The translations under genes were made by a program, and so were the position numbers. Of a stretch of 64,000 nucleotides of DNA, positions 1-64,000 are shown one piece after another. The notes beneath the pieces are model-generated. The model ran no database searches. It was not told where the DNA came from and saw only the letters and a program-made list of their open reading frames with translations. The stretch is taken from contig NZ_AUEG01000002.1 in assembly GCF_000425865.1 (NCBI RefSeq), positions 1 to 64,000 on the forward strand. Reading direction: 5' to 3'. The stretch's first letter is position 1. Every line of letters begins with the position of its first letter. Source of the stretch: Lacticigenium naphthae DSM 19658 (lineage in GTDB: Bacteria; Bacillota; Bacilli; Lactobacillales; Carnobacteriaceae_A).

Positions 1-82
1 CTTCCCACAAGCACGTTTCATCTTCATAGATGACGGCATAACTTTTCCCCATAGAAACATCTAAAGCTAGTACATAAGTCAT
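1..82 (-). mobile_element. IS110-family transposase, N-terminal fragment (runs off the left edge)
   Basis: The minus strand reads an ATG at 82 preceded by GAGGAAT. It encodes about 27 residues beginning MTYVLALDVSMGKSYAVIYE and leaves the window still open. The phrase ALDVSMGKSY, with an early Asp, is typical of the first acidic motif of the DEDD (RuvC-like) domain of IS110-family transposases. These enzymes act without conventional terminal inverted repeats and are guided by a bridge RNA encoded beside the gene. Only the start is visible, so integrity cannot be judged. The call rests on this short N-terminus and on the structured non-coding stretch upstream. Confidence 0.7.
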
Positions 83-276
83 ATTATTCCTCGCTTTCTT
101 TTGTATTGAAAGACCATCACTGCTTCATTTCGTGTCTTATTTCCTGTACTCGGACTCATGGTCCCACATACTTAAACCTGATTTAGAAATGACAGTGAGG
201 GAGCTCAGTTTTTGTTTCGGACTCATAGTCCCTGAGGCTTCAGTCGAGCTTCCTTTCACCCTTACTATACCTCTAT
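83..276 (-). ncRNA. Candidate IS110 bridge RNA / non-coding left end
   Basis: This 190-base stretch lies between the transposase start and the lysS terminator and has no convincing gene. On the minus strand it contains two nearly identical hairpins, GGGACTATGAGTCCGA (232-217) and GGGACCATGAGTCCGA (165-150). Each has a GGAC/GTCC stem with a five-base loop, and they lie 67 bases apart. IS110-group elements are known to encode their guide RNA in the non-coding end upstream of the transposase. Position, size and paired stem-loops fit that, but the element boundary and the RNA ends are inferred. Confidence 0.4.
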
Positions 277-323
277 AAAAGAAAAATAGTAGGTAAAAAC
301 CACCGTCGTGGTCTTTACCTACT
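277..323 (-). terminator. Intrinsic terminator of lysS
   Basis: Minus-strand hairpin with 16-base arms (AGTAGGTAAAGACCAC and its partner at 303-288), one G-U pair and a GACG loop. It is followed by ATTTTTCTTTT. It lies about 140 bases after the lysS stop. The IS110 element appears to sit just beyond it. Confidence 0.75.
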
Positions 324-464
324 AATCTTAGTATGTTTTCTTTTCGTATTTCAATGAAAGTATCGTGCATCCTTTTTCAAGACAAATTTCCTTGTGGATA
401 TATACAGTCTTTTCATTATCTGATTCATGGATTATAACAAGTCACACAATCAATGCTCTATTTC

Positions 465-2148
<1,684 letters not shown>

Positions 2149-2353
2149 CTTATCTGCTGACTGATCCTATTTTTGAAGTTATCCTATTATTCATAACGGT
2201 TCAAGATTCAGTATAGTCTTAACTTTCCAAAAAGAAATTGTGGAAAACTCACTACCATCTTATCCATCGCCGTTTAGCGATCTTTTTTGCTCAAACTTTT
2301 GCAACAGCTAAAGTAATTTCTACTACATACGTATCTTTCATTTTACCATATCC
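2149..2353 (-). other. Gene-poor stretch between promoter and the small ORF, possibly a degenerate gene
   Basis: Downstream of the promoter at 2354-2382 the minus strand has a start with AAGGATATGG before it and 16 codons, then a stop. After that come short frames broken by stops. The string GATAAGATGGTA occurs twice (minus strand, around 2250 and 2150). No hairpin resembling a T-box or riboswitch was recognised. Confidence 0.25.
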
Positions 2354-2382
2354 TTTTTACTCTATAAAGACTATTTTGTCAA
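2354..2382 (-). promoter_or_regulatory. Probable sigma-A promoter for the lysS transcript
   Basis: Minus strand TTGACA (2382-2377), a 17-base spacer, then TAAAAA (2359-2354). The -35 is perfect and the -10 is weak. It lies about 390 bases upstream of lysS, so the 5' region would be long. Confidence 0.5.
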
Positions 2383-2447
2383 CCTTCTTATTTTCTTGAG
2401 GTGTTTTTGCTTTTTTAGAGACTACACTATAGACAATCAGAACAATA

Positions 2448-2475
2448 AAAAAGGAGACCGGAGTCCCCTTTTAAC
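2448..2475 (-). terminator. Intrinsic terminator of cysK
   Basis: Minus-strand hairpin AAAAGGGGAC / GTCTCCTTTT around a short TCCG loop, with one imperfect pair, followed by TTTTTTATTG. It begins about 30 bases after the cysK stop. Confidence 0.75.
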
Positions 2476-2507
2476 TATTCGATGATATTGTTTCCTTTTA
2501 TGTTTTT

Positions 2508-3455
2508 TTACTCTTCGGAAAATAGTGGAGTAGATAAATAACGTTCCCCATTATCTGGAGCGATGGTCACTGTTTTGCTATTTCGGCCTAATCTTTCTGC
2601 TATTTTAATGGCTGCTGCAACGTTTGCTCCTGCAGAAATACCCACCAACAAACCTTCTTCTTTTGCTAAGCGTCTTGCCATTTTCAAAGCTTCATCACTT
2701 GTAATTGTAATCACTTCGTCATAAATAGAAGTGTCTAAAACATCTGGAATAAATCCTGCCCCAATACCTTGGATTTTATGCTTCCCTTTTTCTTTTCCAC
2801 TCAAAACAGCAGATTCTGCTGGTTCAACTGCGATAATTTTAGTTTCAGGATTATTCTGACGCATTACCTTTCCTACTCCTGTAATTGTCCCACCTGTTCC
2901 AACGCTTGCCACAAATGCATCCGGGGCTTCTCCATTCAAAGCATCTAATATTTCTGGTCCTGTTGTTGCTACATGCACAGCAGGATTGGCTAGATTTTCA
3001 AATTGTCTTGCCATAAAATATCCAGGTTGAGACGCTATTTCTTCAGCACGAGCACCCGCTCCGTTCATCCCTTCAGATCCTGGAGTCAATTCTAATTTAG
3101 CCCCATACGCTTTCATTAGATTGCGTCTTTCAGTACTCATGGTATCAGGCATAACAAAAATGGCTTTGTATCCTTTAGCTGCCGCGACCATTGCTAAACC
3201 TACCCCAGTATTTCCGCTGGTAGCTTCAACGATTGTATCCCCAGGATTTAATTTCCCTTCTTGTTCAGCTACTTCGATCATATTTAATGCAACACGGTCT
3301 TTGATACTGCCTCCAACGTTAAATGATTCTATTTTGACGTATATTTCGCCAGCATTAGCTGGAACAACATTTCGTAAACGAAGTAATGGTGTTTCTCCAA
3401 TTAATTGAGCTACAGAATCTACTACACGCAAATTATTTTTTCTAGTATCTACCAC
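2508..3455 (-). CDS. cysK: Cysteine synthase (O-acetylserine sulfhydrylase)
   Basis: Pyridoxal-phosphate enzyme that makes L-cysteine from O-acetylserine and sulfide. The 315-residue product is full length for the family. The PLP lysine is in the GGSIKDR motif near residue 52, the phosphate/substrate loop TSGNTG is near 80, and the glycine-rich cofactor loop GTGGTITG is near 187. The start is a GTG at 3455 with AAAGGGGAA before it. A terminator hairpin of the preceding gene (3559-3592) suggests a separate transcript. In the Bacillus order, cysK lies between hslO and lysS, as here, without the folate genes found there. Confidence 0.95.
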
Positions 3456-3558
3456 TTTTTATTCCCCTTTCAGTACTTACCACATTTCAAGTTTAGTTTT
3501 TTCTTATTTCTATTGCAAGCAATATCCATTCTCAGTCGTTTTCAAGTCTCGCAAATAA

Positions 3559-3592
3559 AGATCCTATGCCATTAAGAACAGGCATAGGATCT
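3559..3592 (-). terminator. Terminator hairpin downstream of hslO
   Basis: Perfect 12-base stem (AGATCCTATGCC and its complement) with a ten-base loop, followed on the minus strand by TTTATTTG. It lies between hslO and cysK. Confidence 0.7.
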
Positions 3593-3617
3593 AACATATC
3601 ATTTTGCGCTAATTGAA

Positions 3618-4496
3618 CTATCTACTTTGTTTTTTTATTTGTTCAAGTTCCTCTTCATCAAAATGATATTTTTCACCACAAAAATGACAGACAGCTTCTG
3701 CTCCTTGATCTTTTTCAATCATTTCGTTTATATCTGCATCAGGTAATGTCACCAACGCTTCTGCAAATCTCTCTTTGGAGCATCCGCAATGGAATTGAAC
3801 AGGAAGTGTTTCCAATATCTTAGAATTCCCTTTTCCTACTAGTCTATCAAGAATTTCTTCTGGTTTTTCTCCACTATCCATTAGTTTTGATACCAGTGGG
3901 ATGGATTGTAATCTTTCTTCTAATTCATCAATAGTGCTTTCCTCTGCTCCGGGCATAACTTGAATCATGAATCCTCCTGCTGATTTTACGGTTTCGTCAG
4001 GATTCACCAATACACTGACGCCGACAGCAGACGGAGTCTGTTCTGAAGTTGCCATATAGTACGTGAAGTCTTCACCAATTTCACCACTGACCAGCGGTAC
4101 TTGTCCGGAAAAGGGTTCTTTCATTCCTAGGTCTTTCGTCACTGTTAGTGAACCTTCTGTCCCAACAGCGCCTTTAACGTCAATTTTCCCTTGATCGTTT
4201 AGGGGTAAACTCACATGCGGATTCACGATGTACCCTTTCACCTGACCTTTGCCATTACTGTCAACGACAATATACCCAACAGGTCCGTTCCCTGTTAATC
4301 GAACAGTTAATTTTTCGTCTCCCTTGAGCATGGCACCTAACATAATGCTTCCAATCATTGTTCTTCCTAAAGCTGCCGTAGAAGCACTCCATGTATCGTG
4401 CCGTTCTTGTGCTTCCCTAATTGTTTCTGTTGCATCTAAAACATAAATACGTAATTGTCCCTCATACGCAACACTTTTTATTAAATAATCTGACAT
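3618..4496 (-). CDS. hslO: Hsp33 redox-regulated chaperonin
   Basis: Cytosolic holdase activated by oxidation, protecting unfolded proteins from aggregation. The C-terminal redox switch is intact: HCGC near residue 237 and CHFC near 268 supply the four zinc-binding cysteines. The N-terminal core (TGNGPVGYIVVDSNG and following) is typical, and the 292-residue length is normal. ATG at 4496 is used because GGGAGG lies nine bases upstream; the ATG three codons earlier directly abuts that site. It lies downstream of ftsH but beyond its terminator. Confidence 0.95.
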   Translation of the reverse strand: MSDYLIKSVAYEGQLRIYVLDATETIREAQERHDTWSASTAALGRTMIGSIMLGAMLKGDEKLTVRLTGNGPVGYIVVDSNGKGQVKGYIVNPHVSLPLNDQGKIDVKGAVGTEGSLTVTKDLGMKEPFSGQVPLVSGEIGEDFTYYMATSEQTPSAVGVSVLVNPDETVKSAGGFMIQVMPGAEESTIDELEERLQSIPLVSKLMDSGEKPEEILDRLVGKGNSKILETLPVQFHCGCSKERFAEALVTLPDADINEMIEKDQGAEAVCHFCGEKYHFDEEELEQIKKQSR

Positions 4497-4525
4497 CCAA
4501 AGCATCCTCCCATTTCGTTTATCCT

Positions 4526-4567
4526 ATAAAAAACAAGGAAGGGTCAAGACACGGTGTCTCGACCCTT
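4526..4567 (-). terminator. Intrinsic terminator of ftsH
   Basis: Minus-strand hairpin AAGGGTCGAGACAC / GTGTCTTGACCCTT with one mismatched pair, followed after a short gap by TTTTTT. It starts just after the ftsH stop and ends about 30 bases before the hslO start. Confidence 0.8.
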
Positions 4568-4580
4568 AACCTTTACCTTC

Positions 4581-6779
4581 TTACTTCAAAGAATCTTCGT
4601 CGTTGTCTTGTTTTGATTCTTGATCTGATTCTTTATCGCTATTTTCTTCTTCCTCAGAATGTTCGTAAAATTCTTCTCCACCCTCAATACCTAAATCCTC
4701 TTTCACTTTTTTAACTGGATTGGATTCATCGGTATCGTCACGTGATTCATCAAATTTTCGTTCGCGCTCTTTTTCTTTTTCTTCTCGTGACTGTTTGACT
4801 TCATCAAAAGAGGTTCCCACCTTTTTAGCTTCTTCTTCACGAGGAAATTCTCTTTTTTTATAGTCTTCAGCTGTTGGCATCTTGCCATCTTCGAATAGAG
4901 TCTTGATTTGTCTTTCATCAAGTGTTTCTACTTCTAAGAGTTTTTCGGCAATTAATTTATGTTGTTCTTTATGCTCTTCTAAAATTCGTCTTGCTTCATC
5001 ATGTGCTTCGTTTAAGATGCTCAATACTTCTTGGTCAATCTGGAACGCAAACTGTTCGGAATAAGCTTTGGATTGAGAGTAATCTCTTCCAAGGAACACT
5101 TGTCCCCCACCTTCATATTGAACAGGGCCGAGTTTCTCGCTCATTCCGTATTCAGTAACCATACTACGTGCCAATTGAGTAGCTTGTTGGAAGTCATTGC
5201 TTGCTCCACTTGATTGAGAATCAAATACCATTTCTTCAGCAACACGACCACCTAACAGTCCCACAATTTGTTCAAACATTTCTTTTTTCGTCATCAAGAA
5301 ACGATCTTCTCTAGGCAACATGATTGCATAACCGCCCGCACGACCTCTTGGAACGATCGTAACTTTATGAACGATTCGTGCATCATTTAATACCATTCCG
5401 ACTATCGTATGTCCTGCTTCATGATAGGCAACCATTGAGCGCTCGGTTTCGCTGATCACGCGGTCTTTTTTCGCTGGTCCAGCAATAACACGATCATGAG
5501 CTTCGTCTAAATCGACTTCTTCAATCACCTTATTATTTCTTCTAGCCGCAACTAAAGCTGATTCATTTAGCAAGTTTTCTAAATCTGCTCCCGTAAACCC
5601 TGGAGTTTGTCTCGCAATAACTTTTAAGTCTACATCATCAGATAATGGTTTGTTTTTAGCATGAACACGTAAAATAGCTTCCCGACCTTTAACATCTGGT
5701 CTACCCACCATAACTCTACGGTCAAAACGACCTGGACGTAATAAAGCAGGGTCTAATACGTCTGAACGGTTAGTAGCAGCAATGACGATAACTCCTTCAT
5801 TTCCTGTAAAGCCATCCATTTCAACTAACAATTGGTTAAGGGTTTGTTCGCGTTCATCGTGTCCACCACCCATTCCGGCTCCACGCTGGCGACCAACCGC
5901 ATCAATTTCATCAATAAATATAATAGATGGAGAATTTTTCTTCGCATTTTCAAACAGATCACGTACTCTACTAGCTCCTACCCCAACAAACATTTCCACA
6001 AATTCCGAACCTGAAATTGAGAAGAATGGTACTCCTGCTTCTCCAGCTACAGCTTTTGCAAGCAATGTTTTCCCTGTTCCGGGTGGTCCCTCTAATAAGA
6101 CACCTGCGGGAATGCGGGCACCAAGATTAACAAATCTTCTTGGTTCTTTTAAGAATTCTACAATTTCTACCAATTCTTCTTTTTCTTCGTCAGCACCGGC
6201 TACATCTGAAAAACGTACTTTGCTCGTTTTTACATCTGCTTCTTTGGCTTTAGACTTGCCGAAATTCATAACACCTCGGCCGCCACCACCACCGGCTCCA
6301 CCTTGTCCTGCTTGACCCATCATAAAGTAGATGAATCCAACAAAAAGTAATAAAGGCAAGAATGAAATGAGTAATGATCCCCAAATACTTCCTTGATCTT
6401 CAGGTACAGAGGTAATATCCACACCTTGTTCTTCGGCTAATCGATTGATTTCACTTACTACAGAATCATTTTGAAGAATTGCTGCTGTGAATTGATTTGT
6501 TTCACTTTCAACTGTACCAAATATACTAATATTTTCTTCAGTCTCTACTTGGATTTCTTCTCCATCACGATACTCGCCTGTAATAACATAAACTCCAGCT
6601 TCTGGCTGAATAGTAAATGTTTTGATTCGGTCTTCTTCTAAATGTTGAACAAACTCGCTAGAAGAAATTCCTTTAGCTTGTTCGGTATTATTCCCACCGG
6701 TTGCCCACGAAGCAATTCCGATGATGGCAATAAAAACGATCACATAGAAGAGGCCATTTTTGAAAAATCCTTTTTTCAT
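4581..6779 (-). CDS. ftsH: ATP-dependent membrane zinc metalloprotease FtsH
   Basis: Hexameric AAA+ protease of the cytoplasmic membrane that degrades damaged membrane proteins and regulators. Two membrane segments (about 9-26 and 132-153) flank an extracytoplasmic domain. Then come Walker A GPPGTGKT (231-238), Walker B IIFIDEID (about 287-293) and the zinc-site HEAGH (453-457). The 732-residue product is longer than many homologues because of a highly charged acidic tail (about 640-732, rich in Glu, Asp and Lys). Start ATG at 6779 has GGAGGACAGAC in front. It follows hpt with an 87-base gap that carries its own extended -10. Confidence 0.97.
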
Positions 6780-6836
6780 GTCTGTCCTCCTGTAATTTCT
6801 CTGGTATTTTTAAATAGCATAAATAAAACAAAATTC

Positions 6837-6845
6837 AGTATACCA
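6837..6845 (-). promoter_or_regulatory. Extended -10 promoter element for ftsH
   Basis: Minus strand TGGTATACT, preceded by ATA and by a weak -35 (TAGTCA, 17 bases upstream of the hexamer). It lies about 60 bases before the ftsH start, inside the hpt-ftsH gap. Confidence 0.5.
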
Positions 6846-6866
6846 TATTTGACCTTGCTTGACTAT

Positions 6867-7409
6867 TTATTTATCTTGATAAATTTCTGTCTTGAGTACC
6901 CCTACATAGGGCAAATTTCTGTAGTTTTCAATATAATCAAGACCATATCCGACTACAAATTTGTGCGGCACATTAAAGCCAACCCAGTCAGCTTCCATTT
7001 TGATCACTCTACCGCTTGGCTTGTCCAAAAGTGTCACGATTTTCACAGAAGCTGCTTTTCTATATTCAAACATCTTCTTTAAATAATCTAATGTTCTACC
7101 AGTATCTATGATGTCCTCCACAAATAGAACATGCCGACCCTCTACATTCGTGTCTAAATCTTTAAGGATCTTCACTTCCCCAGATGACTCCAATTCTGTG
7201 CCATAACTAGAAACGTCCATGAAATCAATTTCTAGGTAAATCTCCATTCTTTTAATCAAATCAGCCATAAAAGGCAATCCACCTTTTAAAACACCTACCA
7301 ATAGTGGGTTTTTATCTTTATATTCTTCAGTTAATATTGCTCCTAATTCAACAACTTTAGCTTGAATCTCTTCTTCCGAAATCAAAATTTCTTTTATATC
7401 ATTATGCAT
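6867..7409 (-). CDS. hpt: Hypoxanthine phosphoribosyltransferase
   Basis: Purine salvage enzyme converting hypoxanthine or guanine plus PRPP to IMP or GMP. The PRPP-binding motif [14 protein letters not shown] lies near residue 95-108 and the 180-residue length is normal. ATG at 7409 follows GGAGAAATTGAC. It lies 15 bases after the tilS stop, so the two are surely co-transcribed. The tilS-hpt-ftsH order is widely conserved in Bacillota. Confidence 0.96.
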
Positions 7410-7424
7410 GTCAATTTCTCCTTT

Positions 7425-8840
7425 TTAAGAGTCACTCCGTTTAGCTTCATAATGGAGTATGTAGTGTATTGTATCAGTTTCTGGCTGAATAGACAACGCT
7501 GATTCTTTGATTCCCGCTACCCAAAGTATAATCCCATTTTTGTCCGTTACTATTGGGACTCTTTCCCTTTTTTCCACAGGTATCTTTTTATCAATAAATA
7601 TTTTTTTTACTTTTTTTGTGCCCGTCTCTTTCCCTTTTAAAGACATGCGATCACCAGTCCGTCTATTTCGGACTGTTAATGGCAAAATGATATCTTCGGG
7701 ATTCACATAAATACTGTGAGAAAATGGAGAAGCAGGTAACATAGACTCTTCTGAAGAGTAAAGGCCCATTTTCCCTCCATTTGGTAAGGAAATTGTTTCG
7801 TCAAGATTGAGCGTCATCTCATAATTTTCAACTTTTTTTCCATATCCAATAGCTGCTGTATGTTTTTTGAAATAAGCCCATTCATAAGACTTTTGAATAA
7901 TTAAACTCCCTGGAAAATCAACTTGACTATTAGGACCACTTTGAATAAGCCATCGTCTAATTTGTTCAATTTGACTTGATTTAAATGTTCGATTTTCTCT
8001 TTTATAATAATCATTCAATAAATATAATAAAATTTGCCTCTGCAAGGCAGGTGAATGTTTTTCAAACCGTGGAAGAAGCAGCTTTTCTTGACCGTTTTCC
8101 ACTGCGTGACATTCTTCCAAAGCTTCCTTAACAATAGGAGAAACGAGCTCCAACACATCTTGTAGATCTTGTGCAAATTGAACGATGTGTTCTTCCACGT
8201 TCGGATTTTCCTGTTTAATTAGCGGGATAATTGTATTTCGATAACGATTTCGGGTATAACTTCCACTGATGTTCGTTTCGTCTTCAAAATACATTAATTC
8301 TTGATGATTCGCATACTCATACAACTCTTCTTTTGTGTAATTTAATAATGGGCGAATGAGTTTGCCTCTATTAAAAGATCGAATTCTATTTATTCCAGTT
8401 AAACGATTAAACTGACCACCTCTTACAAAGCGCATTAAGATTGTTTCTACTTGGTCAGCGCGATGATGAGCAGTTACCAAAAATTGAGCGTTCGTTTGAA
8501 GCATGATCTCCTCAAAAAAATCATAGCGAAAAGCTCGAGCGGCTTCTTCCATGCCTGCTTGTGGGTGTTTTTTTTTAGACCATTTCTTTGAATAAAAAGG
8601 GACATCTCTTTTTTTACACCATAAGCTTAATTCGGCTTCTTCCTTTGCCGAAATTGGACGCAATTGGTGATTAATATGCGCAACAACAACCTGTGGCCTT
8701 AGATTTTGAGGCAAATTTAAAATCAAAGAGAGTAAACTCATCGAATCTACCCCACCCGACACAGCTACAACGAGATTGGTCTCTGTATTCCAACTTTGAT
8801 CTCTTTTACATTCTTGATTGAATTTTTCCTGTAACTGCAT
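7425..8840 (-). CDS. tilS: tRNA(Ile)-lysidine synthetase
   Basis: Converts the wobble C34 of the CAU-anticodon tRNA-Ile to lysidine so that it reads AUA codons. It is an essential cytosolic enzyme. The PP-loop VSGGVDSMSLLSL lies near residue 28-40, with the N-terminal ATPase domain to about 220. The C-terminal TilS domain includes KKVKKIFIDKKIP near 413. Start ATG at 8840 follows GAGGGAAAGCTC. The yabR terminator lies upstream, so tilS probably starts a new transcript with hpt. Confidence 0.94.
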   Translation of the reverse strand: MQLQEKFNQECKRDQSWNTETNLVVAVSGGVDSMSLLSLILNLPQNLRPQVVVAHINHQLRPISAKEEAELSLWCKKRDVPFYSKKWSKKKHPQAGMEEAARAFRYDFFEEIMLQTNAQFLVTAHHRADQVETILMRFVRGGQFNRLTGINRIRSFNRGKLIRPLLNYTKEELYEYANHQELMYFEDETNISGSYTRNRYRNTIIPLIKQENPNVEEHIVQFAQDLQDVLELVSPIVKEALEECHAVENGQEKLLLPRFEKHSPALQRQILLYLLNDYYKRENRTFKSSQIEQIRRWLIQSGPNSQVDFPGSLIIQKSYEWAYFKKHTAAIGYGKKVENYEMTLNLDETISLPNGGKMGLYSSEESMLPASPFSHSIYVNPEDIILPLTVRNRRTGDRMSLKGKETGTKKVKKIFIDKKIPVEKRERVPIVTDKNGIILWVAGIKESALSIQPETDTIHYILHYEAKRSDS

Positions 8841-8883
8841 GAGCTTTCCCTCATTTCATCCGCTTCTTTATTAATGATTTAAT

Positions 8884-8920
8884 AAAAAAAAAGGGACTCA
8901 GACTGACCGAGACCCCTTTA
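8884..8920 (-). terminator. Intrinsic terminator of yabR
   Basis: Minus strand AAAGGGGTCTC, loop, GAGTCCCTTT with a one-base bulge, followed by a run of seven or more T. It closes the rqcP-divIC-yabR side of the cluster. Confidence 0.75.
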
Positions 8921-8949
8921 AAATTGATTGTTTACTTTACAGTAAAGCT

Positions 8950-9423
8950 TTAGTCGCGACGACCTCCACGACCTCCACGTTTATTTTCGGTGCTTCTTTT
9001 TAAGGACGTAAGACGATCTTCACTATCCTTTAAGAAAGAACTCATCAATGAGTCAAAATCCTCTTTTTTATTTCCTCCACTGCTTCGATTACCTTGTGAA
9101 GGGCGGCTAGCTGGACGATAACTACTTCCAGATTTCCCGCGATCAGTAGTGGTTGCTCTCGGTTTAGATGGAGCAGCTTCAGCTGGTTTGTCTTCGGCTT
9201 TACGTATAGACAACCCGATTTTCCCATCATCCCCTATACTTAATACTTTAACGGTGATAACTTGACCGACTTCTAATTCTTCGTTTATATCTTTGATATA
9301 GCGATCAGATACTTCACTAATGTGAACAAGCCCTGTTTTACCTTCTCCTAAATCAACAAATGCACCAAAATTTGTAATCCCAGTAATTTTACCTTCTACT
9401 TTATTTCCAATTTCAATTGACAT
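8950..9423 (-). CDS. yabR: S1-domain RNA-binding protein YabR
   Basis: Small ribosome- or RNA-associated protein. Residues 1-75 form one S1 OB-fold (GNKVEGKITGITNFGAFVDL, then GLVHISEVSD). The rest is a basic, low-complexity tail rich in Ser, Arg and Gly that ends GGRGGRRD. ATG at 9423 is chosen because the family begins MSIEIGxKVxG. GGGAGG lies 13 bases upstream, slightly far. A TTG 21 bases earlier overlaps that ribosome site and is unlikely. The gene sits between divIC and tilS as in Bacillus, and has its own extended -10 at 9460-9468. Confidence 0.9.
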   Translation of the reverse strand: MSIEIGNKVEGKITGITNFGAFVDLGEGKTGLVHISEVSDRYIKDINEELEVGQVITVKVLSIGDDGKIGLSIRKAEDKPAEAAPSKPRATTTDRGKSGSSYRPASRPSQGNRSSGGNKKEDFDSLMSSFLKDSEDRLTSLKRSTENKRGGRGGRRD

Positions 9424-9459
9424 ATTAACTAGTTTTCCTCCCAAAAAAAATATAGATTA

Positions 9460-9468
9460 AGTATACCA
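9460..9468 (-). promoter_or_regulatory. Extended -10 promoter element for yabR
   Basis: Minus strand TGGTATACT followed by TAATC, 37 bases upstream of the yabR start. No good -35 is visible, as is usual for extended -10 promoters. Confidence 0.45.
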
Positions 9469-9528
9469 CGCATCTCTAGATTAGAAAAGACTACTTAGTT
9501 AATTTCGTGTATCTTATCAAACACCCTC

Positions 9529-9948
9529 TTATTCAGCCTTTTCTTTCGCTTCTTGAGTCACTTCAACAAATTCAGCTGTTTTATCATCTGGGAAACTAAA
9601 AACTATTTCGTTTTCTTTTGTCATGTAATATTCACTTCTTGCTAATTTAACAATGTAGTCTTCATCTTCTAATAGGTTCGCATAATAATCTAAATCATCT
9701 TGATACTGTTTGACAGAAGCAAGTTCGATTTTTGCTTCTCCTTTTTCAGTTGTTAACTCATCTACTTTGTTGTTATTGTCTAGAATTTTACTTGCTAGAA
9801 AGATAATAAAGAAAAAACCGATAGAAAAAATGAAAAGCGCTCTTTTTTGAACTGTACGTTTTATTTTACGTTGTCTATGCGCTTGAAGAGTTTTCTCTTT
9901 GATAAACTCATTATCTAAGCGGATGATTTCCGCTATTCTTTCTTTCAT
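9529..9948 (-). CDS. divIC: Cell division protein DivIC (FtsB-like septum initiator)
   Basis: Bitopic membrane protein of the divisome that works with FtsL and DivIB. It has a basic cytoplasmic N-terminus (KIKRTVQKR), one membrane segment at about residues 37-54, then a coiled-coil region (VDELTTEKGEAKIELASVKQ) and the conserved YIVKLARSEYYMTKENEIVF. At 139 residues it is of normal length. ATG at 9948 is preferred; the TTG one codon earlier is less likely. It lies downstream of rqcP with a gap of about 90 bases. Confidence 0.92.
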   Translation of the reverse strand: MKERIAEIIRLDNEFIKEKTLQAHRQRKIKRTVQKRALFIFSIGFFFIIFLASKILDNNNKVDELTTEKGEAKIELASVKQYQDDLDYYANLLEDEDYIVKLARSEYYMTKENEIVFSFPDDKTAEFVEVTQEAKEKAE

Positions 9949-10042
9949 CAATCTTTATCACCCTTCCCTTGAAAACATAGTCTCATTATAGCAATATTAA
10001 ACAACGTTTGTCTAACAACTTCTTCGATTTTTCACAATAATT

Positions 10043-10309
10043 TTAATCGCTTTCATTCGCATAGGATTCATCAAGAATAGTATACAACTCTTTCACTTCT
10101 TCTTTTTTTGTCGAATCCTTTATTTTTTCAACTTTTACTGTAATTGTTTTATTCCCAAATTTGATTTTGATTTCATCATTTTCTTTTATATTTGTAGAAG
10201 ATTTCGCTGTGATACCATTCACTTCAATGCGTCCTTTGTCTGCTATTTCTTTTGCTACAGTCCTTCTCTTTATGATCCTGGAGACCTTTAAAAATTTATC
10301 TAATCTCAT
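10043..10309 (-). CDS. rqcP: S4-domain protein RqcP (YabO), ribosome quality control
   Basis: Small RNA-binding protein that assists RqcH in adding alanine tails on stalled 50S subunits. The S4 fold is visible at [28 protein letters not shown] and [14 protein letters not shown] at 10309 is chosen because the family starts MRLDKFLK and GGAGAAGCAATA precedes it. The ATG overlaps the mazG stop (TAATG), so translation is probably coupled. Length 88 residues, normal. An upstream start would lie within mazG. Confidence 0.93.
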
Positions 10310-11370
10310 TATTGCTTCTCCTTCCTTTCTTTTCGTTTGATTTCTTGCCACAATTTATCAACTTCTTCGGGGGTAGTAGCTGTGATACCGTCAAAGACAT
10401 GTGGATGCCGTCTTTTTAATTTGTTGTTTAGAGTTTCTATTATATCTTCCATAAAAAAGTATCCTGTTTTTTCTCCGATTGAAGCGTGATAAAGTACTTG
10501 CATTAATATATCGCCCAATTCTTCTATCATGTTTTCAATATCCTCAGATTCTACAGCTTCTTTAAACTCCTGAGTCTCTTCCAGTAGGTAGGGCACTAAT
10601 GATGTGTGACTCTGTTGCCGAATCCATGCATCCCCATTTTCTCCAGTGATTTTATCCATATTATCTTGGAGCATAGAGAAACTTTTAGTTCTTTTCTCCA
10701 TTGGAAGAGGCGGAATATACAGGGACAGAAGATTGTATATGCCCTCTAGTCTATCTAGTTCGTAAAGAGGAATCCAGCGAACAGTTTCCTTTTTCCCTCC
10801 TGCTTCATTTACTAGTGCAACTAAAAAATCATCTGGATAAATTTCCATTAAAGATAGTTTTACTTCGCTTGCAATATAATCATTAAAAACTTGCATGATG
10901 ACAATTTGCTGACTAGAATTGATTTCATCAGGATTTAAGTCAAATGAATCAAGCAGTTGAAACCCGTCAATTGGGTCTTTTTTTACTGCTTGAAATAAAT
11001 CATCCAGAAAGCTCTTTCCTCCTAAAATATTAACTTTCACATCATTCGGTTGGGATAAAAGTAGCTGCACCGTTTTTTCAGCAACCATCGGATGGCCCGG
11101 GACAGCATAAACAATATCTTCTGTCTTAGTACGTTCCAGTAGATCTTCTACGATTGCTTGGTAAACTTTGTCAAAGTCTTTTTCTTCTGCTTCATAAAAT
11201 GAATCATAGAAATGAAAGTGAACACCTTCATTCTCCAGTTCTTCTACAGCCGGATGCAATTTTGTTCGTGCAAAAAGTTTTTTGTCTGTTTCTTTGAGTA
11301 ATCGGTATACATTCAAAGGCATTTGATCTAAGTTGCTCGGACCCAGACCTATTATTGTGATTTCATTCAT
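10309..11370 (-). CDS. mazG: MazG family protein: tetrapyrrole-methylase-like domain plus NTP pyrophosphohydrolase
   Basis: YabN-type bifunctional protein. Residues 1-210 resemble an SAM-dependent tetrapyrrole methylase ([30 protein letters not shown]). Residues about 225-350 hold one MazG domain with [12 protein letters not shown] and [13 protein letters not shown], the acidic metal-binding helices. MazG hydrolyses non-canonical NTPs. At 353 residues it is clearly shorter than Bacillus YabN (about 490), which has an extra MazG region. It overlaps rqcP by one base. The polysaccharide-transporter gene often found between mfd and mazG is absent. Confidence 0.9.
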
Positions 11371-11425
11371 TTTTTAAATCCTTTCACTATTTTTTCCCAA
11401 AAGGCAATCGGATTCGCTCTCTTAG

Positions 11426-14400
11426 CTATTCTTTACTTCCCATTTCCTTATCCACTTGGAACTGACTGATATTTTTTGAAAATATGAGGAGATAATCCAT
11501 CCAACTCGCAGATTCCATCTGTGGTCGGATTTTTAAGATAACCGATAGTTGTTTATTATCCGTATTCATATCTACTTTCAAGGGAATGTCTTGTAAAGCT
11601 TTAAACACTTCTTGAAGAGGTAATTGGCTGGTTCCTACTTCCGAGAATTTCACGAACAACGATCGTTCAGTCCGTTTGATTGTTTCAATCAAAGCTTGCT
11701 CGCTGTACATTTTTAGTAACCCTATATTTAATAAATCCGTTACTTCTTGAGGATAATCTCCAAAACGATCAACTAAATCTTCTTGGATTTCCCAGTATTC
11801 TTCTTCGGAACTGAATTCCCTAATTCTCTTATAAATTTCAATTTTTTGTCTTTCGTCTTCAATATAATTGCTCGGAATATACGCATCTAATCCTAAATCG
11901 ATTTCAACTGTCGTTTTTTCTTTTGGATTATCGCCTTTTTTACGAGCGACAGCCTCAGACAACATTTGCGAGTATAAATCAAACCCAACAGAATCGATAA
12001 ATCCATGTTGTTGTTTCCCCAACAAATTTCCTGCACCACGTATGGACAAGTCTCTCATAGCAATTTTGAAGCCCGATCCTAGTTCCGTAAAGTCTTTGAT
12101 AGCTTGCAACCTTTTTTCGCTTACTTCAGTTAACACTTTACTCGGTTGATACATAAAATACGCATAAGCAACACGATTACTACGTCCTACTCTTCCACGC
12201 AACTGGTAAAGTTGCGAAAGCCCCATATAATCAGCATCTTCTACTAAGAGTGTATTCACATTGGGCATGTCCACACCCGTTTCAATGATGGTGGTGGTAA
12301 CAAGTATATCGTATTCACCTTGAACAAATTCGAAAAGCACATTCTCTAATTGTCCCTCACTCATTTGGCCATGGGCATAAGCGATACGCGCCTCAGGAAT
12401 CAATTGTTGGAGTTCATCTACTCTTTTTTCAATTGTGGCAACACGATTATAGAGATAAAACACCTGCCCGTTTCGAGCAATTTCACGCTCAATTGCTTCA
12501 CGAATAGCACCTGCGTTCATTTCCATTACATAAGTTTGAACAGGATATCGGTTAGCTGGTGGGGTTTCGATAACTGAAAGATCTCTTACCCCTAACATAG
12601 ACATGTGCAGCGTCCTTGGTATAGGAGTAGCGGTCAGTGTCAATACGTCCACTTCTTCTTTTAGTTGCTTCAATCTCTCTTTGTGTTTTACTCCAAATCG
12701 CTGTTCTTCATCTACAATGAGCAACCCCAGGTTTTGAAATTTAACATCCTTTGATAAGACGCGATGTGTACCTACTACAATATCCACATAACCTTTTTCT
12801 ATTCCTTTAAGGGTTTCAGTTTGCTGTTTACGGGTTCGAAAACGACTTAGCAATCCTATCCCTACAGGAAAGTCCTGAAACCTTTCTAACATTGTTTCGT
12901 AATGTTGTTGAGCGAGAACAGTTGTTGGAACCAGAAAAGCAACTTGCTTTTGATCTTGTATTGCTTTAAAAGCAGCTCGCATAGCCACTTCTGTTTTACC
13001 ATATCCAACATCCCCTACGATCAGTCTATCCATAGGTTTTGCTTTTTCCATATCTCTTTTTACTTCTTCAATACTACGTAGTTGATCTTCTGTTTCTCTA
13101 TATGGGAAAGCTTCTTCAAATTCTTGCTGATAACCGTTATCTTTTGAAAACCCATATCCGACTTCTTGCTCTCTGATTGCATAAAGCTCAATTAATTCAT
13201 CGGCAATATCTTCGACGCGACTTTCAACCTTGCGTTTAGTTTTAGCCCATTCTGTACCACCTAATTTGTTGATACGTGGAGTTTTCCCTTCAGAAGCCAC
13301 ATATTTCTGGAGTAAATCCAATTGAGTTACGGGTATGAATAATTTAGAATCATTTTTATAGACTATAGAGAGATAATCTTGGTGTACCCCATCCACTTCT
13401 AATGTTTCCATACCCGTATACCGACCGATACCATGGTGGATATGCACAACAAAATCGCCCGCTTTTAATTCAGAATAACTCTTTAGCCTTTCGGCATTGG
13501 ACAGATTTGTCCTTCTGACCTTCTTTTTCTTTACTCGATTAAACAATTCTTTTTCTGTTATAACAGCTAATTTTTCTTCTGGAAGCTCGAATCCCGTTTG
13601 TATTGTACTTGGTATAACTTGTATTTCTCTTTCTTTGATGTCTCCATTTTTCGAAAGCTGTGCTTCCATTTCAAAATCCTTTAATGTTTGTTGTACCTTT
13701 TCGGCTCTTTCATCATCAACAGTCATAACAACGACTGTATAGTTTTGCTTTTTCCAACGATCCATTTCTGTTTTCAACAAATGCATTTGGCCAAAAAATT
13801 GTTGCATTGCTCTAAACTGAAAAGGATGAATGGAGTCAAACCGTAAATTCCCCATGCCTTTTTGAAAAATTGCAAAGTAAATCAGATTCTGATTTACTTT
13901 TTTAATTTCAGTACGAAAATCATTTGAAAAAATTTGGGTGGAAAGAATTCTTCGATCTTGAAGTCGGCTGGCAACCCACTCGGATTCTTCTTCTTCCAAT
14001 CGTCTATTTGTTTCTATTATACGCGGGTATTCATCTATCAATACAATGGAATCTTCACTTAAGTAATCCACAATAGACGAGTATTCCGGATAGATAAAAT
14101 CGACAAACAGACCTAAATCGTCATGCATCTCTCCTTCCTGCATCAAACGGATCATTTCATTCATATATTGAGAGAGCATTTTTTTTTCTTCATCTGTTTT
14201 TATTTTTTTTAATTCTTTGGCTAAGCTTTTTTCTAAGTTGAGTGCTGCGTTTTTCAATAACGATGGCGAATAAATTTGCTCAGAAGCTGGAACAATAGTT
14301 ATTTCTTCAATGTTTCTTATTGAACGTTGTTTTTCTGCATCAAAAAAGCGTAATGAATCAACTTCTGTATCAAATAATTCAATACGAACAGGGTTTTCTT

Positions 14401-14959
14401 CCGTTAAAGGATAAATATCGATAATTCCACCGCGGATGCTGAACTCTCCAGGGGAAGCTACTATTTGTTCTCTGGCGTATCCCATCTCAACTAAGTGAGT
14501 CAAAAGATCGTGTGGTTCTACTTCTCCACCTATTCTGATTTTTAATTGAGCATCTTCAAACAAAGTTTTGGGTGGTAAAATTTTTCGTAAACCAGCAACA
14601 GGTGTAACCACAATTCCTGGTTGATTGTTTATGATGAAATTGAGTGTCTCCACTCTTTCTGCACGGGCTTCCGGAGAGGCAAATGCCATTTCAGCATGGA
14701 TCATTTCATCAACGGGAAATAATTTGACTTTTTCTTCTGGAAGAAGCCCCATCAAATCTTCGACTAACTGATTCGCATGAAACAAATTTTGAGTAACAAC
14801 CACAATTTGTTTCTCTTTTCGTTCTACTAGTGAGGCCATAAATACAGTACGAGCAGACCCAGATAGTCCCGTGATCAATTGAGTAGTAGCTTGATCCATA
14901 TTGTCAACAATTTTTTGGACTTGAGGCAATTGTCCAATGTATTCTGTTATAGTTCCCAC
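11426..14959 (-). CDS. mfd: Transcription-repair coupling factor Mfd
   Basis: SF2 translocase that removes stalled RNA polymerase and recruits UvrA to lesions. The 1,177-residue product is full length. A UvrB-like region occupies about the first 350 residues. The RNA-polymerase-interacting domain is at KAGDFVVHIHHGIGRYTGME. The helicase has Walker A VGDVGYGKTEVAMRAAF and DEEQ box LLIVDEEQRFG, then the TRG motif region and a C-terminal regulatory domain. The start is a GTG at 14959 directly after AGGAGGAGGACT. It is only 19 bases downstream of pth, so pth-mfd form one operon. Confidence 0.97.
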   Translation of the reverse strand: MGTITEYIGQLPQVQKIVDNMDQATTQLITGLSGSARTVFMASLVERKEKQIVVVTQNLFHANQLVEDLMGLLPEEKVKLFPVDEMIHAEMAFASPEARAERVETLNFIINNQPGIVVTPVAGLRKILPPKTLFEDAQLKIRIGGEVEPHDLLTHLVEMGYAREQIVASPGEFSIRGGIIDIYPLTEENPVRIELFDTEVDSLRFFDAEKQRSIRNIEEITIVPASEQIYSPSLLKNAALNLEKSLAKELKKIKTDEEKKMLSQYMNEMIRLMQEGEMHDDLGLFVDFIYPEYSSIVDYLSEDSIVLIDEYPRIIETNRRLEEEESEWVASRLQDRRILSTQIFSNDFRTEIKKVNQNLIYFAIFQKGMGNLRFDSIHPFQFRAMQQFFGQMHLLKTEMDRWKKQNYTVVVMTVDDERAEKVQQTLKDFEMEAQLSKNGDIKEREIQVIPSTIQTGFELPEEKLAVITEKELFNRVKKKKVRRTNLSNAERLKSYSELKAGDFVVHIHHGIGRYTGMETLEVDGVHQDYLSIVYKNDSKLFIPVTQLDLLQKYVASEGKTPRINKLGGTEWAKTKRKVESRVEDIADELIELYAIREQEVGYGFSKDNGYQQEFEEAFPYRETEDQLRSIEEVKRDMEKAKPMDRLIVGDVGYGKTEVAMRAAFKAIQDQKQVAFLVPTTVLAQQHYETMLERFQDFPVGIGLLSRFRTRKQQTETLKGIEKGYVDIVVGTHRVLSKDVKFQNLGLLIVDEEQRFGVKHKERLKQLKEEVDVLTLTATPIPRTLHMSMLGVRDLSVIETPPANRYPVQTYVMEMNAGAIREAIEREIARNGQVFYLYNRVATIEKRVDELQQLIPEARIAYAHGQMSEGQLENVLFEFVQGEYDILVTTTIIETGVDMPNVNTLLVEDADYMGLSQLYQLRGRVGRSNRVAYAYFMYQPSKVLTEVSEKRLQAIKDFTELGSGFKIAMRDLSIRGAGNLLGKQQHGFIDSVGFDLYSQMLSEAVARKKGDNPKEKTTVEIDLGLDAYIPSNYIEDERQKIEIYKRIREFSSEEEYWEIQEDLVDRFGDYPQEVTDLLNIGLLKMYSEQALIETIKRTERSLFVKFSEVGTSQLPLQEVFKALQDIPLKVDMNTDNKQLSVILKIRPQMESASWMDYLLIFSKNISQFQVDKEMGSKE

Positions 14960-14978
14960 AGTCCTCCTCCTTTCCTCG

Positions 14979-15542
14979 TTAATTAAACTTCGTCATTGTG
15001 TCCACAAAACTATGTTGATCTATCCAGTAAGTTAAGGCTTCCGCACTTTGCTTAACAGAACTTAACATCTCGTCATGCGTATTTTTCAAAAAGGGGCTCA
15101 ATACATGTGAAACTACCGATTGATTCGTTAGCGGGCGTCCGATCCCTATACGAATACGGTTAAAGTTTTGCGTTCCAATGTGCTGAATCACACTTTTTAT
15201 GCCATTGTGTCCACCCGCGCTCCCTTTTTGTCTTAGCCGTATTTTACCTGTTGGAAGATCCATATCATCATATATAATGACTAAATCGCTCACTTCAATA
15301 TCAAAATAATCCATCAAAGAACGAACGGCTCTTCCTGAGTCATTCATAAAGGTCTGTGGTTTAACGATTATTACTTTTTCATTTCCAATAAATCCTTCTC
15401 CGTAAACTGATTCAAATTTCGTCTTATTTAGACCGATTCCATGTTGATGAACAAACTCGTCTATTGTGATAAATCCAATATTGTGTTTTGTTTCTCGATA
15501 CTTAGCACCTGGATTTCCTAGTCCAACAATCATTTTCACCAT
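14979..15542 (-). CDS. pth: Peptidyl-tRNA hydrolase
   Basis: Releases tRNA from prematurely dropped peptidyl-tRNA; essential cytosolic enzyme. GLGNPGAKYRETKHNIGF (residues 7-24) contains the conserved Asn and catalytic His. GSAGGHNGIKSV and IRIGIGRP follow. Length 187, normal. ATG at 15542 follows AAAGGGGTATATAT; an ATG three codons in is an alternative. It is the first gene of the pth-mfd-mazG-rqcP-divIC run. In B. subtilis prs lies just upstream, but here about 24 kb of other genes intervene. Confidence 0.96.
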   Translation of the reverse strand: MVKMIVGLGNPGAKYRETKHNIGFITIDEFVHQHGIGLNKTKFESVYGEGFIGNEKVIIVKPQTFMNDSGRAVRSLMDYFDIEVSDLVIIYDDMDLPTGKIRLRQKGSAGGHNGIKSVIQHIGTQNFNRIRIGIGRPLTNQSVVSHVLSPFLKNTHDEMLSSVKQSAEALTYWIDQHSFVDTMTKFN

Positions 15543-15571
15543 ATATATACCCCTTTAGTTTTTCTTTCCAC

Positions 15572-15608
15572 CAGAAAAAGCTGAGCAAAGTTTTTGCCCA
15601 GTTTTTCT
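15572..15608 (-). terminator. Hairpin between the zinc-ribbon gene and pth (terminator or pth leader hairpin)
   Basis: Minus strand AGAAAAACTGGGCAAA, loop, TTTGCTCAGCTTTTTCT, a long stem with two mismatches and T-rich flanks. It lies downstream of an extended -10 for pth (15632-15640). It would therefore be in the pth 5' untranslated region as well as after the zinc-ribbon gene. Confidence 0.5.
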
Positions 15609-15631
15609 CTTTTTATAGTTATTTAGGTAAA

Positions 15632-15640
15632 AGTATACCA
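15632..15640 (-). promoter_or_regulatory. Extended -10 promoter element for pth
   Basis: Minus strand TTATGGTATACTTTTACC, with TGGTATACT as the extended -10, 90 bases upstream of pth. Confidence 0.45.
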
Positions 15641-15689
15641 TAATGAGGTCTAAAAAACCTGACTCGATGACCCGGTTAACAATTCCCTA

Positions 15690-16127
15690 TTAGGTTTTCT
15701 TTATAAACTGTGCTTGACAATTGGGACAAGTAATTTTGACCTTGTTTTTTCCTTTTGGCACTCGTATTTTTTGTTTGCATTCAGGACAACTATAGTATTT
15801 ATATATCTTTCTCTGCATCCATTTGATTTTTAGTGTGTTGAACACGTTCCCCATTTTTTTAGATTTACGTTGGACTTTCCCTTTCACTTTCCGGTAAAAC
15901 TGTAATTCTTTGTATCGTCCCAGGTGATTGCGAGACAGTGCGCGCATGTAAGCATATATCATTAACGTGAATCCAACTGTTGAAAATAAGGTGATTTGAG
16001 TTATCAAGGCACTTAACATGAAACCTGCGCTGGAATACATCAAGAATTTAGAAAAAACATCGAATCCGTAGCGACCACGCATGAATTCCATGACTTTCTC
16101 TGCACTTTTTAGAAATTTTGTCTGCAC
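15690..16127 (-). CDS. Two-segment membrane protein with C-terminal zinc ribbon
   Basis: The 145-residue product has hydrophobic segments at about 31-45 and 48-62, a basic middle region, and a C-terminal zinc ribbon with CPECKQKIRVP and CPNCQ, which pair to give four metal-binding cysteines. The basic stretch KVKGKVQRKSKKMG suggests a cytoplasmic, possibly nucleic-acid-facing domain. GTG at 16127 follows TAGGAAAGAA. It is 18 bases after the GNAT gene and probably co-transcribed. Function unknown; it opens the accessory block. Confidence 0.75.
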   Translation of the reverse strand: MQTKFLKSAEKVMEFMRGRYGFDVFSKFLMYSSAGFMLSALITQITLFSTVGFTLMIYAYMRALSRNHLGRYKELQFYRKVKGKVQRKSKKMGNVFNTLKIKWMQRKIYKYYSCPECKQKIRVPKGKNKVKITCPNCQAQFIKKT

Positions 16128-16145
16128 TTTCTTTCCTACTCTCTT

Positions 16146-16571
16146 TTAAATATCTTTAATTAATTTTATGCATTCTACGCCATCTTCTATAAACCGAGTA
16201 GAGTTTTGTACATATCCTATTTTTTCATAAAAAGGAACAGCTGTCATTTCACCATGAATGAGAGACTGCCGGCACCCCGCATCCTTACCTATTTTTTCGA
16301 TTTCTTCTACAATTACTTTACCTAACCCTTTTTTACGTTGCGAAGCTAGGACTGCAATCCTTCCTGGACGGATCACTCCCCCTTTCATGGAGTATCTTCC
16401 CGTTGCAATCGGATGATTTTCGTCATAAATGACAATATAATTTGGTTTTTTTTCGTCTACTGAGTCAAATTCTTCTTGAAGAGCAATTCCTCTTTCCACA
16501 ACAAAAACTGCCATTCTTACTGAAAATGCCCCAGCTTGATTCCATATTTCATTTCCAAGATGTATTTTCAT
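16146..16571 (-). CDS. GNAT family N-acetyltransferase
   Basis: The 141-residue protein carries the acetyl-CoA-binding pattern RIAVLASQRKKGLGKVIVEEIEKIG (RxxGLG loop) at about 72-96 and a C-terminal FYEKIGYV strand typical of GNAT enzymes. It resembles the ElaA/YjcF branch, whose substrates are unknown. ATG at 16571 follows GGAGCGAAAAA. It precedes the zinc-ribbon gene in the same transcript. Confidence 0.85.
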   Translation of the reverse strand: MKIHLGNEIWNQAGAFSVRMAVFVVERGIALQEEFDSVDEKKPNYIVIYDENHPIATGRYSMKGGVIRPGRIAVLASQRKKGLGKVIVEEIEKIGKDAGCRQSLIHGEMTAVPFYEKIGYVQNSTRFIEDGVECIKLIKDI

Positions 16572-16637
16572 TTTTTTCGCTCCTTTAACCCTAATTATAG
16601 ATAAAATAAGCGGAAATTAAAGAGAATGTTCAAAAAA

Positions 16638-16663
16638 AGCTCACTTCAACTAAGAAGTGAGCT
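16638..16663 (-). terminator. Intrinsic terminator of the glycine-betaine-binding gene
   Basis: Perfect ten-base stem AGCTCACTTC / GAAGTGAGCT with a six-base loop. On the minus strand it is followed by TTTTTTTG. Confidence 0.85.
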
Positions 16664-16684
16664 CTTTCCTGAATTAGTCAGTTT

Positions 16685-17587
16685 TTATTGTTTTGGTTCC
16701 AAATCTTCTATTGAATCAATATCCATATAAGTTGGAACAACCATTCCGATTTTTGCTCCTGTTAAATTCGGACCTAAATCTACTAGATTTTCTTTATGAT
16801 TGTTTAAGAAAGCCTCATGAGTGAGAGGTAACCATGCAGCTAATGATGCATCTGCTTCTTGAGTTGCAAGAGCTTCAAACATAATTGCTGGATCTACAGT
16901 AGAAACTTTAACTTCAAATCCGTGACTTTCAAGAACATTTTGAATCACAGAGGCAGAAGAACGTTCAGTATCCCATGGTGTCGACACCAAAGAAATAGTT
17001 TCACCGTTTCCTTCTTCAACGCCTTCAGTCCATTCAGTTACGATTTCTTGATTGTCATCTATCCAGTTTTGAGCAGCCACTTCAAAGGAAACATCTTGTG
17101 CCTCTAGCATGACGCTTTCCATATCTGAGGTTTCCCACTCAAATGCATCTAAAATTTGAACTGCATTCGGCATATCTTCTTCAAGTCCTAATCGGGTAAG
17201 TGTATTAATTCCTTCAGATTCGCCCATTGCATTTTTAGGATCTTCTAAATATTTCAAATCATATTCTTGGAACATCCAGTGAGGAGTCCACCCTGTTACT
17301 ATGATTGGTTCTTCATTCGAATATGCTTGATCAAGTAAAGTAACCATTCCTGCTGTAGAACTTTCATCTAACTCCCAACCTTCTAAGTTGTCGTACGCTT
17401 CAATCGTATCATGAGCTTTAGCTGTAGTACCTGCGCCAGGCTCGATCCCTGTAATAGTGTAATCTAGTTCTTCACTTATACTTGCTCCATCACCATTTGA
17501 ATCTGCTTCTTCACCATTTCCACAAGCTCCTAGTAACAACGCTGCTGAAACACCCATACTTAATTGCAATTTTCTTCCTTTTAACAT
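16685..17587 (-). CDS. Glycine betaine/proline betaine substrate-binding lipoprotein (OpuAC-like)
   Basis: Extracellular binding lipoprotein for compatible solutes. A signal peptide ends in LLLGACG, placing the lipid-modified Cys near residue 21. The ligand-site hallmarks are TITGIEPGAG (about 43-52), TGWTPHWMF (about 98-106) and AAWLPLTHEAF (about 250-260), with the aromatic residues that cage the trimethylammonium group. The halves are ordered as I recall for B. subtilis OpuAC. No permease or ATPase gene is adjacent, so it must be an orphan component. It is monocistronic with its own terminator. ATG at 17587 follows AGGAGGAATTGG. Confidence 0.9.
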   Translation of the reverse strand: MLKGRKLQLSMGVSAALLLGACGNGEEADSNGDGASISEELDYTITGIEPGAGTTAKAHDTIEAYDNLEGWELDESSTAGMVTLLDQAYSNEEPIIVTGWTPHWMFQEYDLKYLEDPKNAMGESEGINTLTRLGLEEDMPNAVQILDAFEWETSDMESVMLEAQDVSFEVAAQNWIDDNQEIVTEWTEGVEEGNGETISLVSTPWDTERSSASVIQNVLESHGFEVKVSTVDPAIMFEALATQEADASLAAWLPLTHEAFLNNHKENLVDLGPNLTGAKIGMVVPTYMDIDSIEDLEPKQ

Positions 17588-17916
17588 CCAATTCCTCCTA
17601 TTTTTTTAACTATACATACTATCTGTGATTCGCGATTTGCTGTAAAAATTTCCGCTTAGTAAAATTTGTTATTCACCCTAATCTTTTTAGCACGAAAAAG
17701 CAAATGAGTGAATTCTCATTTTTTCTTAGTTGAAATTCTTGGGATTCTGTCAAAATCCCGGCACGACACACTCTTGCCGAAAAAACTCACTTTCATAACC
17801 CTATCACACATAACCAAACCATGCAAATTTACGATACTTTCATTAGCTTGTTCTTATGTTACGGATGTTATATTATGAATTTATTATCCCGGTAATTGAA
17901 TAAAAAAGCCAAATTG
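17588..17916. other. Divergent intergenic region with three hairpins
   Basis: No gene is seen. Tandem hairpins on the minus strand, CGGCA/TGCCG (17779-17759) and GGGATT/AATCCC (17759-17741), lie 155-190 bases before the betaine-binding gene and may be in its leader. A third hairpin, AAATGAG/CTCATTT (17702-17721), is followed by T residues on the plus strand. None matched a riboswitch I recognise. Confidence 0.3.
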
Positions 17917-17945
17917 TTGTGATTGGAAAATCCTTTATATATAAT
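17917..17945 (+). promoter_or_regulatory. Sigma-A promoter for the DUF871-EIIC operon
   Basis: TTGTGA (17917-17922), 17-base spacer, TATAAT (17940-17945). It lies about 94 bases before the start of the DUF871 gene. Confidence 0.65.
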
Positions 17946-18038
17946 CATGGTAGAGCTTACAATTCATAAGGATCGGAGGGTAGCGTTTCGCATTTTTATT
18001 CGGTTTAAAAAATCTTATGCAAGATGAGGAGAAATAGC

Positions 18039-19127
18039 ATGAAAAAAATTGGTGTATCCATTTATCCAGCTAAATCAACATTTGAAGAGAATAAAAGGTA
18101 TCTAGATCAAGCGAAAAAGTATGGCTTTTCAAGAATCTTTACAAGTCTTTTAGAAATTGAAGGAGATACTCAAGAGGTCATCGCTATGTTTAAAGAGATT
18201 ATTCGCTATGGAAATTCGATTGATATGGAAACCGTTTTGGATATCAATCCAAATTTATTTGGACAGTTAAATATCAGTTACGATGATTTATCTTTTTTCC
18301 ATGATATGGGGGCATCAGGAATTCGATTGGACCTGGGCTTTAGCGGTGCGGAAGAATCTTTAATGTCAAAAAATAACTATCAACTCCAAATTGAAGTAAA
18401 CATGAGTAGTGGAACTAATTATATAGATCAAGTAATGAGTTTTCACCCGAATATAGAATTACTTACTGCTTCCCATAACTTTTATCCTCAACGTTATTCA
18501 GGATTAGCTCAGGATCATTTTGAAAGAACTACTCAACAATTCAATCAACACCGATTGCATACTGCGGCTTTCGTAACATCCCAAGAAGGAGAATTAGGTC
18601 CTTGGCCAGTACAGTCTGGACTTTGTACGCTTGAAGCCCACCGTGATTTACCTATTGCTACCCAAGTTAGTCACTATCAATTAATGAATTCGATCGATGA
18701 TTTACTGATTGGGAATGCCTTTGCCTCTGAAGAAGAACTAGAAGCAATGTCTAAAGCCTTCTTTAGTGCACATCCTCAAATTCCGATTCAGTTTAATGAC
18801 CAGGTATCAGCCGTAGAGAAAGAAGTCATCTCAAAAGAAATCCATCAATATCGTGGTGATCGGTCTGCTTACATGATTCGTTCGTCTCAAACAAGAGTCA
18901 AGTATAAAAACAGTGATTTCAGTCCTCATTCTACAGGTCCGATCGCTAAGGGCGATGTTCTTATATGTAACGACACCATGGGTCAATATAAAGGTGAAAC
19001 ACAAATTGCTTTAAAAGAAATAAGCGACGACGGGTCTCGAAATATCGTTGCTAAAATCCCCGCAGAGTCTTTATTTTTACTTGATTATGTCAAACCTTGG
19101 TCTACCTTTGTTTTTGTAGAAAAATAA
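18039..19127 (+). CDS. DUF871 family protein, MupG-like 6-phospho-glycosidase candidate
   Basis: The 362-residue protein has the DUF871 layout: a TIM-barrel N-terminal region (MKKIGVSIYPAKSTFEEN to about 235) and a cyclophilin-like C-terminal domain (RSSQTRVKYKNSDF, KGDVLICN). The characterised member, MupG of Staphylococcus aureus, cleaves MurNAc-6-phosphate-GlcNAc taken up by a PTS. Here the partner is a cellobiose-type EIIC 24 bases downstream, so a phosphorylated disaccharide is the likely substrate, but its identity is inferred. ATG at 18039 has GAGGAGAAATAGC before it; an ATG 15 bases earlier overlaps that site. Confidence 0.85.
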   Translation: MKKIGVSIYPAKSTFEENKRYLDQAKKYGFSRIFTSLLEIEGDTQEVIAMFKEIIRYGNSIDMETVLDINPNLFGQLNISYDDLSFFHDMGASGIRLDLGFSGAEESLMSKNNYQLQIEVNMSSGTNYIDQVMSFHPNIELLTASHNFYPQRYSGLAQDHFERTTQQFNQHRLHTAAFVTSQEGELGPWPVQSGLCTLEAHRDLPIATQVSHYQLMNSIDDLLIGNAFASEEELEAMSKAFFSAHPQIPIQFNDQVSAVEKEVISKEIHQYRGDRSAYMIRSSQTRVKYKNSDFSPHSTGPIAKGDVLICNDTMGQYKGETQIALKEISDDGSRNIVAKIPAESLFLLDYVKPWSTFVFVEK

Positions 19128-19151
19128 ATATAATTTAATGGAGGTCAGTGT

Positions 19152-20417
19152 ATGTTAGAAAAAGTTGAAGCTTGGGCAGCAAAGGTTGCCGGGCAACGCC
19201 ATTTAAAAGCATTACGTGATGGAATCGTTCTAGCTATGCCTTTAATCATAATTGGATCTGTTTTTCTAGTATTGGGAAACTTACCTATACCTGGATATAT
19301 TGAATTACTACAAGAATTAGGAATTACCGCATGGTTTGGAAAAATCGTCAGTGCCTCATTCGGAATTATGGCATTGGTTGCTGTCTTTGGGATCGCCAAC
19401 AGTTTAGCGCGTGATTACGATGTCGACGGCATCTCTTCTGGTATCATTGCCATATCAGCTTATATTCTGGTCACTCCCGATTTAATAGCAGAAACAGGCT
19501 CAGGAGTAAATTATACTTATCTTGGAAGTACTGGACTATTCGTAGCTATCGTCGTGGGCCTCATTTCAACTGAAATTTTCACATTCTTCATCCGTAAAAA
19601 TTGGATCATTCGGATGCCTGAAGGTGTCCCACCGGCAGTTAGTCAGTCTTTCGCGGCACTTTTACCCGGTTTTATGGTTATTCTTTTCTGGGCGGTAACC
19701 TATATTCTCCTCGAGCTTTTGGGAATTGAAAATATACATGATTTGTTAACGAATACTTTAGGACGTCCATTGAGCTTCATAGGCAGTAGCATCTGGGGAA
19801 CGCTATTCATGGTCGGTTTGAATTCTTTCTTTTGGTTTCTGGGTATTCATGGGGCGAATACAACAAATCCTATTATTCAACCCGTGTGGCTTCAAAATAC
19901 AGATGCAAATCGGATGGCATTCGAAGCTGGTGAGGAATTACCAAATATCATCACGAATGAATTCATGTTGAATTTTGTCTGGATGGGTGGTGGCGGCGCC
20001 ACTATTGGTTTAGTTATTGTGCTTTTCTTCATGAGTAAGAGCAAACAGAACAAAGCAATGGGTCAACTTTCATTCTTTCCTGGAATCTTCAATATTAATG
20101 AACCCGTCCTGTTTGGTCTACCAGTCGTATTAAATTTCAAATTACTTATCCCTTTCATTTTAGCTCCAATGGCAACAGCTCTAATTACTTACTACGCAAT
20201 GCTTTTAGGCCTTGTAGCAAAACCTGCAGGGATCGTTGTTCCTTGGACGATGCCCCCCATCATCAGTGGTTATTTAGCAACCGGTGGCAAATTGAGCGGA
20301 GCTGTTATTCAAGTAATCACAGTCACCGTTTCAACGATCATATACTATCCTTTTGTTCGCTTAACTGATCAGGAAAAATATAAAGCAGAACAAAAAACTG
20401 ATGACTCAGCATCTTAA
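19152..20417 (+). CDS. celB: PTS lactose/cellobiose-family EIIC permease
   Basis: Membrane-embedded sugar channel of the phosphotransferase system. The 421-residue, roughly ten-helix protein carries the family signatures FLGIHGANTTNPI (about 233-245) and NEPVLFGLPVVLN (about 316-328), where the conserved His and Glu bind sugar. Cognate EIIA and EIIB are not in the window, so it must borrow them. ATG at 19152 follows GGAGGTCAGTGT. It is co-transcribed with the DUF871 gene. The convergent 6-phospho-beta-glucosidase at 20824 supports a beta-glucoside substrate. Confidence 0.92.
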   Translation: MLEKVEAWAAKVAGQRHLKALRDGIVLAMPLIIIGSVFLVLGNLPIPGYIELLQELGITAWFGKIVSASFGIMALVAVFGIANSLARDYDVDGISSGIIAISAYILVTPDLIAETGSGVNYTYLGSTGLFVAIVVGLISTEIFTFFIRKNWIIRMPEGVPPAVSQSFAALLPGFMVILFWAVTYILLELLGIENIHDLLTNTLGRPLSFIGSSIWGTLFMVGLNSFFWFLGIHGANTTNPIIQPVWLQNTDANRMAFEAGEELPNIITNEFMLNFVWMGGGGATIGLVIVLFFMSKSKQNKAMGQLSFFPGIFNINEPVLFGLPVVLNFKLLIPFILAPMATALITYYAMLLGLVAKPAGIVVPWTMPPIISGYLATGGKLSGAVIQVITVTVSTIIYYPFVRLTDQEKYKAEQKTDDSAS

Positions 20418-20479
20418 ACTGTCCTTCTTGTCTTCTATGTTACATTGTTGTTATCTGACTTTATGAAAAGGGGGAGCAT

Positions 20480-20770
20480 ATGGAAATTCAATACAATCAT
20501 GTCCGTGAAAAAAGTAGAATCTTCGCTGAAACCGATTCAGGAGAAACAGTTGGGCGTATAGAATATAAGGAAAGTTCAGACAATACATTCACTATTCTTC
20601 ATACTGTGGTAAATAAAGAATACAGTGGCCAAGGAATTGCACGCCAGCTAGTTGATCATATGGTAGCCTTTGCCCGAGCTGAAGACAGAAAAATCATTTC
20701 TGAATGTTCCTATGCTAAACACGTTATCGATAAAAATCCCGAATACCATTCAGTAAAGTACACTAAATGA
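20480..20770 (+). CDS. Small GNAT-like N-acetyltransferase (YjdJ type)
   Basis: The 96-residue protein has ILHTVVNKEYSGQGIARQLVDHMVAFARAE, where YSGQGIARQL is the acetyl-CoA loop, and ends with a HVIDKNPEYHSV strand. This is the compact acetyltransferase family typified by YjdJ, with no strong substrate assignment. ATG at 20480 follows AAAGGGGGAGCAT. It is 62 bases after celB and probably read from the same transcript, ended by the strong hairpin at 20779. Confidence 0.85.
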   Translation: MEIQYNHVREKSRIFAETDSGETVGRIEYKESSDNTFTILHTVVNKEYSGQGIARQLVDHMVAFARAEDRKIISECSYAKHVIDKNPEYHSVKYTK

Positions 20771-20778
20771 TGTTATTC

Positions 20779-20819
20779 AAAAAGCGACTCTTCAAGAAAA
20801 ACTTGAAGAGTCGCTTTTT
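20779..20819. terminator. Strong bidirectional terminator between the GNAT gene and the beta-glucosidase gene
   Basis: Perfect 18-base stem (AAAAAGCGACTCTTCAAG and its complement) with a five-base A loop. The U-rich arm serves transcripts from both sides, as the two genes converge. Confidence 0.9.
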
Positions 20820-20823
20820 GTTT

Positions 20824-22308
<1,485 letters not shown>

Positions 22309-22324
22309 TTAAAAAAGCAAAATG

Positions 22325-22338
22325 TGGAAACCTTTTCA
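22325..22338. promoter_or_regulatory. Candidate cre (CcpA) operator upstream of the 6-phospho-beta-glucosidase
   Basis: TGGAAACCTTTTCA fits the cre pattern TGNAARCGNWWWCA with one mismatch, at the central CG. Its place just upstream of a catabolic gene fits carbon catabolite control. Confidence 0.4.
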
Positions 22339-22527
22339 TTAACTGTCAAATTTTTTAACTCGCTCTAAAATTTTATACAATTAATGAAATTAATTTTCAA
22401 TTTGACCAAATCTTACCACAGGAACATTTTTCCTGCAAGCCTTTTCTTTACTTATGACTCTCGTTTAGAGTCGAATTCCGGTATTTTTTTTGGTACACTA
22501 TTACAGAAAAAAGAAAGGGAGGCCATT

Positions 22528-23175
22528 ATGAACTGTAAGATTTGTCAATCTCCTACCATTGAAAAAGTAGACCCTCATCACGGGACTGTTTTTCATGAAT
22601 GTAGTGCCTGTTTATTTATCAGTCGTGATTCCACAGCTTATATTAGCCAGGAAGAAGAGTTCCAAATTTACGAGAATCATAATAATTCAATCGATGATCC
22701 TCGCTACGTCGATTTTTTTATGAAATTTCTGACAGCAGCTGTTTTCCCTTATTTAAAAAATGATCAAAGACAGGCTCTTGACTTTGGGAGTGGTCCTTCA
22801 CCTGTCTTGGCTCAATTAATGGAAAGAGACTTTGAATTTCTCTATACACTCTATGACAAGTTTTATGAGCCCGATCCACATTATTCCAATCAAAAATATG
22901 ATTTGATCACCACGACGGAAGTAGTCGAACATATTGCTGACCCTATTCCAATTTTCAAAGAGCTCACATCCTTACTAAAAGAAGATGGAATCTTTGCTGT
23001 GATGACTTTGTTTCACAAAAAAGATCCGGAAAAATTCTTTGGATGGCACTATATGCGTGACTTATCTCATGTTTCTTTTTTCACTCCTGAAGCAATGGAA
23101 ATTATCGCTGAAAAATGTGGATTACAGATCATCTACTGTGACAACTATCGCTATACAACGTTCAAAAAGAAGTAA
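22528..23175 (+). CDS. Class I SAM-dependent methyltransferase with N-terminal zinc ribbon
   Basis: The 215-residue protein starts with a zinc-ribbon-like CKICQ and CSAC pair (residues 3-33). A methyltransferase core follows, with motif I LDFGSGPSPVLAQLM, then DLITTTEVVEHIADP and LKEDGIFAVMTLF. It resembles small-molecule or lipid methyltransferases; the substrate is unknown. ATG at 22528 follows GGGAGGCCATT. Longer frames reaching upstream to 22384 lack a ribosome site. It is flanked by terminators, so monocistronic. Confidence 0.85.
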   Translation: MNCKICQSPTIEKVDPHHGTVFHECSACLFISRDSTAYISQEEEFQIYENHNNSIDDPRYVDFFMKFLTAAVFPYLKNDQRQALDFGSGPSPVLAQLMERDFEFLYTLYDKFYEPDPHYSNQKYDLITTTEVVEHIADPIPIFKELTSLLKEDGIFAVMTLFHKKDPEKFFGWHYMRDLSHVSFFTPEAMEIIAEKCGLQIIYCDNYRYTTFKKK

Positions 23176-23186
23176 CTTTTTAAGAA

Positions 23187-23241
23187 GAGGGGACAACTGG
23201 TTTTTTAATGCGGATTTTCTCCCCCTAAGTTGTTTCCGCAT
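23187..23241 (+). other. Possible H-type pseudoknot downstream of the methyltransferase gene
   Basis: ACAACT (23193-23198) can pair with AGTTGT (23228-23233), and ATGCGGA (23208-23214) with TCCGCAT (23235-23241). The order 1-2-1'-2' is that of a pseudoknot. No gene covers it. It may be chance or part of a 3' untranslated structure. Confidence 0.25.
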
Positions 23242-23305
23242 CAATGACTACAGCATCATGAAATAGATATCGGCTCTAGCTTTTAGAGTCCGTTACAAAA
23301 GAATT

Positions 23306-23353
23306 AAAAAGAGTAGAAGCTAGAACAAAAAAGTTCCGGCCTCTACTCTTTTT
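23306..23353 (+). terminator. Intrinsic terminator after the methyltransferase gene
   Basis: AAAAAGAGTAGA and GAAC pair across an AAAAAA loop with GTTC and TCTACTCTTTTT, with small internal mismatches. The U-rich right arm serves plus-strand transcripts. Confidence 0.75.
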
Positions 23354-23360
23354 AATAAAG

Positions 23361-23387
23361 TGTTACCGCTAACAACGCTAACGTCAT
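23361..23387. promoter_or_regulatory. Candidate operator with repeated CGCTAAC upstream of the amylase gene
   Basis: The inverted repeat TGTTACCGCTAACA (TGTTA/TAACA) overlaps a direct repeat CGCTAACAA CGCTAACGT. It lies about 155 bases before the leader peptide start. It could bind a LacI-type regulator; no such regulator is in the window. Confidence 0.25.
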
Positions 23388-23514
23388 TCTCATTTCAAGA
23401 GGAAAGTGCTAAAGTGAATTGAGTAATGTTAAAACAAATCCCACTCTGCTGGGTATTGCTGAAGTTTTTTATTGTGATAGTAAATAAATAAGCTAATGTA
23501 TAAGGAGGAAAGTG

Positions 23515-23559
23515 ATGAGGCAATGGATCAGATCCTGGTCTGATTTGTTTCTCCAATAA
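23515..23559 (+). CDS. Putative 14-residue leader peptide coupled to the amylase gene
   Basis: ATG at 23515 follows an ideal AAGGAGGAAAGTG and encodes MRQWIRSWSDLFLQ, stopping two bases before the amylase start. The amylase start has no ribosome site of its own, so its translation probably depends on termination of this peptide. A six-base stem (ATCAGA/TCTGAT) lies inside the leader. The peptide is amphipathic with two Trp and two Arg. The coupling role is inferred. Confidence 0.5.
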   Translation: MRQWIRSWSDLFLQ

Positions 23560-23561
23560 TT

Positions 23562-25421
23562 ATGAAACTAGCTATACTACCTTTAATGAGCACACTACTA
23601 CTATTAGCGTCCTGTTCTTCACCCGAGACGAAACAGGAGTCCTTTGATCCTTTTGAACAAGAAAGTTTTACCCTTTCTCCAACAGAGGGAACAATTCGTG
23701 ATCACTTTGTCATAACCGTTGAAAAAAAACTACTGAATGACACTGTTGAAGAAATCAGTATTGATGCTCAAGAATTAGGTATTGAAGAACCGTACATAAT
23801 GGATCTAGAATTAAATCAATTTTCATTAGCTGTTTCTGATACTATCGGACCCGGTGAAAAAACAATTACACTTACCGTTTTGGATACTGCCGGGGATAGC
23901 ATATCTTATTCGGATTCTGTCCTGATAACCGAATCGGATAACCAGCAGATGGACGATTTTGATTGGGACGAAGCTGTCATTTACTTTGCGTTAACAGACC
24001 GTTTTCACGATGGTAATTCAACTAATAATGACCCTCAAAATATTGGCTACGATCCTTCCCATTTGGAAACCTATCACGGCGGTGATTTTCAAGGACTGAT
24101 CGATAAAATGGAATATTTAAAAGAACTGGGTGTGAACACGTTATGGATAACACCTATTGTTGATAATATCGACTGGAATTTAAGGGGACAAGTTGGTGAC
24201 GATCAATACGGTTATCATGGCTATTGGGCCAAAAATTTCACGCAACTGGATGAGCATCTAGGAGATATAGAAACATTCAAAAGATTGATTGATACAGCGC
24301 ATGACCATGGAATAAAGTTGATGGTAGATGTCGTGTTGAACCATAGCGGATACGGTTTGAAAGAAATCGATCAAAATCCAGCTATAGAAAACTTTCCGAC
24401 AGAAAAAGAACAGCAACGGTTTGCAGGCATGTTGCGACTAAATCCAATTGTTGATCACCCTATAGAAGGGGAGCTCTCCGGTCTTCCCGACTTTCGAACG
24501 GAAGATCCTGCTGTCCGTCAGCAATTGATTGAATGGCAAAGTGATTGGATCGAGCGAACCCGTACGACGAGTGGAAATACGATTGATTATTTCCGAGTAG
24601 ATACCGTAAAACATGTAGAAGATACAACTTGGAAAGCCTTTAAGAATATGCTTGTTTCCATCCAACCTGACTTTAAAATTTTGGGAGAATATTATGGTGC
24701 AAGTTTGAACGATACAGGAGGCTATTTATTGGATGGAGAAATGGACAGTTTACTCGATTTCGAATTCAAGCATTTAGCGGCTCAATTTATTAACTGGGAC
24801 GTTGAGGGAGTGAACGAAGAATTGATTAGACGGAATGAAACGATCGACTCCACTCACACTTTTGCGCAATTTTTATCTAGTCATGACGAAGACGGATTTT
24901 TATATAGGTATGCCGGTCACGATGAAAGCAAATTAAAAGTAGCGGCTTCACTACAATTGACGGCAAAAGGACAGCCTGTAATTTACTATGGTGAAGAAAT
25001 CGGGCAAACTGGAGCAGCAGCAGGAAATATGGACGAGGGTGAATATGGAGAAAATCGTTATGATTTTGACTGGGATAAAATAGAAACAAATGATTTGCTT
25101 GATCATTATAAGCAGTTGCTGTCAATTCGCAAAAAACATTCACTCGTATTTGCAAAAGGAAACCGGTCTACTGTACTTGGGAGTAACGATGAAGGGTATG
25201 TTGTTTTTTCCAGAGAATTTGAAGGAGAAAAAGTAGTGGTTGCCTTGAACACTAGAGAAAATGCTAAAAAAATTAGTATCCCGTTACCAGAAAACACTTC
25301 TGGAAAATGGACAGATAGCTATTCGAACATTTCTTATTCATCCGATAAAGTAGGTGCAATTGAATTCCTACTACCGGGTCGTCAAGATGGAGGGACCGCT
25401 ATTTTAGTAAATGAGGAATGA
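23562..25421 (+). CDS. Secreted alpha-amylase lipoprotein, glycoside hydrolase family 13
   Basis: Extracellular membrane-anchored enzyme acting on starch-like alpha-glucans. The signal peptide ends in LLLLASC with the lipid Cys at 18. Residues about 30-130 form a beta-rich domain of immunoglobulin type. The catalytic barrel starts at DEAVIYFALTDRFHDGN. All four GH13 regions are intact: DVVLNH, FRVDTVKH (nucleophile Asp347), GEYYG (acid Glu376), SSHDEDG (Asp442). A C-terminal beta domain ends the protein. The 619-residue length is typical. Translation appears to be coupled to the leader peptide at 23515. Confidence 0.92.
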   Translation: MKLAILPLMSTLLLLASCSSPETKQESFDPFEQESFTLSPTEGTIRDHFVITVEKKLLNDTVEEISIDAQELGIEEPYIMDLELNQFSLAVSDTIGPGEKTITLTVLDTAGDSISYSDSVLITESDNQQMDDFDWDEAVIYFALTDRFHDGNSTNNDPQNIGYDPSHLETYHGGDFQGLIDKMEYLKELGVNTLWITPIVDNIDWNLRGQVGDDQYGYHGYWAKNFTQLDEHLGDIETFKRLIDTAHDHGIKLMVDVVLNHSGYGLKEIDQNPAIENFPTEKEQQRFAGMLRLNPIVDHPIEGELSGLPDFRTEDPAVRQQLIEWQSDWIERTRTTSGNTIDYFRVDTVKHVEDTTWKAFKNMLVSIQPDFKILGEYYGASLNDTGGYLLDGEMDSLLDFEFKHLAAQFINWDVEGVNEELIRRNETIDSTHTFAQFLSSHDEDGFLYRYAGHDESKLKVAASLQLTAKGQPVIYYGEEIGQTGAAAGNMDEGEYGENRYDFDWDKIETNDLLDHYKQLLSIRKKHSLVFAKGNRSTVLGSNDEGYVVFSREFEGEKVVVALNTRENAKKISIPLPENTSGKWTDSYSNISYSSDKVGAIEFLLPGRQDGGTAILVNEE

Positions 25422-25461
25422 AACATTGCAAATCATGATCAAGAGCTATGAATCCATTCCA

Positions 25462-25500
25462 AAAAACCCCATTAGCTTTTTTCAAGCTAACGGGGTTTTT
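25462..25500. terminator. Bidirectional terminator between the amylase and lipoprotein genes
   Basis: Stem AAAAACCCC plus TTAGCTT pairs with AAGCTAA plus GGGGTTTTT (one A-C mismatch) around a TTTTC loop. The two flanking genes converge. Confidence 0.85.
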
Positions 25501-25508
25501 ATGTATAA

Positions 25509-26012
25509 TTATTCTGTGGTTAAAGTAATCGGTTCTACTCGACTCAGACCTTCAATATCTATATCTGTCTGTCCAGCTTCTAGCGATTCATCAACTGCTA
25601 AATAAATTTGTTTTTCTTCCAAAACAGCAGAAACGTATTCAAAGTCACCTGCATCGGTTAACTCTAATTCTTCCGTTACTTCTCCGTTTTCTATTACATA
25701 TAAAGACTCTGCATTTTCGACATATCCTGTGATCGTTGCATTACCTGATTCATCTGCAACAGCTGTATATCCTTGTTCCATCCATGAAACGCCGGAACTA
25801 AAATCTAAAGTAGGTTTAGGTGCTTCATCATTTTCTGAATCTTCTTTAATTTTATTAATAATGTCATTTGGATCTTCTACTTCTGATTCGGCTGTTACCG
25901 ATGTGTCCATTTGTGCGGTTGTATCTTCCCCTTCTTCTGTTGCAGTATCTTCACCACAAGCAAAAAGAGTTAAAGAAACAAGAGCCAATGGGCCCACTAA
26001 TTTTTTGAACAT
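25509..26012 (-). CDS. Predicted lipoprotein of unknown function
   Basis: The 167-residue product has a lipoprotein signal (FKKLVGPLALVSLTLFACG, lipid Cys at 19). An acidic linker follows (EDTATEEGEDTTAQ). The C-terminal beta-strand-rich half (YTAVADESGNATITGYVENAESLYVIENG and on) resembles a single immunoglobulin-like fold. Such proteins sit on the outer face of the membrane. No enzyme motif is visible. ATG at 26012 follows GGAGGGATGTATC; an upstream extension lacks a site. A promoter lies just upstream. Confidence 0.75.
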   Translation of the reverse strand: MFKKLVGPLALVSLTLFACGEDTATEEGEDTTAQMDTSVTAESEVEDPNDIINKIKEDSENDEAPKPTLDFSSGVSWMEQGYTAVADESGNATITGYVENAESLYVIENGEVTEELELTDAGDFEYVSAVLEEKQIYLAVDESLEAGQTDIDIEGLSRVEPITLTTE

Positions 26013-26042
26013 GATACATCCCTCCATTTTTCTATCGACTAA

Positions 26043-26051
26043 ATTATAGCA
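26043..26051 (-). promoter_or_regulatory. Extended -10 promoter for the lipoprotein gene
   Basis: Minus strand TGTGCTATAAT, a perfect extended -10, about 30 bases before the lipoprotein start. Confidence 0.5.
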
Positions 26052-26140
26052 CAATAAGAAAGGAGGAGCTTACAAAACCACTAGAAAATGTTTTTTTTTT
26101 ACTATTCTCTCATATACATTCATTATACTTTAATAAATAC

Positions 26141-26500
26141 TTAGAATGAAAGTTTTTCGGGCTCTGGACCATATTTGTTCGCTTTAGAATCTCCTGAACG
26201 GATAAGGAATATAAGCAATGCAATTTGTCCAAAAATGGGAATGAAAAAGTATAGTAAGTGCCATGCGCTTCGATTAGTATCATGCAAACGCCTGATCATC
26301 ATACTTGCTGATGGAATGATCAGAATAAGCACCCAGACAAAAGCGACTTTTTCTATAAACGGAAACAGGGTACCAAATAAATTGAGTGTAAATTCTAATC
26401 CCCACAATACTAAATGAGTCATCCAATAAACAGACGGGCTTGTTCTTCCTTTAAATTTGAAGCTTTTTTTAAAAAAACTTAGAAATAAATGCTTGGCCAC
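26141..26500 (-). CDS. DUF805 family small membrane protein
   Basis: The 119-residue protein has the DUF805 pattern: an aromatic, basic N-terminus (FFKKSFKFKGRTSPSVYW), two or more membrane segments, RRLHDTNRSAWHLLYFFIPIFGQIALLIFLI and a GDSKANKYGPEP tail. Members are inner-membrane proteins of unknown role. The start is a GTG at 26500 with AGAGGAAGAACATC before it. A TTG 42 bases upstream has no site. Confidence 0.85.
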   Translation of the reverse strand: MAKHLFLSFFKKSFKFKGRTSPSVYWMTHLVLWGLEFTLNLFGTLFPFIEKVAFVWVLILIIPSASMMIRRLHDTNRSAWHLLYFFIPIFGQIALLIFLIRSGDSKANKYGPEPEKLSF

Positions 26501-26607
26501 GATGTTCTTCCTCTCTTGATTCAACTGAAACCATTGTACCAAATCCTATACAAATTTGTAACCGGATTATTGATCTTGATCTCCAAAAACCGAATTACGC
26601 CATTGAT

Positions 26608-27966
26608 CTACTTATATGATTTCTCATCTCTGATTTTTTCTACTTCTTCGGCAGGATTATCCGGTTCATTCTGAATTCTTCTTTCTTCCGTATGATACTG
26701 TATTGACTCAAGCAATGGAATCAGGACCGCAGCTACAAAACCAGCAGCAAATCCATTATTATACAAATTTACTCCTCCGTGTAAAAAAGAAGTATTCGTT
26801 ACAACGGATAGATGTATCGCTCCTGCAACCATCCCAACGAGCATTCCGTATTTCCCGGCAATCGGGGCAAGCGTGGTGCCAAATAAACCAGCTATCATGA
26901 TAGCAGTACTGCTCATATCATACTGATTTAAAATACCCATAAGAGAGATTCCAATTAATATGGGCAATACATTTTTTACATGCTTTCCAAAAGCACCAAA
27001 TCCCACTACAGTTAAAATACCTCCAATTACAGGTCCATTCAACTCCCCACCGTGAAAGTAGACATACCCTAAAGATACATAACCTAAAAATGCCATATTG
27101 ATCAGTGTAATTCTAAATCCATCCAAATCAATAAAATCAGTAGAAAGTTTTCCAGATCGCTGCAACAATTTTTTGTATCCCGTTAATGACCATGAATTCA
27201 TAATCAAACCTACAAGAAACATTATTGTAAACAAAAAAATTAACAGTGGGTATAGCGAATCATTATAGCCTTCTGCCAAAAGTGAAACAAGTTCTATGTC
27301 ATAACCAAAAGCCCGAATAATAGAGGTGAAAATAGTTCCCACTACTCCACTAGTAAAACCGACATTATAGACACTATATCCTTCTGTAAAACGAACACTG
27401 TGATTTGCTAACGGAGGGAGAATAAATCCGACCATAAACCCTACAGTACTACCTAATAGAATTCCGAGAGCCAGTGGCAAATTCAAATTAAAAGATATTT
27501 CACTTACCAGAGGTCCTAAAGCAGTTCCAAAAAGAGCAGATAATAATGATTTTTCTGCAGGCATTCTGACATATTTCGCGTAAGAAAATGCTCCTAAAAC
27601 AATTGGCATAGAATTATATAAATTTTTTCCAAAAAAAGCAAAAGCCGAAACTGTCAACACACCTGCAATCACTGGTCCGTTAATTTTCGCTTTAGTCAAT
27701 CGGACAATACCTATAGCATGGAGAACCATCAAGGCAGAATTGAAAAAAGTAGCTCCAACACTCGTTAATGCGAAATAGTCCGTGATCAGGTTGGCTGGAG
27801 AAATTAGAATGGTCCACTGACCATGAAGTATTTCAGAAGGCGAATTAAATAAAAAAGCAACGGCGAACAAAAAGAAAGCGTATGCAATCAAAAACAAGAC
27901 TTTTGTGTTTTCGGAAATTAATCTACCAATATAAATTTGGTTCAAACTGGTTTCTCTTTGCTTCAC
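26608..27966 (-). CDS. DUF1576 polytopic membrane protein
   Basis: The 452-residue protein has about ten or more membrane helices built as two homologous halves: INGPVIAGVLTVSAFAFFGKN near 93 and LNGPVIGGILTVVGFGAFGKH near 305. SVYNVGFTSGVVG and NLYNNGFAAGFVA are a second repeated pair. This is the DUF1576 family, with no established substrate. The pseudo-symmetry suggests a transporter. The hydrophilic C-terminus (about 420-452) is charged. GTG at 27966 follows AAAGGGGGGCTTGC. It stands alone in its transcript. Confidence 0.85.
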   Translation of the reverse strand: MKQRETSLNQIYIGRLISENTKVLFLIAYAFFLFAVAFLFNSPSEILHGQWTILISPANLITDYFALTSVGATFFNSALMVLHAIGIVRLTKAKINGPVIAGVLTVSAFAFFGKNLYNSMPIVLGAFSYAKYVRMPAEKSLLSALFGTALGPLVSEISFNLNLPLALGILLGSTVGFMVGFILPPLANHSVRFTEGYSVYNVGFTSGVVGTIFTSIIRAFGYDIELVSLLAEGYNDSLYPLLIFLFTIMFLVGLIMNSWSLTGYKKLLQRSGKLSTDFIDLDGFRITLINMAFLGYVSLGYVYFHGGELNGPVIGGILTVVGFGAFGKHVKNVLPILIGISLMGILNQYDMSSTAIMIAGLFGTTLAPIAGKYGMLVGMVAGAIHLSVVTNTSFLHGGVNLYNNGFAAGFVAAVLIPLLESIQYHTEERRIQNEPDNPAEEVEKIRDEKSYK

Positions 27967-28311
27967 GCAAGCCCCCCTTTATTCTATTGTGTAGCAATTT
28001 TATATTCATCTAAATTTTTATTATAGTTTAGATAGTATAACAAAAAAAAATCGTCATGAAAACACTTTTTTTAGAGTCTGTTTACTTGCTACTGGACTCC
28101 TTTTTTATACTTTACTATTTTTATGATTCACTCTTATATAATCTCAATCAACAGAATCCGATTAAACTAGACTGCAAGAAAACTGATCGATTCCCTTGAT
28201 TTTGTTTGTAGACGTTGCTACCTTATTCCTATAGAATATATAGTGGAGTCTTTAAAAATCTTTCTCCTGATTTAGTAAACTGAACCATGTCTTTCAAAGT
28301 AGGTGGATTTT
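27967..28311. other. Divergent promoter region between the DUF1576 and MATE genes
   Basis: A/T-rich, no gene. TATAAT-like boxes occur in both directions (minus strand near 28022-28030, plus strand near 28135 and 28240), but no convincing -35/-10 pair was singled out. No operator or hairpin stood out. Confidence 0.3.
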
Positions 28312-29631
28312 TTGAACAAACAATTTCCCATTTTTTCTTTTTTGAATAAAGAATTATTCTCTCATATATCTTTTAGCTTAGTGAGTATGGTCGGCTTATC
28401 TTTTTACATTGTTGTAGACACTTTATTTATAGCCAATGGAATAGGAAAAGATGGCTTGGCTGCTCTCAATATAGTCATTCCAGCTTATAACGTTATCAAT
28501 GGCATAGGGATTCTATTGGGTGTAGGAGGGGCTACACTTTTTTCTATCAATCGAGCACGCAGTCAACATATAAAAAGTGCCACTTATTTTACTTTTTCTC
28601 TATTGCTCTCATTCTTAATTGGATTGGTATTTACATTCGTTGGGAGATCCTTTTCAGTAGAATTAGTCCGTCTATTAGGCGGTACTGGTTCTCTCGTTCT
28701 CATGGCTGCAACATATTTGCGAACATTTCTTTCTTTTTCCATTTTTTTTATGTTAAATCAAGTAATGATCAGTTTTCTGCGGAATGATGGCAACCCCAAG
28801 CTGGCAATGATTGCGATGATTACGGGGAATCTTTTGAATGTCATTTTAGATTATGTATTTATCTATCTTTTTTCTTGGGGAATGTTCGGGGCAGCCCTTG
28901 CAAGTGGACTGAGTCCTACGATAAGTACTCTTCTTACTCTTCTGCACTTCTTTCGCAAGAATCACCATTTGTCCTTTGCTAAACCAACAAGCTTCTTTTC
29001 CACACTTAGAGAAATATTTTCTTTTGGATTCCCTTCTTCATTTACGGACTTCTCATCCGGGTTGGTCATTTTTTTGTTCAACAGTGTATTTCTTACCTTA
29101 TCCGGAAACACAAGCATTGCTGCATACGGGATCATAGCAAATTTATCATTAATTGCAGTTGCTTTATTTTCGGGGATCGGACAAGGACTTCAACCATTAC
29201 TAAGTAGAGAATACAGCACGGGCAATCATAAAAACAGCAAATATCTCATCAAAACTGTGCTCTTTATAAGTATGGGAATGGGACTCTTTTTTTATTTAGC
29301 CGGAGTTCTCTTTACAGATACTCTCATTACTTTTTTTAACGCTGAAAATAATTTAGAATTATATTCAATTGCTGAACGAGGCATAAACTTGTATTTCCTT
29401 GCATTCCCAATAATGGGTATAAATATAGTTGCTATTTCTATCTTTTCAGCTACTGCTAAACCACGGCATGCATTCTTTTTATCCCTCATGCGTGGTATCG
29501 TAGCCGTTGTTCCTCTCCTGTTCATTTTATCAGTTTTTTTGAAAATGGACGGTGTTTGGTTAACAGTTCTGATGAGTGAATTCATTACTCTTTTCTTTAC
29601 AATTTCTTTTCTGCATCCTTTGATTAAGTGA
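28312..29631 (+). CDS. MATE family efflux transporter
   Basis: Twelve-helix cation-coupled antiporter, likely exporting drugs or metabolites. Family features: FYIVVDTLFIANGIGKDGLAALNIVIP near residue 30-55, GVGGATLFSINRARS, and in the second half GIGQGLQPLLSREYSTG, which matches the MATE inter-half motif. The 439-residue length is normal. TTG at 28312 is chosen because AGGTGG lies five bases upstream. A GTG nine bases earlier overlaps that site. It is monocistronic and ends at the hairpin at 29655. Confidence 0.88.
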   Translation: MNKQFPIFSFLNKELFSHISFSLVSMVGLSFYIVVDTLFIANGIGKDGLAALNIVIPAYNVINGIGILLGVGGATLFSINRARSQHIKSATYFTFSLLLSFLIGLVFTFVGRSFSVELVRLLGGTGSLVLMAATYLRTFLSFSIFFMLNQVMISFLRNDGNPKLAMIAMITGNLLNVILDYVFIYLFSWGMFGAALASGLSPTISTLLTLLHFFRKNHHLSFAKPTSFFSTLREIFSFGFPSSFTDFSSGLVIFLFNSVFLTLSGNTSIAAYGIIANLSLIAVALFSGIGQGLQPLLSREYSTGNHKNSKYLIKTVLFISMGMGLFFYLAGVLFTDTLITFFNAENNLELYSIAERGINLYFLAFPIMGINIVAISIFSATAKPRHAFFLSLMRGIVAVVPLLFILSVFLKMDGVWLTVLMSEFITLFFTISFLHPLIK

Positions 29632-29654
29632 ACCCTAAACATACTGTCGCTTTT

Positions 29655-29688
29655 TTCAAAAGGAAAGTTTTCCTTTTGAATTTTTTTT
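29655..29688 (+). terminator. Intrinsic terminator of the MATE gene
   Basis: TTCAAAAGGAAA / TTTCCTTTTGAA hairpin followed by eight T. Confidence 0.8.
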
Positions 29689-29696
29689 GGTATACT
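29688..29696 (+). promoter_or_regulatory. Extended -10 promoter before the 35-residue ORF and SEC-C gene
   Basis: TGGTATACT, immediately after the MATE terminator T-run. No clear -35. It would give a transcript carrying the small ORF at 29750 and the SEC-C gene. Confidence 0.45.
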
Positions 29697-29749
29697 TTTA
29701 GAGGGTATGGAGAACAAATTTAGCTTTTTTCAATAATCGAGGCAATTGC

Positions 29750-29857
29750 ATGAAGATATTAAAAAATGTTATTCAAAAAAATGATTTTATTTTCCATCAT
29801 TTTTTTGAAACAAATTTATTTTATGAACTTAACAGTGAGGAACTGGACCGCTTTTAG
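29750..29857 (+). CDS. Putative 35-residue small protein or leader upstream of the SEC-C gene
   Basis: ATG at 29750 follows GAGGCAATTGC and encodes 35 residues ([20 protein letters not shown] and on, ending EELDRF). The stop lies inside a small hairpin (CCGC/GCGG, 29848-29862) followed by a T-rich stretch. The peptide is aromatic and mildly amphipathic. I do not recognise it. It may be a real small protein, a leader with attenuation, or chance. Confidence 0.4.
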
Positions 29858-29901
29858 GCGGCTCTTTTATTCTGTTTTTATTTATACTTAGGAGTGAAAA
29901 A

Positions 29902-31077
29902 ATGAAAGTAGATTTTTACAACTTAACCAAACAAGACTCTTTGTTTAATAATATGGTTGAGGCAATGATTATTCATAAAAAACCAGAGCAGACCTTAGAA
30001 AATTGTCTGCAAACGTATACAAAAAAGGATATGTTAGTCATTGCTGAATATCAGGCCGCATCTGTTAAAAAAAGTTACCCCAAGGCAGATGTAGCTGCCG
30101 ATTTGTCAGCTCATATGATTTCTTTATTTAAAGATGCTATCCCATATTTGACTAAAGATGAAACGGATATTCTTGAGTCCTTGTCAGAAAATACTTCTTT
30201 TGAGAATATTGAGAGTTTACCTTATTCTTTACGTACTTTATATTCTTTCATTCTCAATGGGATATTGTATTTATATTATTCAAACGGTACATTCTCATTA
30301 GTTTTTCCAGAAGAATTAAAAACACTCTACACTAATGAAAGTCATAAACAAGAGGTTAGCAAAAGCCTCTTGACAAACCAACAGTTGGACACATATTTAG
30401 TTGCTTTCACTAAGCTATATGGCGTGTTCGACTTGGATCATCTTCATTCAGTCTGGAATCGCAATCACAAAGATCAGCTCCTCACACTTGAAGATATTCA
30501 AGAAAAAATTGTAGAACTTGCCAAACGTTCAGATATTTATTCTTTATCTTATAAATTGGTTTTTTCTACCCACTATCTTGATATTTACCAAGCAAAAAAG
30601 CTTTACCAAGAAGCCCGCGGTTACCGTTACTTCACACCAAAAGAAGTATACATTCGTAAATGGGCCGAAGAAGAAAGTAATAAACGGTCAACTTACTTCA
30701 AAGAAATGCAAAAGTTCCTGCAAGAGGTCGTTCCAAATAAATTAGTTGATAAAATGGCTCATTCTATTGCGATAAGCTGTAAATTTGAAAATCAACTACA
30801 GGATGTACTAAACGAACTTAAAAATGCCTATCATTTCGAATTTCTAACTCAAGAAGAGATAGAAGCTTTTGCCGGACGATACATGGCTTTAGCAAGTAAT
30901 ACTCGAAAATGGATTTATCGTGGGCATACACCTATGGAAATTAATCGATCTAAAAAAGAGAAGAAAGCTTCTCAACCATTAGACACAAGTCAACCTGTTC
31001 ATGTACCAAAAGTAGGAAGAAATGATCCTTGTCCATGTGGCAGCGGAAAAAAATACAAAAAATGTCATGGCAGATAA
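29902..31077 (+). CDS. SEC-C zinc-motif protein of unknown function
   Basis: The 391-residue, mostly alpha-helical cytosolic protein ends in a SEC-C zinc-binding motif ([19 protein letters not shown], about 371-389), the same type as at the C-terminus of SecA, where it binds SecB and ribosomes. The long N-terminal region (Leu, Lys and Tyr rich) has no recognised domain. ATG at 29902 follows TTAGGAGTGAAAA. It may share a transcript with the small ORF at 29750. A translation- or secretion-linked role is suggested only by the motif. Confidence 0.8.
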
Positions 31078-31315
31078 TATTCTTAGCGTACAAGACGAGT
31101 TTAGTTTTTTGAAATGGTGAGAGTACCTTTGACACTATTGAGAAACCTTTATTCCTGTAGTAAAAAGAGCGTGAGTCAAAAGGCGTTCAGACTCGAATAG
31201 AGCTCCGTATACTCTATCCATAAGTTGCTGAAACATACCGACTATGGCATTGTGAAGCGGATGTCGGGTCTGCTTTTTGATGCACGTTTTTGAAAGAGAA
31301 GTTCGTTAAATGAGT
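31078..31315 (+). other. Non-coding stretch, possible interspersed repeat
   Basis: No gene was found between the SEC-C gene and the hairpin at 31316. It includes AAGAGCGTGAGTCAAAAGGC and GTTCAGACTCGAATAGAGCT and ends in a GAGTAGAGGCTGGGAC hairpin. This combination looks like a short repeated non-coding unit, but no second copy was seen in this window. Confidence 0.25.
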
Positions 31316-31343
31316 AGAGGCTGGGACTTTTGTCCCAGCCTCT
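31316..31343. terminator. Perfect bidirectional terminator-like hairpin
   Basis: AGAGGCTGGGAC, TTTT loop, GTCCCAGCCTCT: a 12-base perfect stem. It lies between the converging SEC-C and MFS genes. Confidence 0.65.
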
Positions 31344-31375
31344 TAACTATATTCTTTTACTCTATTTGAAAAAAA

Positions 31376-32629
31376 TTATTCCATACTTTTGTGAACGGGT
31401 GCAGGTGATAAAAAGCTGGCTATACTTGCAAATACCGGCAACGCGATGGAAACAAGTAATATCTGATTGTAACTACCTAAATAATCATAAGCCACCCCAT
31501 ATGGGAATGGTCCTAGAGCAGAACCAATAACCATTGCTGCCATTGTCAATCCTCTAATTTTACCTAAATGCATCCTGCCAAAATAGTTCGGCCATAAAAC
31601 ACCAGTACTTACCGTATCAAATGCCATGAAGAATCCTTGTAAAATTGCGAACCCGATCAGATAAATATCATTATTAGCGAATATCAACAGGAAAATAACT
31701 CCTGCATAAAGTATATAGTTAAACCCTTTCACTATATGAACAGGGACTCTTTCCACTGTATAGCCAGCAAACACCGTGAGCACCATTTGAGTAATTGCAA
31801 TCGTACTCAGTAAGAAAGCAGCGAATGTGGCTCCATATCCTTTCTCACCGATGATCGAAACGATATGGAAAGTGATAGCTGTATTTAATAAGGATGGCAC
31901 AGCCGATACAAATAACATCAGCCAAAATGATCGTGTTTGTTTTGCCTCTTGCAAAGTCCAGGAAACAGCCTCCGAGGCAGGTTTCGCTTTACTTTTATTC
32001 AGTTCACTTAATTTTTCAGCCCCATCCGGTAACAGCCCAATATCTTCAGGTCGGTTCTTCATAAAGAAGAACGCAATTGGAAGAAGAATGAAAAACATCA
32101 TTGCCGCCCAAAACAACCAAGCTATAGAAAGGCTATAGTTTTGAATAAGATAATTATTTAAGGGAGGGATAAACGCCGCACCCATTACCCCACCGTAAGA
32201 TATAAAAGACAAAGCTCGGCCTCGCTTAGACACAAACCACTGGGGAATAAGTACGTTTGGTATCAGAGTAAGTGATCCTTGACCAAACATTCGAATAAAT
32301 AGGAATCCGATAAGAATCATCCAAGGTGCTTGGATCATGCTCATCCAGATCAACGTAAGTCCAAATAATAAAGCCACCGTTATAGTTGCTTTGCGTTGTC
32401 CTTTTTTATCGATCAAGTTTCCGACAACGGGCATAAAAAATCCAGATATCAATGTTGCAATCGAGTAAAAACTAGATATTTGGCTTCTGCTCCATCCGAA
32501 TTCTTCAATGTAGAAATCTATAAAAATAGAGACCGAATAAGTTTGGCCGGGTCCCGAAAAGAAAATGCTCAAGGCACCAATAAAAACAATGATCCATCCA
32601 TAATAAAATTGTATTCCTATTTTTTTCAT
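31376..32629 (-). CDS. MFS transporter (oxalate/formate or monocarboxylate-like)
   Basis: Twelve-helix secondary transporter of 417 residues. YYGWIIVFIGALSIFFSGPGQTYSVSIFIDFYIEEFGWSRSQIS near the N-terminus is typical of the OFA/monocarboxylate branch. GNLIDKKGQRKA is the MFS loop 2-3 motif, and the cytoplasmic central loop (SELNKSKAKPASEAVSW) divides the halves. The substrate is probably an organic acid, but this is inferred. ATG at 32629 follows GGAGGACGGTT; a 41-codon upstream extension lacks a ribosome site. It is monocistronic. Confidence 0.85.
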   Translation of the reverse strand: MKKIGIQFYYGWIIVFIGALSIFFSGPGQTYSVSIFIDFYIEEFGWSRSQISSFYSIATLISGFFMPVVGNLIDKKGQRKATITVALLFGLTLIWMSMIQAPWMILIGFLFIRMFGQGSLTLIPNVLIPQWFVSKRGRALSFISYGGVMGAAFIPPLNNYLIQNYSLSIAWLFWAAMMFFILLPIAFFFMKNRPEDIGLLPDGAEKLSELNKSKAKPASEAVSWTLQEAKQTRSFWLMLFVSAVPSLLNTAITFHIVSIIGEKGYGATFAAFLLSTIAITQMVLTVFAGYTVERVPVHIVKGFNYILYAGVIFLLIFANNDIYLIGFAILQGFFMAFDTVSTGVLWPNYFGRMHLGKIRGLTMAAMVIGSALGPFPYGVAYDYLGSYNQILLVSIALPVFASIASFLSPAPVHKSME

Positions 32630-32710
32630 AACCGTCCTCCGTTTTTTGCATTCTAAAAAATCATACGGGAAACCACTCCATTCCACAAGGAAATTCGTTT
32701 TTCCAAACAC

Positions 32711-32748
32711 AAAACCTTGTCTGCTTTGAAGATAGCAGACAAGGTTTT
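32711..32748 (-). terminator. Intrinsic terminator of the S9 peptidase gene
   Basis: Perfect 15-base stem AAAACCTTGTCTGCT and its complement with an eight-base loop, downstream of the peptidase stop. Confidence 0.85.
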
Positions 32749-32778
32749 GCATATATCCATTGATTTTTCGTGTTCACA

Positions 32779-34749
32779 CTATTTTGTGTCCCCGTGTTCA
32801 CTGAACCATTGTTCGATTGCCTCTAAGCGTTTCATGCGCAAATTAGGTAATCCATTTCGCGATAGACCATGGCTAGATTTTGGAAATGTCATCATTTTTG
32901 TCTCTATTTTCTGGCGTTTCATTGCGATATAAAATTGTTCCCCTTGTTCAAGAGGGCAACGCAAGTCTTCCTGACCGTGTATAAGAAGCAATGGGGTTGT
33001 TGCATCTTGTGCATAAGCTAATGGCGACATTTTCCAGAGAGCATCTGTATCTGTTAAATCGGCTCCGAGTTGATAAGGGACGAAGAACGGTCCTATGTCA
33101 CTCGTTCCATAAAAACTGATCCAATTTGAAATCGACCGTTGCGTTACGGCTGCTCTAAATCGATTCGTATGTCCGACGATCCAATTCGTCATGAATCCTC
33201 CATAACTTCCCCCTGTTACAAAGAGTTTCTCTCTATCGATATTTGAATGATCGGCGAGCACAGCGTCCGTTCCTAACATCAAATCTTCATAGTCTTTGTC
33301 ACCATATGCATTGAGTATGGAAGCTACAAATTCTTGTCCATAACTGTTTCCGCCGCGTGGATTGATCATGATCACGCCGTAACCTTTGTGGACTAAAGTT
33401 TGCATTTCATGGAAAAATGTTTCCCCATAAGCCACTTGCGGTCCTCCATGAATATAAAGGATAGCTGGGTGTTTTTTTGTATCATCGACTGGAGAAAGAT
33501 ACCAGCCTTCAATGTCCCAATCGTCTGCACCTTTGAACCAGAATCGCTCAGGTTCAACTAACTGATGGGAGGCCATATACTCTTCATTTGGATTGTACAA
33601 AGAGCGCATAATCGGATTTGCCAAATCTATTTCAGCTAACTCACTTGGATTTGAAAATGTTGAATAACCGACTACCAATTTCATGGAATTTCTGTCGAGT
33701 GATGCATCTGTTAGATGGACAGGTTCATCAAATAATAGCTCCTGAGCACCCTGTATTTCCCCTTTATAGAGTTGCAATTTCCCCTGATGGGAGACAGGAT
33801 AAAGATATGTTTTATCTGTTAACCACTCGATTTCTACTCCCTTTGTTTGTTGTTGAAAATCTCCAACGAGGACATCTCCAATTTCTCGATCCAATTCGGT
33901 CGTCAGACAGCTAAGTTGATTCGTCTGTAAATTATATCCGTATATTTTCGTTTGAGTAACAAAACCATAAGTATAATCATGTCCCGCTAATAGCAAGTAA
34001 TCTTCAGAAGCATTCATCGCGCCATAACTAAATTCACCGTGTGGTATACTTTCGGATAAAGAGCGTTGTTTTTTTGTTTCTGTATCCAACCAGTAAACCG
34101 TTCCTCCAAAATCCCATTCATCTTCTTTGTTTCTTTCATCTGAAATGATTACAAAACTTTCATCTTTTCCTACATAATTTAATTGGACAGATTTTTCTGT
34201 TTCATATATTAATTCACTGCTTTTTGTAGACAGCATAATTTTTTTGAGCTGGAATACTTTTTCTCTATCTAAAATTCCCTGACCATCCAATTTATACGTT
34301 ACTTCATCATATATTGCTGGTTCTGGAAGCTCTTTTTTTTCTGAATCTTTTTCTTTGTTTTTGGTAGATTTACTTGTCTGAAAGTAGATACTCGAGCTAT
34401 TTGGTGTCCATTTAAAAGATTGGACACCCTCTTCTTCATCTGTTAAGGAAAAAGCTTTTCCTCCTTCTACAGACATCACTTTCAATTGCATTTTCTTTTC
34501 TGTTTTTTCATTAGATAAAAAAGCTAACCATTTTTTATTCGGAGATAATTGAATCGCTGTATTAACTGAGCCAGAGTCTCCCCATTCCTTTCGTTTTTTT
34601 GTTTGCTTATTCAAGCTAAAAATTTTGGTTTCATACCGGTTCTTTTCTTGATTTATCTGTGTCTCTAAATAAAAAATCTCTTTATCTCCACTTACAGGTT
34701 GAGAAATGTTTTTTAACTCCATTAAGTCCTCTTTAGTAACTGCTCCCAC
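32779..34749 (-). CDS. S9 family serine peptidase (acylaminoacyl-peptidase-like)
   Basis: Cytosolic peptidase that trims short peptides. The N-terminal beta-propeller (about 1-390) has repeated strands such as SPNKKWLAFLSNEK. The C-terminal alpha/beta-hydrolase follows: oxyanion region YIHGGPQVAYG, nucleophile Ser in TGGSYGGFMTNW, acidic residue in LIHGQEDLRCPLEQ, His in SSHGLSRNG. The triad is complete. The 656-residue length fits. The start is a GTG at 34749 after GGAGGAGATAGA. There is no signal peptide. Confidence 0.92.
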   Translation of the reverse strand: MGAVTKEDLMELKNISQPVSGDKEIFYLETQINQEKNRYETKIFSLNKQTKKRKEWGDSGSVNTAIQLSPNKKWLAFLSNEKTEKKMQLKVMSVEGGKAFSLTDEEEGVQSFKWTPNSSSIYFQTSKSTKNKEKDSEKKELPEPAIYDEVTYKLDGQGILDREKVFQLKKIMLSTKSSELIYETEKSVQLNYVGKDESFVIISDERNKEDEWDFGGTVYWLDTETKKQRSLSESIPHGEFSYGAMNASEDYLLLAGHDYTYGFVTQTKIYGYNLQTNQLSCLTTELDREIGDVLVGDFQQQTKGVEIEWLTDKTYLYPVSHQGKLQLYKGEIQGAQELLFDEPVHLTDASLDRNSMKLVVGYSTFSNPSELAEIDLANPIMRSLYNPNEEYMASHQLVEPERFWFKGADDWDIEGWYLSPVDDTKKHPAILYIHGGPQVAYGETFFHEMQTLVHKGYGVIMINPRGGNSYGQEFVASILNAYGDKDYEDLMLGTDAVLADHSNIDREKLFVTGGSYGGFMTNWIVGHTNRFRAAVTQRSISNWISFYGTSDIGPFFVPYQLGADLTDTDALWKMSPLAYAQDATTPLLLIHGQEDLRCPLEQGEQFYIAMKRQKIETKMMTFPKSSHGLSRNGLPNLRMKRLEAIEQWFSEHGDTK

Positions 34750-34960
34750 TCTATCTCCTCCATTACACTATTTTTCTCCTGTTCAACTCATAGTAGTATC
34801 ATTTTCTCATTTTCTCATTTTTCATTCTTTTGAGCAAGTTTCTTTTCAAGACTGAAAGAGTTTAGAATAGCAGAAATTTGATATTTATGAGAAAATACAG
34901 TCAACGAAATAAAGAAACAAACAGTGGTCCGGTTCCTAATAGTAAACGGGGTGTATACGA

Positions 34961-35428
34961 ATGCATATTGGAATGATCATTCAGTCATATAGTGGAAACA
35001 CATTAGACGTTGCCAATCTATATAAACAAGTATTAGAAAAAAACAATCACCATGTGACATTGGAAGTGATCACTACAAAAAATAAAAATGCACAGGGAAA
35101 TGAACCGATCGAACTAAATCACACACCTGATCCTTCACTTTACGATTGCTTGATTTTTGGAGCTCCAGTAAAGGGATTATCTCTTTCACCGATCATGATA
35201 GCATACTTGACTAAAATGCCTTCATTAAAGAAGAAAAAAGCTGGTATATTTATTACGGAATACCTACCTTTTGCTTGGATGGGTGGAGCTAAGTCCTTAG
35301 ACCAACTATCTCAATTAATTGAAGAACACCAAGGGACAGTTGTTTATAAACACGTAATCAATCTTGAAACTCGCCGTCAACCTGAAAAGATAATCGAGTT
35401 GATTGCCCGTTGTACTGATGATTTTTAA
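34961..35428 (+). CDS. Flavodoxin-like protein
   Basis: The 155-residue protein begins MHIGMIIQSYSGNTLDVANLY, where SYSGNT is the FMN phosphate-binding loop. It continues with CLIFGAPVKGLSLSPIMIAYL, a typical second FMN loop region. It probably carries electrons or acts as a quinone/NAD(P)H oxidoreductase subunit. ATG at 34961 follows ACGGGGTGTATACGA. It lies 95 bases before ldh but is separated from it by the ldh promoter. Confidence 0.8.
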   Translation: MHIGMIIQSYSGNTLDVANLYKQVLEKNNHHVTLEVITTKNKNAQGNEPIELNHTPDPSLYDCLIFGAPVKGLSLSPIMIAYLTKMPSLKKKKAGIFITEYLPFAWMGGAKSLDQLSQLIEEHQGTVVYKHVINLETRRQPEKIIELIARCTDDF

Positions 35429-35467
35429 TTTTCAAGAAATTTTCAGAAAATAAATGATTTTGCCTTT

Positions 35468-35495
35468 TTGATTCTCTAAAAATGGAGTATACTAT
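35468..35495 (+). promoter_or_regulatory. Sigma-A promoter of ldh
   Basis: TTGATT (35468-35473), 16-base spacer, TACTAT (35490-35495), 28 bases before the ldh start. Confidence 0.55.
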
Positions 35496-35522
35496 ATTTG
35501 TCAGAATAAAGGAGGAACTACA

Positions 35523-36512
35523 ATGGAACTTCAGAAAAATCGCAAACATCAAAAGATCATATTAATTGGGGATGGTGCAGTTGGTTCTAGCTATGCTTAT
35601 TCATTAGTTAATCAAAATATCGGTCAAGAATTGGGCATTATCGACGTCAATCGAGATAGGGTCGAGGGCGACGTGATGGACTTAAATAGTGCATTAGCTT
35701 TTACTGCTCCCAAGAAATTGTATGCCGCTGAATATGAAGATTGCCATGACGCAGACCTAGTTGTTTTAACTGCAGGTGCTGCTCAAAAACCTGGTGAAAC
35801 TCGTCTAGACTTAACTGAAAAAAATTTATTGATTACTAAACAAATTACCAAAAAGGTTATGGAAAGTGGATTTGATGGAATCTTTTTAGTTGCTAGTAAC
35901 CCTGTAGATATTTTAACTTATGCAGTATGGAAATATTCTGGTCTTCCTTCCAATCGCGTAATTGGCTCGGGAACTTCATTGGACAGCGCCCGTTTCCGTC
36001 ATGAATTAGCTAAGTTATTAAACGTAGATGTTCGAAATGTTCACGGATATATATTAGGCGAACATGGCGATACAGAATTTCTCGTCTGGTCCCATGCGAA
36101 TATTGCTGGTCTGAATATCACTGAATGGATTCGAAACAATCCTGAAATCAATGAAGAAGCCCTTGTTGATATTTATTTTTCTGTACGTGATGCAGCCTAT
36201 AGAATCATAGAGAAAAAGGGAGCTACTTTTTATGGAATCGGTGTTTCTTTAGCAAGGATCACACGTGCAATCTTAAACAACGAAAATGCGGTGCTCCCTC
36301 TCTCTGTTTATTTACAAGGAGAGTATGGTGAAGAAAATATATACATTGGAACTCCGGCAATTATTGGAAGAAATGGTATGGAAAAAGTTATTGAAATCCC
36401 TCTAAATGATGCAGAAAAAGATCGAATGGCTCATTCTGCTGATACTTTGAGAAGTGCTATCAAAGCTGTTGCAGAAAGAAATACAGAACTCAGTGACTTG
36501 CTTCCTATTTAA
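35523..36512 (+). CDS. ldh: L-lactate dehydrogenase
   Basis: Reduces pyruvate to L-lactate with NADH, the main fermentation sink of lactic-type metabolism. NAD-binding [14 protein letters not shown] (residues 17-30) is followed by GIIDVNRDR with the nucleotide-binding Asp. The substrate Arg is in GETRLDL, and the catalytic His is in [11 protein letters not shown] (about 178-188). Full length at 329 residues. ATG at 35523 follows AAAGGAGGAACTACA. It has its own promoter and ends at a shared terminator hairpin with the convergent c-di-GMP gene. Confidence 0.97.
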
Positions 36513-36588
36513 TCTAATGACATTCTAAAAATCAGATGGACTCTATTTCACTAATCATATACAGTATATAAATTTCTTGTCCTAAAAA

Positions 36589-36638
36589 AAACCAAGGATG
36601 AACAATGGAAGTAAAATTCCCTAGTTCACTCTTGGTTT
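36589..36638. terminator. Bidirectional terminator between ldh and the c-di-GMP gene
   Basis: AAACCAAG and GTTCA-type arms pair across about 50 bases (AAACCAAG at 36589, CTTGGTTT at 36631). T-runs lie on both sides. One arm overlaps the last codons of the minus-strand gene. Confidence 0.65.
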
Positions 36639-38899
36639 ATTTTTTGCATTTCTATCCGTACTAATCGTTTCACTAAGTCTGCATCAAATTTTATTCCTGC
36701 TTGGTTCATTAGCAGGTTTTGGACTTCCTCCGCTGTTTTTCCTGATTCTAGCGATTCTATATAAAATTCAAGTAAGCTTAGAATTCTTGAAGCAAGTGGG
36801 ATTTCTTCTCCTATCAATCCTTCCGGGTTACCTGATCCATCTATATATTCATGATGATACAATACCCATTTAGCAAAAGGTAAATACTCATCTATATTTT
36901 TTATCAATGTAAACCCTGAAACAGTATGCTTTTTCAACCACTCATTAGATTGTTCCCTCGACAGTTTTTGTTTTTCAGGAAGGACTATTTTACCGATATC
37001 GTGAAAGAGAGCTGCTTTCTCTAAATTCTCAATTTCATCAACAGTCCATTGTAAATCGATAGCCATTGCGACCGCTAGTTTCCCCATCCGTTGACCGTGC
37101 ATATGGGCTTCTTCTTTCCCATCCTTGAATGGGGAAAAGATATCTGTGTGTATCCTTTGAATCAGTTGTTTTCGACTAGTCAGCTTGTTCATGTACATTT
37201 GCTGATCCGCCCGATTCATAACTGCTTGAATATTTTGCTTCGAACTAGTCTTTGTAGCCGCACCGATAGCAACCGATAAATATATCGGGAACCGTGATAA
37301 CGAATTGCATTCGTCCTCAATGTCCATCATTAGTTTGGCAGTTTCTTGCTTAGAAGTATTTGGAAGCAGTAACGCAAACTCATCTCCTCCATAGCGGCAA
37401 AATATGCCTCTATCTCCAGCACGATCATGAATGATTTTTGCGATCGCAATTAACAGTTCGTCTCCTTTTTGATGACCAAAGACATCATTAGTGAATTTCA
37501 ATCCATTCAAATCAAAGTAAATAATTGAAAGCGGAAAACAGTTCTTTTTATTCCACTCTTTTAATTTTTCACTAAAGAAACGGCGGTTGTATAATCCGGT
37601 TAACATATCGTGTGAACTTAGGTAGTCAATATCTTTTTTCCGCTTCTCTTGATCTGTGATGTCTCTACCGGAAGCAAATATCTTATTGTCATGGGTACTT
37701 GCTTTCCATTCGATCGAACGAATTCCCCTTTTTTTTGAATGGTAGTGATTTATGAAAGATCCCTTTCTTTTTGTTTTTAAACCAGCAATGATTTTTTTGG
37801 TTTCTTCTTTATCTTCATCCACTATAAACTGCATAAAAGACTTCCCTAATAAGTCCTCTTCTTTATATCCCAAAATTTTCTTCCACGTTGGATTGGCCTT
37901 TAGAATATTTCCATTTTCATCAGAAATAGCAAATAGATCCATTGTGACCGAAAAAAATCTTTCGAGTTCTTGCTTGTGCTTCTTTATTTGCAGATTGGAT
38001 TCGTAAATCTCGTTTACATCGTGTACTACGCCAATTATCTCGATGACCTTCTCATTTTCGTCCAGGACAGGTTCAGCTTTCGTAGTGAACCACTTCCATT
38101 TTTCATTTAGTGTTTTCAATCGAAAGTTGACTACTTCCTGTTTCTTCTTACTTGCCAGAAGTTTTTGAAAAGAACCTTGGACTTTTATTTTATCTTTTGG
38201 ATGAATAAAATCCGAAAAATACACTTTTTCTGCTTTTACAAGATTAGAATCGATGACTTTTTCCCATCTTGGAGAAACAAATTTCACTTCTCCATTAGAA
38301 GATATCCGATAAACTAAATCATACGTATTTTCGATCAATAGCTGATATTCCTTACTTTCTCTTTGGGCTTCCTTTTCTACTTCTCTTAAATGTGTGATAT
38401 CTCGATGCGTCCCGAACATCAATAGCGGGTCTCCATTTTCTGACCACTCGACAACAATTCCGCGGTCCTCGATCCATATCCAATGTCCTTTTTTGTGTTG
38501 CATCCGAATTTCTATTTCATAGACGCCCTCTTTTTTCTCAAAAACGTTCTTCAATTTTTGTTGAACGCGATCCTTATCTTGCGGATGCAGAAACTGATAA
38601 AAGGTGTGAATGGATATATCTGGGAACTCATCTAATGAATAGCCAATGAGCTGGGCCCAGCCTTCATTATAAAAAGATTTTCCAGTCTCTACGTTCCACT
38701 CCCAGGCTCCCATGCCTGTTTTTTCAAAAATTTCTTTGTATCTTATCAGTTTTGGGGGGGACACTTGCTTAGAGTTTTTTGTTCTCGAATCCCTGATCCT
38801 TCTGTTTATCATTTGGCTAGAGCGCTGACTACTCGATGTGGGACCGCCCTTCTCTTTAAAAGTTTTTCGTTTGAATCGAGAGTCTCTTCCATTACTCAT
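36626..38899 (-). CDS. PAS-PAS-PAS-GGDEF-HD-GYP c-di-GMP signalling protein
   Basis: A soluble 757-residue protein with a basic N-terminus and PAS domains at about 55-170, 185-300 and 310-420. The GGDEF cyclase domain spans about 425-580 and has an intact GGDEF at 504-508. A C-terminal HD domain has HD at 633-634. The HD-GYP signature reads HHEYIDGSGNPEGL, with Asn in place of Tyr in GYP. An RxxD-like inhibitory site (RAGD) sits two residues further from GGDEF than usual. It could both make and break c-di-GMP under PAS sensing. No membrane segment. ATG at 38899 follows GGGGGAACTGGGG. Confidence 0.9.
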   Translation of the reverse strand: MSNGRDSRFKRKTFKEKGGPTSSSQRSSQMINRRIRDSRTKNSKQVSPPKLIRYKEIFEKTGMGAWEWNVETGKSFYNEGWAQLIGYSLDEFPDISIHTFYQFLHPQDKDRVQQKLKNVFEKKEGVYEIEIRMQHKKGHWIWIEDRGIVVEWSENGDPLLMFGTHRDITHLREVEKEAQRESKEYQLLIENTYDLVYRISSNGEVKFVSPRWEKVIDSNLVKAEKVYFSDFIHPKDKIKVQGSFQKLLASKKKQEVVNFRLKTLNEKWKWFTTKAEPVLDENEKVIEIIGVVHDVNEIYESNLQIKKHKQELERFFSVTMDLFAISDENGNILKANPTWKKILGYKEEDLLGKSFMQFIVDEDKEETKKIIAGLKTKRKGSFINHYHSKKRGIRSIEWKASTHDNKIFASGRDITDQEKRKKDIDYLSSHDMLTGLYNRRFFSEKLKEWNKKNCFPLSIIYFDLNGLKFTNDVFGHQKGDELLIAIAKIIHDRAGDRGIFCRYGGDEFALLLPNTSKQETAKLMMDIEDECNSLSRFPIYLSVAIGAATKTSSKQNIQAVMNRADQQMYMNKLTSRKQLIQRIHTDIFSPFKDGKEEAHMHGQRMGKLAVAMAIDLQWTVDEIENLEKAALFHDIGKIVLPEKQKLSREQSNEWLKKHTVSGFTLIKNIDEYLPFAKWVLYHHEYIDGSGNPEGLIGEEIPLASRILSLLEFYIESLESGKTAEEVQNLLMNQAGIKFDADLVKRLVRIEMQKINQE

Positions 38900-39004
38900 C
38901 CCCAGTTCCCCCTTCAGTATTGTTCTGTCCTATTTATTCTATGTAAAGCGAAATAGACCGAGGATTAGCCGTTTTGTATTTGGCTGGGATCTCCCGGTCA
39001 TTTT

Positions 39005-39439
39005 CTATAAAGGAATAATTACCTCTTCTTCAGGGCTTTCTTCTGAATTGATGGCTTTTATTTCTATAATCAATCGATGTGGAAGGACTACCGCCGTATC
39101 TCCAGGTCGACTTATCCAGCCTTTTCTTACACCCAATTGGTCTGGACTGTTGTCTTCTTTATTTCGTATGCGTGTTCCATCTACCTCGATCACGTTATAT
39201 TGGTCTTTTGACGGGTAAAGCGTGAACTCTTCATGCACAGTATCTTCCGACAATTCCACACTGTATACTTCTTCACCGTCAATAGAAACGATTGCAATAA
39301 TACGTGCTTCTTCTCCAATGGATCGAGACTGCACCCCGTATACAATATGAGGAATAAAAGAGGCAACCATCAACGTCACTACGATTATAATATCGAGTAT
39401 TTTGACGAGTTCGAGCTGCTTTTTAATTTTTTCAAACAT
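39005..39439 (-). CDS. NusG domain II (KOW-less) membrane-anchored protein
   Basis: The 144-residue protein has one N-terminal membrane segment (about 13-35, ILDIIIVVTLMVASFIPHIVYG). The extracytoplasmic NusG_II domain follows, ending YNVIEVDGTRIRN, DQLGVRKGWISRPGDTAVVLPHRLIIEI, the family hallmark. Function is unknown; homologues are often near redox or quinone-synthesis genes. ATG at 39439 is used because GGAGA lies seven bases before it; an ATG two codons earlier abuts that site. It is the last gene of the accessory block. Confidence 0.85.
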   Translation of the reverse strand: MFEKIKKQLELVKILDIIIVVTLMVASFIPHIVYGVQSRSIGEEARIIAIVSIDGEEVYSVELSEDTVHEEFTLYPSKDQYNVIEVDGTRIRNKEDNSPDQLGVRKGWISRPGDTAVVLPHRLIIEIKAINSEESPEEEVIIPL

Positions 39440-39461
39440 AGGCATTCTCCATTTGTAAATA

Positions 39462-39487
39462 AGCTCGCCTTCTGCAGAAAGCGAGCT
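39462..39487 (-). terminator. Probable terminator of prs
   Basis: AGCTCGC / GCGAGCT arms with an internal TCTGCAGA palindrome. Minus-strand TTATTT follows. Short T tract. Confidence 0.5.
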
Positions 39488-39503
39488 CTAACTTAGTTTA
39501 CAT

Positions 39504-40499
39504 TTATTCTATAGTTTCTTCTGAATGAGCCACAAATTTCTTTTCAAATAGCGGACTTACAGATTTATTTTCATGAATTCGCTTGATCGCATCACCTAGT
39601 AGTTCTCCAACACTGACTTGAAGAATTTTGTCAATCTGCTTTTCTTCAGGAAGATAGATTGAATCTGTAACGATCAGTTTTTCAATTGCTGAATTTTCTA
39701 ATCGTTCAATAGCTGGTCCTGACAATACAGGATGTGTTCCACAAGCATAAACGTGTTTAGCCCCTGCATCCTTCAATGCATTTGCTGCTAAAGTTATCGT
39801 TCCAGCAGTATCAATCATATCATCGATCAATACACAAGTTTTCCCTTCAACATTTCCAACAATGTTCATGACTTCCGATACATTTGCTTTTGGCCTTCTC
39901 TTATCGATAATAGCGATAGATGATTTTAAAAATTCAGCCATTTTACGTGCCCGTGTTACTCCACCATGATCTGGAGAAACTACAACCACATCATCTCCAC
40001 ACAATCCGTTATCTAAAAAGTAGTTAGCTAATAGAGAGGCCCCAAGTAAATGATCCACTGGGATATCGAAAAACCCCTGAATCTGAGAAGCGTGTAAGTC
40101 AAGTGTGAGAATCCTATGCGCTCCTGCAGCAGTAAGCATATTAGCTACTAATTTCGCTGTAATAGGTTCTCTTGAGCGTGCTTTCCTATCTTGACGAGCA
40201 TAACCATAATAAGGAATAACTACATTAATTGTTTTGGCGCTAGCACGTTTTAAGGCGTCAATCATGATCAATGTTTCCATCAAGTTGTCATTGACTGGTG
40301 CTGATGTCGATTGGATAACATACACATGATCTCCACGAATACTTTCTTCGATGTTAATACGTATTTCTCCATCACTAAATTTAGTTACTGCAACATCCCC
40401 TAATTCGACACCTACGTCTTTTGCAATTTCCTCTGCTAAAGGTCTATTTGAGCTAAGTGCAAACAACTTCAATTTTGGATCGGAATAATTTTGTGTCAT
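39504..40499 (-). CDS. prs: Ribose-phosphate pyrophosphokinase
   Basis: Makes PRPP from ribose-5-phosphate and ATP for purine, pyrimidine, His and NAD synthesis. The signatures are [23 protein letters not shown], the ATP-site [11 protein letters not shown], metal site [18 protein letters not shown], and PRPP loop [12 protein letters not shown]. Length 331, with a short C-terminal extension ([18 protein letters not shown]). ATG at 40499 follows GGAGGACATC; an ATG four codons earlier has no such spacing. It lies 100 bases after glmU, as in Bacillus. Confidence 0.96.
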
Positions 40500-40599
40500 G
40501 ATGTCCTCCATGTCCTTTTTTAATTAATTCATACTACCTTTTATCCTATGCAAGATTGTGAAAAAAAGCAATAGTTCACAAAAATTTTTCCATTTATTC

Positions 40600-41970
40600 T
40601 CATTTATGTGGCATATTTTTGAAATAATCTTCTTTATTCACTTGTCTTGCACGTGCGATAGCTAAGGCTTTCGAAGGTACGTTATCTGTGATTGTTGAAC
40701 CTGCTGCAATATAAGTGTTCTCTTCGACTGTTACAGGAGCAATTAAATTTGTATTGCATCCAATAAAAGAATTATCTTTCACAATGGCTTTATGCTTATC
40801 TTTTCCATCATAATTCACAAAGACAGTTCCACAGCCAACATTGATATTCTCACCCAATTCTGCATCGCCCACATAAGTTAAATGACCGATTTTGGTGTTT
40901 TTCCCGATGCTAGCTTTCTTGATTTCTACATAATTTCCTATATGGACGTCCTCTTTTAAATCTGAACCCGGACGTAAATGACTATTTGGACCAATGTCTG
41001 ATCCATTTGCTATGGTAGATTCTTCAATTGTGGAGCTAGTAATGGACACACCATTGGCAATACGACTATCACGAATAACAGAGTGTGCACCAATGAAGCA
41101 ATCTTCTCCGATAAGAGTCTTTCCTTTTAAATAAACATTTGGCTCGATCACAGTATCTGCACCGATTTGTACATCTCTTTCGATGTAGGTTGCTACTGGA
41201 TCTATAATGGACACACCATTTTTCATATGCGCATGGTTGATTCGGGCCCGCATTACTCGATTCGCTTCAGCTAATGCCACACGATCATTTACACCAAGCG
41301 CTTCTTCTTTATTTTCCAATTGATAAGCGGAGACTATACCGCCCTCATTTTTCAGGATTTCGATTACATCCGGGAGATAATACTCTCCTTGTGCATTCTC
41401 ATTTCCAACTTTTTCTAACGTTGCAAACAATGCTTCATTGTCAAAGCAATACGTTCCTGTATTTATTTCTTTTACAGCAGCTTCTTCTGTTGACGCATCT
41501 TTTTGCTCAACGATTTTTTCCACTGCCCCCGATTCTCCTCGGATAACTCTTCCATATCCTGTAGGGTCTTGTGCATATGCAGTGAGGACCGTTGCTTTCG
41601 CTTTGTTCATTTCATGGTGCATGGCTAGTTGATTCAATGTATCGGCTGTTAGTAAAGGAGTATCTCCGCATATAACAAGCGTAGTTCCTTGTTTGTCAGC
41701 CAGTTGCTCTTTTGCTTGCATCACCGCGTGAGCCGTCCCTAATTGTTCTTCCTGTATAACATATTCAGAACGCTCGCCTAAGTACTCTTGTACTTTCTCC
41801 GCGCCGACACCGACCACTGTCACAATTCGGTCCATCTTAGCCTCTTCTGCTTGATCCACTACATGTCCCACCATTGGCTTTCCAGCAACGGGGTGAAGGA
41901 CTTTATACAATTTTGATTTCATTCGCGTTCCTTGACCAGCTGCAAGAACTACGGCATATTTTGGATTCAT
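40600..41970 (-). CDS. glmU: Bifunctional UDP-GlcNAc pyrophosphorylase / GlcN-1-P acetyltransferase
   Basis: Makes UDP-GlcNAc for peptidoglycan and wall polymers. The N-terminal uridylyltransferase has [25 protein letters not shown] (residues 9-33). The C-terminal left-handed beta-helix shows hexapeptide repeats from about 250 ([26 protein letters not shown]) and the acetyltransferase His region near [12 protein letters not shown]. Full length at 456. ATG at 41970 follows AAGGAGAATTAG. The Bacillus genes yabJ and spoVG between purR and glmU are absent here. Confidence 0.97.
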
Positions 41971-42078
41971 CTAATTCTCCTTACTTTTTTTTTACGAAAT
42001 TTCTCACTCAAACTCTTTTAATAATAGCCCACACCGATGCTCTTTTCAAGACCAATCACACCGAAATCATGCATCTCT

Positions 42079-42906
42079 TTACTCTGGTTCTTTTTGTAAA
42101 AAATTCCCCGGTTTCACTTGGATCGTTTTATCCGCCACGCTGACATCTTCGATCAATAATAGCGAGCGATAATTGTGTACTGCCCGCTTACCGTGAAACA
42201 CACTTTCTGCAAATACTGTGGCTCCAACTAGCTCAGCTTCAAATTCTTCAATTAAACTACGCATACCATTTAAAGTACCGCCGCCTTTCATAAAGTCATC
42301 CACAATGACCACACGGGCACCTTTTTTCAAACTTCTACGTGAAAGCTCCATTTTTTCTACACGCTGAGAAGAACCGGACACGTAATTCACACTTACGGTA
42401 GCTCCCTCTGTTATTTTAGAGTCTTTGCGCACGATAACAAACGGAACATTTAAATAATTCGCTACTGTTTGTGCGATAGGAATTCCTTTTGTTGCTACGG
42501 TCATTACTGCATCGACCTTTTGATCAATAAATTGACTGGCAATGATTTTCCCTAACGGTTTCAATACTTCCGGCGAGCCTAACAAGTCGGATAAGAAAAC
42601 ATAGCCACCTGGTAACAGTCTTTCCGAATCAGATAGTTTTTCACAAAGCCATAAGATAAATTCTTCTGCATCTTTTTCACTCACTTGTGGGATGTAGCGG
42701 ACTCCTCCTGTAGCACCAGGAACGGTTTCGATCAGTCCGATATGTTGTTCCTTAAACGTTCCTTTAATAATCGTTAAATCCTCACTAATTGAAGATTTCG
42801 CTGCTTCATATCGTTCTGAGAACAATGTCAAAGGAATCAATGTATGGGGATGTTCAAGTAAATAGTATGTCATATCGATCATTCGTTCACTTCGTTTATA
42901 TTTCAC
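42079..42906 (-). CDS. purR: Purine operon repressor PurR
   Basis: DNA-binding regulator of purine synthesis, antagonised by PRPP. The N-terminal winged helix (MKYKRSERMIDMTYYLLEHPHT, residues 1-70) is followed by an inactive phosphoribosyltransferase fold. Its PRPP-binding motif is RVVIVDDFMKGGGT (about 196-209). Length 275, normal. The start is a GTG at 42906 following GAGGTGAACTAG. It lies between ispE and glmU as in Bacillus, but the adcABC operon is inserted on the ispE side. A possible PurBox sits upstream. Confidence 0.95.
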   Translation of the reverse strand: MKYKRSERMIDMTYYLLEHPHTLIPLTLFSERYEAAKSSISEDLTIIKGTFKEQHIGLIETVPGATGGVRYIPQVSEKDAEEFILWLCEKLSDSERLLPGGYVFLSDLLGSPEVLKPLGKIIASQFIDQKVDAVMTVATKGIPIAQTVANYLNVPFVIVRKDSKITEGATVSVNYVSGSSQRVEKMELSRRSLKKGARVVIVDDFMKGGGTLNGMRSLIEEFEAELVGATVFAESVFHGKRAVHNYRSLLLIEDVSVADKTIQVKPGNFLQKEPE

Positions 42907-43018
42907 CTAGTTCACCTCTTCTACTTTTTGATTCACATTTGTGCATACGGATTCTTTCATTTCTAATTATACGCTTTTAAGGGCAAAAGTAACAGACATT
43001 TGCCACCAACTTTAACAG

Positions 43019-43031
43019 AACGTTCGTATTT
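43019..43031 (-). promoter_or_regulatory. Candidate PurBox upstream of purR
   Basis: Minus strand AAATACGAACGTT matches the PurBox AWWWCCGAACWWT at 11 of 13 positions and lies about 113 bases before purR. The usual second, inverted box was not found. Confidence 0.3.
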
Positions 43032-43092
43032 CCTCTTTATATTTCGCCAATTCAGCTCTGCACGATAAGAAACTGCTTCCATATATATTTTA

Positions 43093-43139
43093 AAAAAACA
43101 CGGACTTCTTTAAAAAGTGCAAAGAAGTCCGTGTTTTTT
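43093..43139 (-). terminator. Terminator of the adc zinc operon
   Basis: Perfect 19-base stem (AAAAAACACGGACTTCTTT and its complement) with a nine-base loop, downstream of adcB. Its T-rich arm serves the minus strand. Confidence 0.9.
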
Positions 43140-43157
43140 CTGATTTCTATTCTGTGC

Positions 43158-43970
43158 TTATGCTTTCTTACTTGCAAACTGTTTAAATACGGTCACAAAT
43201 ATAAAAATACCAATAAAAATAAGCGCGATGGTGGCACCTGGAGGTGTTCCATAATAGTAAGAGACGACAAGCCCTGAGAACATCCCGATCAAGGAAATTC
43301 CAATTCCATAAAGGATGACCCCTGTGAAGCTTTTACTTAAGCGCAAGGAGATCGCTGCCGGAAGAATCAGGATCGCTGAGACAAGTAATGCGCCGAGAAT
43401 CGGCATGATCAAAGCAATCGTCAACCCTGTCAACAAATTAAATAAAATGGACATCCATTTTATAGGTAATCCTGAAGTAAATGCTGCTTCTTCATCAAAC
43501 GTCAACACGTACATTGGTTTTCTAAAGAAAATATATAACAGCAGAATGAGGCTCGTCAAACCGGCTATCATATATACTTGTAATGATGTGATCGTGACGA
43601 TCGAACCGAATAAATATTGTTGGATGCTGACAGTAGAGCCTCCTTCATTCAGACTCATTAAAACGAGTGCGACAGCCATACCACCAGCCATCAGCATGGC
43701 GATTCCTACTTCGGAATATGTTTTATAAATCAGTCTCAAGTATTCAAGTAAAACAGCAATGATTGCTACGACCAATAAAGTAGTCAATGTGGGATTGACC
43801 CCTAAGAGGAAACCTAGGGCTACCCCAGCAAGAGAAACGTGAGAAAGAGTATCTGCCATCAAGGATTGTCTACGTAAAATCAAGAACAGTCCAAGTATGG
43901 GAGCTGCCAGTGAAATCAGCAGGGATGCTTGGAATGCTCGCTGCATGAATCCATAGAGAAACATCTCCAC
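43158..43970 (-). CDS. adcB: Zinc ABC transporter permease AdcB (ZnuB-like)
   Basis: Membrane permease of the zinc importer. The 270-residue, about eight-helix protein contains LRRQSLMADTLSHVSLAGVALGFLLG (about 32-57), typical of metal ABC-3 permeases, and GALLVSAILILPAAISLRL. The start is a GTG at 43970 after GGAGGGGTCACC. It overlaps the end of adcC by 55 bases, so the two are translationally linked. It is the last gene of adcA-adcC-adcB. Confidence 0.95.
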   Translation of the reverse strand: MEMFLYGFMQRAFQASLLISLAAPILGLFLILRRQSLMADTLSHVSLAGVALGFLLGVNPTLTTLLVVAIIAVLLEYLRLIYKTYSEVGIAMLMAGGMAVALVLMSLNEGGSTVSIQQYLFGSIVTITSLQVYMIAGLTSLILLLYIFFRKPMYVLTFDEEAAFTSGLPIKWMSILFNLLTGLTIALIMPILGALLVSAILILPAAISLRLSKSFTGVILYGIGISLIGMFSGLVVSYYYGTPPGATIALIFIGIFIFVTVFKQFASKKA

Positions 43971-44623
43971 GGTGACCCCTCCTTTCTCACCAATTGAATT
44001 TGTTTATCGGCATATTTTTTGATTTCGTCATGATCGTGTGTCACCATGAGAATACCTTTTTTATGAACTTCACTATTGTGTTTCAGTAATTGATAAAATT
44101 CTTCTCTCGATTGTCGATCCATCCCCGTAGTCGGCTCATCTAATACGAATAAATCAGGATCGGTAGCAAAAACACGCGCAATCGATATGCGCTGTTTTTG
44201 TCCTCCCGAAAGTTCGCCGATTTTTTTGTGTCGCATTTCCCACATGCCCACAGATTTCAAAGCTTTTTCTACATGGATTTCATCTTCTTTGTCTAAACGC
44301 TTGAACCATTTCCCTCTTGGATAACGTCCAGAGCGCACCAATTCTAATACTGTACTTGGAAATCCCGCATTAAAAGATGCAACTTGCTGCGGGATATACC
44401 CGATGATCAGTTTTTCTCCTGCTTCATTTCTAGTAGCTAGGTGAACGTTTCCTTTAGTCGGTTTTAATAAACCGAGTATGTTTCTTAACAGAGTGCTTTT
44501 GGCTGCGCCATTTTCACCTGTCAGCATTACAAATTCACTTGGATCGACCGTAAAGGATATATTTTGAAGTACGGGTTCATCTTCGAAATGAAAGGATAAA
44601 TCATCAACTTCAATATAATGCAT
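43916..44623 (-). CDS. adcC: Zinc ABC transporter ATPase AdcC
   Basis: ATPase of the zinc importer. Walker A reads GENGAAKSTLL, with Ala where most ABC proteins have Gly; as I recall this variant is normal in AdcC. The signature is LSGGQKQRISIARVFA and Walker B DLFVLDEPTTGMD. The Q-loop region is YIPQQVASFNAGFPSTV. Its C-terminal SPWRCF also matches streptococcal AdcC as I remember it. 235 residues. ATG at 44623 follows GAAAGAAGGGAAATAC, a modest site. It lies 23 bases after adcA. Confidence 0.95.
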   Translation of the reverse strand: MHYIEVDDLSFHFEDEPVLQNISFTVDPSEFVMLTGENGAAKSTLLRNILGLLKPTKGNVHLATRNEAGEKLIIGYIPQQVASFNAGFPSTVLELVRSGRYPRGKWFKRLDKEDEIHVEKALKSVGMWEMRHKKIGELSGGQKQRISIARVFATDPDLFVLDEPTTGMDRQSREEFYQLLKHNSEVHKKGILMVTHDHDEIKKYADKQIQLVRKEGSPWRCFSMDSCSEHSKHPC

Positions 44624-44646
44624 GTATTTCCCTTCTTTCTCCTCTA

Positions 44647-45627
44647 TTATTCATTTAATTGACTCAAGGCAGCCAAGTTTTCGCGCATGATACTCAAATA
44701 ATCCATTCCTGCTTCTCTTTCAGCGTCTGTTACACCTTCTAATGAATGCAATCCTTCTGCTTTTACACCTGCTTCTTGTGCAACTGTTTCGGCAGTTGTG
44801 GAGGCCGTGTTTTTATTATAAAAGACCGTTGTCACATCTTCTTGACGAATATATTCGCTTATCTCAGCTATACGAGAGGGATCTGGTTCTATCTCGGTAG
44901 ACAATCCTGAAATAGATACTTGTTTTAACCCATAACGTGCAGCTAAATAGCCATATGCATCGTGTTGCGTCACAAACGTGTTATTATCTAGATCACTTAA
45001 AGTCGTTTCAAACTCTTGATGCACTGTTTCTAATTCATCAATAAAAGTAGCTGCTTGTTTCTCGTAAATAGCTTCGTTTTCTGGATCGGCTTCAATGAAA
45101 CCAGCTTCGATCGTTTGGACCATCTCTTTGGCGAGCACGGGGTCTAACCAAACATGCGGATCAAACGTGTGGTTATGTTCATCTGCTTCTTCTTCTTCGT
45201 GATCGTGCTCATCCTCATCGAGCAAGTTTGTTCCGGACATTTCTTTTAATTCAATGGACTCAGAAGCTTCAACAACAATAACCTCTTCTGATTCGATCGC
45301 TGTTAAAGTATCTTCTACCCATGTTTCCATATATGGACTACTGTAAATAAATAAATCTACTTGATTTAATTTTGCCACATCTTGTGCACTGGGTTCAAAT
45401 CCGTGTGAATCCGTTCCTGCACTGATCATTAAAGATACATCAGCCAAATCGCCTGCGACTTGTTTCGAAAATTCGTACACAGGATAAAAAGTTGTCATGA
45501 CTTCTAATTTGTCTTCTGAATCCACTCCGTTTTCAATTTCATCATCTTCGGATTGTGCACCACAGCCCGCTAGGATCATTCCCGCAGAAATACTTAAAAC
45601 TAATTTAAGACTTTTATTATTTTTCAT
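44647..45627 (-). CDS. adcA: Zinc-binding lipoprotein AdcA (ZnuA-like)
   Basis: Captures zinc outside the membrane. The signal peptide ends in GMILAGCG, with lipid Cys near 22. Metal-site residues fall in TDSHGFEPSAQD, DPHVWLDP and VTQHDAYGY. A flexible His- and acid-rich loop (HDHEEEEADEHNH, about 142-154) collects zinc. At 326 residues it lacks the C-terminal ZinT domain of long streptococcal AdcA. ATG at 45627 follows GGAGAACAGA. First gene of the operon, 37 bases after a Zur-type box. Confidence 0.95.
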   Translation of the reverse strand: MKNNKSLKLVLSISAGMILAGCGAQSEDDEIENGVDSEDKLEVMTTFYPVYEFSKQVAGDLADVSLMISAGTDSHGFEPSAQDVAKLNQVDLFIYSSPYMETWVEDTLTAIESEEVIVVEASESIELKEMSGTNLLDEDEHDHEEEEADEHNHTFDPHVWLDPVLAKEMVQTIEAGFIEADPENEAIYEKQAATFIDELETVHQEFETTLSDLDNNTFVTQHDAYGYLAARYGLKQVSISGLSTEIEPDPSRIAEISEYIRQEDVTTVFYNKNTASTTAETVAQEAGVKAEGLHSLEGVTDAEREAGMDYLSIMRENLAALSQLNE

Positions 45628-45663
45628 TCTGTTCTCCTTTGGCATTTATCTATTTTTCTGTCT

Positions 45664-45684
45664 AAATCGTAACGATTACGATTT
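45664..45684. promoter_or_regulatory. Zur box overlapping the adcA transcription start
   Basis: AAATCGTAAC, a central G, then ATTACGATTT. This matches the Bacillus Zur operator (AAATCGTAAT N ATTACGATTT) at all positions but one. It lies just downstream of the -10 and before the adcA ribosome site, a good place to block transcription when zinc is plentiful. The streptococcal AdcR site (TTAACNNGTTAA) was not seen. Confidence 0.8.
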
Positions 45685-45693
45685 ACGAATTCT

Positions 45694-45723
45694 AGTGTAG
45701 CATGCCTTTCCTCTTTCCGTCAA
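45694..45723 (-). promoter_or_regulatory. Sigma-A promoter of adcACB
   Basis: Minus strand TTGACG (45723-45718), 18-base spacer, TACACT (45699-45694). The Zur box follows ten bases later. Confidence 0.6.
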
Positions 45724-45755
45724 CAGTTGATTCTTAACTATTCAATAAAAAGAAA

Positions 45756-45805
45756 GACTTCCCTAATGGTATGCAGATTATAAACTGCCCACCATAAGGG
45801 AAGTC
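45756..45805 (-). terminator. Terminator of ispE
   Basis: Fifteen-base arms (GACTTCCCTTATGGT and its partner) with one mismatch and a further GCAG/CTGC pair inside. T-rich minus-strand tail TCTTTCTTTTT. Confidence 0.8.
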
Positions 45806-45828
45806 GCACATGTTTTTCTGCTCATCAC

Positions 45829-46680
45829 CTATTTCAGTGTCCGAACTAGGTAGACTTCATCACAAAATCCTTTTAGCCCATTCACAACACGTTTTGCTCG
45901 TGAATGATGTTTGCATAACCCATAAATGGTTGGCCCCGTTCCACTCATCAACGCTGTATCAGCACCAAATTTCAACATTCTTTCCTTTATCTTTTCAATT
46001 TTAGGTTGTTGAAGAACCGATATCCCTTCTAGAGCATTGCCGGCACGTTTAACTAAATCAGTATAACTTTGTGCTTCAATGGCCTCTAAAATTGCTTGTG
46101 TATCAAAATGCGGCAGTTTTTCCACTTCTAAGTTTTCAAAAACTTTCCAACTGGATAGTCCTTTATGGGGTTTGACTAACACTACCCAACAAGGAGGAAT
46201 ATTTTCTATTAATTCGATTTTTTCACCCCGACCTGTAGCATAAGCCGTTTTTCCATACACACAAAAAGGGACATCTGAACCAATTTCTTCTCCCAGTTCT
46301 GCCAGCTGATCAAGTGAAAGATCCATCTCCCACAGACGATTTAGCCCTCTTAATGTAGCTGCAGCGTCACTACTTCCTCCACCTAGACCCGCAGCAATCG
46401 GGATATGTTTTTCAATATGGATAGATACGCCCTGTGTTATTTTAAACCGGTTTTTCACTAACAAAGCCGTTTGAAAAACTATATTTCGTTCATCGTGCGG
46501 CATAAAGCTGCTATCTGAAGTTAATTGTATCGTACCCTCTTCTTGTAGTGTAAAAGTAAGCCAATCTGCTAAGTCGATTGAAGTCATAATCATTTCCATC
46601 TCATGAAACCCATCCGAACGCTTACTCAATACGTCTAAAGACAAATTGATTTTCGCAGGTGCTTTTTCGATTATTTCCAT
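45829..46680 (-). CDS. ispE: 4-diphosphocytidyl-2-C-methyl-D-erythritol kinase
   Basis: GHMP kinase of the MEP isoprenoid pathway. N-terminal KAPAKINLSLDVLSKRSDGFHEM is the substrate region, PIAAGLGGGSSDAAATLRGL (about 93-112) is the ATP loop, and LMSGTGPTIYGL is near the C-terminus. 283 residues. ATG at 46680 is chosen since GGAAGGATCAAA precedes it and the family starts here. A 38-codon upstream extension is not conserved. It is the neighbour of veg, as in Bacillus. Confidence 0.95.
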   Translation of the reverse strand: MEIIEKAPAKINLSLDVLSKRSDGFHEMEMIMTSIDLADWLTFTLQEEGTIQLTSDSSFMPHDERNIVFQTALLVKNRFKITQGVSIHIEKHIPIAAGLGGGSSDAAATLRGLNRLWEMDLSLDQLAELGEEIGSDVPFCVYGKTAYATGRGEKIELIENIPPCWVVLVKPHKGLSSWKVFENLEVEKLPHFDTQAILEAIEAQSYTDLVKRAGNALEGISVLQQPKIEKIKERMLKFGADTALMSGTGPTIYGLCKHHSRAKRVVNGLKGFCDEVYLVRTLK

Positions 46681-46877
46681 TTTGATCCTTCCTTTTTTCT
46701 TCTTATCTTCACTATAGCGAGTCTTTGGGTGAAAGAAAAGAGATACCTTTGAAAAATAGATTGTTTTTTTATTTTGTATTCGCAGCTTGATCACTAACAG
46801 GGCGACCCCGATGTTGGGAATTTTGCCATTTTTTTAGGTTCAGCACCCCAATCACCCCAGCGAATTAAGCAAAAAAA

Positions 46878-46908
46878 AATAACGCAGAGGTCACGACCTC
46901 GCGTTATT
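46878..46908 (-). terminator. Terminator of veg
   Basis: AATAACGC plus GAGGTC pairs with GACCTC plus GCGTTATT around an AC loop with one bulge. On the minus strand a T-run of nine follows. Confidence 0.85.
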
Positions 46909-46925
46909 CTCTTCTAAATTTTTAG

Positions 46926-47159
46926 TTAAATGAATTCAATTTCAACGGAATGTGTCAATACGTCTGTGTAACTGTAAGAAACTCGTTCAAAAGAATTCTC
47001 ATCTTGATTAAGTTTCACAACGAACACTGCAGGATAAGTTTCGGTTAATATTCCTTTTCGTTCTGTTTTCTTTTTCCGACCGGTTTGCGCTGTTAACATT
47101 ATCTCTTTACCCAACATTGTATCGAGCTGATGTTTTATTGATTGTAATGTAATTGGCAT
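46926..47159 (-). CDS. veg: Veg family protein
   Basis: The 77-residue small protein matches Veg: [50 protein letters not shown]. Veg is highly expressed in Bacillus and promotes biofilm matrix production. Its molecular action is unclear. ATG at 47159 follows GAGGTGAAGACTAACG. It lies between rsmA and ispE as in Bacillus. Two extended -10 promoters lie just upstream, consistent with strong expression. Confidence 0.95.
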
Positions 47160-47190
47160 CGTTAGTCTTCACCTCACAGATTATGAACTT

Positions 47191-47199
47191 AGTATACCA
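47191..47199 (-). promoter_or_regulatory. Extended -10 promoter of veg
   Basis: Minus strand TGGTATACT with TTTAAT 17 bases upstream, 32 bases before the veg start. Confidence 0.5.
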
Positions 47200-47218
47200 T
47201 ACATTTCAGAAAAATTAA

Positions 47219-47229
47219 AGTATAGCACA
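47219..47229 (-). promoter_or_regulatory. Second extended -10 for veg
   Basis: Minus strand TTGTGCTATACT, about 60 bases before veg, between the rsmA stop and the first element. Confidence 0.35.
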
Positions 47230-47243
47230 AAAAAAAGTGCACA

Positions 47244-48182
47244 TCAATATAAAATGACCGACCCGGTGAATAAATTTTCCTTATTTTTTTGATTTAGTGC
47301 GCTAATGTCCCGTTTAGCAAAGGCATTGGCCAATTTACCGAATTCTTCAATCGTCAAAGTTTCTCCACGGCGAGAAGGATCTATCTCTGCTTCCTCTAGA
47401 GCAAGGACCATCTTATCTTTCGTTTCTGTATCTTTACCATAGGCAGCTTGTAAATTGTTCCAGATCGTTTTTCTTCTTTGAACGAATGCATTTCTTACTA
47501 ACTGAAAGAATACAGGAGGTTCAGATAATAAAACGGGTGGGACATCTCTCTTTGTTAGATGGACAATTGCCGATTCCACATTGGGCATCGGATTAAAAAC
47601 CGTTTTGGGCACCGTAAAAGCGACCGCCGCCTCCATATAATACTGAACAGCAATGGATAATGACCCGTAGGCTTTTGTCCCCGGTTTAGCTGTGATCCGT
47701 TGAGCCACTTCTTTTTGCATCATAAAGACCATTTCATCAATAGGTAGGTCTGCGTACAGAAATTCAAATAAAATAGGCGTCGTGACATAATAAGGCAGAT
47801 TTGCGATGACCACTAACCGTTTTGCATCGGGCAATTCCCGTGCCACAGTTTCCTTGATGTCAGCTTTTAAGATATCATCATGGATCACAGTCACATTTTG
47901 ATAGGGGGATAACGTATCCTCCAAGACAGTCAGCAAACGTTCGTCGATTTCAAATGCCAGCACATGCTTGCCGTGAATCGCCAACTGTTCCGTTAAGGCA
48001 CCTATGCCTGGCCCGACTTCGATCACATTCGTCTGTTTGTCTACATTTCCGGTTCGAACGATTTTATTGAGAATATTCGTATCCACAATAAAATTTTGCC
48101 CCAAACTTTTTTTTGCACCCAAACTATACTTTTCTAAGATTTCTTTTGTACGGCTAGGTGTTGAAATAAATTTTTCTCCCAT
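47244..48182 (-). CDS. rsmA: 16S rRNA dimethyladenosine transferase
   Basis: KsgA: dimethylates A1518 and A1519 of 16S rRNA during 30S maturation. KKSLGQNFIVDTNILNKIV (about 24-42), SAM motif VIEVGPGIGALTEQL and catalytic motif VIANLPYYVTTPI are intact. 312 residues, with a C-terminal tail (LNQKNKENLFTGSVILY) slightly longer than usual. ATG at 48182 follows AAAGGAGAAATCT. It is 11 bases after rnmV, so co-transcribed. Confidence 0.97.
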   Translation of the reverse strand: MGEKFISTPSRTKEILEKYSLGAKKSLGQNFIVDTNILNKIVRTGNVDKQTNVIEVGPGIGALTEQLAIHGKHVLAFEIDERLLTVLEDTLSPYQNVTVIHDDILKADIKETVARELPDAKRLVVIANLPYYVTTPILFEFLYADLPIDEMVFMMQKEVAQRITAKPGTKAYGSLSIAVQYYMEAAVAFTVPKTVFNPMPNVESAIVHLTKRDVPPVLLSEPPVFFQLVRNAFVQRRKTIWNNLQAAYGKDTETKDKMVLALEEAEIDPSRRGETLTIEEFGKLANAFAKRDISALNQKNKENLFTGSVILY

Positions 48183-48193
48183 AGATTTCTCCT

Positions 48194-48775
48194 TTATTCT
48201 CTTTCCTTATCCGCTTCGTCCCTAGCGTCAATTGCATGCAACGCCTCACAGACGTCTACTTCTTTAAATCCAAACATATTTAGCCGCTTCTCTAACTGTT
48301 TCCCATTTACATAGCCGATTCGCAAAAAATCTCCCAATCGTATCCGTCTCTCTTTGGAGTTTGGTTGCCCTGTTAACCCTTTTCTCAGGAGAAAACCTTT
48401 CGTAATACGATCAGCTGTTTCTCCCGCTATTTCTTCTTGATAAACACCCTCTAGTGCCTTTTCAATAGCCTTTTTAGAAGCATGTTCGATACCTAAACTT
48501 CCTTTATGCTTCGGACGAGCTTCCGCTTGGGATAAAAATGCATGTTTGACACCCGGGACCGCCTGAGAAATAATTTTGCGGATTTTCTCGCCGGGAAAAT
48601 CAGGATCCGTGAAGACGATGACACCCCTTTGCCCTTGCGCTTTTTCAATTAAATGGAGTATGCCATTGTCTATAGCTGATCCCCGTGTTTCAATCGTGTC
48701 TGCTTCAAAAAATTGCTTTATTTTTTTTGTATCATCGCGTCCTTCAACGACGATTATTTCTTTTATCTTTTTCAA
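48194..48775 (-). CDS. rnmV: Ribonuclease M5
   Basis: Toprim-domain endonuclease that matures 5S rRNA with ribosomal protein L18. IIVVEGRDDTKKIKQFF (about 7-23) and GVIVFTDPDFPGEKIRK carry the Toprim acidic residues. 193 residues, normal. The start is a TTG at 48775 after AAGAGGTATCCAG; no ATG fits. It lies 15 bases after tatD, forming tatD-rnmV-rsmA. Confidence 0.95.
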   Translation of the reverse strand: MKKIKEIIVVEGRDDTKKIKQFFEADTIETRGSAIDNGILHLIEKAQGQRGVIVFTDPDFPGEKIRKIISQAVPGVKHAFLSQAEARPKHKGSLGIEHASKKAIEKALEGVYQEEIAGETADRITKGFLLRKGLTGQPNSKERRIRLGDFLRIGYVNGKQLEKRLNMFGFKEVDVCEALHAIDARDEADKERE

Positions 48776-48790
48776 CTGGATACCTCTTTT

Positions 48791-49561
48791 TTATTTTGCT
48801 TTCGTGAATAGTTTCAAAGCATTTTCCGTCGTTTGCTTTCCTATTTCTTCTAAAGAAACTTCGCGTAAACGAGCAATTTCTTCAGCCACATAACGAACAT
48901 ATGCCGGTTCATTTCTTCTTCCACGATAAGGTGCCGGGGTCAAGTAAGGAGCATCGGTTTCAATCAGTAATTTGTCTTTTGGGACTGCCTTGGCTACTTC
49001 CTTGACTTCGGGTGCATTTTTAAACGTAACAATGCCATTCAGCGAAATGTGCATACCTAAGTCTAAAAAAGCTTCCATCCAGTATGTGTCTACATTAAAA
49101 CTATGCATGATACCGCCCATATCTTCTACATGTTCCTCTTTTAAGATACGATAGGTATCTTCCGTAGCTTCACGCATGTGAATGCTGACAGGAAGTTTTA
49201 GCTCCTTTGCTACACGCATTTGTCTTCTGAATACATCGTGTTGTACCGATTTGGGGGCTGAATCCCAATAATAATCAAGACCCATTTCACCCATTGCGAC
49301 GACTTTTGGTAATTGCAGTTGGGTGACCAGCTGTTCTTCTATTTTATCTGTATACGTTGCGGCCTCAGTAGGATGCCATCCAATAATACTATAAATAGAA
49401 TCATACGTATTGCTCAATTCTAAACTCTTTTCAATTGTTTCCGTATCAAACCCTACTACTGCCATCCGACTGACTTGCAACTCTTTGGCATGTTCAATAA
49501 GCGTTGCCGCTTCTGGAAACAACTGCGGAACATTGAGGTGAGTATGTGTGTCAAATAACAT
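48791..49561 (-). CDS. tatD: TatD family metal-dependent DNase
   Basis: YabD-type hydrolase with a TIM barrel and divalent metal site: DTHTHLN at 4-10, Glu in GEMGLDYYWD (about 92-101), His in SIHMREA and IMHSFN, and Asp in IETDAPYLTPAPYRGRRNEP (about 200-219). It probably acts as a 3'-5' DNA/RNA exonuclease. 256 residues. ATG at 49561 follows AAAGGAATGAGCGA. It lies between metG and rnmV as in Bacillus. Confidence 0.93.
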   Translation of the reverse strand: MLFDTHTHLNVPQLFPEAATLIEHAKELQVSRMAVVGFDTETIEKSLELSNTYDSIYSIIGWHPTEAATYTDKIEEQLVTQLQLPKVVAMGEMGLDYYWDSAPKSVQHDVFRRQMRVAKELKLPVSIHMREATEDTYRILKEEHVEDMGGIMHSFNVDTYWMEAFLDLGMHISLNGIVTFKNAPEVKEVAKAVPKDKLLIETDAPYLTPAPYRGRRNEPAYVRYVAEEIARLREVSLEEIGKQTTENALKLFTKAK

Positions 49562-49678
49562 TCGCTCATTCCTTTCGTGATAAACAGAAAGAGCCAGGAT
49601 AGTCCTAGCTCCGTCTGTTTATTGGATTCTACTGCTCAGTAACAGGAGAAGCTTGTTCCAAATAATCCCTGTAGTTTT

Positions 49679-51712
<2,034 letters not shown>

Positions 51713-51738
51713 TTATCCATTTTATGTCATACCTACCC

Positions 51739-51747
51739 ATTATAGCA
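51739..51747 (-). promoter_or_regulatory. Extended -10 promoter of metG
   Basis: Minus strand TGTGCTATAAT, directly after the HAD-gene terminator and about 60 bases before the metG start. Confidence 0.5.
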
Positions 51748-51748
51748 C

Positions 51749-51784
51749 AAAACCAAGAAGGGAAAAACGGCCCTTCTTGGTTTT
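51749..51784 (-). terminator. Terminator of the HAD phosphatase gene
   Basis: Perfect 14-base stem AAAACCAAGAAGGG and complement with an eight-base loop, one base after the HAD stop. Confidence 0.85.
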
Positions 51785-51785
51785 G

Positions 51786-52610
51786 TCATAGAATTTTCAA
51801 TTCTTTTAGCGCTTTATAAATCCCATCATTGTTGGCTGTATCGGCAGTTAAATATGCTGCATTTTTAGCTGCTTCATGCCCATTCCCCATAGCAACACCT
51901 CTACCTACAAATTTCAGCATTTCTACATCATTCAGTCCATCACCAAAAGCTACTGTTTCATCTGAAGTGACCGAATACACAGTCAATATTTTTTCGATTG
52001 CTGCTGCTTTTGACATACCTTCCGAGATCACATCCATGCCAAACCGATTTGCACGTGTAAAATGAAGATCAGGGAATTTGGAGCGATAATGAGCATCTTT
52101 TTCTTCCTGAGCCTGAATAATAACTTGATAAATGGTTTTATCTCTGTAAATCTCTTCTTTTACCGCTCTATGGCGAACTTTACGTGCAATTTGAAAAATG
52201 ATTGTCCCGGGAATGAATTCACCTATTCCTCTCAAGACTTTTAACAATGAGCCACGGCGCATAATTTGAGCAATAGAGTTTCCAAGAATTTCATCTTCTG
52301 TACATAAAACTACTCCATCTTTTTCTATAGCTGCGAATTGGACAAGTTTATCTACCGTTTCATATTCTAGAGGATTTTTGTAAAAGACTTTCCCCTCTAA
52401 CATAATATACTGGCCATTCATTGCCACAAAGCTATCGATTTCCAATTCTTTTCTGATTTCCTCTAACAACACGGGTGCTCTTCCCGTCGCAATGATAGGA
52501 ACGATCCCTTTTTCTTTCAATTGTCGTATAGCCTTTTTCGTTGAAGAAGGAATTTTATTTTGCTGTGTGACCAATGTTCCATCAATATCAAAGAAAATTA
52601 ATTTTACCAT
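51786..52610 (-). CDS. Cof-type HAD-IIB sugar-phosphate phosphatase
   Basis: HAD superfamily phosphatase: motif I FFDIDGTLV (residues 6-14) with the nucleophile Asp, motif II IIATGRAP, motif IV VAFGDGLNDVEML near 220. The cap is of the Cof type, often acting on sugar phosphates or flavin nucleotides. 274 residues. ATG at 52610 has GAGGCTG 10 to 13 bases upstream, slightly far. The next gene upstream is the GH31 enzyme on the same strand, so both could be in one transcript. Confidence 0.9.
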   Translation of the reverse strand: MVKLIFFDIDGTLVTQQNKIPSSTKKAIRQLKEKGIVPIIATGRAPVLLEEIRKELEIDSFVAMNGQYIMLEGKVFYKNPLEYETVDKLVQFAAIEKDGVVLCTEDEILGNSIAQIMRRGSLLKVLRGIGEFIPGTIIFQIARKVRHRAVKEEIYRDKTIYQVIIQAQEEKDAHYRSKFPDLHFTRANRFGMDVISEGMSKAAAIEKILTVYSVTSDETVAFGDGLNDVEMLKFVGRGVAMGNGHEAAKNAAYLTADTANNDGIYKALKELKIL

Positions 52611-52751
52611 GTTTACTAGACAGCCTCTTTTCCATTTCGATAAGAAAAAAACTCAAAATTTCCTTCTCTCTTTTTTCTTCTTTAAAACAGACGAGTTTTC
52701 ACTCCGCATTGATTCACTCTCCTCGTCCAATTCCGTTCCTCTTGCCTTTTT

Positions 52752-55163
52752 TCATTCGTATATATCATCTGGATTTGCCCAAATGATTTCTGTGATGGCT
52801 TCTAAAATAACTGGATGTAAATCAAGAGCGATCAGTGCAGAAATTGCCCGAGAACTTGTCGTTGCTTTCCTGATGGCCGAATATATTTTTTCTTTTAGTG
52901 CGATCGATAGCTGGGCTTGATCAAGAAACTCATACAAATCTCTACGGTAATCATTTCTACACATCCGCGTTTTATTTAACTGGATCGTATAGTCTGTTTC
53001 TACTGGCATCTCCGGTATTTCTAAAGTATACACTCCTTCGTGGCGAGTGATCGTCACAGGAACTTCTTCTTCTTCCACCCAGACAATAGGATCTTCACTT
53101 ATTTTAAACCCGACCAGCGAAAGTTTGAACTTCCGTTTTACTGGTAGAGAAGAGAGATCCCCTTCAGGGGCAGAAATATGGATCGTGGCGAATTCCTCTT
53201 CTCCATGCCACTTCATGCTTATTCGTGTGATTGCTTTTTCTGGATCTTGTCCGCCCCCATCATCTTCTATCAAAGAGAAGCTTCCATTTGATCCGGCAAA
53301 AATCCGAATATCCATCTTTTTAGGATTAGTCAATGCATTCTCATATGAATGGTTCATGGGCACGATCGCTCCAGTTTTAGCCAGCACAGGAATCGTATCT
53401 AACGGACGGAACATATCTAGTTTACGGTCACCCTCATAAACTCTTCCGTTGAAGAAATCTAACCACAGTCCTTCCGGTAGCCACATTTTTACGTGAGCCA
53501 TTTTTGCTTGTTTATTTATCGGTTTCGTGATCGGTGCCACAATCAGCTGTGTCCCAAAATAATATTGATTTTCTACCTGATAGGCTTCATCCGTCCAAGG
53601 GTGATGATAATACATTGGGCGCATCAAAGGTAAATTATCCGTATGGTTTAATACATTCATTGTATATAAATAAGGAACCAATTGATGCCGTAAGCGTAAG
53701 AATTCCCGCACAATAGTTTGTGCATTTGGTCCATATCGCCAAGGTTCTTTCCCACTAAAATCTCCATTTTGGCTATGCAGACGATTGATGGGAGAAAAAA
53801 CTCCAAATTGGACCCATCTGACATACAATTCATCATCTTTCGTACCAGACATGTGTCCACCAATGTCATGACTCCACCAACCATAGCCAACATTAGATGC
53901 AGTGGCTGTAAAGTACGGTTGGAATGCTAATGTATCCCAAGAGGAGACAGTGTCCCCGGAAAAACCGATAGGATAGCGATGCGATCCTAGTCCTGCATAA
54001 CGTGAGAATATCAATCCGCGCTGTCCATTGCGCGTTAAATCCAAATAATGGTAATGATTTAACATCCAAAGCGGATCCAATCCTTCTACTTTCGTTATCG
54101 ATCCTTGTTGCCAATCGATCCACCAGAAGTCTACACCTATTTTTTCATGTGGATGATGAAGAAAGCGAAAGTAAGCATCCATGAAATCAGGGTCAGCAAT
54201 ATCGAATTGAATAGGATCTTCATTTGCACTATCGACACCTAGTTCTTCAGCCATTTCTTCATAAGCTGCTTCATACGGTTGCACACCATTTGCAGGATGT
54301 AAGTTTAGCGTTGTCCGTAGTCCCTTCTTTTTCAACCACGACAAAAACTCTTCTGGTTCTGGAAATAAATCAGTATTCCATGTATATCCAGTCCATCCAC
54401 TTCCGTATTCAGGTGGAACATCTGTCACATGCCAGTCCATATCTAGAACCGCCACTGAAAACGGATAGCCATTTTTCTCAAATTGATAGATCAACTTTTT
54501 ATATTCTTCTTGAGAATACGGATAGTAGCGGCTCCACCAGTTTCCGAGAGTGTAGCGCGGAAGAAGTGGCGGGGATCCTGTTAGTTGGTAGTAATCCCGA
54601 AGTACACTGAAGTAATCACGTCCATGTCCAAAGAAATACATATCAACAATATCTTTTTTGCGTTCGTCTACCCAACCATTGCCGTTCAAAATCATTGAAC
54701 GACTATCGTCAAAAATGGCATAGCCGTTTTTATTCATTAATCCTTCCTCTAATTCGATCTCCCCATCCGAAAAATCGAGTGTGCGGGCAGTCCCTTTCAA
54801 TGTTTCAACGTCTTCTCCATAATACCAAGTCGAATGATACAAACTATAATTCCCTAATGCTTCAGCACGAAAATTATGCTTGGTAAACCCGCCTTTTTCT
54901 TTTTGGAAAATGATGTGCACGAAAGATGTAATGATTTCAATATATTCTTCCGATTCTTTTAATTCGAATTCAGGTACAGGAAAGTTTCTGTTTAGGACCG
55001 TCTGTGTTGCACGATCCTCAAATGATCGTGCTGGATCGTATTCTAAACGAATCAGCCGGTTCGTTAAAACCGTAAAACGATAGTTTTCCCATATAACCAT
55101 CGCCTCTCGGGAAGCTTCAGGAGACGCATCGAGTCTTTTTGCTTTATCAATCGGTTTATCCAT
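52752..55163 (-). CDS. Glycoside hydrolase family 31 (alpha-glucosidase or alpha-xylosidase)
   Basis: Cytosolic GH31 enzyme of 803 residues. An N-terminal beta domain and the barrel are visible, with LPRYTLGNWWSRYYPYS and VLDMDWH. The nucleophile Asp is in VDFWWIDWQQG, the acid Asp in GFSGDTVSSW. C-terminal beta domains follow. After these is an extra helical segment (about 735-803, CRNDYRRDLYEFLDQAQ and on) not usual in the family. No signal peptide, so the substrate is probably an imported glucoside. ATG at 55163 follows AAAGGATGATCCAG; an ATG three codons earlier abuts the site. Confidence 0.9.
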   Translation of the reverse strand: MDKPIDKAKRLDASPEASREAMVIWENYRFTVLTNRLIRLEYDPARSFEDRATQTVLNRNFPVPEFELKESEEYIEIITSFVHIIFQKEKGGFTKHNFRAEALGNYSLYHSTWYYGEDVETLKGTARTLDFSDGEIELEEGLMNKNGYAIFDDSRSMILNGNGWVDERKKDIVDMYFFGHGRDYFSVLRDYYQLTGSPPLLPRYTLGNWWSRYYPYSQEEYKKLIYQFEKNGYPFSVAVLDMDWHVTDVPPEYGSGWTGYTWNTDLFPEPEEFLSWLKKKGLRTTLNLHPANGVQPYEAAYEEMAEELGVDSANEDPIQFDIADPDFMDAYFRFLHHPHEKIGVDFWWIDWQQGSITKVEGLDPLWMLNHYHYLDLTRNGQRGLIFSRYAGLGSHRYPIGFSGDTVSSWDTLAFQPYFTATASNVGYGWWSHDIGGHMSGTKDDELYVRWVQFGVFSPINRLHSQNGDFSGKEPWRYGPNAQTIVREFLRLRHQLVPYLYTMNVLNHTDNLPLMRPMYYHHPWTDEAYQVENQYYFGTQLIVAPITKPINKQAKMAHVKMWLPEGLWLDFFNGRVYEGDRKLDMFRPLDTIPVLAKTGAIVPMNHSYENALTNPKKMDIRIFAGSNGSFSLIEDDGGGQDPEKAITRISMKWHGEEEFATIHISAPEGDLSSLPVKRKFKLSLVGFKISEDPIVWVEEEEVPVTITRHEGVYTLEIPEMPVETDYTIQLNKTRMCRNDYRRDLYEFLDQAQLSIALKEKIYSAIRKATTSSRAISALIALDLHPVILEAITEIIWANPDDIYE

Positions 55164-55296
55164 CTGGATCATCCTTTCTAATAAAAGCTTGCTAACTTTA
55201 TAGTATCATATTCTTCCGTATTTTTTGATTAGAAACCCTGAGAAGTGCATATCATCTAAAAAAATCGGCCCTTCTTTCTTTTCACTTGCAGGAGAC

Positions 55297-55335
55297 AAAA
55301 AAGCCAAACGAATTGAGCATTCGCTTGGCTTTTTT
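55297..55335 (-). terminator. Terminator of the Tad-locus transcript (after the DUF192 gene)
   Basis: AAAAAAGCCAA plus CGAAT pairs with ATTCG plus TTGGCTTTTTT with one mismatch. It ends the leftward run of Tad, VWA and DUF192 genes. Confidence 0.85.
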
Positions 55336-55695
55336 TTACTTCTCTACTACTTTATCGCCGATTTCAACAAAAGGAGCCAATTCAAATGCATTGGCTTCGA
55401 TCACATAAGCTGCTTCACGATAAATTTTACTGATACGTCGCGGTCTGACATTTTCCATAACTGCCAGGACCTCATCTGCACCATTAAAAAAAACAATGTC
55501 AATGGGGAAGTGCATAAAAAATGTGTGCACACTCGTGCTCGGAACAATTTTCAATCCTGTTTTTTTACTGAGCGTTTTTTTTCCCAATAAACCCTTTAAT
55601 CGCCCAAAGAACGTTTGAGCTACAAGAAGCTGTTCGATCAATACTGTCTCAGTAGTTTGATTGATCAGCTTTGTGGTACCGTAATCAGCGCTCAC
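55336..55695 (-). CDS. DUF192 family protein
   Basis: The 119-residue protein has the DUF192 core: FFGRLKGLLGKKTL, LKIVPSTSVHTFFMHFPIDIVFFN and VLAVMENVRPRRISKIYREAAYVIEANAFEL. The family is often secreted or near pilus genes; its biochemical role is not established. Here no signal peptide is visible. The start is a GTG at 55695 that overlaps the end of the VWA gene by 11 bases, implying coupled translation. It is the last gene of the locus. Confidence 0.85.
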   Translation of the reverse strand: MSADYGTTKLINQTTETVLIEQLLVAQTFFGRLKGLLGKKTLSKKTGLKIVPSTSVHTFFMHFPIDIVFFNGADEVLAVMENVRPRRISKIYREAAYVIEANAFELAPFVEIGDKVVEK

Positions 55696-58177
55696 TTAAT
55701 AGATCCACTCCTTCATCTCGTTCTTGTATATCCGTGCTTTCGGCGTAATAGTGGAATACAAATGAACCGGTTGTAAAGGTTTCTAAATCGTGTAATTCGC
55801 TTGATGTATAAATTTCCGAACCCAATCGGAAGATCCCTGGACGAGTAGTCCTTAAAATAACATCGGATAGAGGTAACTGCTTGACTAACGCACGGTACCC
55901 ATCCCAAAATTTCCATCTTCCGTCCTCATAAGAACGATGCAAAATAATTTGGTATTGGGAGGTCGTTTCAGGAATGATGAAATCAGCTTCTTTGTCCTCT
56001 TCATCAAACGAAATGATGACTTTTTTCTTCCTTAATCTTCCTACATCCAGTTGTTTTGTCGTACCTACTTGTCCTTTATAGCGAGAAAAGTATTCTAATC
56101 TGCCAGTTACCAATGTCTTGGGGTGGACAAGTACAGCATGTAGCAAATAGCCTATAAAAATAAGCACAAGGGGAACTGCAAGGACAAATACGATCCACGA
56201 ACGATTATTTAAAATCCAGATCGATCCCATTCGTCCCCATTCTTGAAGCCGATTATTCGCTCGCAATTCAAATGAGAGCGTACTTTGAGACAATTGGATC
56301 AATTCACTTTCAGAGCGAATCCTTACCGGGATATTCATACTCCCTTTAGCTAAATCTTCGTTCAATTGAATCGTGATTTCTTCTTTCCACGTTCCATTAG
56401 CCGGGACCTGGATCGATTCGTTTAAGACTGTTCCAAATCCTGAATCGATTGAAATATATAATATTTCATTTTCGTAACTTTTATTTTCAAAAGCGATCGG
56501 CAAGTTAACTGTTGAACCAGGAACCCCATGAATCGAATCCACTGTCACAAAGGGACGAATATTGTTGGAGTGGTTCACTTGGAATGTACTCACTTCTTTT
56601 TCGATTGAAAAAGGCTTCCCATTCATCTGGCCACTAGCCTCCATTACCGCTTCGACTGTTCCGCTTTTCACTAAATTAACGTATCCTGTATAAATGCCAT
56701 CAGCTTGGTGGATATCGCCGTGATTGCGCAAGCCATCATCACTCAACTGGACCATTGAAGTCGTCCCATCTTCATGATGGAGATACAAACGGACCGAATC
56801 AATACCAATCGTTTCTGATTTTTTTACAATAGTTCCATTGTATTGTAGGCGTGTACTCACAATGATGTCTTCTCCATATTTGAAATTGGAAAGTGAACTT
56901 GGGAAATCTGTTTTGATGATGGGCAAACTTGAAATAGAGATTCTCGTTTCTTGTTTTGCAATCACTTCATCTTCGAATAGAACTCGCACTTCAGTGACAT
57001 GATTACCTGTTAGATAATCCTGGTCGATCTCTCCTGTAAATTGTTGGACCTCATTACCATATAGTTGGGTCTTTACCACATCTTTGCCATTTTTCACTAA
57101 TGCAGCTTCCACAATGGCTCCTTCAGGTATATCCCCCGTAATATGTACCTCAAACGGTATGTTATCTAAGCGATTGTATTGTTGCTGGGTGCGTGGGGAA
57201 ACAACTTCGAGAGTTAAATTCGGCGCTGTATAAGCAAGTACATTTACTGCTGTTTCTCCTTTGATGTCAAATGTCCATCTTCCTTGGGAAAGATAGCTTT
57301 CTGGTTTTAATTTGAATAATGTGTACTCAGGTGTCTGCACTTGATCGAATAGTTTTCCCAGTGGTACTGTGTCTGCGTTCAGTTTAGGTGTTACCGTAAA
57401 ATTCGGATTTTCGCTGGCAAATAAAATAGCTGTTTCCCTTTGGTTACTGCCTAAGTCGATGCTTACTGATTCTTGAGCTTGGGTATTCTGCACAAATTTT
57501 TTGATTTCCTCTTTTTGTTGGAGTGTGTTTATCCATTCAAACCAGGTGATCCGCATTTGATGTGCCGTGTTCACGCGCTCCAGTTTCCCATTTGTCATTT
57601 CCACTATGGTTTTTGTCTCAGCTGAAGGTTCGTCTGCAAAACCTACCGCGTACACGCGAATTTGATCTGCCGCTAAAATCTCTCCTTTTTCTTGTGCGGT
57701 TTCAATGGTAAAAGCCTGTTTACCTGTTTCAATTCCTGCATCTCCATCTGTGAGGAGTAAAACGACCTTCAAAACCCCAGGCATCGTCATTTCGGATAAT
57801 TGCGCGTGTGCCATTTCGATAGCAGCTAGATAATTCGTCTTGCCTTCGTTGTCTATATTATCAAACCGATTCGTTTTCAATCGTTTCAGGTTTTCAGCGG
57901 ATCGAACAGCCTGCATTTCAAATTGCTCCACAGCTTCGCCATTGAACGATACAAACCCGACGTGATCTTTTTCATTCAAATTATTTAAAATAAAAGAGAA
58001 GGCTTCTTGCTGCAAGGCAGCTCTGCCGGCTTCATTCATGCTTTGGGAAGTATCCATTACAATCGATACTGCTACATGGTCGTGTGTCGTTGCTTGAACT
58101 TCAATTGGAGAGAAGAACAAAAACAAAGAGAAGAGAGACAAGTAAGAAACAAGCTGAGTCAACCAATTATTTTTCAT
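55685..58177 (-). CDS. Large VWA-domain membrane protein of the Tad locus
   Basis: The 830-residue protein has a signal peptide (about 1-29) and a von Willebrand A domain (about 33-215) with a complete MIDAS: DTSQSM at 42-47, a Thr in GKTNY and TDGDAG. Several beta-rich repeats with Ig character follow to about 650. A membrane helix (about 662-683) precedes a 146-residue cytoplasmic domain of unknown fold. It probably binds a ligand outside and signals or anchors inside. It lies 13 bases after tadC. ATG at 58177 follows GGAGGGAGAAAA. Its place suggests a TadG-like accessory. Confidence 0.85.
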   Translation of the reverse strand: MKNNWLTQLVSYLSLFSLFLFFSPIEVQATTHDHVAVSIVMDTSQSMNEAGRAALQQEAFSFILNNLNEKDHVGFVSFNGEAVEQFEMQAVRSAENLKRLKTNRFDNIDNEGKTNYLAAIEMAHAQLSEMTMPGVLKVVLLLTDGDAGIETGKQAFTIETAQEKGEILAADQIRVYAVGFADEPSAETKTIVEMTNGKLERVNTAHQMRITWFEWINTLQQKEEIKKFVQNTQAQESVSIDLGSNQRETAILFASENPNFTVTPKLNADTVPLGKLFDQVQTPEYTLFKLKPESYLSQGRWTFDIKGETAVNVLAYTAPNLTLEVVSPRTQQQYNRLDNIPFEVHITGDIPEGAIVEAALVKNGKDVVKTQLYGNEVQQFTGEIDQDYLTGNHVTEVRVLFEDEVIAKQETRISISSLPIIKTDFPSSLSNFKYGEDIIVSTRLQYNGTIVKKSETIGIDSVRLYLHHEDGTTSMVQLSDDGLRNHGDIHQADGIYTGYVNLVKSGTVEAVMEASGQMNGKPFSIEKEVSTFQVNHSNNIRPFVTVDSIHGVPGSTVNLPIAFENKSYENEILYISIDSGFGTVLNESIQVPANGTWKEEITIQLNEDLAKGSMNIPVRIRSESELIQLSQSTLSFELRANNRLQEWGRMGSIWILNNRSWIVFVLAVPLVLIFIGYLLHAVLVHPKTLVTGRLEYFSRYKGQVGTTKQLDVGRLRKKKVIISFDEEDKEADFIIPETTSQYQIILHRSYEDGRWKFWDGYRALVKQLPLSDVILRTTRPGIFRLGSEIYTSSELHDLETFTTGSFVFHYYAESTDIQERDEGVDLLSER

Positions 58178-58190
58178 TTTTTCTCCCTCC

Positions 58191-59105
58191 TCATAATATT
58201 TGGAATAAGTTGATCAATGCTGGACCTAAAATCACGACGAATAATGCCGGGAAAATCAGGAAGACCATTGGAAATAACATCTTTACGGGTAATGTATTGG
58301 CTTTTTCTTCTGCCCGTTGTCTTTTACTGCGGCGAATGGTTTCAGACTGAATTTTCAATACCGATCCCATATTGGTACCCATTTGTTCGCCTTGGATGAC
58401 AGCAGAGACAAAGTTTTGAACATCATCTATTTTTGTCCGTTCGGCTAATCCACGTAATGCTTCACTTCGGGAACGTCCATTGACCATTTCGTTTAATGTG
58501 CGCTTGATTTCATCACTCAATGGGCCCCGCATTTTAGAAGCCACTCGTTTGAGAGCCGTATCGAAACCCAACCCAGCTTCCACACTGACATACAATAAAT
58601 CCAAAAAATCCGGGAGTTGCAGTTGAATAGCTTCTCTTTTTTGCTGTGCACGAACGCGTAAATAGGAACGCGGCAATTGTATACCGATCCCCAATCCGAC
58701 TATACTCATCAAGATGGCCAAGCCACTGTTTTGTCCGCGGATCAAAAAGAAAATCCCCGCTCCAAAAATTATCCCTGTGAGTGTCTGCAGTGTAATTAAA
58801 GCTGAAACTGTTAGTTTTCTGGACACGCCGCTAGTTTGAATGAGTTCTTCATACCGTGTTTGAAATGTTTCAGGTGTGATACCCGAAAGCGCCTTACTTA
58901 TCATTTGAAAAACCGGGGCCACAAACCGTTCATAGAGTGACCCTTCGATATAACCTTCTTCGTGGTGAGTCTCTCTTTCTTTCTGGTATTGAAAAACGGC
59001 TAATCGATTTCTCGTCTGCTTTCTCTCTGCAAAGAAAAGAGTATACGTAAACACTACGAAGACAAAAACGACTACAAAAATTCCTATGTATAAAATCAGT
59101 TCCAT
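58191..59105 (-). CDS. tadC: Tad pilus inner-membrane platform protein TadC
   Basis: Second platform protein, homologous to type II secretion F proteins. A T2SSF-like domain occupies about 160-290: LQLPDFLDLLYVSVEAGLGFDTALKRVASKMRGPLSDEI and VQNFVSAVIQGEQMGTNMG. The membrane segments are near 1-22, about 100-150 and the C-terminus. 304 residues. ATG at 59105 follows AGGAGCGTAAAAG. It lies 15 bases after tadB. It pairs with TadB to connect the ATPase to pilus extrusion. Confidence 0.9.
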   Translation of the reverse strand: MELILYIGIFVVVFVFVVFTYTLFFAERKQTRNRLAVFQYQKERETHHEEGYIEGSLYERFVAPVFQMISKALSGITPETFQTRYEELIQTSGVSRKLTVSALITLQTLTGIIFGAGIFFLIRGQNSGLAILMSIVGLGIGIQLPRSYLRVRAQQKREAIQLQLPDFLDLLYVSVEAGLGFDTALKRVASKMRGPLSDEIKRTLNEMVNGRSRSEALRGLAERTKIDDVQNFVSAVIQGEQMGTNMGSVLKIQSETIRRSKRQRAEEKANTLPVKMLFPMVFLIFPALFVVILGPALINLFQIL

Positions 59106-59120
59106 CTTTTACGCTCCTCT

Positions 59121-60080
59121 CTACACTTTCATGTCTACCATCCGGACTAGAATGAATATACCGGTAATTAAAATCACTAGCGCGCCACTGACCAGCAACA
59201 ACCCGATCGTCGTTGTAAATAATACACTCATGTATTCAGGGTTCATCAGATATAAAACAGCTCCCATCGCGAAAGGCAATAGGCCCACGACCCATGCGGA
59301 AATTCTTCCCTGGGCTGTCATCGTTTTTATTTCTGCCTGTAATTGCATGCGTTCGCGAATTGTTTTAGCTAAAGAATCTAAAATATCCGCCAAGTTCCCC
59401 CCTACTTGCCGTTGAATAAACACAGCTGTTGTCAACATTTCAATGTCTGGGTGGGGATTGCGCTCCGCAAAGTTTTCTAATGCGGCTTCCAACGACTTTC
59501 CTAAGCGATTATCCCGTAAGATCTTCGAGAATTCTTCTGAAATGGGATCCCCTAAATCACGGCTAGCCACATTCAATGCCTGTGTAAAACTAAACCCAGC
59601 CCGCAAACCATTAGCTAATAAATTAAGCGCCTGTGGTAATTGCTTATTTAATTCTTTTTGCCGTTTACGCGCTTGTGCACGTAAATAATACCGGGGGATG
59701 AAAAGCCCCAATAAGGAAATAACAAAACTAAGTAAAGGAGAAAAATTTAGTAGAAACACAAAAGCGAAGACGACCAACGCAGATACAAAGCTCACTAAAA
59801 CATACTCTTCTGGTCGGATTTTCACGTGTGATTGTTGGATCCTGACGAGTAATGATCGATAAAAGCGACTATCTTGTATGCGTGTCATGAATGAACGATA
59901 CTCTCTTTCACTTTCCAATTGTTCTATTTCTTCCACTTTCTGTTCCGCAGATCGATTTCCTTTTTCTTCTTGAAACAACCGTCGCCGAACGACCATGCGT
60001 TCAGCAAAAAATAGAGTATACACAGAGAAAATAAAAAGAAGACTTGCTATAAAAATGATGCTGATCATCCATCCAGTCAT
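59121..60080 (-). CDS. tadB: Tad pilus inner-membrane platform protein TadB
   Basis: First platform protein of the Flp pilus machine. Membrane segments are near 4-25 and 100-135. The T2SSF domain is at about 145-290 with QLPQALNLLANGLRAGFSFTQALNVASRDLGDPISEEFSKIL and FIQRQVGGNLADILDSLA. 319 residues. ATG at 60080 follows GAGAGAGGAGAAGAT. It lies 14 bases after tadA and 15 bases before tadC. Confidence 0.9.
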   Translation of the reverse strand: MTGWMISIIFIASLLFIFSVYTLFFAERMVVRRRLFQEEKGNRSAEQKVEEIEQLESEREYRSFMTRIQDSRFYRSLLVRIQQSHVKIRPEEYVLVSFVSALVVFAFVFLLNFSPLLSFVISLLGLFIPRYYLRAQARKRQKELNKQLPQALNLLANGLRAGFSFTQALNVASRDLGDPISEEFSKILRDNRLGKSLEAALENFAERNPHPDIEMLTTAVFIQRQVGGNLADILDSLAKTIRERMQLQAEIKTMTAQGRISAWVVGLLPFAMGAVLYLMNPEYMSVLFTTTIGLLLVSGALVILITGIFILVRMVDMKV

Positions 60081-60094
60081 ATCTTCTCTCCTCT

Positions 60095-61477
60095 CTACAT
60101 TTCTGGTTCAGTAAAAATACGGGTAGACAATTGTTCACCATTGTCTTTGATTTGTTTCATAAATGCCGGGACTACCCCTGTGGGAATGTGCCTTCCGATA
60201 ACTTTTCCGTTTTTATCTACACGTTCTTGCTCAAAGACAAATAAGTCTTGCAAGGTGACTGTTTCACCTTCCATGCCGGTCACTTCACTGATTTTCACGA
60301 CTTTACGTGTGCCGTCCATCATGCGGTCTACCTGAACGATCACATCGATAGCGGAAGCTATTTGTTCCCGAATGGCACGTGTAGGCAATTCCATCCCCGC
60401 CATCATGACTAACGTTTCCAATCGAGATATGCAATCTCTTGGTGAGTTGGCATGGATGGTCGTCAAACTTCCGTCATGACCAGTATTCATCGCTTGAAGC
60501 ATATCGAGTGCTTCGCCACTTCTGACCTCGCCGACTACGATCCGGTCGGGACGCATGCGCAATGCGTTTACAACTAAGTCGCGAATGGTCACACGTCCTT
60601 TCCCTTCGATATTCGCCGGGCGCGATTCAAGGGTCACAACATGTTCCTGCTGCAGTTGTACTTCAGCAGCATCTTCGATGGTAATGATGCGTTCATCCCC
60701 GGGAATAAAACTGGATAAAGCATTTAGTAAAGTCGTTTTCCCACTTCCGGTCCCCCCCGAAACAAGCATATTCAGCTGACCTCGAACACCTGCTTTTAAA
60801 ACCGTTGCCATCTTCTTGTCTAAGGTTTCAAATCCAATTAAATCCTGCACGGTAAAAGGATCGGCCGCAAATTTTCGAATGGTGATCACCGGTCCGTTAA
60901 CGGATAGAGGGGGGATGATCACATTGACACGCGAGCCATCTGGTAAACGAGCATCGACCAAAGGAGATCCTTCATCTACTCGTCTGCCCAAAGGGGAAAT
61001 GATTTTATCGATGATCCGCATCACATGAGCATCATCTTTAAAAATGATATCTGTTTGCCGGATTTTGCCCATTGTTTCGATAAAAATCAAATGGGGGCCG
61101 TTGACCATGACTTCATTCACAGCTTCATCTTGAAGTAATTCTGTGATGGGGCCAAAATCAAATATTTCATTCATGACATTTTCTTCAATGTATCCTTTAT
61201 CGGCTTGAGAAAGATACACGTCTCTCTCGCCTAATGTCCGATTTAAAATGCGAATGATCGTCCGGCGGATCTGATTTTTTTCTTCGTCGTCCCCTCCGAC
61301 CATTTCATCGGTAATTTCATCGATCACCAGTTGTAAAACAACTTCTGTGATTTCCGCAAGCTCTAGTCGTTTCGCTTTTGAAATGGTTGGTTCGTTGGTC
61401 GTGAGAGTGGTCTCTTTTTTCTTCGAATCTGTTTGTTGGGTGGTTACTTTAGAAAAATCGAACGATCTATAGTCCAT
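60095..61477 (-). CDS. tadA: Tad pilus assembly ATPase TadA (CpaF-like)
   Basis: Hexameric type II/IV secretion ATPase that powers pilus assembly. An N-terminal helical domain (about 30-150) is followed by the RecA-like core. Walker A is MLVSGGTGSGKTTLLNAL (near 252-269), the Asp box RIITIEDAAEVQL, Walker B RPDRIVVGEVRSGEALDML and the His box SLTTIHANSPRDC. 460 residues. ATG at 61477 follows AAGGAGAGAAAGACA; an upstream extension would overlap tadZ. It is 13 bases after tadZ. Confidence 0.95.
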   Translation of the reverse strand: MDYRSFDFSKVTTQQTDSKKKETTLTTNEPTISKAKRLELAEITEVVLQLVIDEITDEMVGGDDEEKNQIRRTIIRILNRTLGERDVYLSQADKGYIEENVMNEIFDFGPITELLQDEAVNEVMVNGPHLIFIETMGKIRQTDIIFKDDAHVMRIIDKIISPLGRRVDEGSPLVDARLPDGSRVNVIIPPLSVNGPVITIRKFAADPFTVQDLIGFETLDKKMATVLKAGVRGQLNMLVSGGTGSGKTTLLNALSSFIPGDERIITIEDAAEVQLQQEHVVTLESRPANIEGKGRVTIRDLVVNALRMRPDRIVVGEVRSGEALDMLQAMNTGHDGSLTTIHANSPRDCISRLETLVMMAGMELPTRAIREQIASAIDVIVQVDRMMDGTRKVVKISEVTGMEGETVTLQDLFVFEQERVDKNGKVIGRHIPTGVVPAFMKQIKDNGEQLSTRIFTEPEM

Positions 61478-61490
61478 TGTCTTTCTCTCC

Positions 61491-62666
61491 TTAATGTAGT
61501 CCTTTTCCGCCAACATCCATTACGAGTTTGCGTGCAAGAGATTTGATCCGCTTGCTGGCACTAGACTTTGGAAGGTGCATGATCAGGGGGTATCCTTGGT
61601 TCAAGGATGGTCGGACATGTTTCAAATCTTCGGGAATAGTTATATAGACAGGTTTTTGGAGTGTCTTTTTGATATCATTTACACGAATCGTATTTTTCCG
61701 GTTGACCTGATTTAAAATCAGTTTGATGTTCTGTTCAGGATACTCCAAATCTTCCAGTACCCGTAAAACCTCTTTCGTATGTTTGATGAGCGCCATTTCC
61801 GGTACGGTCATAAGTAACAAGAAGTCTGCATTCGACAGTGCTGGTGCCGTGTTTTCAGTAAATCGGCTTGGCATTTCAATGATGACATAGTCGTACATCG
61901 TCTGGAGAATCCCGATAACTTTATTGGTTTGTTCCGCCGTGATGTACTGATCTCCAATATAATTTTGACTAGCCGCCAGAACATCGACCCCTGAATCATG
62001 CCGCGTGATGTAGCGCTGGATCAAGTCGGCGTCCATTGTTCGAATGTCTTCTGCTAAATCGACTAGTGTCAGTTTCGGAAAGATATCTGTCGCCAGAGGT
62101 ATTGCACTGAATTCTAAGTCTAAGTCCAGAAGGATCACTTTGGAATCGTCAAATTCTTGACTTAATTCAACAGCCAGATTGACTCCTAAAAAGGTCCGCC
62201 CGACTCCTCCTTTGGCGCTGAAGATACTAAAAATTTTTCCTTTAGAGTCATTCAGTTCTCGATTTCCTCGGGATGCTTTCAGTCGCGTAGCTTTTTCTTC
62301 GAGTGACTGGCTGATACGGGAAAGTTTTTCGATTAGTTCTTCTGGTTCGAAATTTTTGGGTAAAACGCCTTTTGCTCCGGAAGCAATCACTCGGTAAAGG
62401 GATTCTTCCGTCACATCTTCTTCCATTACTAACGTAATAGCGTTTTGATAATCTTTTCCTATTTCAGCGGCTACTCTATAAGTGTCTTCCACTTCTGTTC
62501 CAACCAATACTACGTCGACTGTTCGGTTGTCTAGCAACTGGCGGGCATCCGGGAGGTTGGTATAGCCTCCTAAAAGGGACACGTACTCCAGATTAGAAGC
62601 AACTGAGGCAATTAAACTGGTTTCTTTTGAGTCTGTTCCAATCAATAATAAGTAAATATCGCGCAT
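61491..62666 (-). CDS. tadZ: Pilus localisation ATPase TadZ (CpaE-like)
   Basis: ParA/MinD-type protein that places the Tad machine. Residues 1-125 form a degenerate receiver-like domain. The ATPase has IFSIFSAKGGVGRTFLGVNLAVEL (about 146-169), a Walker A with Arg in place of the usual second Lys, as is common in TadZ proteins, then VILLDLDLEFSAIPLATDI and a C-terminal QVNRKNTIRVNDIKKTL. 391 residues. ATG at 62666 follows GGAGGAGTAACAG, which overlaps the cpaB stop. It is translationally linked with cpaB. Confidence 0.9.
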   Translation of the reverse strand: MRDIYLLLIGTDSKETSLIASVASNLEYVSLLGGYTNLPDARQLLDNRTVDVVLVGTEVEDTYRVAAEIGKDYQNAITLVMEEDVTEESLYRVIASGAKGVLPKNFEPEELIEKLSRISQSLEEKATRLKASRGNRELNDSKGKIFSIFSAKGGVGRTFLGVNLAVELSQEFDDSKVILLDLDLEFSAIPLATDIFPKLTLVDLAEDIRTMDADLIQRYITRHDSGVDVLAASQNYIGDQYITAEQTNKVIGILQTMYDYVIIEMPSRFTENTAPALSNADFLLLMTVPEMALIKHTKEVLRVLEDLEYPEQNIKLILNQVNRKNTIRVNDIKKTLQKPVYITIPEDLKHVRPSLNQGYPLIMHLPKSSASKRIKSLARKLVMDVGGKGLH

Positions 62667-62669
62667 CTG

Positions 62670-63401
62670 TTACTCCTCCTCTGCATTCGTTTCTTCAGCT
62701 GGTTCAGCTTCCGGTGTTGATTCTGGGACGGTCTGTTCCACTTGGTTATCTCCTGGATTACGCAAGGTGTACGTAAAGCTTCCATTTGCTCGCGCCAAGG
62801 CTATTTCTTCTGCCATTTCGGGAGAAACGAGTAGGGTCAGTGAAGTGGTCACTCCTGATCCTTCCGTTTCGGCTGGTGGCATTGCTGGGCCCACTTGTAG
62901 AATTTTAACATTTTGAAATTGAGTTTCGATTCTGTCGTCTGCAGGTTCTTCTTCGCCCGGATAGTACACAAGCACATCGATGCGGTTGCCTTCTTTCAAG
63001 TATCCACCTACACCGGATATTTCGTCTACCGGTACAGTCACGGCACGCATACTTGCTGGGATACGGTAGGCCAATGCTTCACCAACGTTCCCTTCAGTCA
63101 CGATCCGGCCTTGCAGGACTTGTTCCCCAGCGAGAACGTCGGTATTGGTCATGCCTCCCACGACTTCACTGATCGTGCGATAGGCCTCTGAGTGGGCTGT
63201 TTGAGCCGGTACGGAACGCATCTCGACCATTTCTTCCGTCACCACTGTATGTTGCGGGATAAGTTGTTTTACAAAAACCACCTGTTCCACTTCAGGAGGG
63301 GCGACGGGTTCTTGCCGGATACTTTCTATGTAACTAAAAACGCTGATGGTAACGATCAAACTGAAAAGCAATGCCAGCCCCCATACTTTCTTGTTGTTCA
63401 T
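62670..63401 (-). CDS. cpaB: Tad pilus CpaB/RcpC-like SAF-domain protein
   Basis: The 243-residue protein has one N-terminal membrane helix (about 7-24) and an extracellular SAF domain at about 40-110: VVFVKQLIPQHTVVTEEMVEMRSVP and MTNTDVLAGEQVLQGRIVTEG. An AMRAVTVPVDEISGVGGYLKEGNRIDVLVYY segment follows, typical of CpaB. The tail is acidic (Pro/Glu rich). In Gram-negative systems it helps the outer-membrane secretin; here no secretin exists, so it may bind wall glycans. ATG at 63401 follows AGGGGAAAGACACGT. Confidence 0.9.
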   Translation of the reverse strand: MNNKKVWGLALLFSLIVTISVFSYIESIRQEPVAPPEVEQVVFVKQLIPQHTVVTEEMVEMRSVPAQTAHSEAYRTISEVVGGMTNTDVLAGEQVLQGRIVTEGNVGEALAYRIPASMRAVTVPVDEISGVGGYLKEGNRIDVLVYYPGEEEPADDRIETQFQNVKILQVGPAMPPAETEGSGVTTSLTLLVSPEMAEEIALARANGSFTYTLRNPGDNQVEQTVPESTPEAEPAEETNAEEE

Positions 63402-63419
63402 ACGTGTCTTTCCCCTCTC

Positions 63420-64000
63420 TTATTCGATCAATTGAATGTTAATCTCTTCATCTCCACCACCGATATCATTCCCGTTTAGATCGACCTTACGACCAGTGAA
63501 CTGACCGACCAATGAATCCCGCGGTATATTTCTAGGGTAATCAAACTGACCACTTGCTTGGGAAGGAGATGTGATTTTTCCTAAGTAAACATTATCCTCA
63601 AATACATAGTTACTCATATTGTTTATACCAGTTCCGTTCCAAGTAAAATCTTCTACTCGATATTCAGCAAAATACAAAAGCTCTCCATTGGCATTTCCAC
63701 CATTATCTTTTAGCGGTGCAAGAACCGCTATCAATCCGCTTATTGATTTTTTTCTTTCCCATTCATCTTTGTCTTTATTTCTGTCCACTATCGATTGAAT
63801 TCCGTTCTGGATATAACTTGCGTGATAATAATTATTACTATTTTGAGCTTTTAATGGATCATCAAAATCGCTTAGATTTAAACCCCGACTCCCAGATAGA
63901 ATATGGTTCACATGATTTTGATCACTTATTCTGGATATATCGGGTATTCCCCATCTGGCTGAATCAACATTCCCTGTCCCTCGCGATTCATCCTTGTCAA
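63420..64000 (-). CDS. Unrecognised protein at the head of the Tad locus (partial, runs off the right edge)
   Basis: The frame is open from the window edge to a stop at 63420, giving at least 193 residues; an internal GTG at 63911 is not a good start. The visible part is hydrophilic, rich in Asn, Asp, Gly and Ser, with beta-strand character (LLYFAEYRVEDFTWNGTG, VYLGKITSPSQASGQFDY) and an acidic C-terminus (GGGDEEINIQLIE). There is no membrane segment in what is seen. It ends 18 bases before cpaB. In position it could be an exported pilin-like or tip protein; this is inference. Confidence 0.6.
   Translation of the reverse strand, partial: DKDESRGTGNVDSARWGIPDISRISDQNHVNHILSGSRGLNLSDFDDPLKAQNSNNYYHASYIQNGIQSIVDRNKDKDEWERKKSISGLIAVLAPLKDNGGNANGELLYFAEYRVEDFTWNGTGINNMSNYVFEDNVYLGKITSPSQASGQFDYPRNIPRDSLVGQFTGRKVDLNGNDIGGGDEEINIQLIE

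What the first reader, a model, noticed from the sequence alone, without database searches (positions are those of the whole stretch)
83..276. Candidate IS110 bridge RNA with paired GGAC/GTCC hairpins
Directly upstream of the transposase start there is a non-coding stretch with two near-identical hairpins (232-217 and 165-150) 67 bases apart, differing at one base. IS110 elements carry a bridge RNA in this position whose two loops choose donor and target DNA. The element sits just after the lysS terminator hairpin, which may be its target.
Basis: partly seen in the sequence, partly recalled or inferred. Interest (0 to 1): 0.65.

Follow-up and report, generated by a model that had tools for sequence, protein, structure and literature searches.

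The report
IS110 bridge RNA with reversed guides
The DNA at the start of this window is the left end of a jumping gene whose guide RNA steers it into the stop signals behind bacterial genes; the two halves of each guide sit in the opposite order to the best-studied relative, IS621.

Summary
Window 83-336 (- strand) is the left end (LE) of an IS110-family element whose transposase starts at 82. The draft contig ends inside it, and other contigs of the genome carry identical copies. The two near-identical hairpins are the apical stem-loops of a target-binding and a donor-binding loop. In 24 aligned left ends, 30 of 43 pairs show compensatory change.

The guides were tested against insertion sites. 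In 18 elements the target loop's 5' arm complements the right flank; in 22, its 3' arm equals the left flank (0 of 5000 shuffles each). A held-out Lactiplantibacillus element scores 8/8 on both arms. The donor loop matches the element tips and covaries with them.

Two corrections. The "lysS terminator" hairpin (324-287) belongs to the element; it is the RNA's 5' stem-loop. The target is a dispersed terminator palindrome, GAGGCTGGGACNNNNGTCCCAGCCTC, next to the right end. Also, the arm order is the reverse of IS621 and ISEc21. It is the order reported for IS1111 elements, but here the RNA lies upstream of the transposase. It is a new variant of a known kind. Transcription and activity were not tested.

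The parts
337..345 (-). Left target side: core AA (337-338) and A-rich left flank behind lysS
   Evidence: Identity between own copies stops at about 338-339 while flanks differ
322..336 (-). LE tip ACATACTAAGATTAG (right-donor side), holding -10-like TAAGAT at 330-325
   Evidence: AACATACTAAGATTAG found in 73 of 395 Lactobacillales genomes; RE TTGACT plus LE TAAGAT with a 17-bp spacer at the modelled circle junction
287..324 (-).
   Evidence: Terminator-like, 17 pairs; present in all copies; 11 of 14 pairs with compensatory change
277..286 (-). T tract after the 5' stem-loop
195..259 (-). Target-binding loop with outer stem 259-246 / 206-195
232..245 (-). Target loop 5' arm; AGCCTC (239-234) complements right target GAGGCT
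   Evidence: all seven own right ends are followed by GAGGCT
219..231 (-).
207..218 (-). Target loop 3' arm, GAAACAAAAACT; matches the A-rich left flank in the same sense
   Evidence: the match is weak for this particular element
121..194 (-). Donor-binding loop with outer stem 194-186 / 131-121
166..172 (-). Donor loop 5' arm AGTATGT, complement of LE tip ACATACT
   Evidence: covaries in L247
152..164 (-).
139..147 (-). Donor loop 3' arm ACAGGAAAT, same sense as RE tip GTAGGAA
1..82 (-). Start of the IS110 transposase, cut off by the contig end
   Evidence: C-terminal part found at other contig ends
31317..31342 (.). Unoccupied copy of the target palindrome GAGGCTGGGACTTTTGTCCCAGCCTC

Best explanation
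Window 83-336 (- strand) is the left non-coding end of an IS110-family insertion sequence and encodes its bridge RNA. Proposed cycle: the element excises as a circle. The RE-LE junction then joins TTGACT in RE to TAAGAT in LE with a 17-bp spacer and drives an RNA made of a 5' stem-loop, a target-binding loop and a donor-binding loop. In the target loop the 5' arm pairs with the top strand right of the insertion point, and the 3' arm pairs with the bottom strand on the left. The donor loop does the same with the LE and RE tips. The DEDD/serine recombinase then joins element and target at an AA core, at the foot of a terminator palindrome behind a gene. The element's own hairpin plus T tract faces the interrupted gene and may replace the displaced terminator. 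Shown by sequence: family, ends, RNA fold, all four guide matches, target palindrome. Inferred: circle, transcription, core, recombination and the terminator role.
For: IS110 Pfam domains PF01548 and PF02371 and NCBIfam NF033542 'IS110 family RNA-guided transposase' in full-length relatives; IS621 and ISCro4 are the best PDB hits. Multiple own copies share one left boundary. Structure on 24 left ends: 88.9% of cells paired, 30 of 43 pairs with change on both sides, covariation 0.496 against 0.193 shuffled (0/500), and collapse when slid by one column. 5' arm x right target 6.75 of 8 against 5.59 +- 0.16 shuffled; 3' arm = left target 6.68 against 5.74 +- 0.21; 0 of 5000 each; both IS621-order tests at the null. 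Held-out Lactiplantibacillus element 8/8 on both target arms, with covarying donor arms. IS621 read by the same method gives the opposite order. All seven own right ends are followed by GAGGCT; 16 palindromes in the genome. Empty site with intact terminator in a relative.
Against: No expression or activity data. For the window's own element the left-arm match is mostly A-run and weak. The spacing between the core and GAGGCT varies by 0-3 bases among own copies. The right end belonging to this particular left end could not be linked in the draft assembly. Base pairing alone does not prove which strand is transcribed; G-U cells outnumber A-C cells 67 to 30, which favours the transposase strand, but the target-loop outer stem does not discriminate (12 to 15).
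Confidence: 0.92

Rival explanations
1. The hairpins are only a regulatory leader of the transposase mRNA (attenuator or protector against outside transcription) and guide nothing.
For: The 5' stem-loop with T tract looks like an intrinsic terminator facing incoming transcription.
Against: Arm sequences covary with flanks at unrelated insertion sites, which a leader has no reason to do.
Confidence: 0.04
2. It is a bridge RNA of the ordinary IS621 order, or is transcribed from the opposite strand, so that the reversed order is a misreading.
For: Complementarity holds for both strands, so base pairing alone does not name the transcript; every published IS110-group example read here has the other order (PMC11208160, PMC11187229).
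Against: IS621-order pairings are at the null. The junction promoter points into LE on the transposase strand. G-U exceeds A-C in the stems. IS621 itself reads in the expected order by the same method.
Confidence: 0.08
3. The hairpin at 287-324 is a host terminator that served as the target.
For: It stands behind lysS and looks like a terminator; the elements do favour terminators.
Against: All copies carry it with unrelated flanks, and its stem diverges with the element, not with the host site. lysS terminators of relatives differ from it.
Confidence: 0.03

Closest known systems
ISSep2 (IS110 family, Staphylococcus epidermidis; annotated name in PLSDB)
   Same: Same LE tip AACATACTAAGATTAG, RE tip CTTGACTAATCGTAGGAA, loop layout and transposase clade
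   Different: Diverged transposase (about 31% to the E. faecalis relative) and another target
IS621 / ISCro4 bridge RNA system (PMC11208160, PMC11208158)
   Same: DEDD/serine recombinase; RNA in the long left end with 5' stem-loop, target loop, donor loop; junction promoter
   Different: IS621's 5' arms pair with the bottom strand (left target, left donor); here the 5' arms pair with the top strand (right target, LE tip)
IS1111-group elements and their seekRNA (ISEc11, ISPa11, IS4321; PMC11187229)
   Different: IS1111 RNAs usually lie downstream of the transposase and the elements have long subterminal inverted repeats; here the RNA is upstream and no long repeat was evident by eye

Membership tests
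IS110 family (broad) | DEDD (PF01548) and Transposase_20 (PF02371) domains | tested here: met
   Full-length relatives over both cut-offs; the window holds only the N-terminal 27 codons, and the C-terminus lies on other contigs
IS110 family (broad) | Long non-coding end giving a bridge RNA whose loops match target and donor | tested here: met
IS110 group | Non-coding RNA region upstream of the transposase gene | tested here: met
IS110 group | 5' arm of each loop pairs with the bottom strand (IS621, ISEc21) | tested here: not met
   5' arm = left target is at the null (3056 of 5000); 3' arm x right target is at the null (2814 of 5000)
IS1111 group | Top-strand complement 5' of the bottom-strand match | tested here: met
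   definition from PMC11187229
IS1111 group | RNA downstream of the transposase | tested here: not met
   RNA lies upstream
IS1111 group | Subterminal inverted repeats of 7-17 bp | tested here: inconclusive
   LE tip ACATACTAAG and RE tip ACGTAGGAA share only a short TAC by eye; no dedicated search
IS1111 group | Transposase clusters with IS1111 members | tested here: not met
   Tree: a branch with support 95/96 holds IS621 and IS4321/IS5075 together, apart from this lineage; unrooted, few references, one of our rows was a wrong reading frame
Bridge RNA in general | RNA is transcribed and bound by the transposase | not testable with these tools
   needs RNA sequencing and a binding assay

The most novel reading that the evidence does not exclude
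A Bacillota lineage of IS110-family elements (ISSep2-like) carries bridge RNAs of reversed arm polarity in the IS110 position. It is separate from both the IS621 and IS1111 branches and has retargeted itself naturally between intrinsic terminators and the ends of ISL3-family elements. Its 5' stem-loop also serves as a replacement terminator, so that insertion behind a gene is nearly harmless.
Probability: 0.5. Interest if true: 0.65.

Novelty: new variant of a known kind. Interest (0 to 1): 0.5.

Why it matters
Bridge RNAs are being developed for programmable DNA insertion, and the published order of the two guide arms follows the IS110/IS1111 split. This lineage breaks that pairing (upstream RNA, IS1111-type order) and gives many naturally retargeted examples for working out the design rules. 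It also offers a plain reason why such elements can sit behind essential genes: they enter at terminators and bring a terminator-like hairpin of their own.

Tried and rejected
Rfam gave only a chance MIR529 hit. The phage collection held nothing similar. Pfam searches of the own genome found only a decayed copy, because the intact element is collapsed at contig ends. The window's right end could not be linked: the genes beside the own right ends are not the gene that follows lysS in relatives. RNAalifold alone missed the long outer stems, so a named structure was counted instead. Streptococcal apical hairpins are shifted by one column in A1. Right ends of the ISL3-end-targeting lineage were not found. 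The palindromes around the LE tip were suspected to be EFAR repeats of enterococci, but only 2 of 22 genomes of one genus hold such a palindrome and the EFAR paper is not in the library, so this is left open. Row A_L054 in the tree was a wrong reading frame and is ignored.

Full report
What is in the window. The window begins at base 1 of contig C2 of a draft genome. The first 338 bases recur, identical or nearly so, at the ends of other contigs. This is the usual sign of a multi-copy insertion sequence on which the assembly broke. The flanks beyond 338-339 are unrelated to one another, which sets the left boundary there.

The observation. The two 16-mers are 15/16 identical at a spacing of 67. 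No pair of this kind appears in 200 dinucleotide shuffles. They are the apical stem-loops GGACTATGAGTCC and GGACCATGAGTCC. In relatives the two apical loops resemble each other but are often not near-identical, so near-identity is not the point; the fold is.

Family. Only 27 codons lie in the window, so full-length relatives were used. Atopostipes suicloacalis (L017/L048) and other Bacilli carry intact 396-404 aa transposases with PF01548 and PF02371 over cut-off and NCBIfam NF033542. IS621 and ISCro4 are the nearest solved structures. The own genome's right-end contigs hold the matching C-terminus.

Ends. The right tip is CTTGACTAA(A/T)CGTAGG followed by AA. Joined to the left tip it gives TTGACT-17-TAAGAT, a junction promoter of the kind described for IS621 (PMC11208160) and ISEc21 (PMC11187229). 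The 16-mer AACATACTAAGATTAG occurs in 73 of 395 Lactobacillales genomes, with almost none for the reversed control pattern. ISSep2 carries both tips too.

RNA fold. On 24 left ends a model of 5' stem-loop, target loop and donor loop keeps 88.9% of cells paired, against 71.6 +- 0.9% shuffled. Thirty of 43 pairs change on both sides, and pairing falls to 35-44% when the partners are slid by 1-3 columns. The window's own RNA folds at z = -3.84.

Guides. The 5' arm of the target loop complements the right flank (6.75 of 8 against 5.59 +- 0.16, 18 elements). The 3' arm equals the left flank (6.68 of 8 against 5.74 +- 0.21, 22 elements). Each is reached by 0 of 5000 permutations, and the swapped assignments are at the null. 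A Lactiplantibacillus plasmid element not used in that set scores 8/8 on both arms, above every other element's flank (at most 5.5 and 6). Its altered LE tip ACATTCT is matched by AGAATGT in the donor loop. ISSep2, also held out, scores 7 on each arm but does not stand out from other flanks. RE-tip variants GTAGG, GTAAG and GTAGA travel with AGGAA, AAGAA and TGAAA in the donor 3' arm.

Arm order. [quoted passage not shown] In ISEc21 the top match is likewise 3' of the bottom match, whereas IS1111 members have the top match first (PMC11187229). Here the top match is first although the RNA lies upstream of the transposase. IS621 from an E. coli genome, read with the same script, gave the published order. 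G-U cells outnumber A-C cells 67 to 30, in favour of transcription along the transposase strand. A tree places this lineage, with ISSep2 and streptococcal and lactobacillar members, apart from a branch (95/96) that holds both IS621 and IS4321/IS5075. It is unrooted and sparsely sampled.

Target. All seven right ends in this genome are followed, after 0-3 bases, by GAGGCT. The full palindrome GAGGCTGGGACNNNNGTCCCAGCCTC (one copy with A for the first G of GGG) occurs 16 times, six beside a right end, and one unoccupied copy at window 31317-31342. Several right-end copies have the next gene in the opposite orientation, as expected of two-way terminators. In other species the right flank is again often a terminator-like palindrome, for example AAAGCCTCCTAAAAGGAGGCTT. 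In another genome of the same genus as L156 the same locus is empty and shows an uninterrupted terminator. A sister lineage has left flank TGTCAA and a 5' arm matching ATCGTGTTGG, the end of an ISL3-type element. That suggests natural retargeting, though its right ends were not seen, and the name ISL3 rests on recall of its inverted repeat, not on a search.

The hairpin behind lysS belongs to the element. Its stem varies with the element, while lysS in relatives is followed directly by other terminators. Because it has 17 pairs and a T tract and faces lysS transcription, it may act as a substitute terminator; this is inference.

Limits. No RNA, binding or transposition data. The left-arm match of the window's own element is weak, and the right end of this copy is unplaced.

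Noticed in passing
window 31317-31342, and 15 more places in the genome: Dispersed terminator-like palindrome GAGGCTGGGACNNNNGTCCCAGCCTC, often within a longer repeat that contains TTTGGAAAATGATTA or a variant of it.
   Followed up: partly
L115-L120: Solitary palindromes of about 42-64 bp made of the LE tip, a hairpin core and the inverted tip, in several Lactobacillales genomes; origin unknown.
   Followed up: partly
L016, L023, L029, L053, L056, L126, L167, L047: A sister lineage sits behind TGTCAA ends of ISL3-type elements, with matching guide arms.
   Followed up: partly
L235, L236 (own genome C2:212253, C3:52646): Right-end remnants without a transposase in front of the target palindrome.
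   Followed up: no
L014, L073 (G025): A left-end remnant without transposase, and a minimal LE+RE derivative at a palindrome half-site.
   Followed up: no
L009 (own genome C14): A decayed second IS110 copy with a diverged left end.
   Followed up: no
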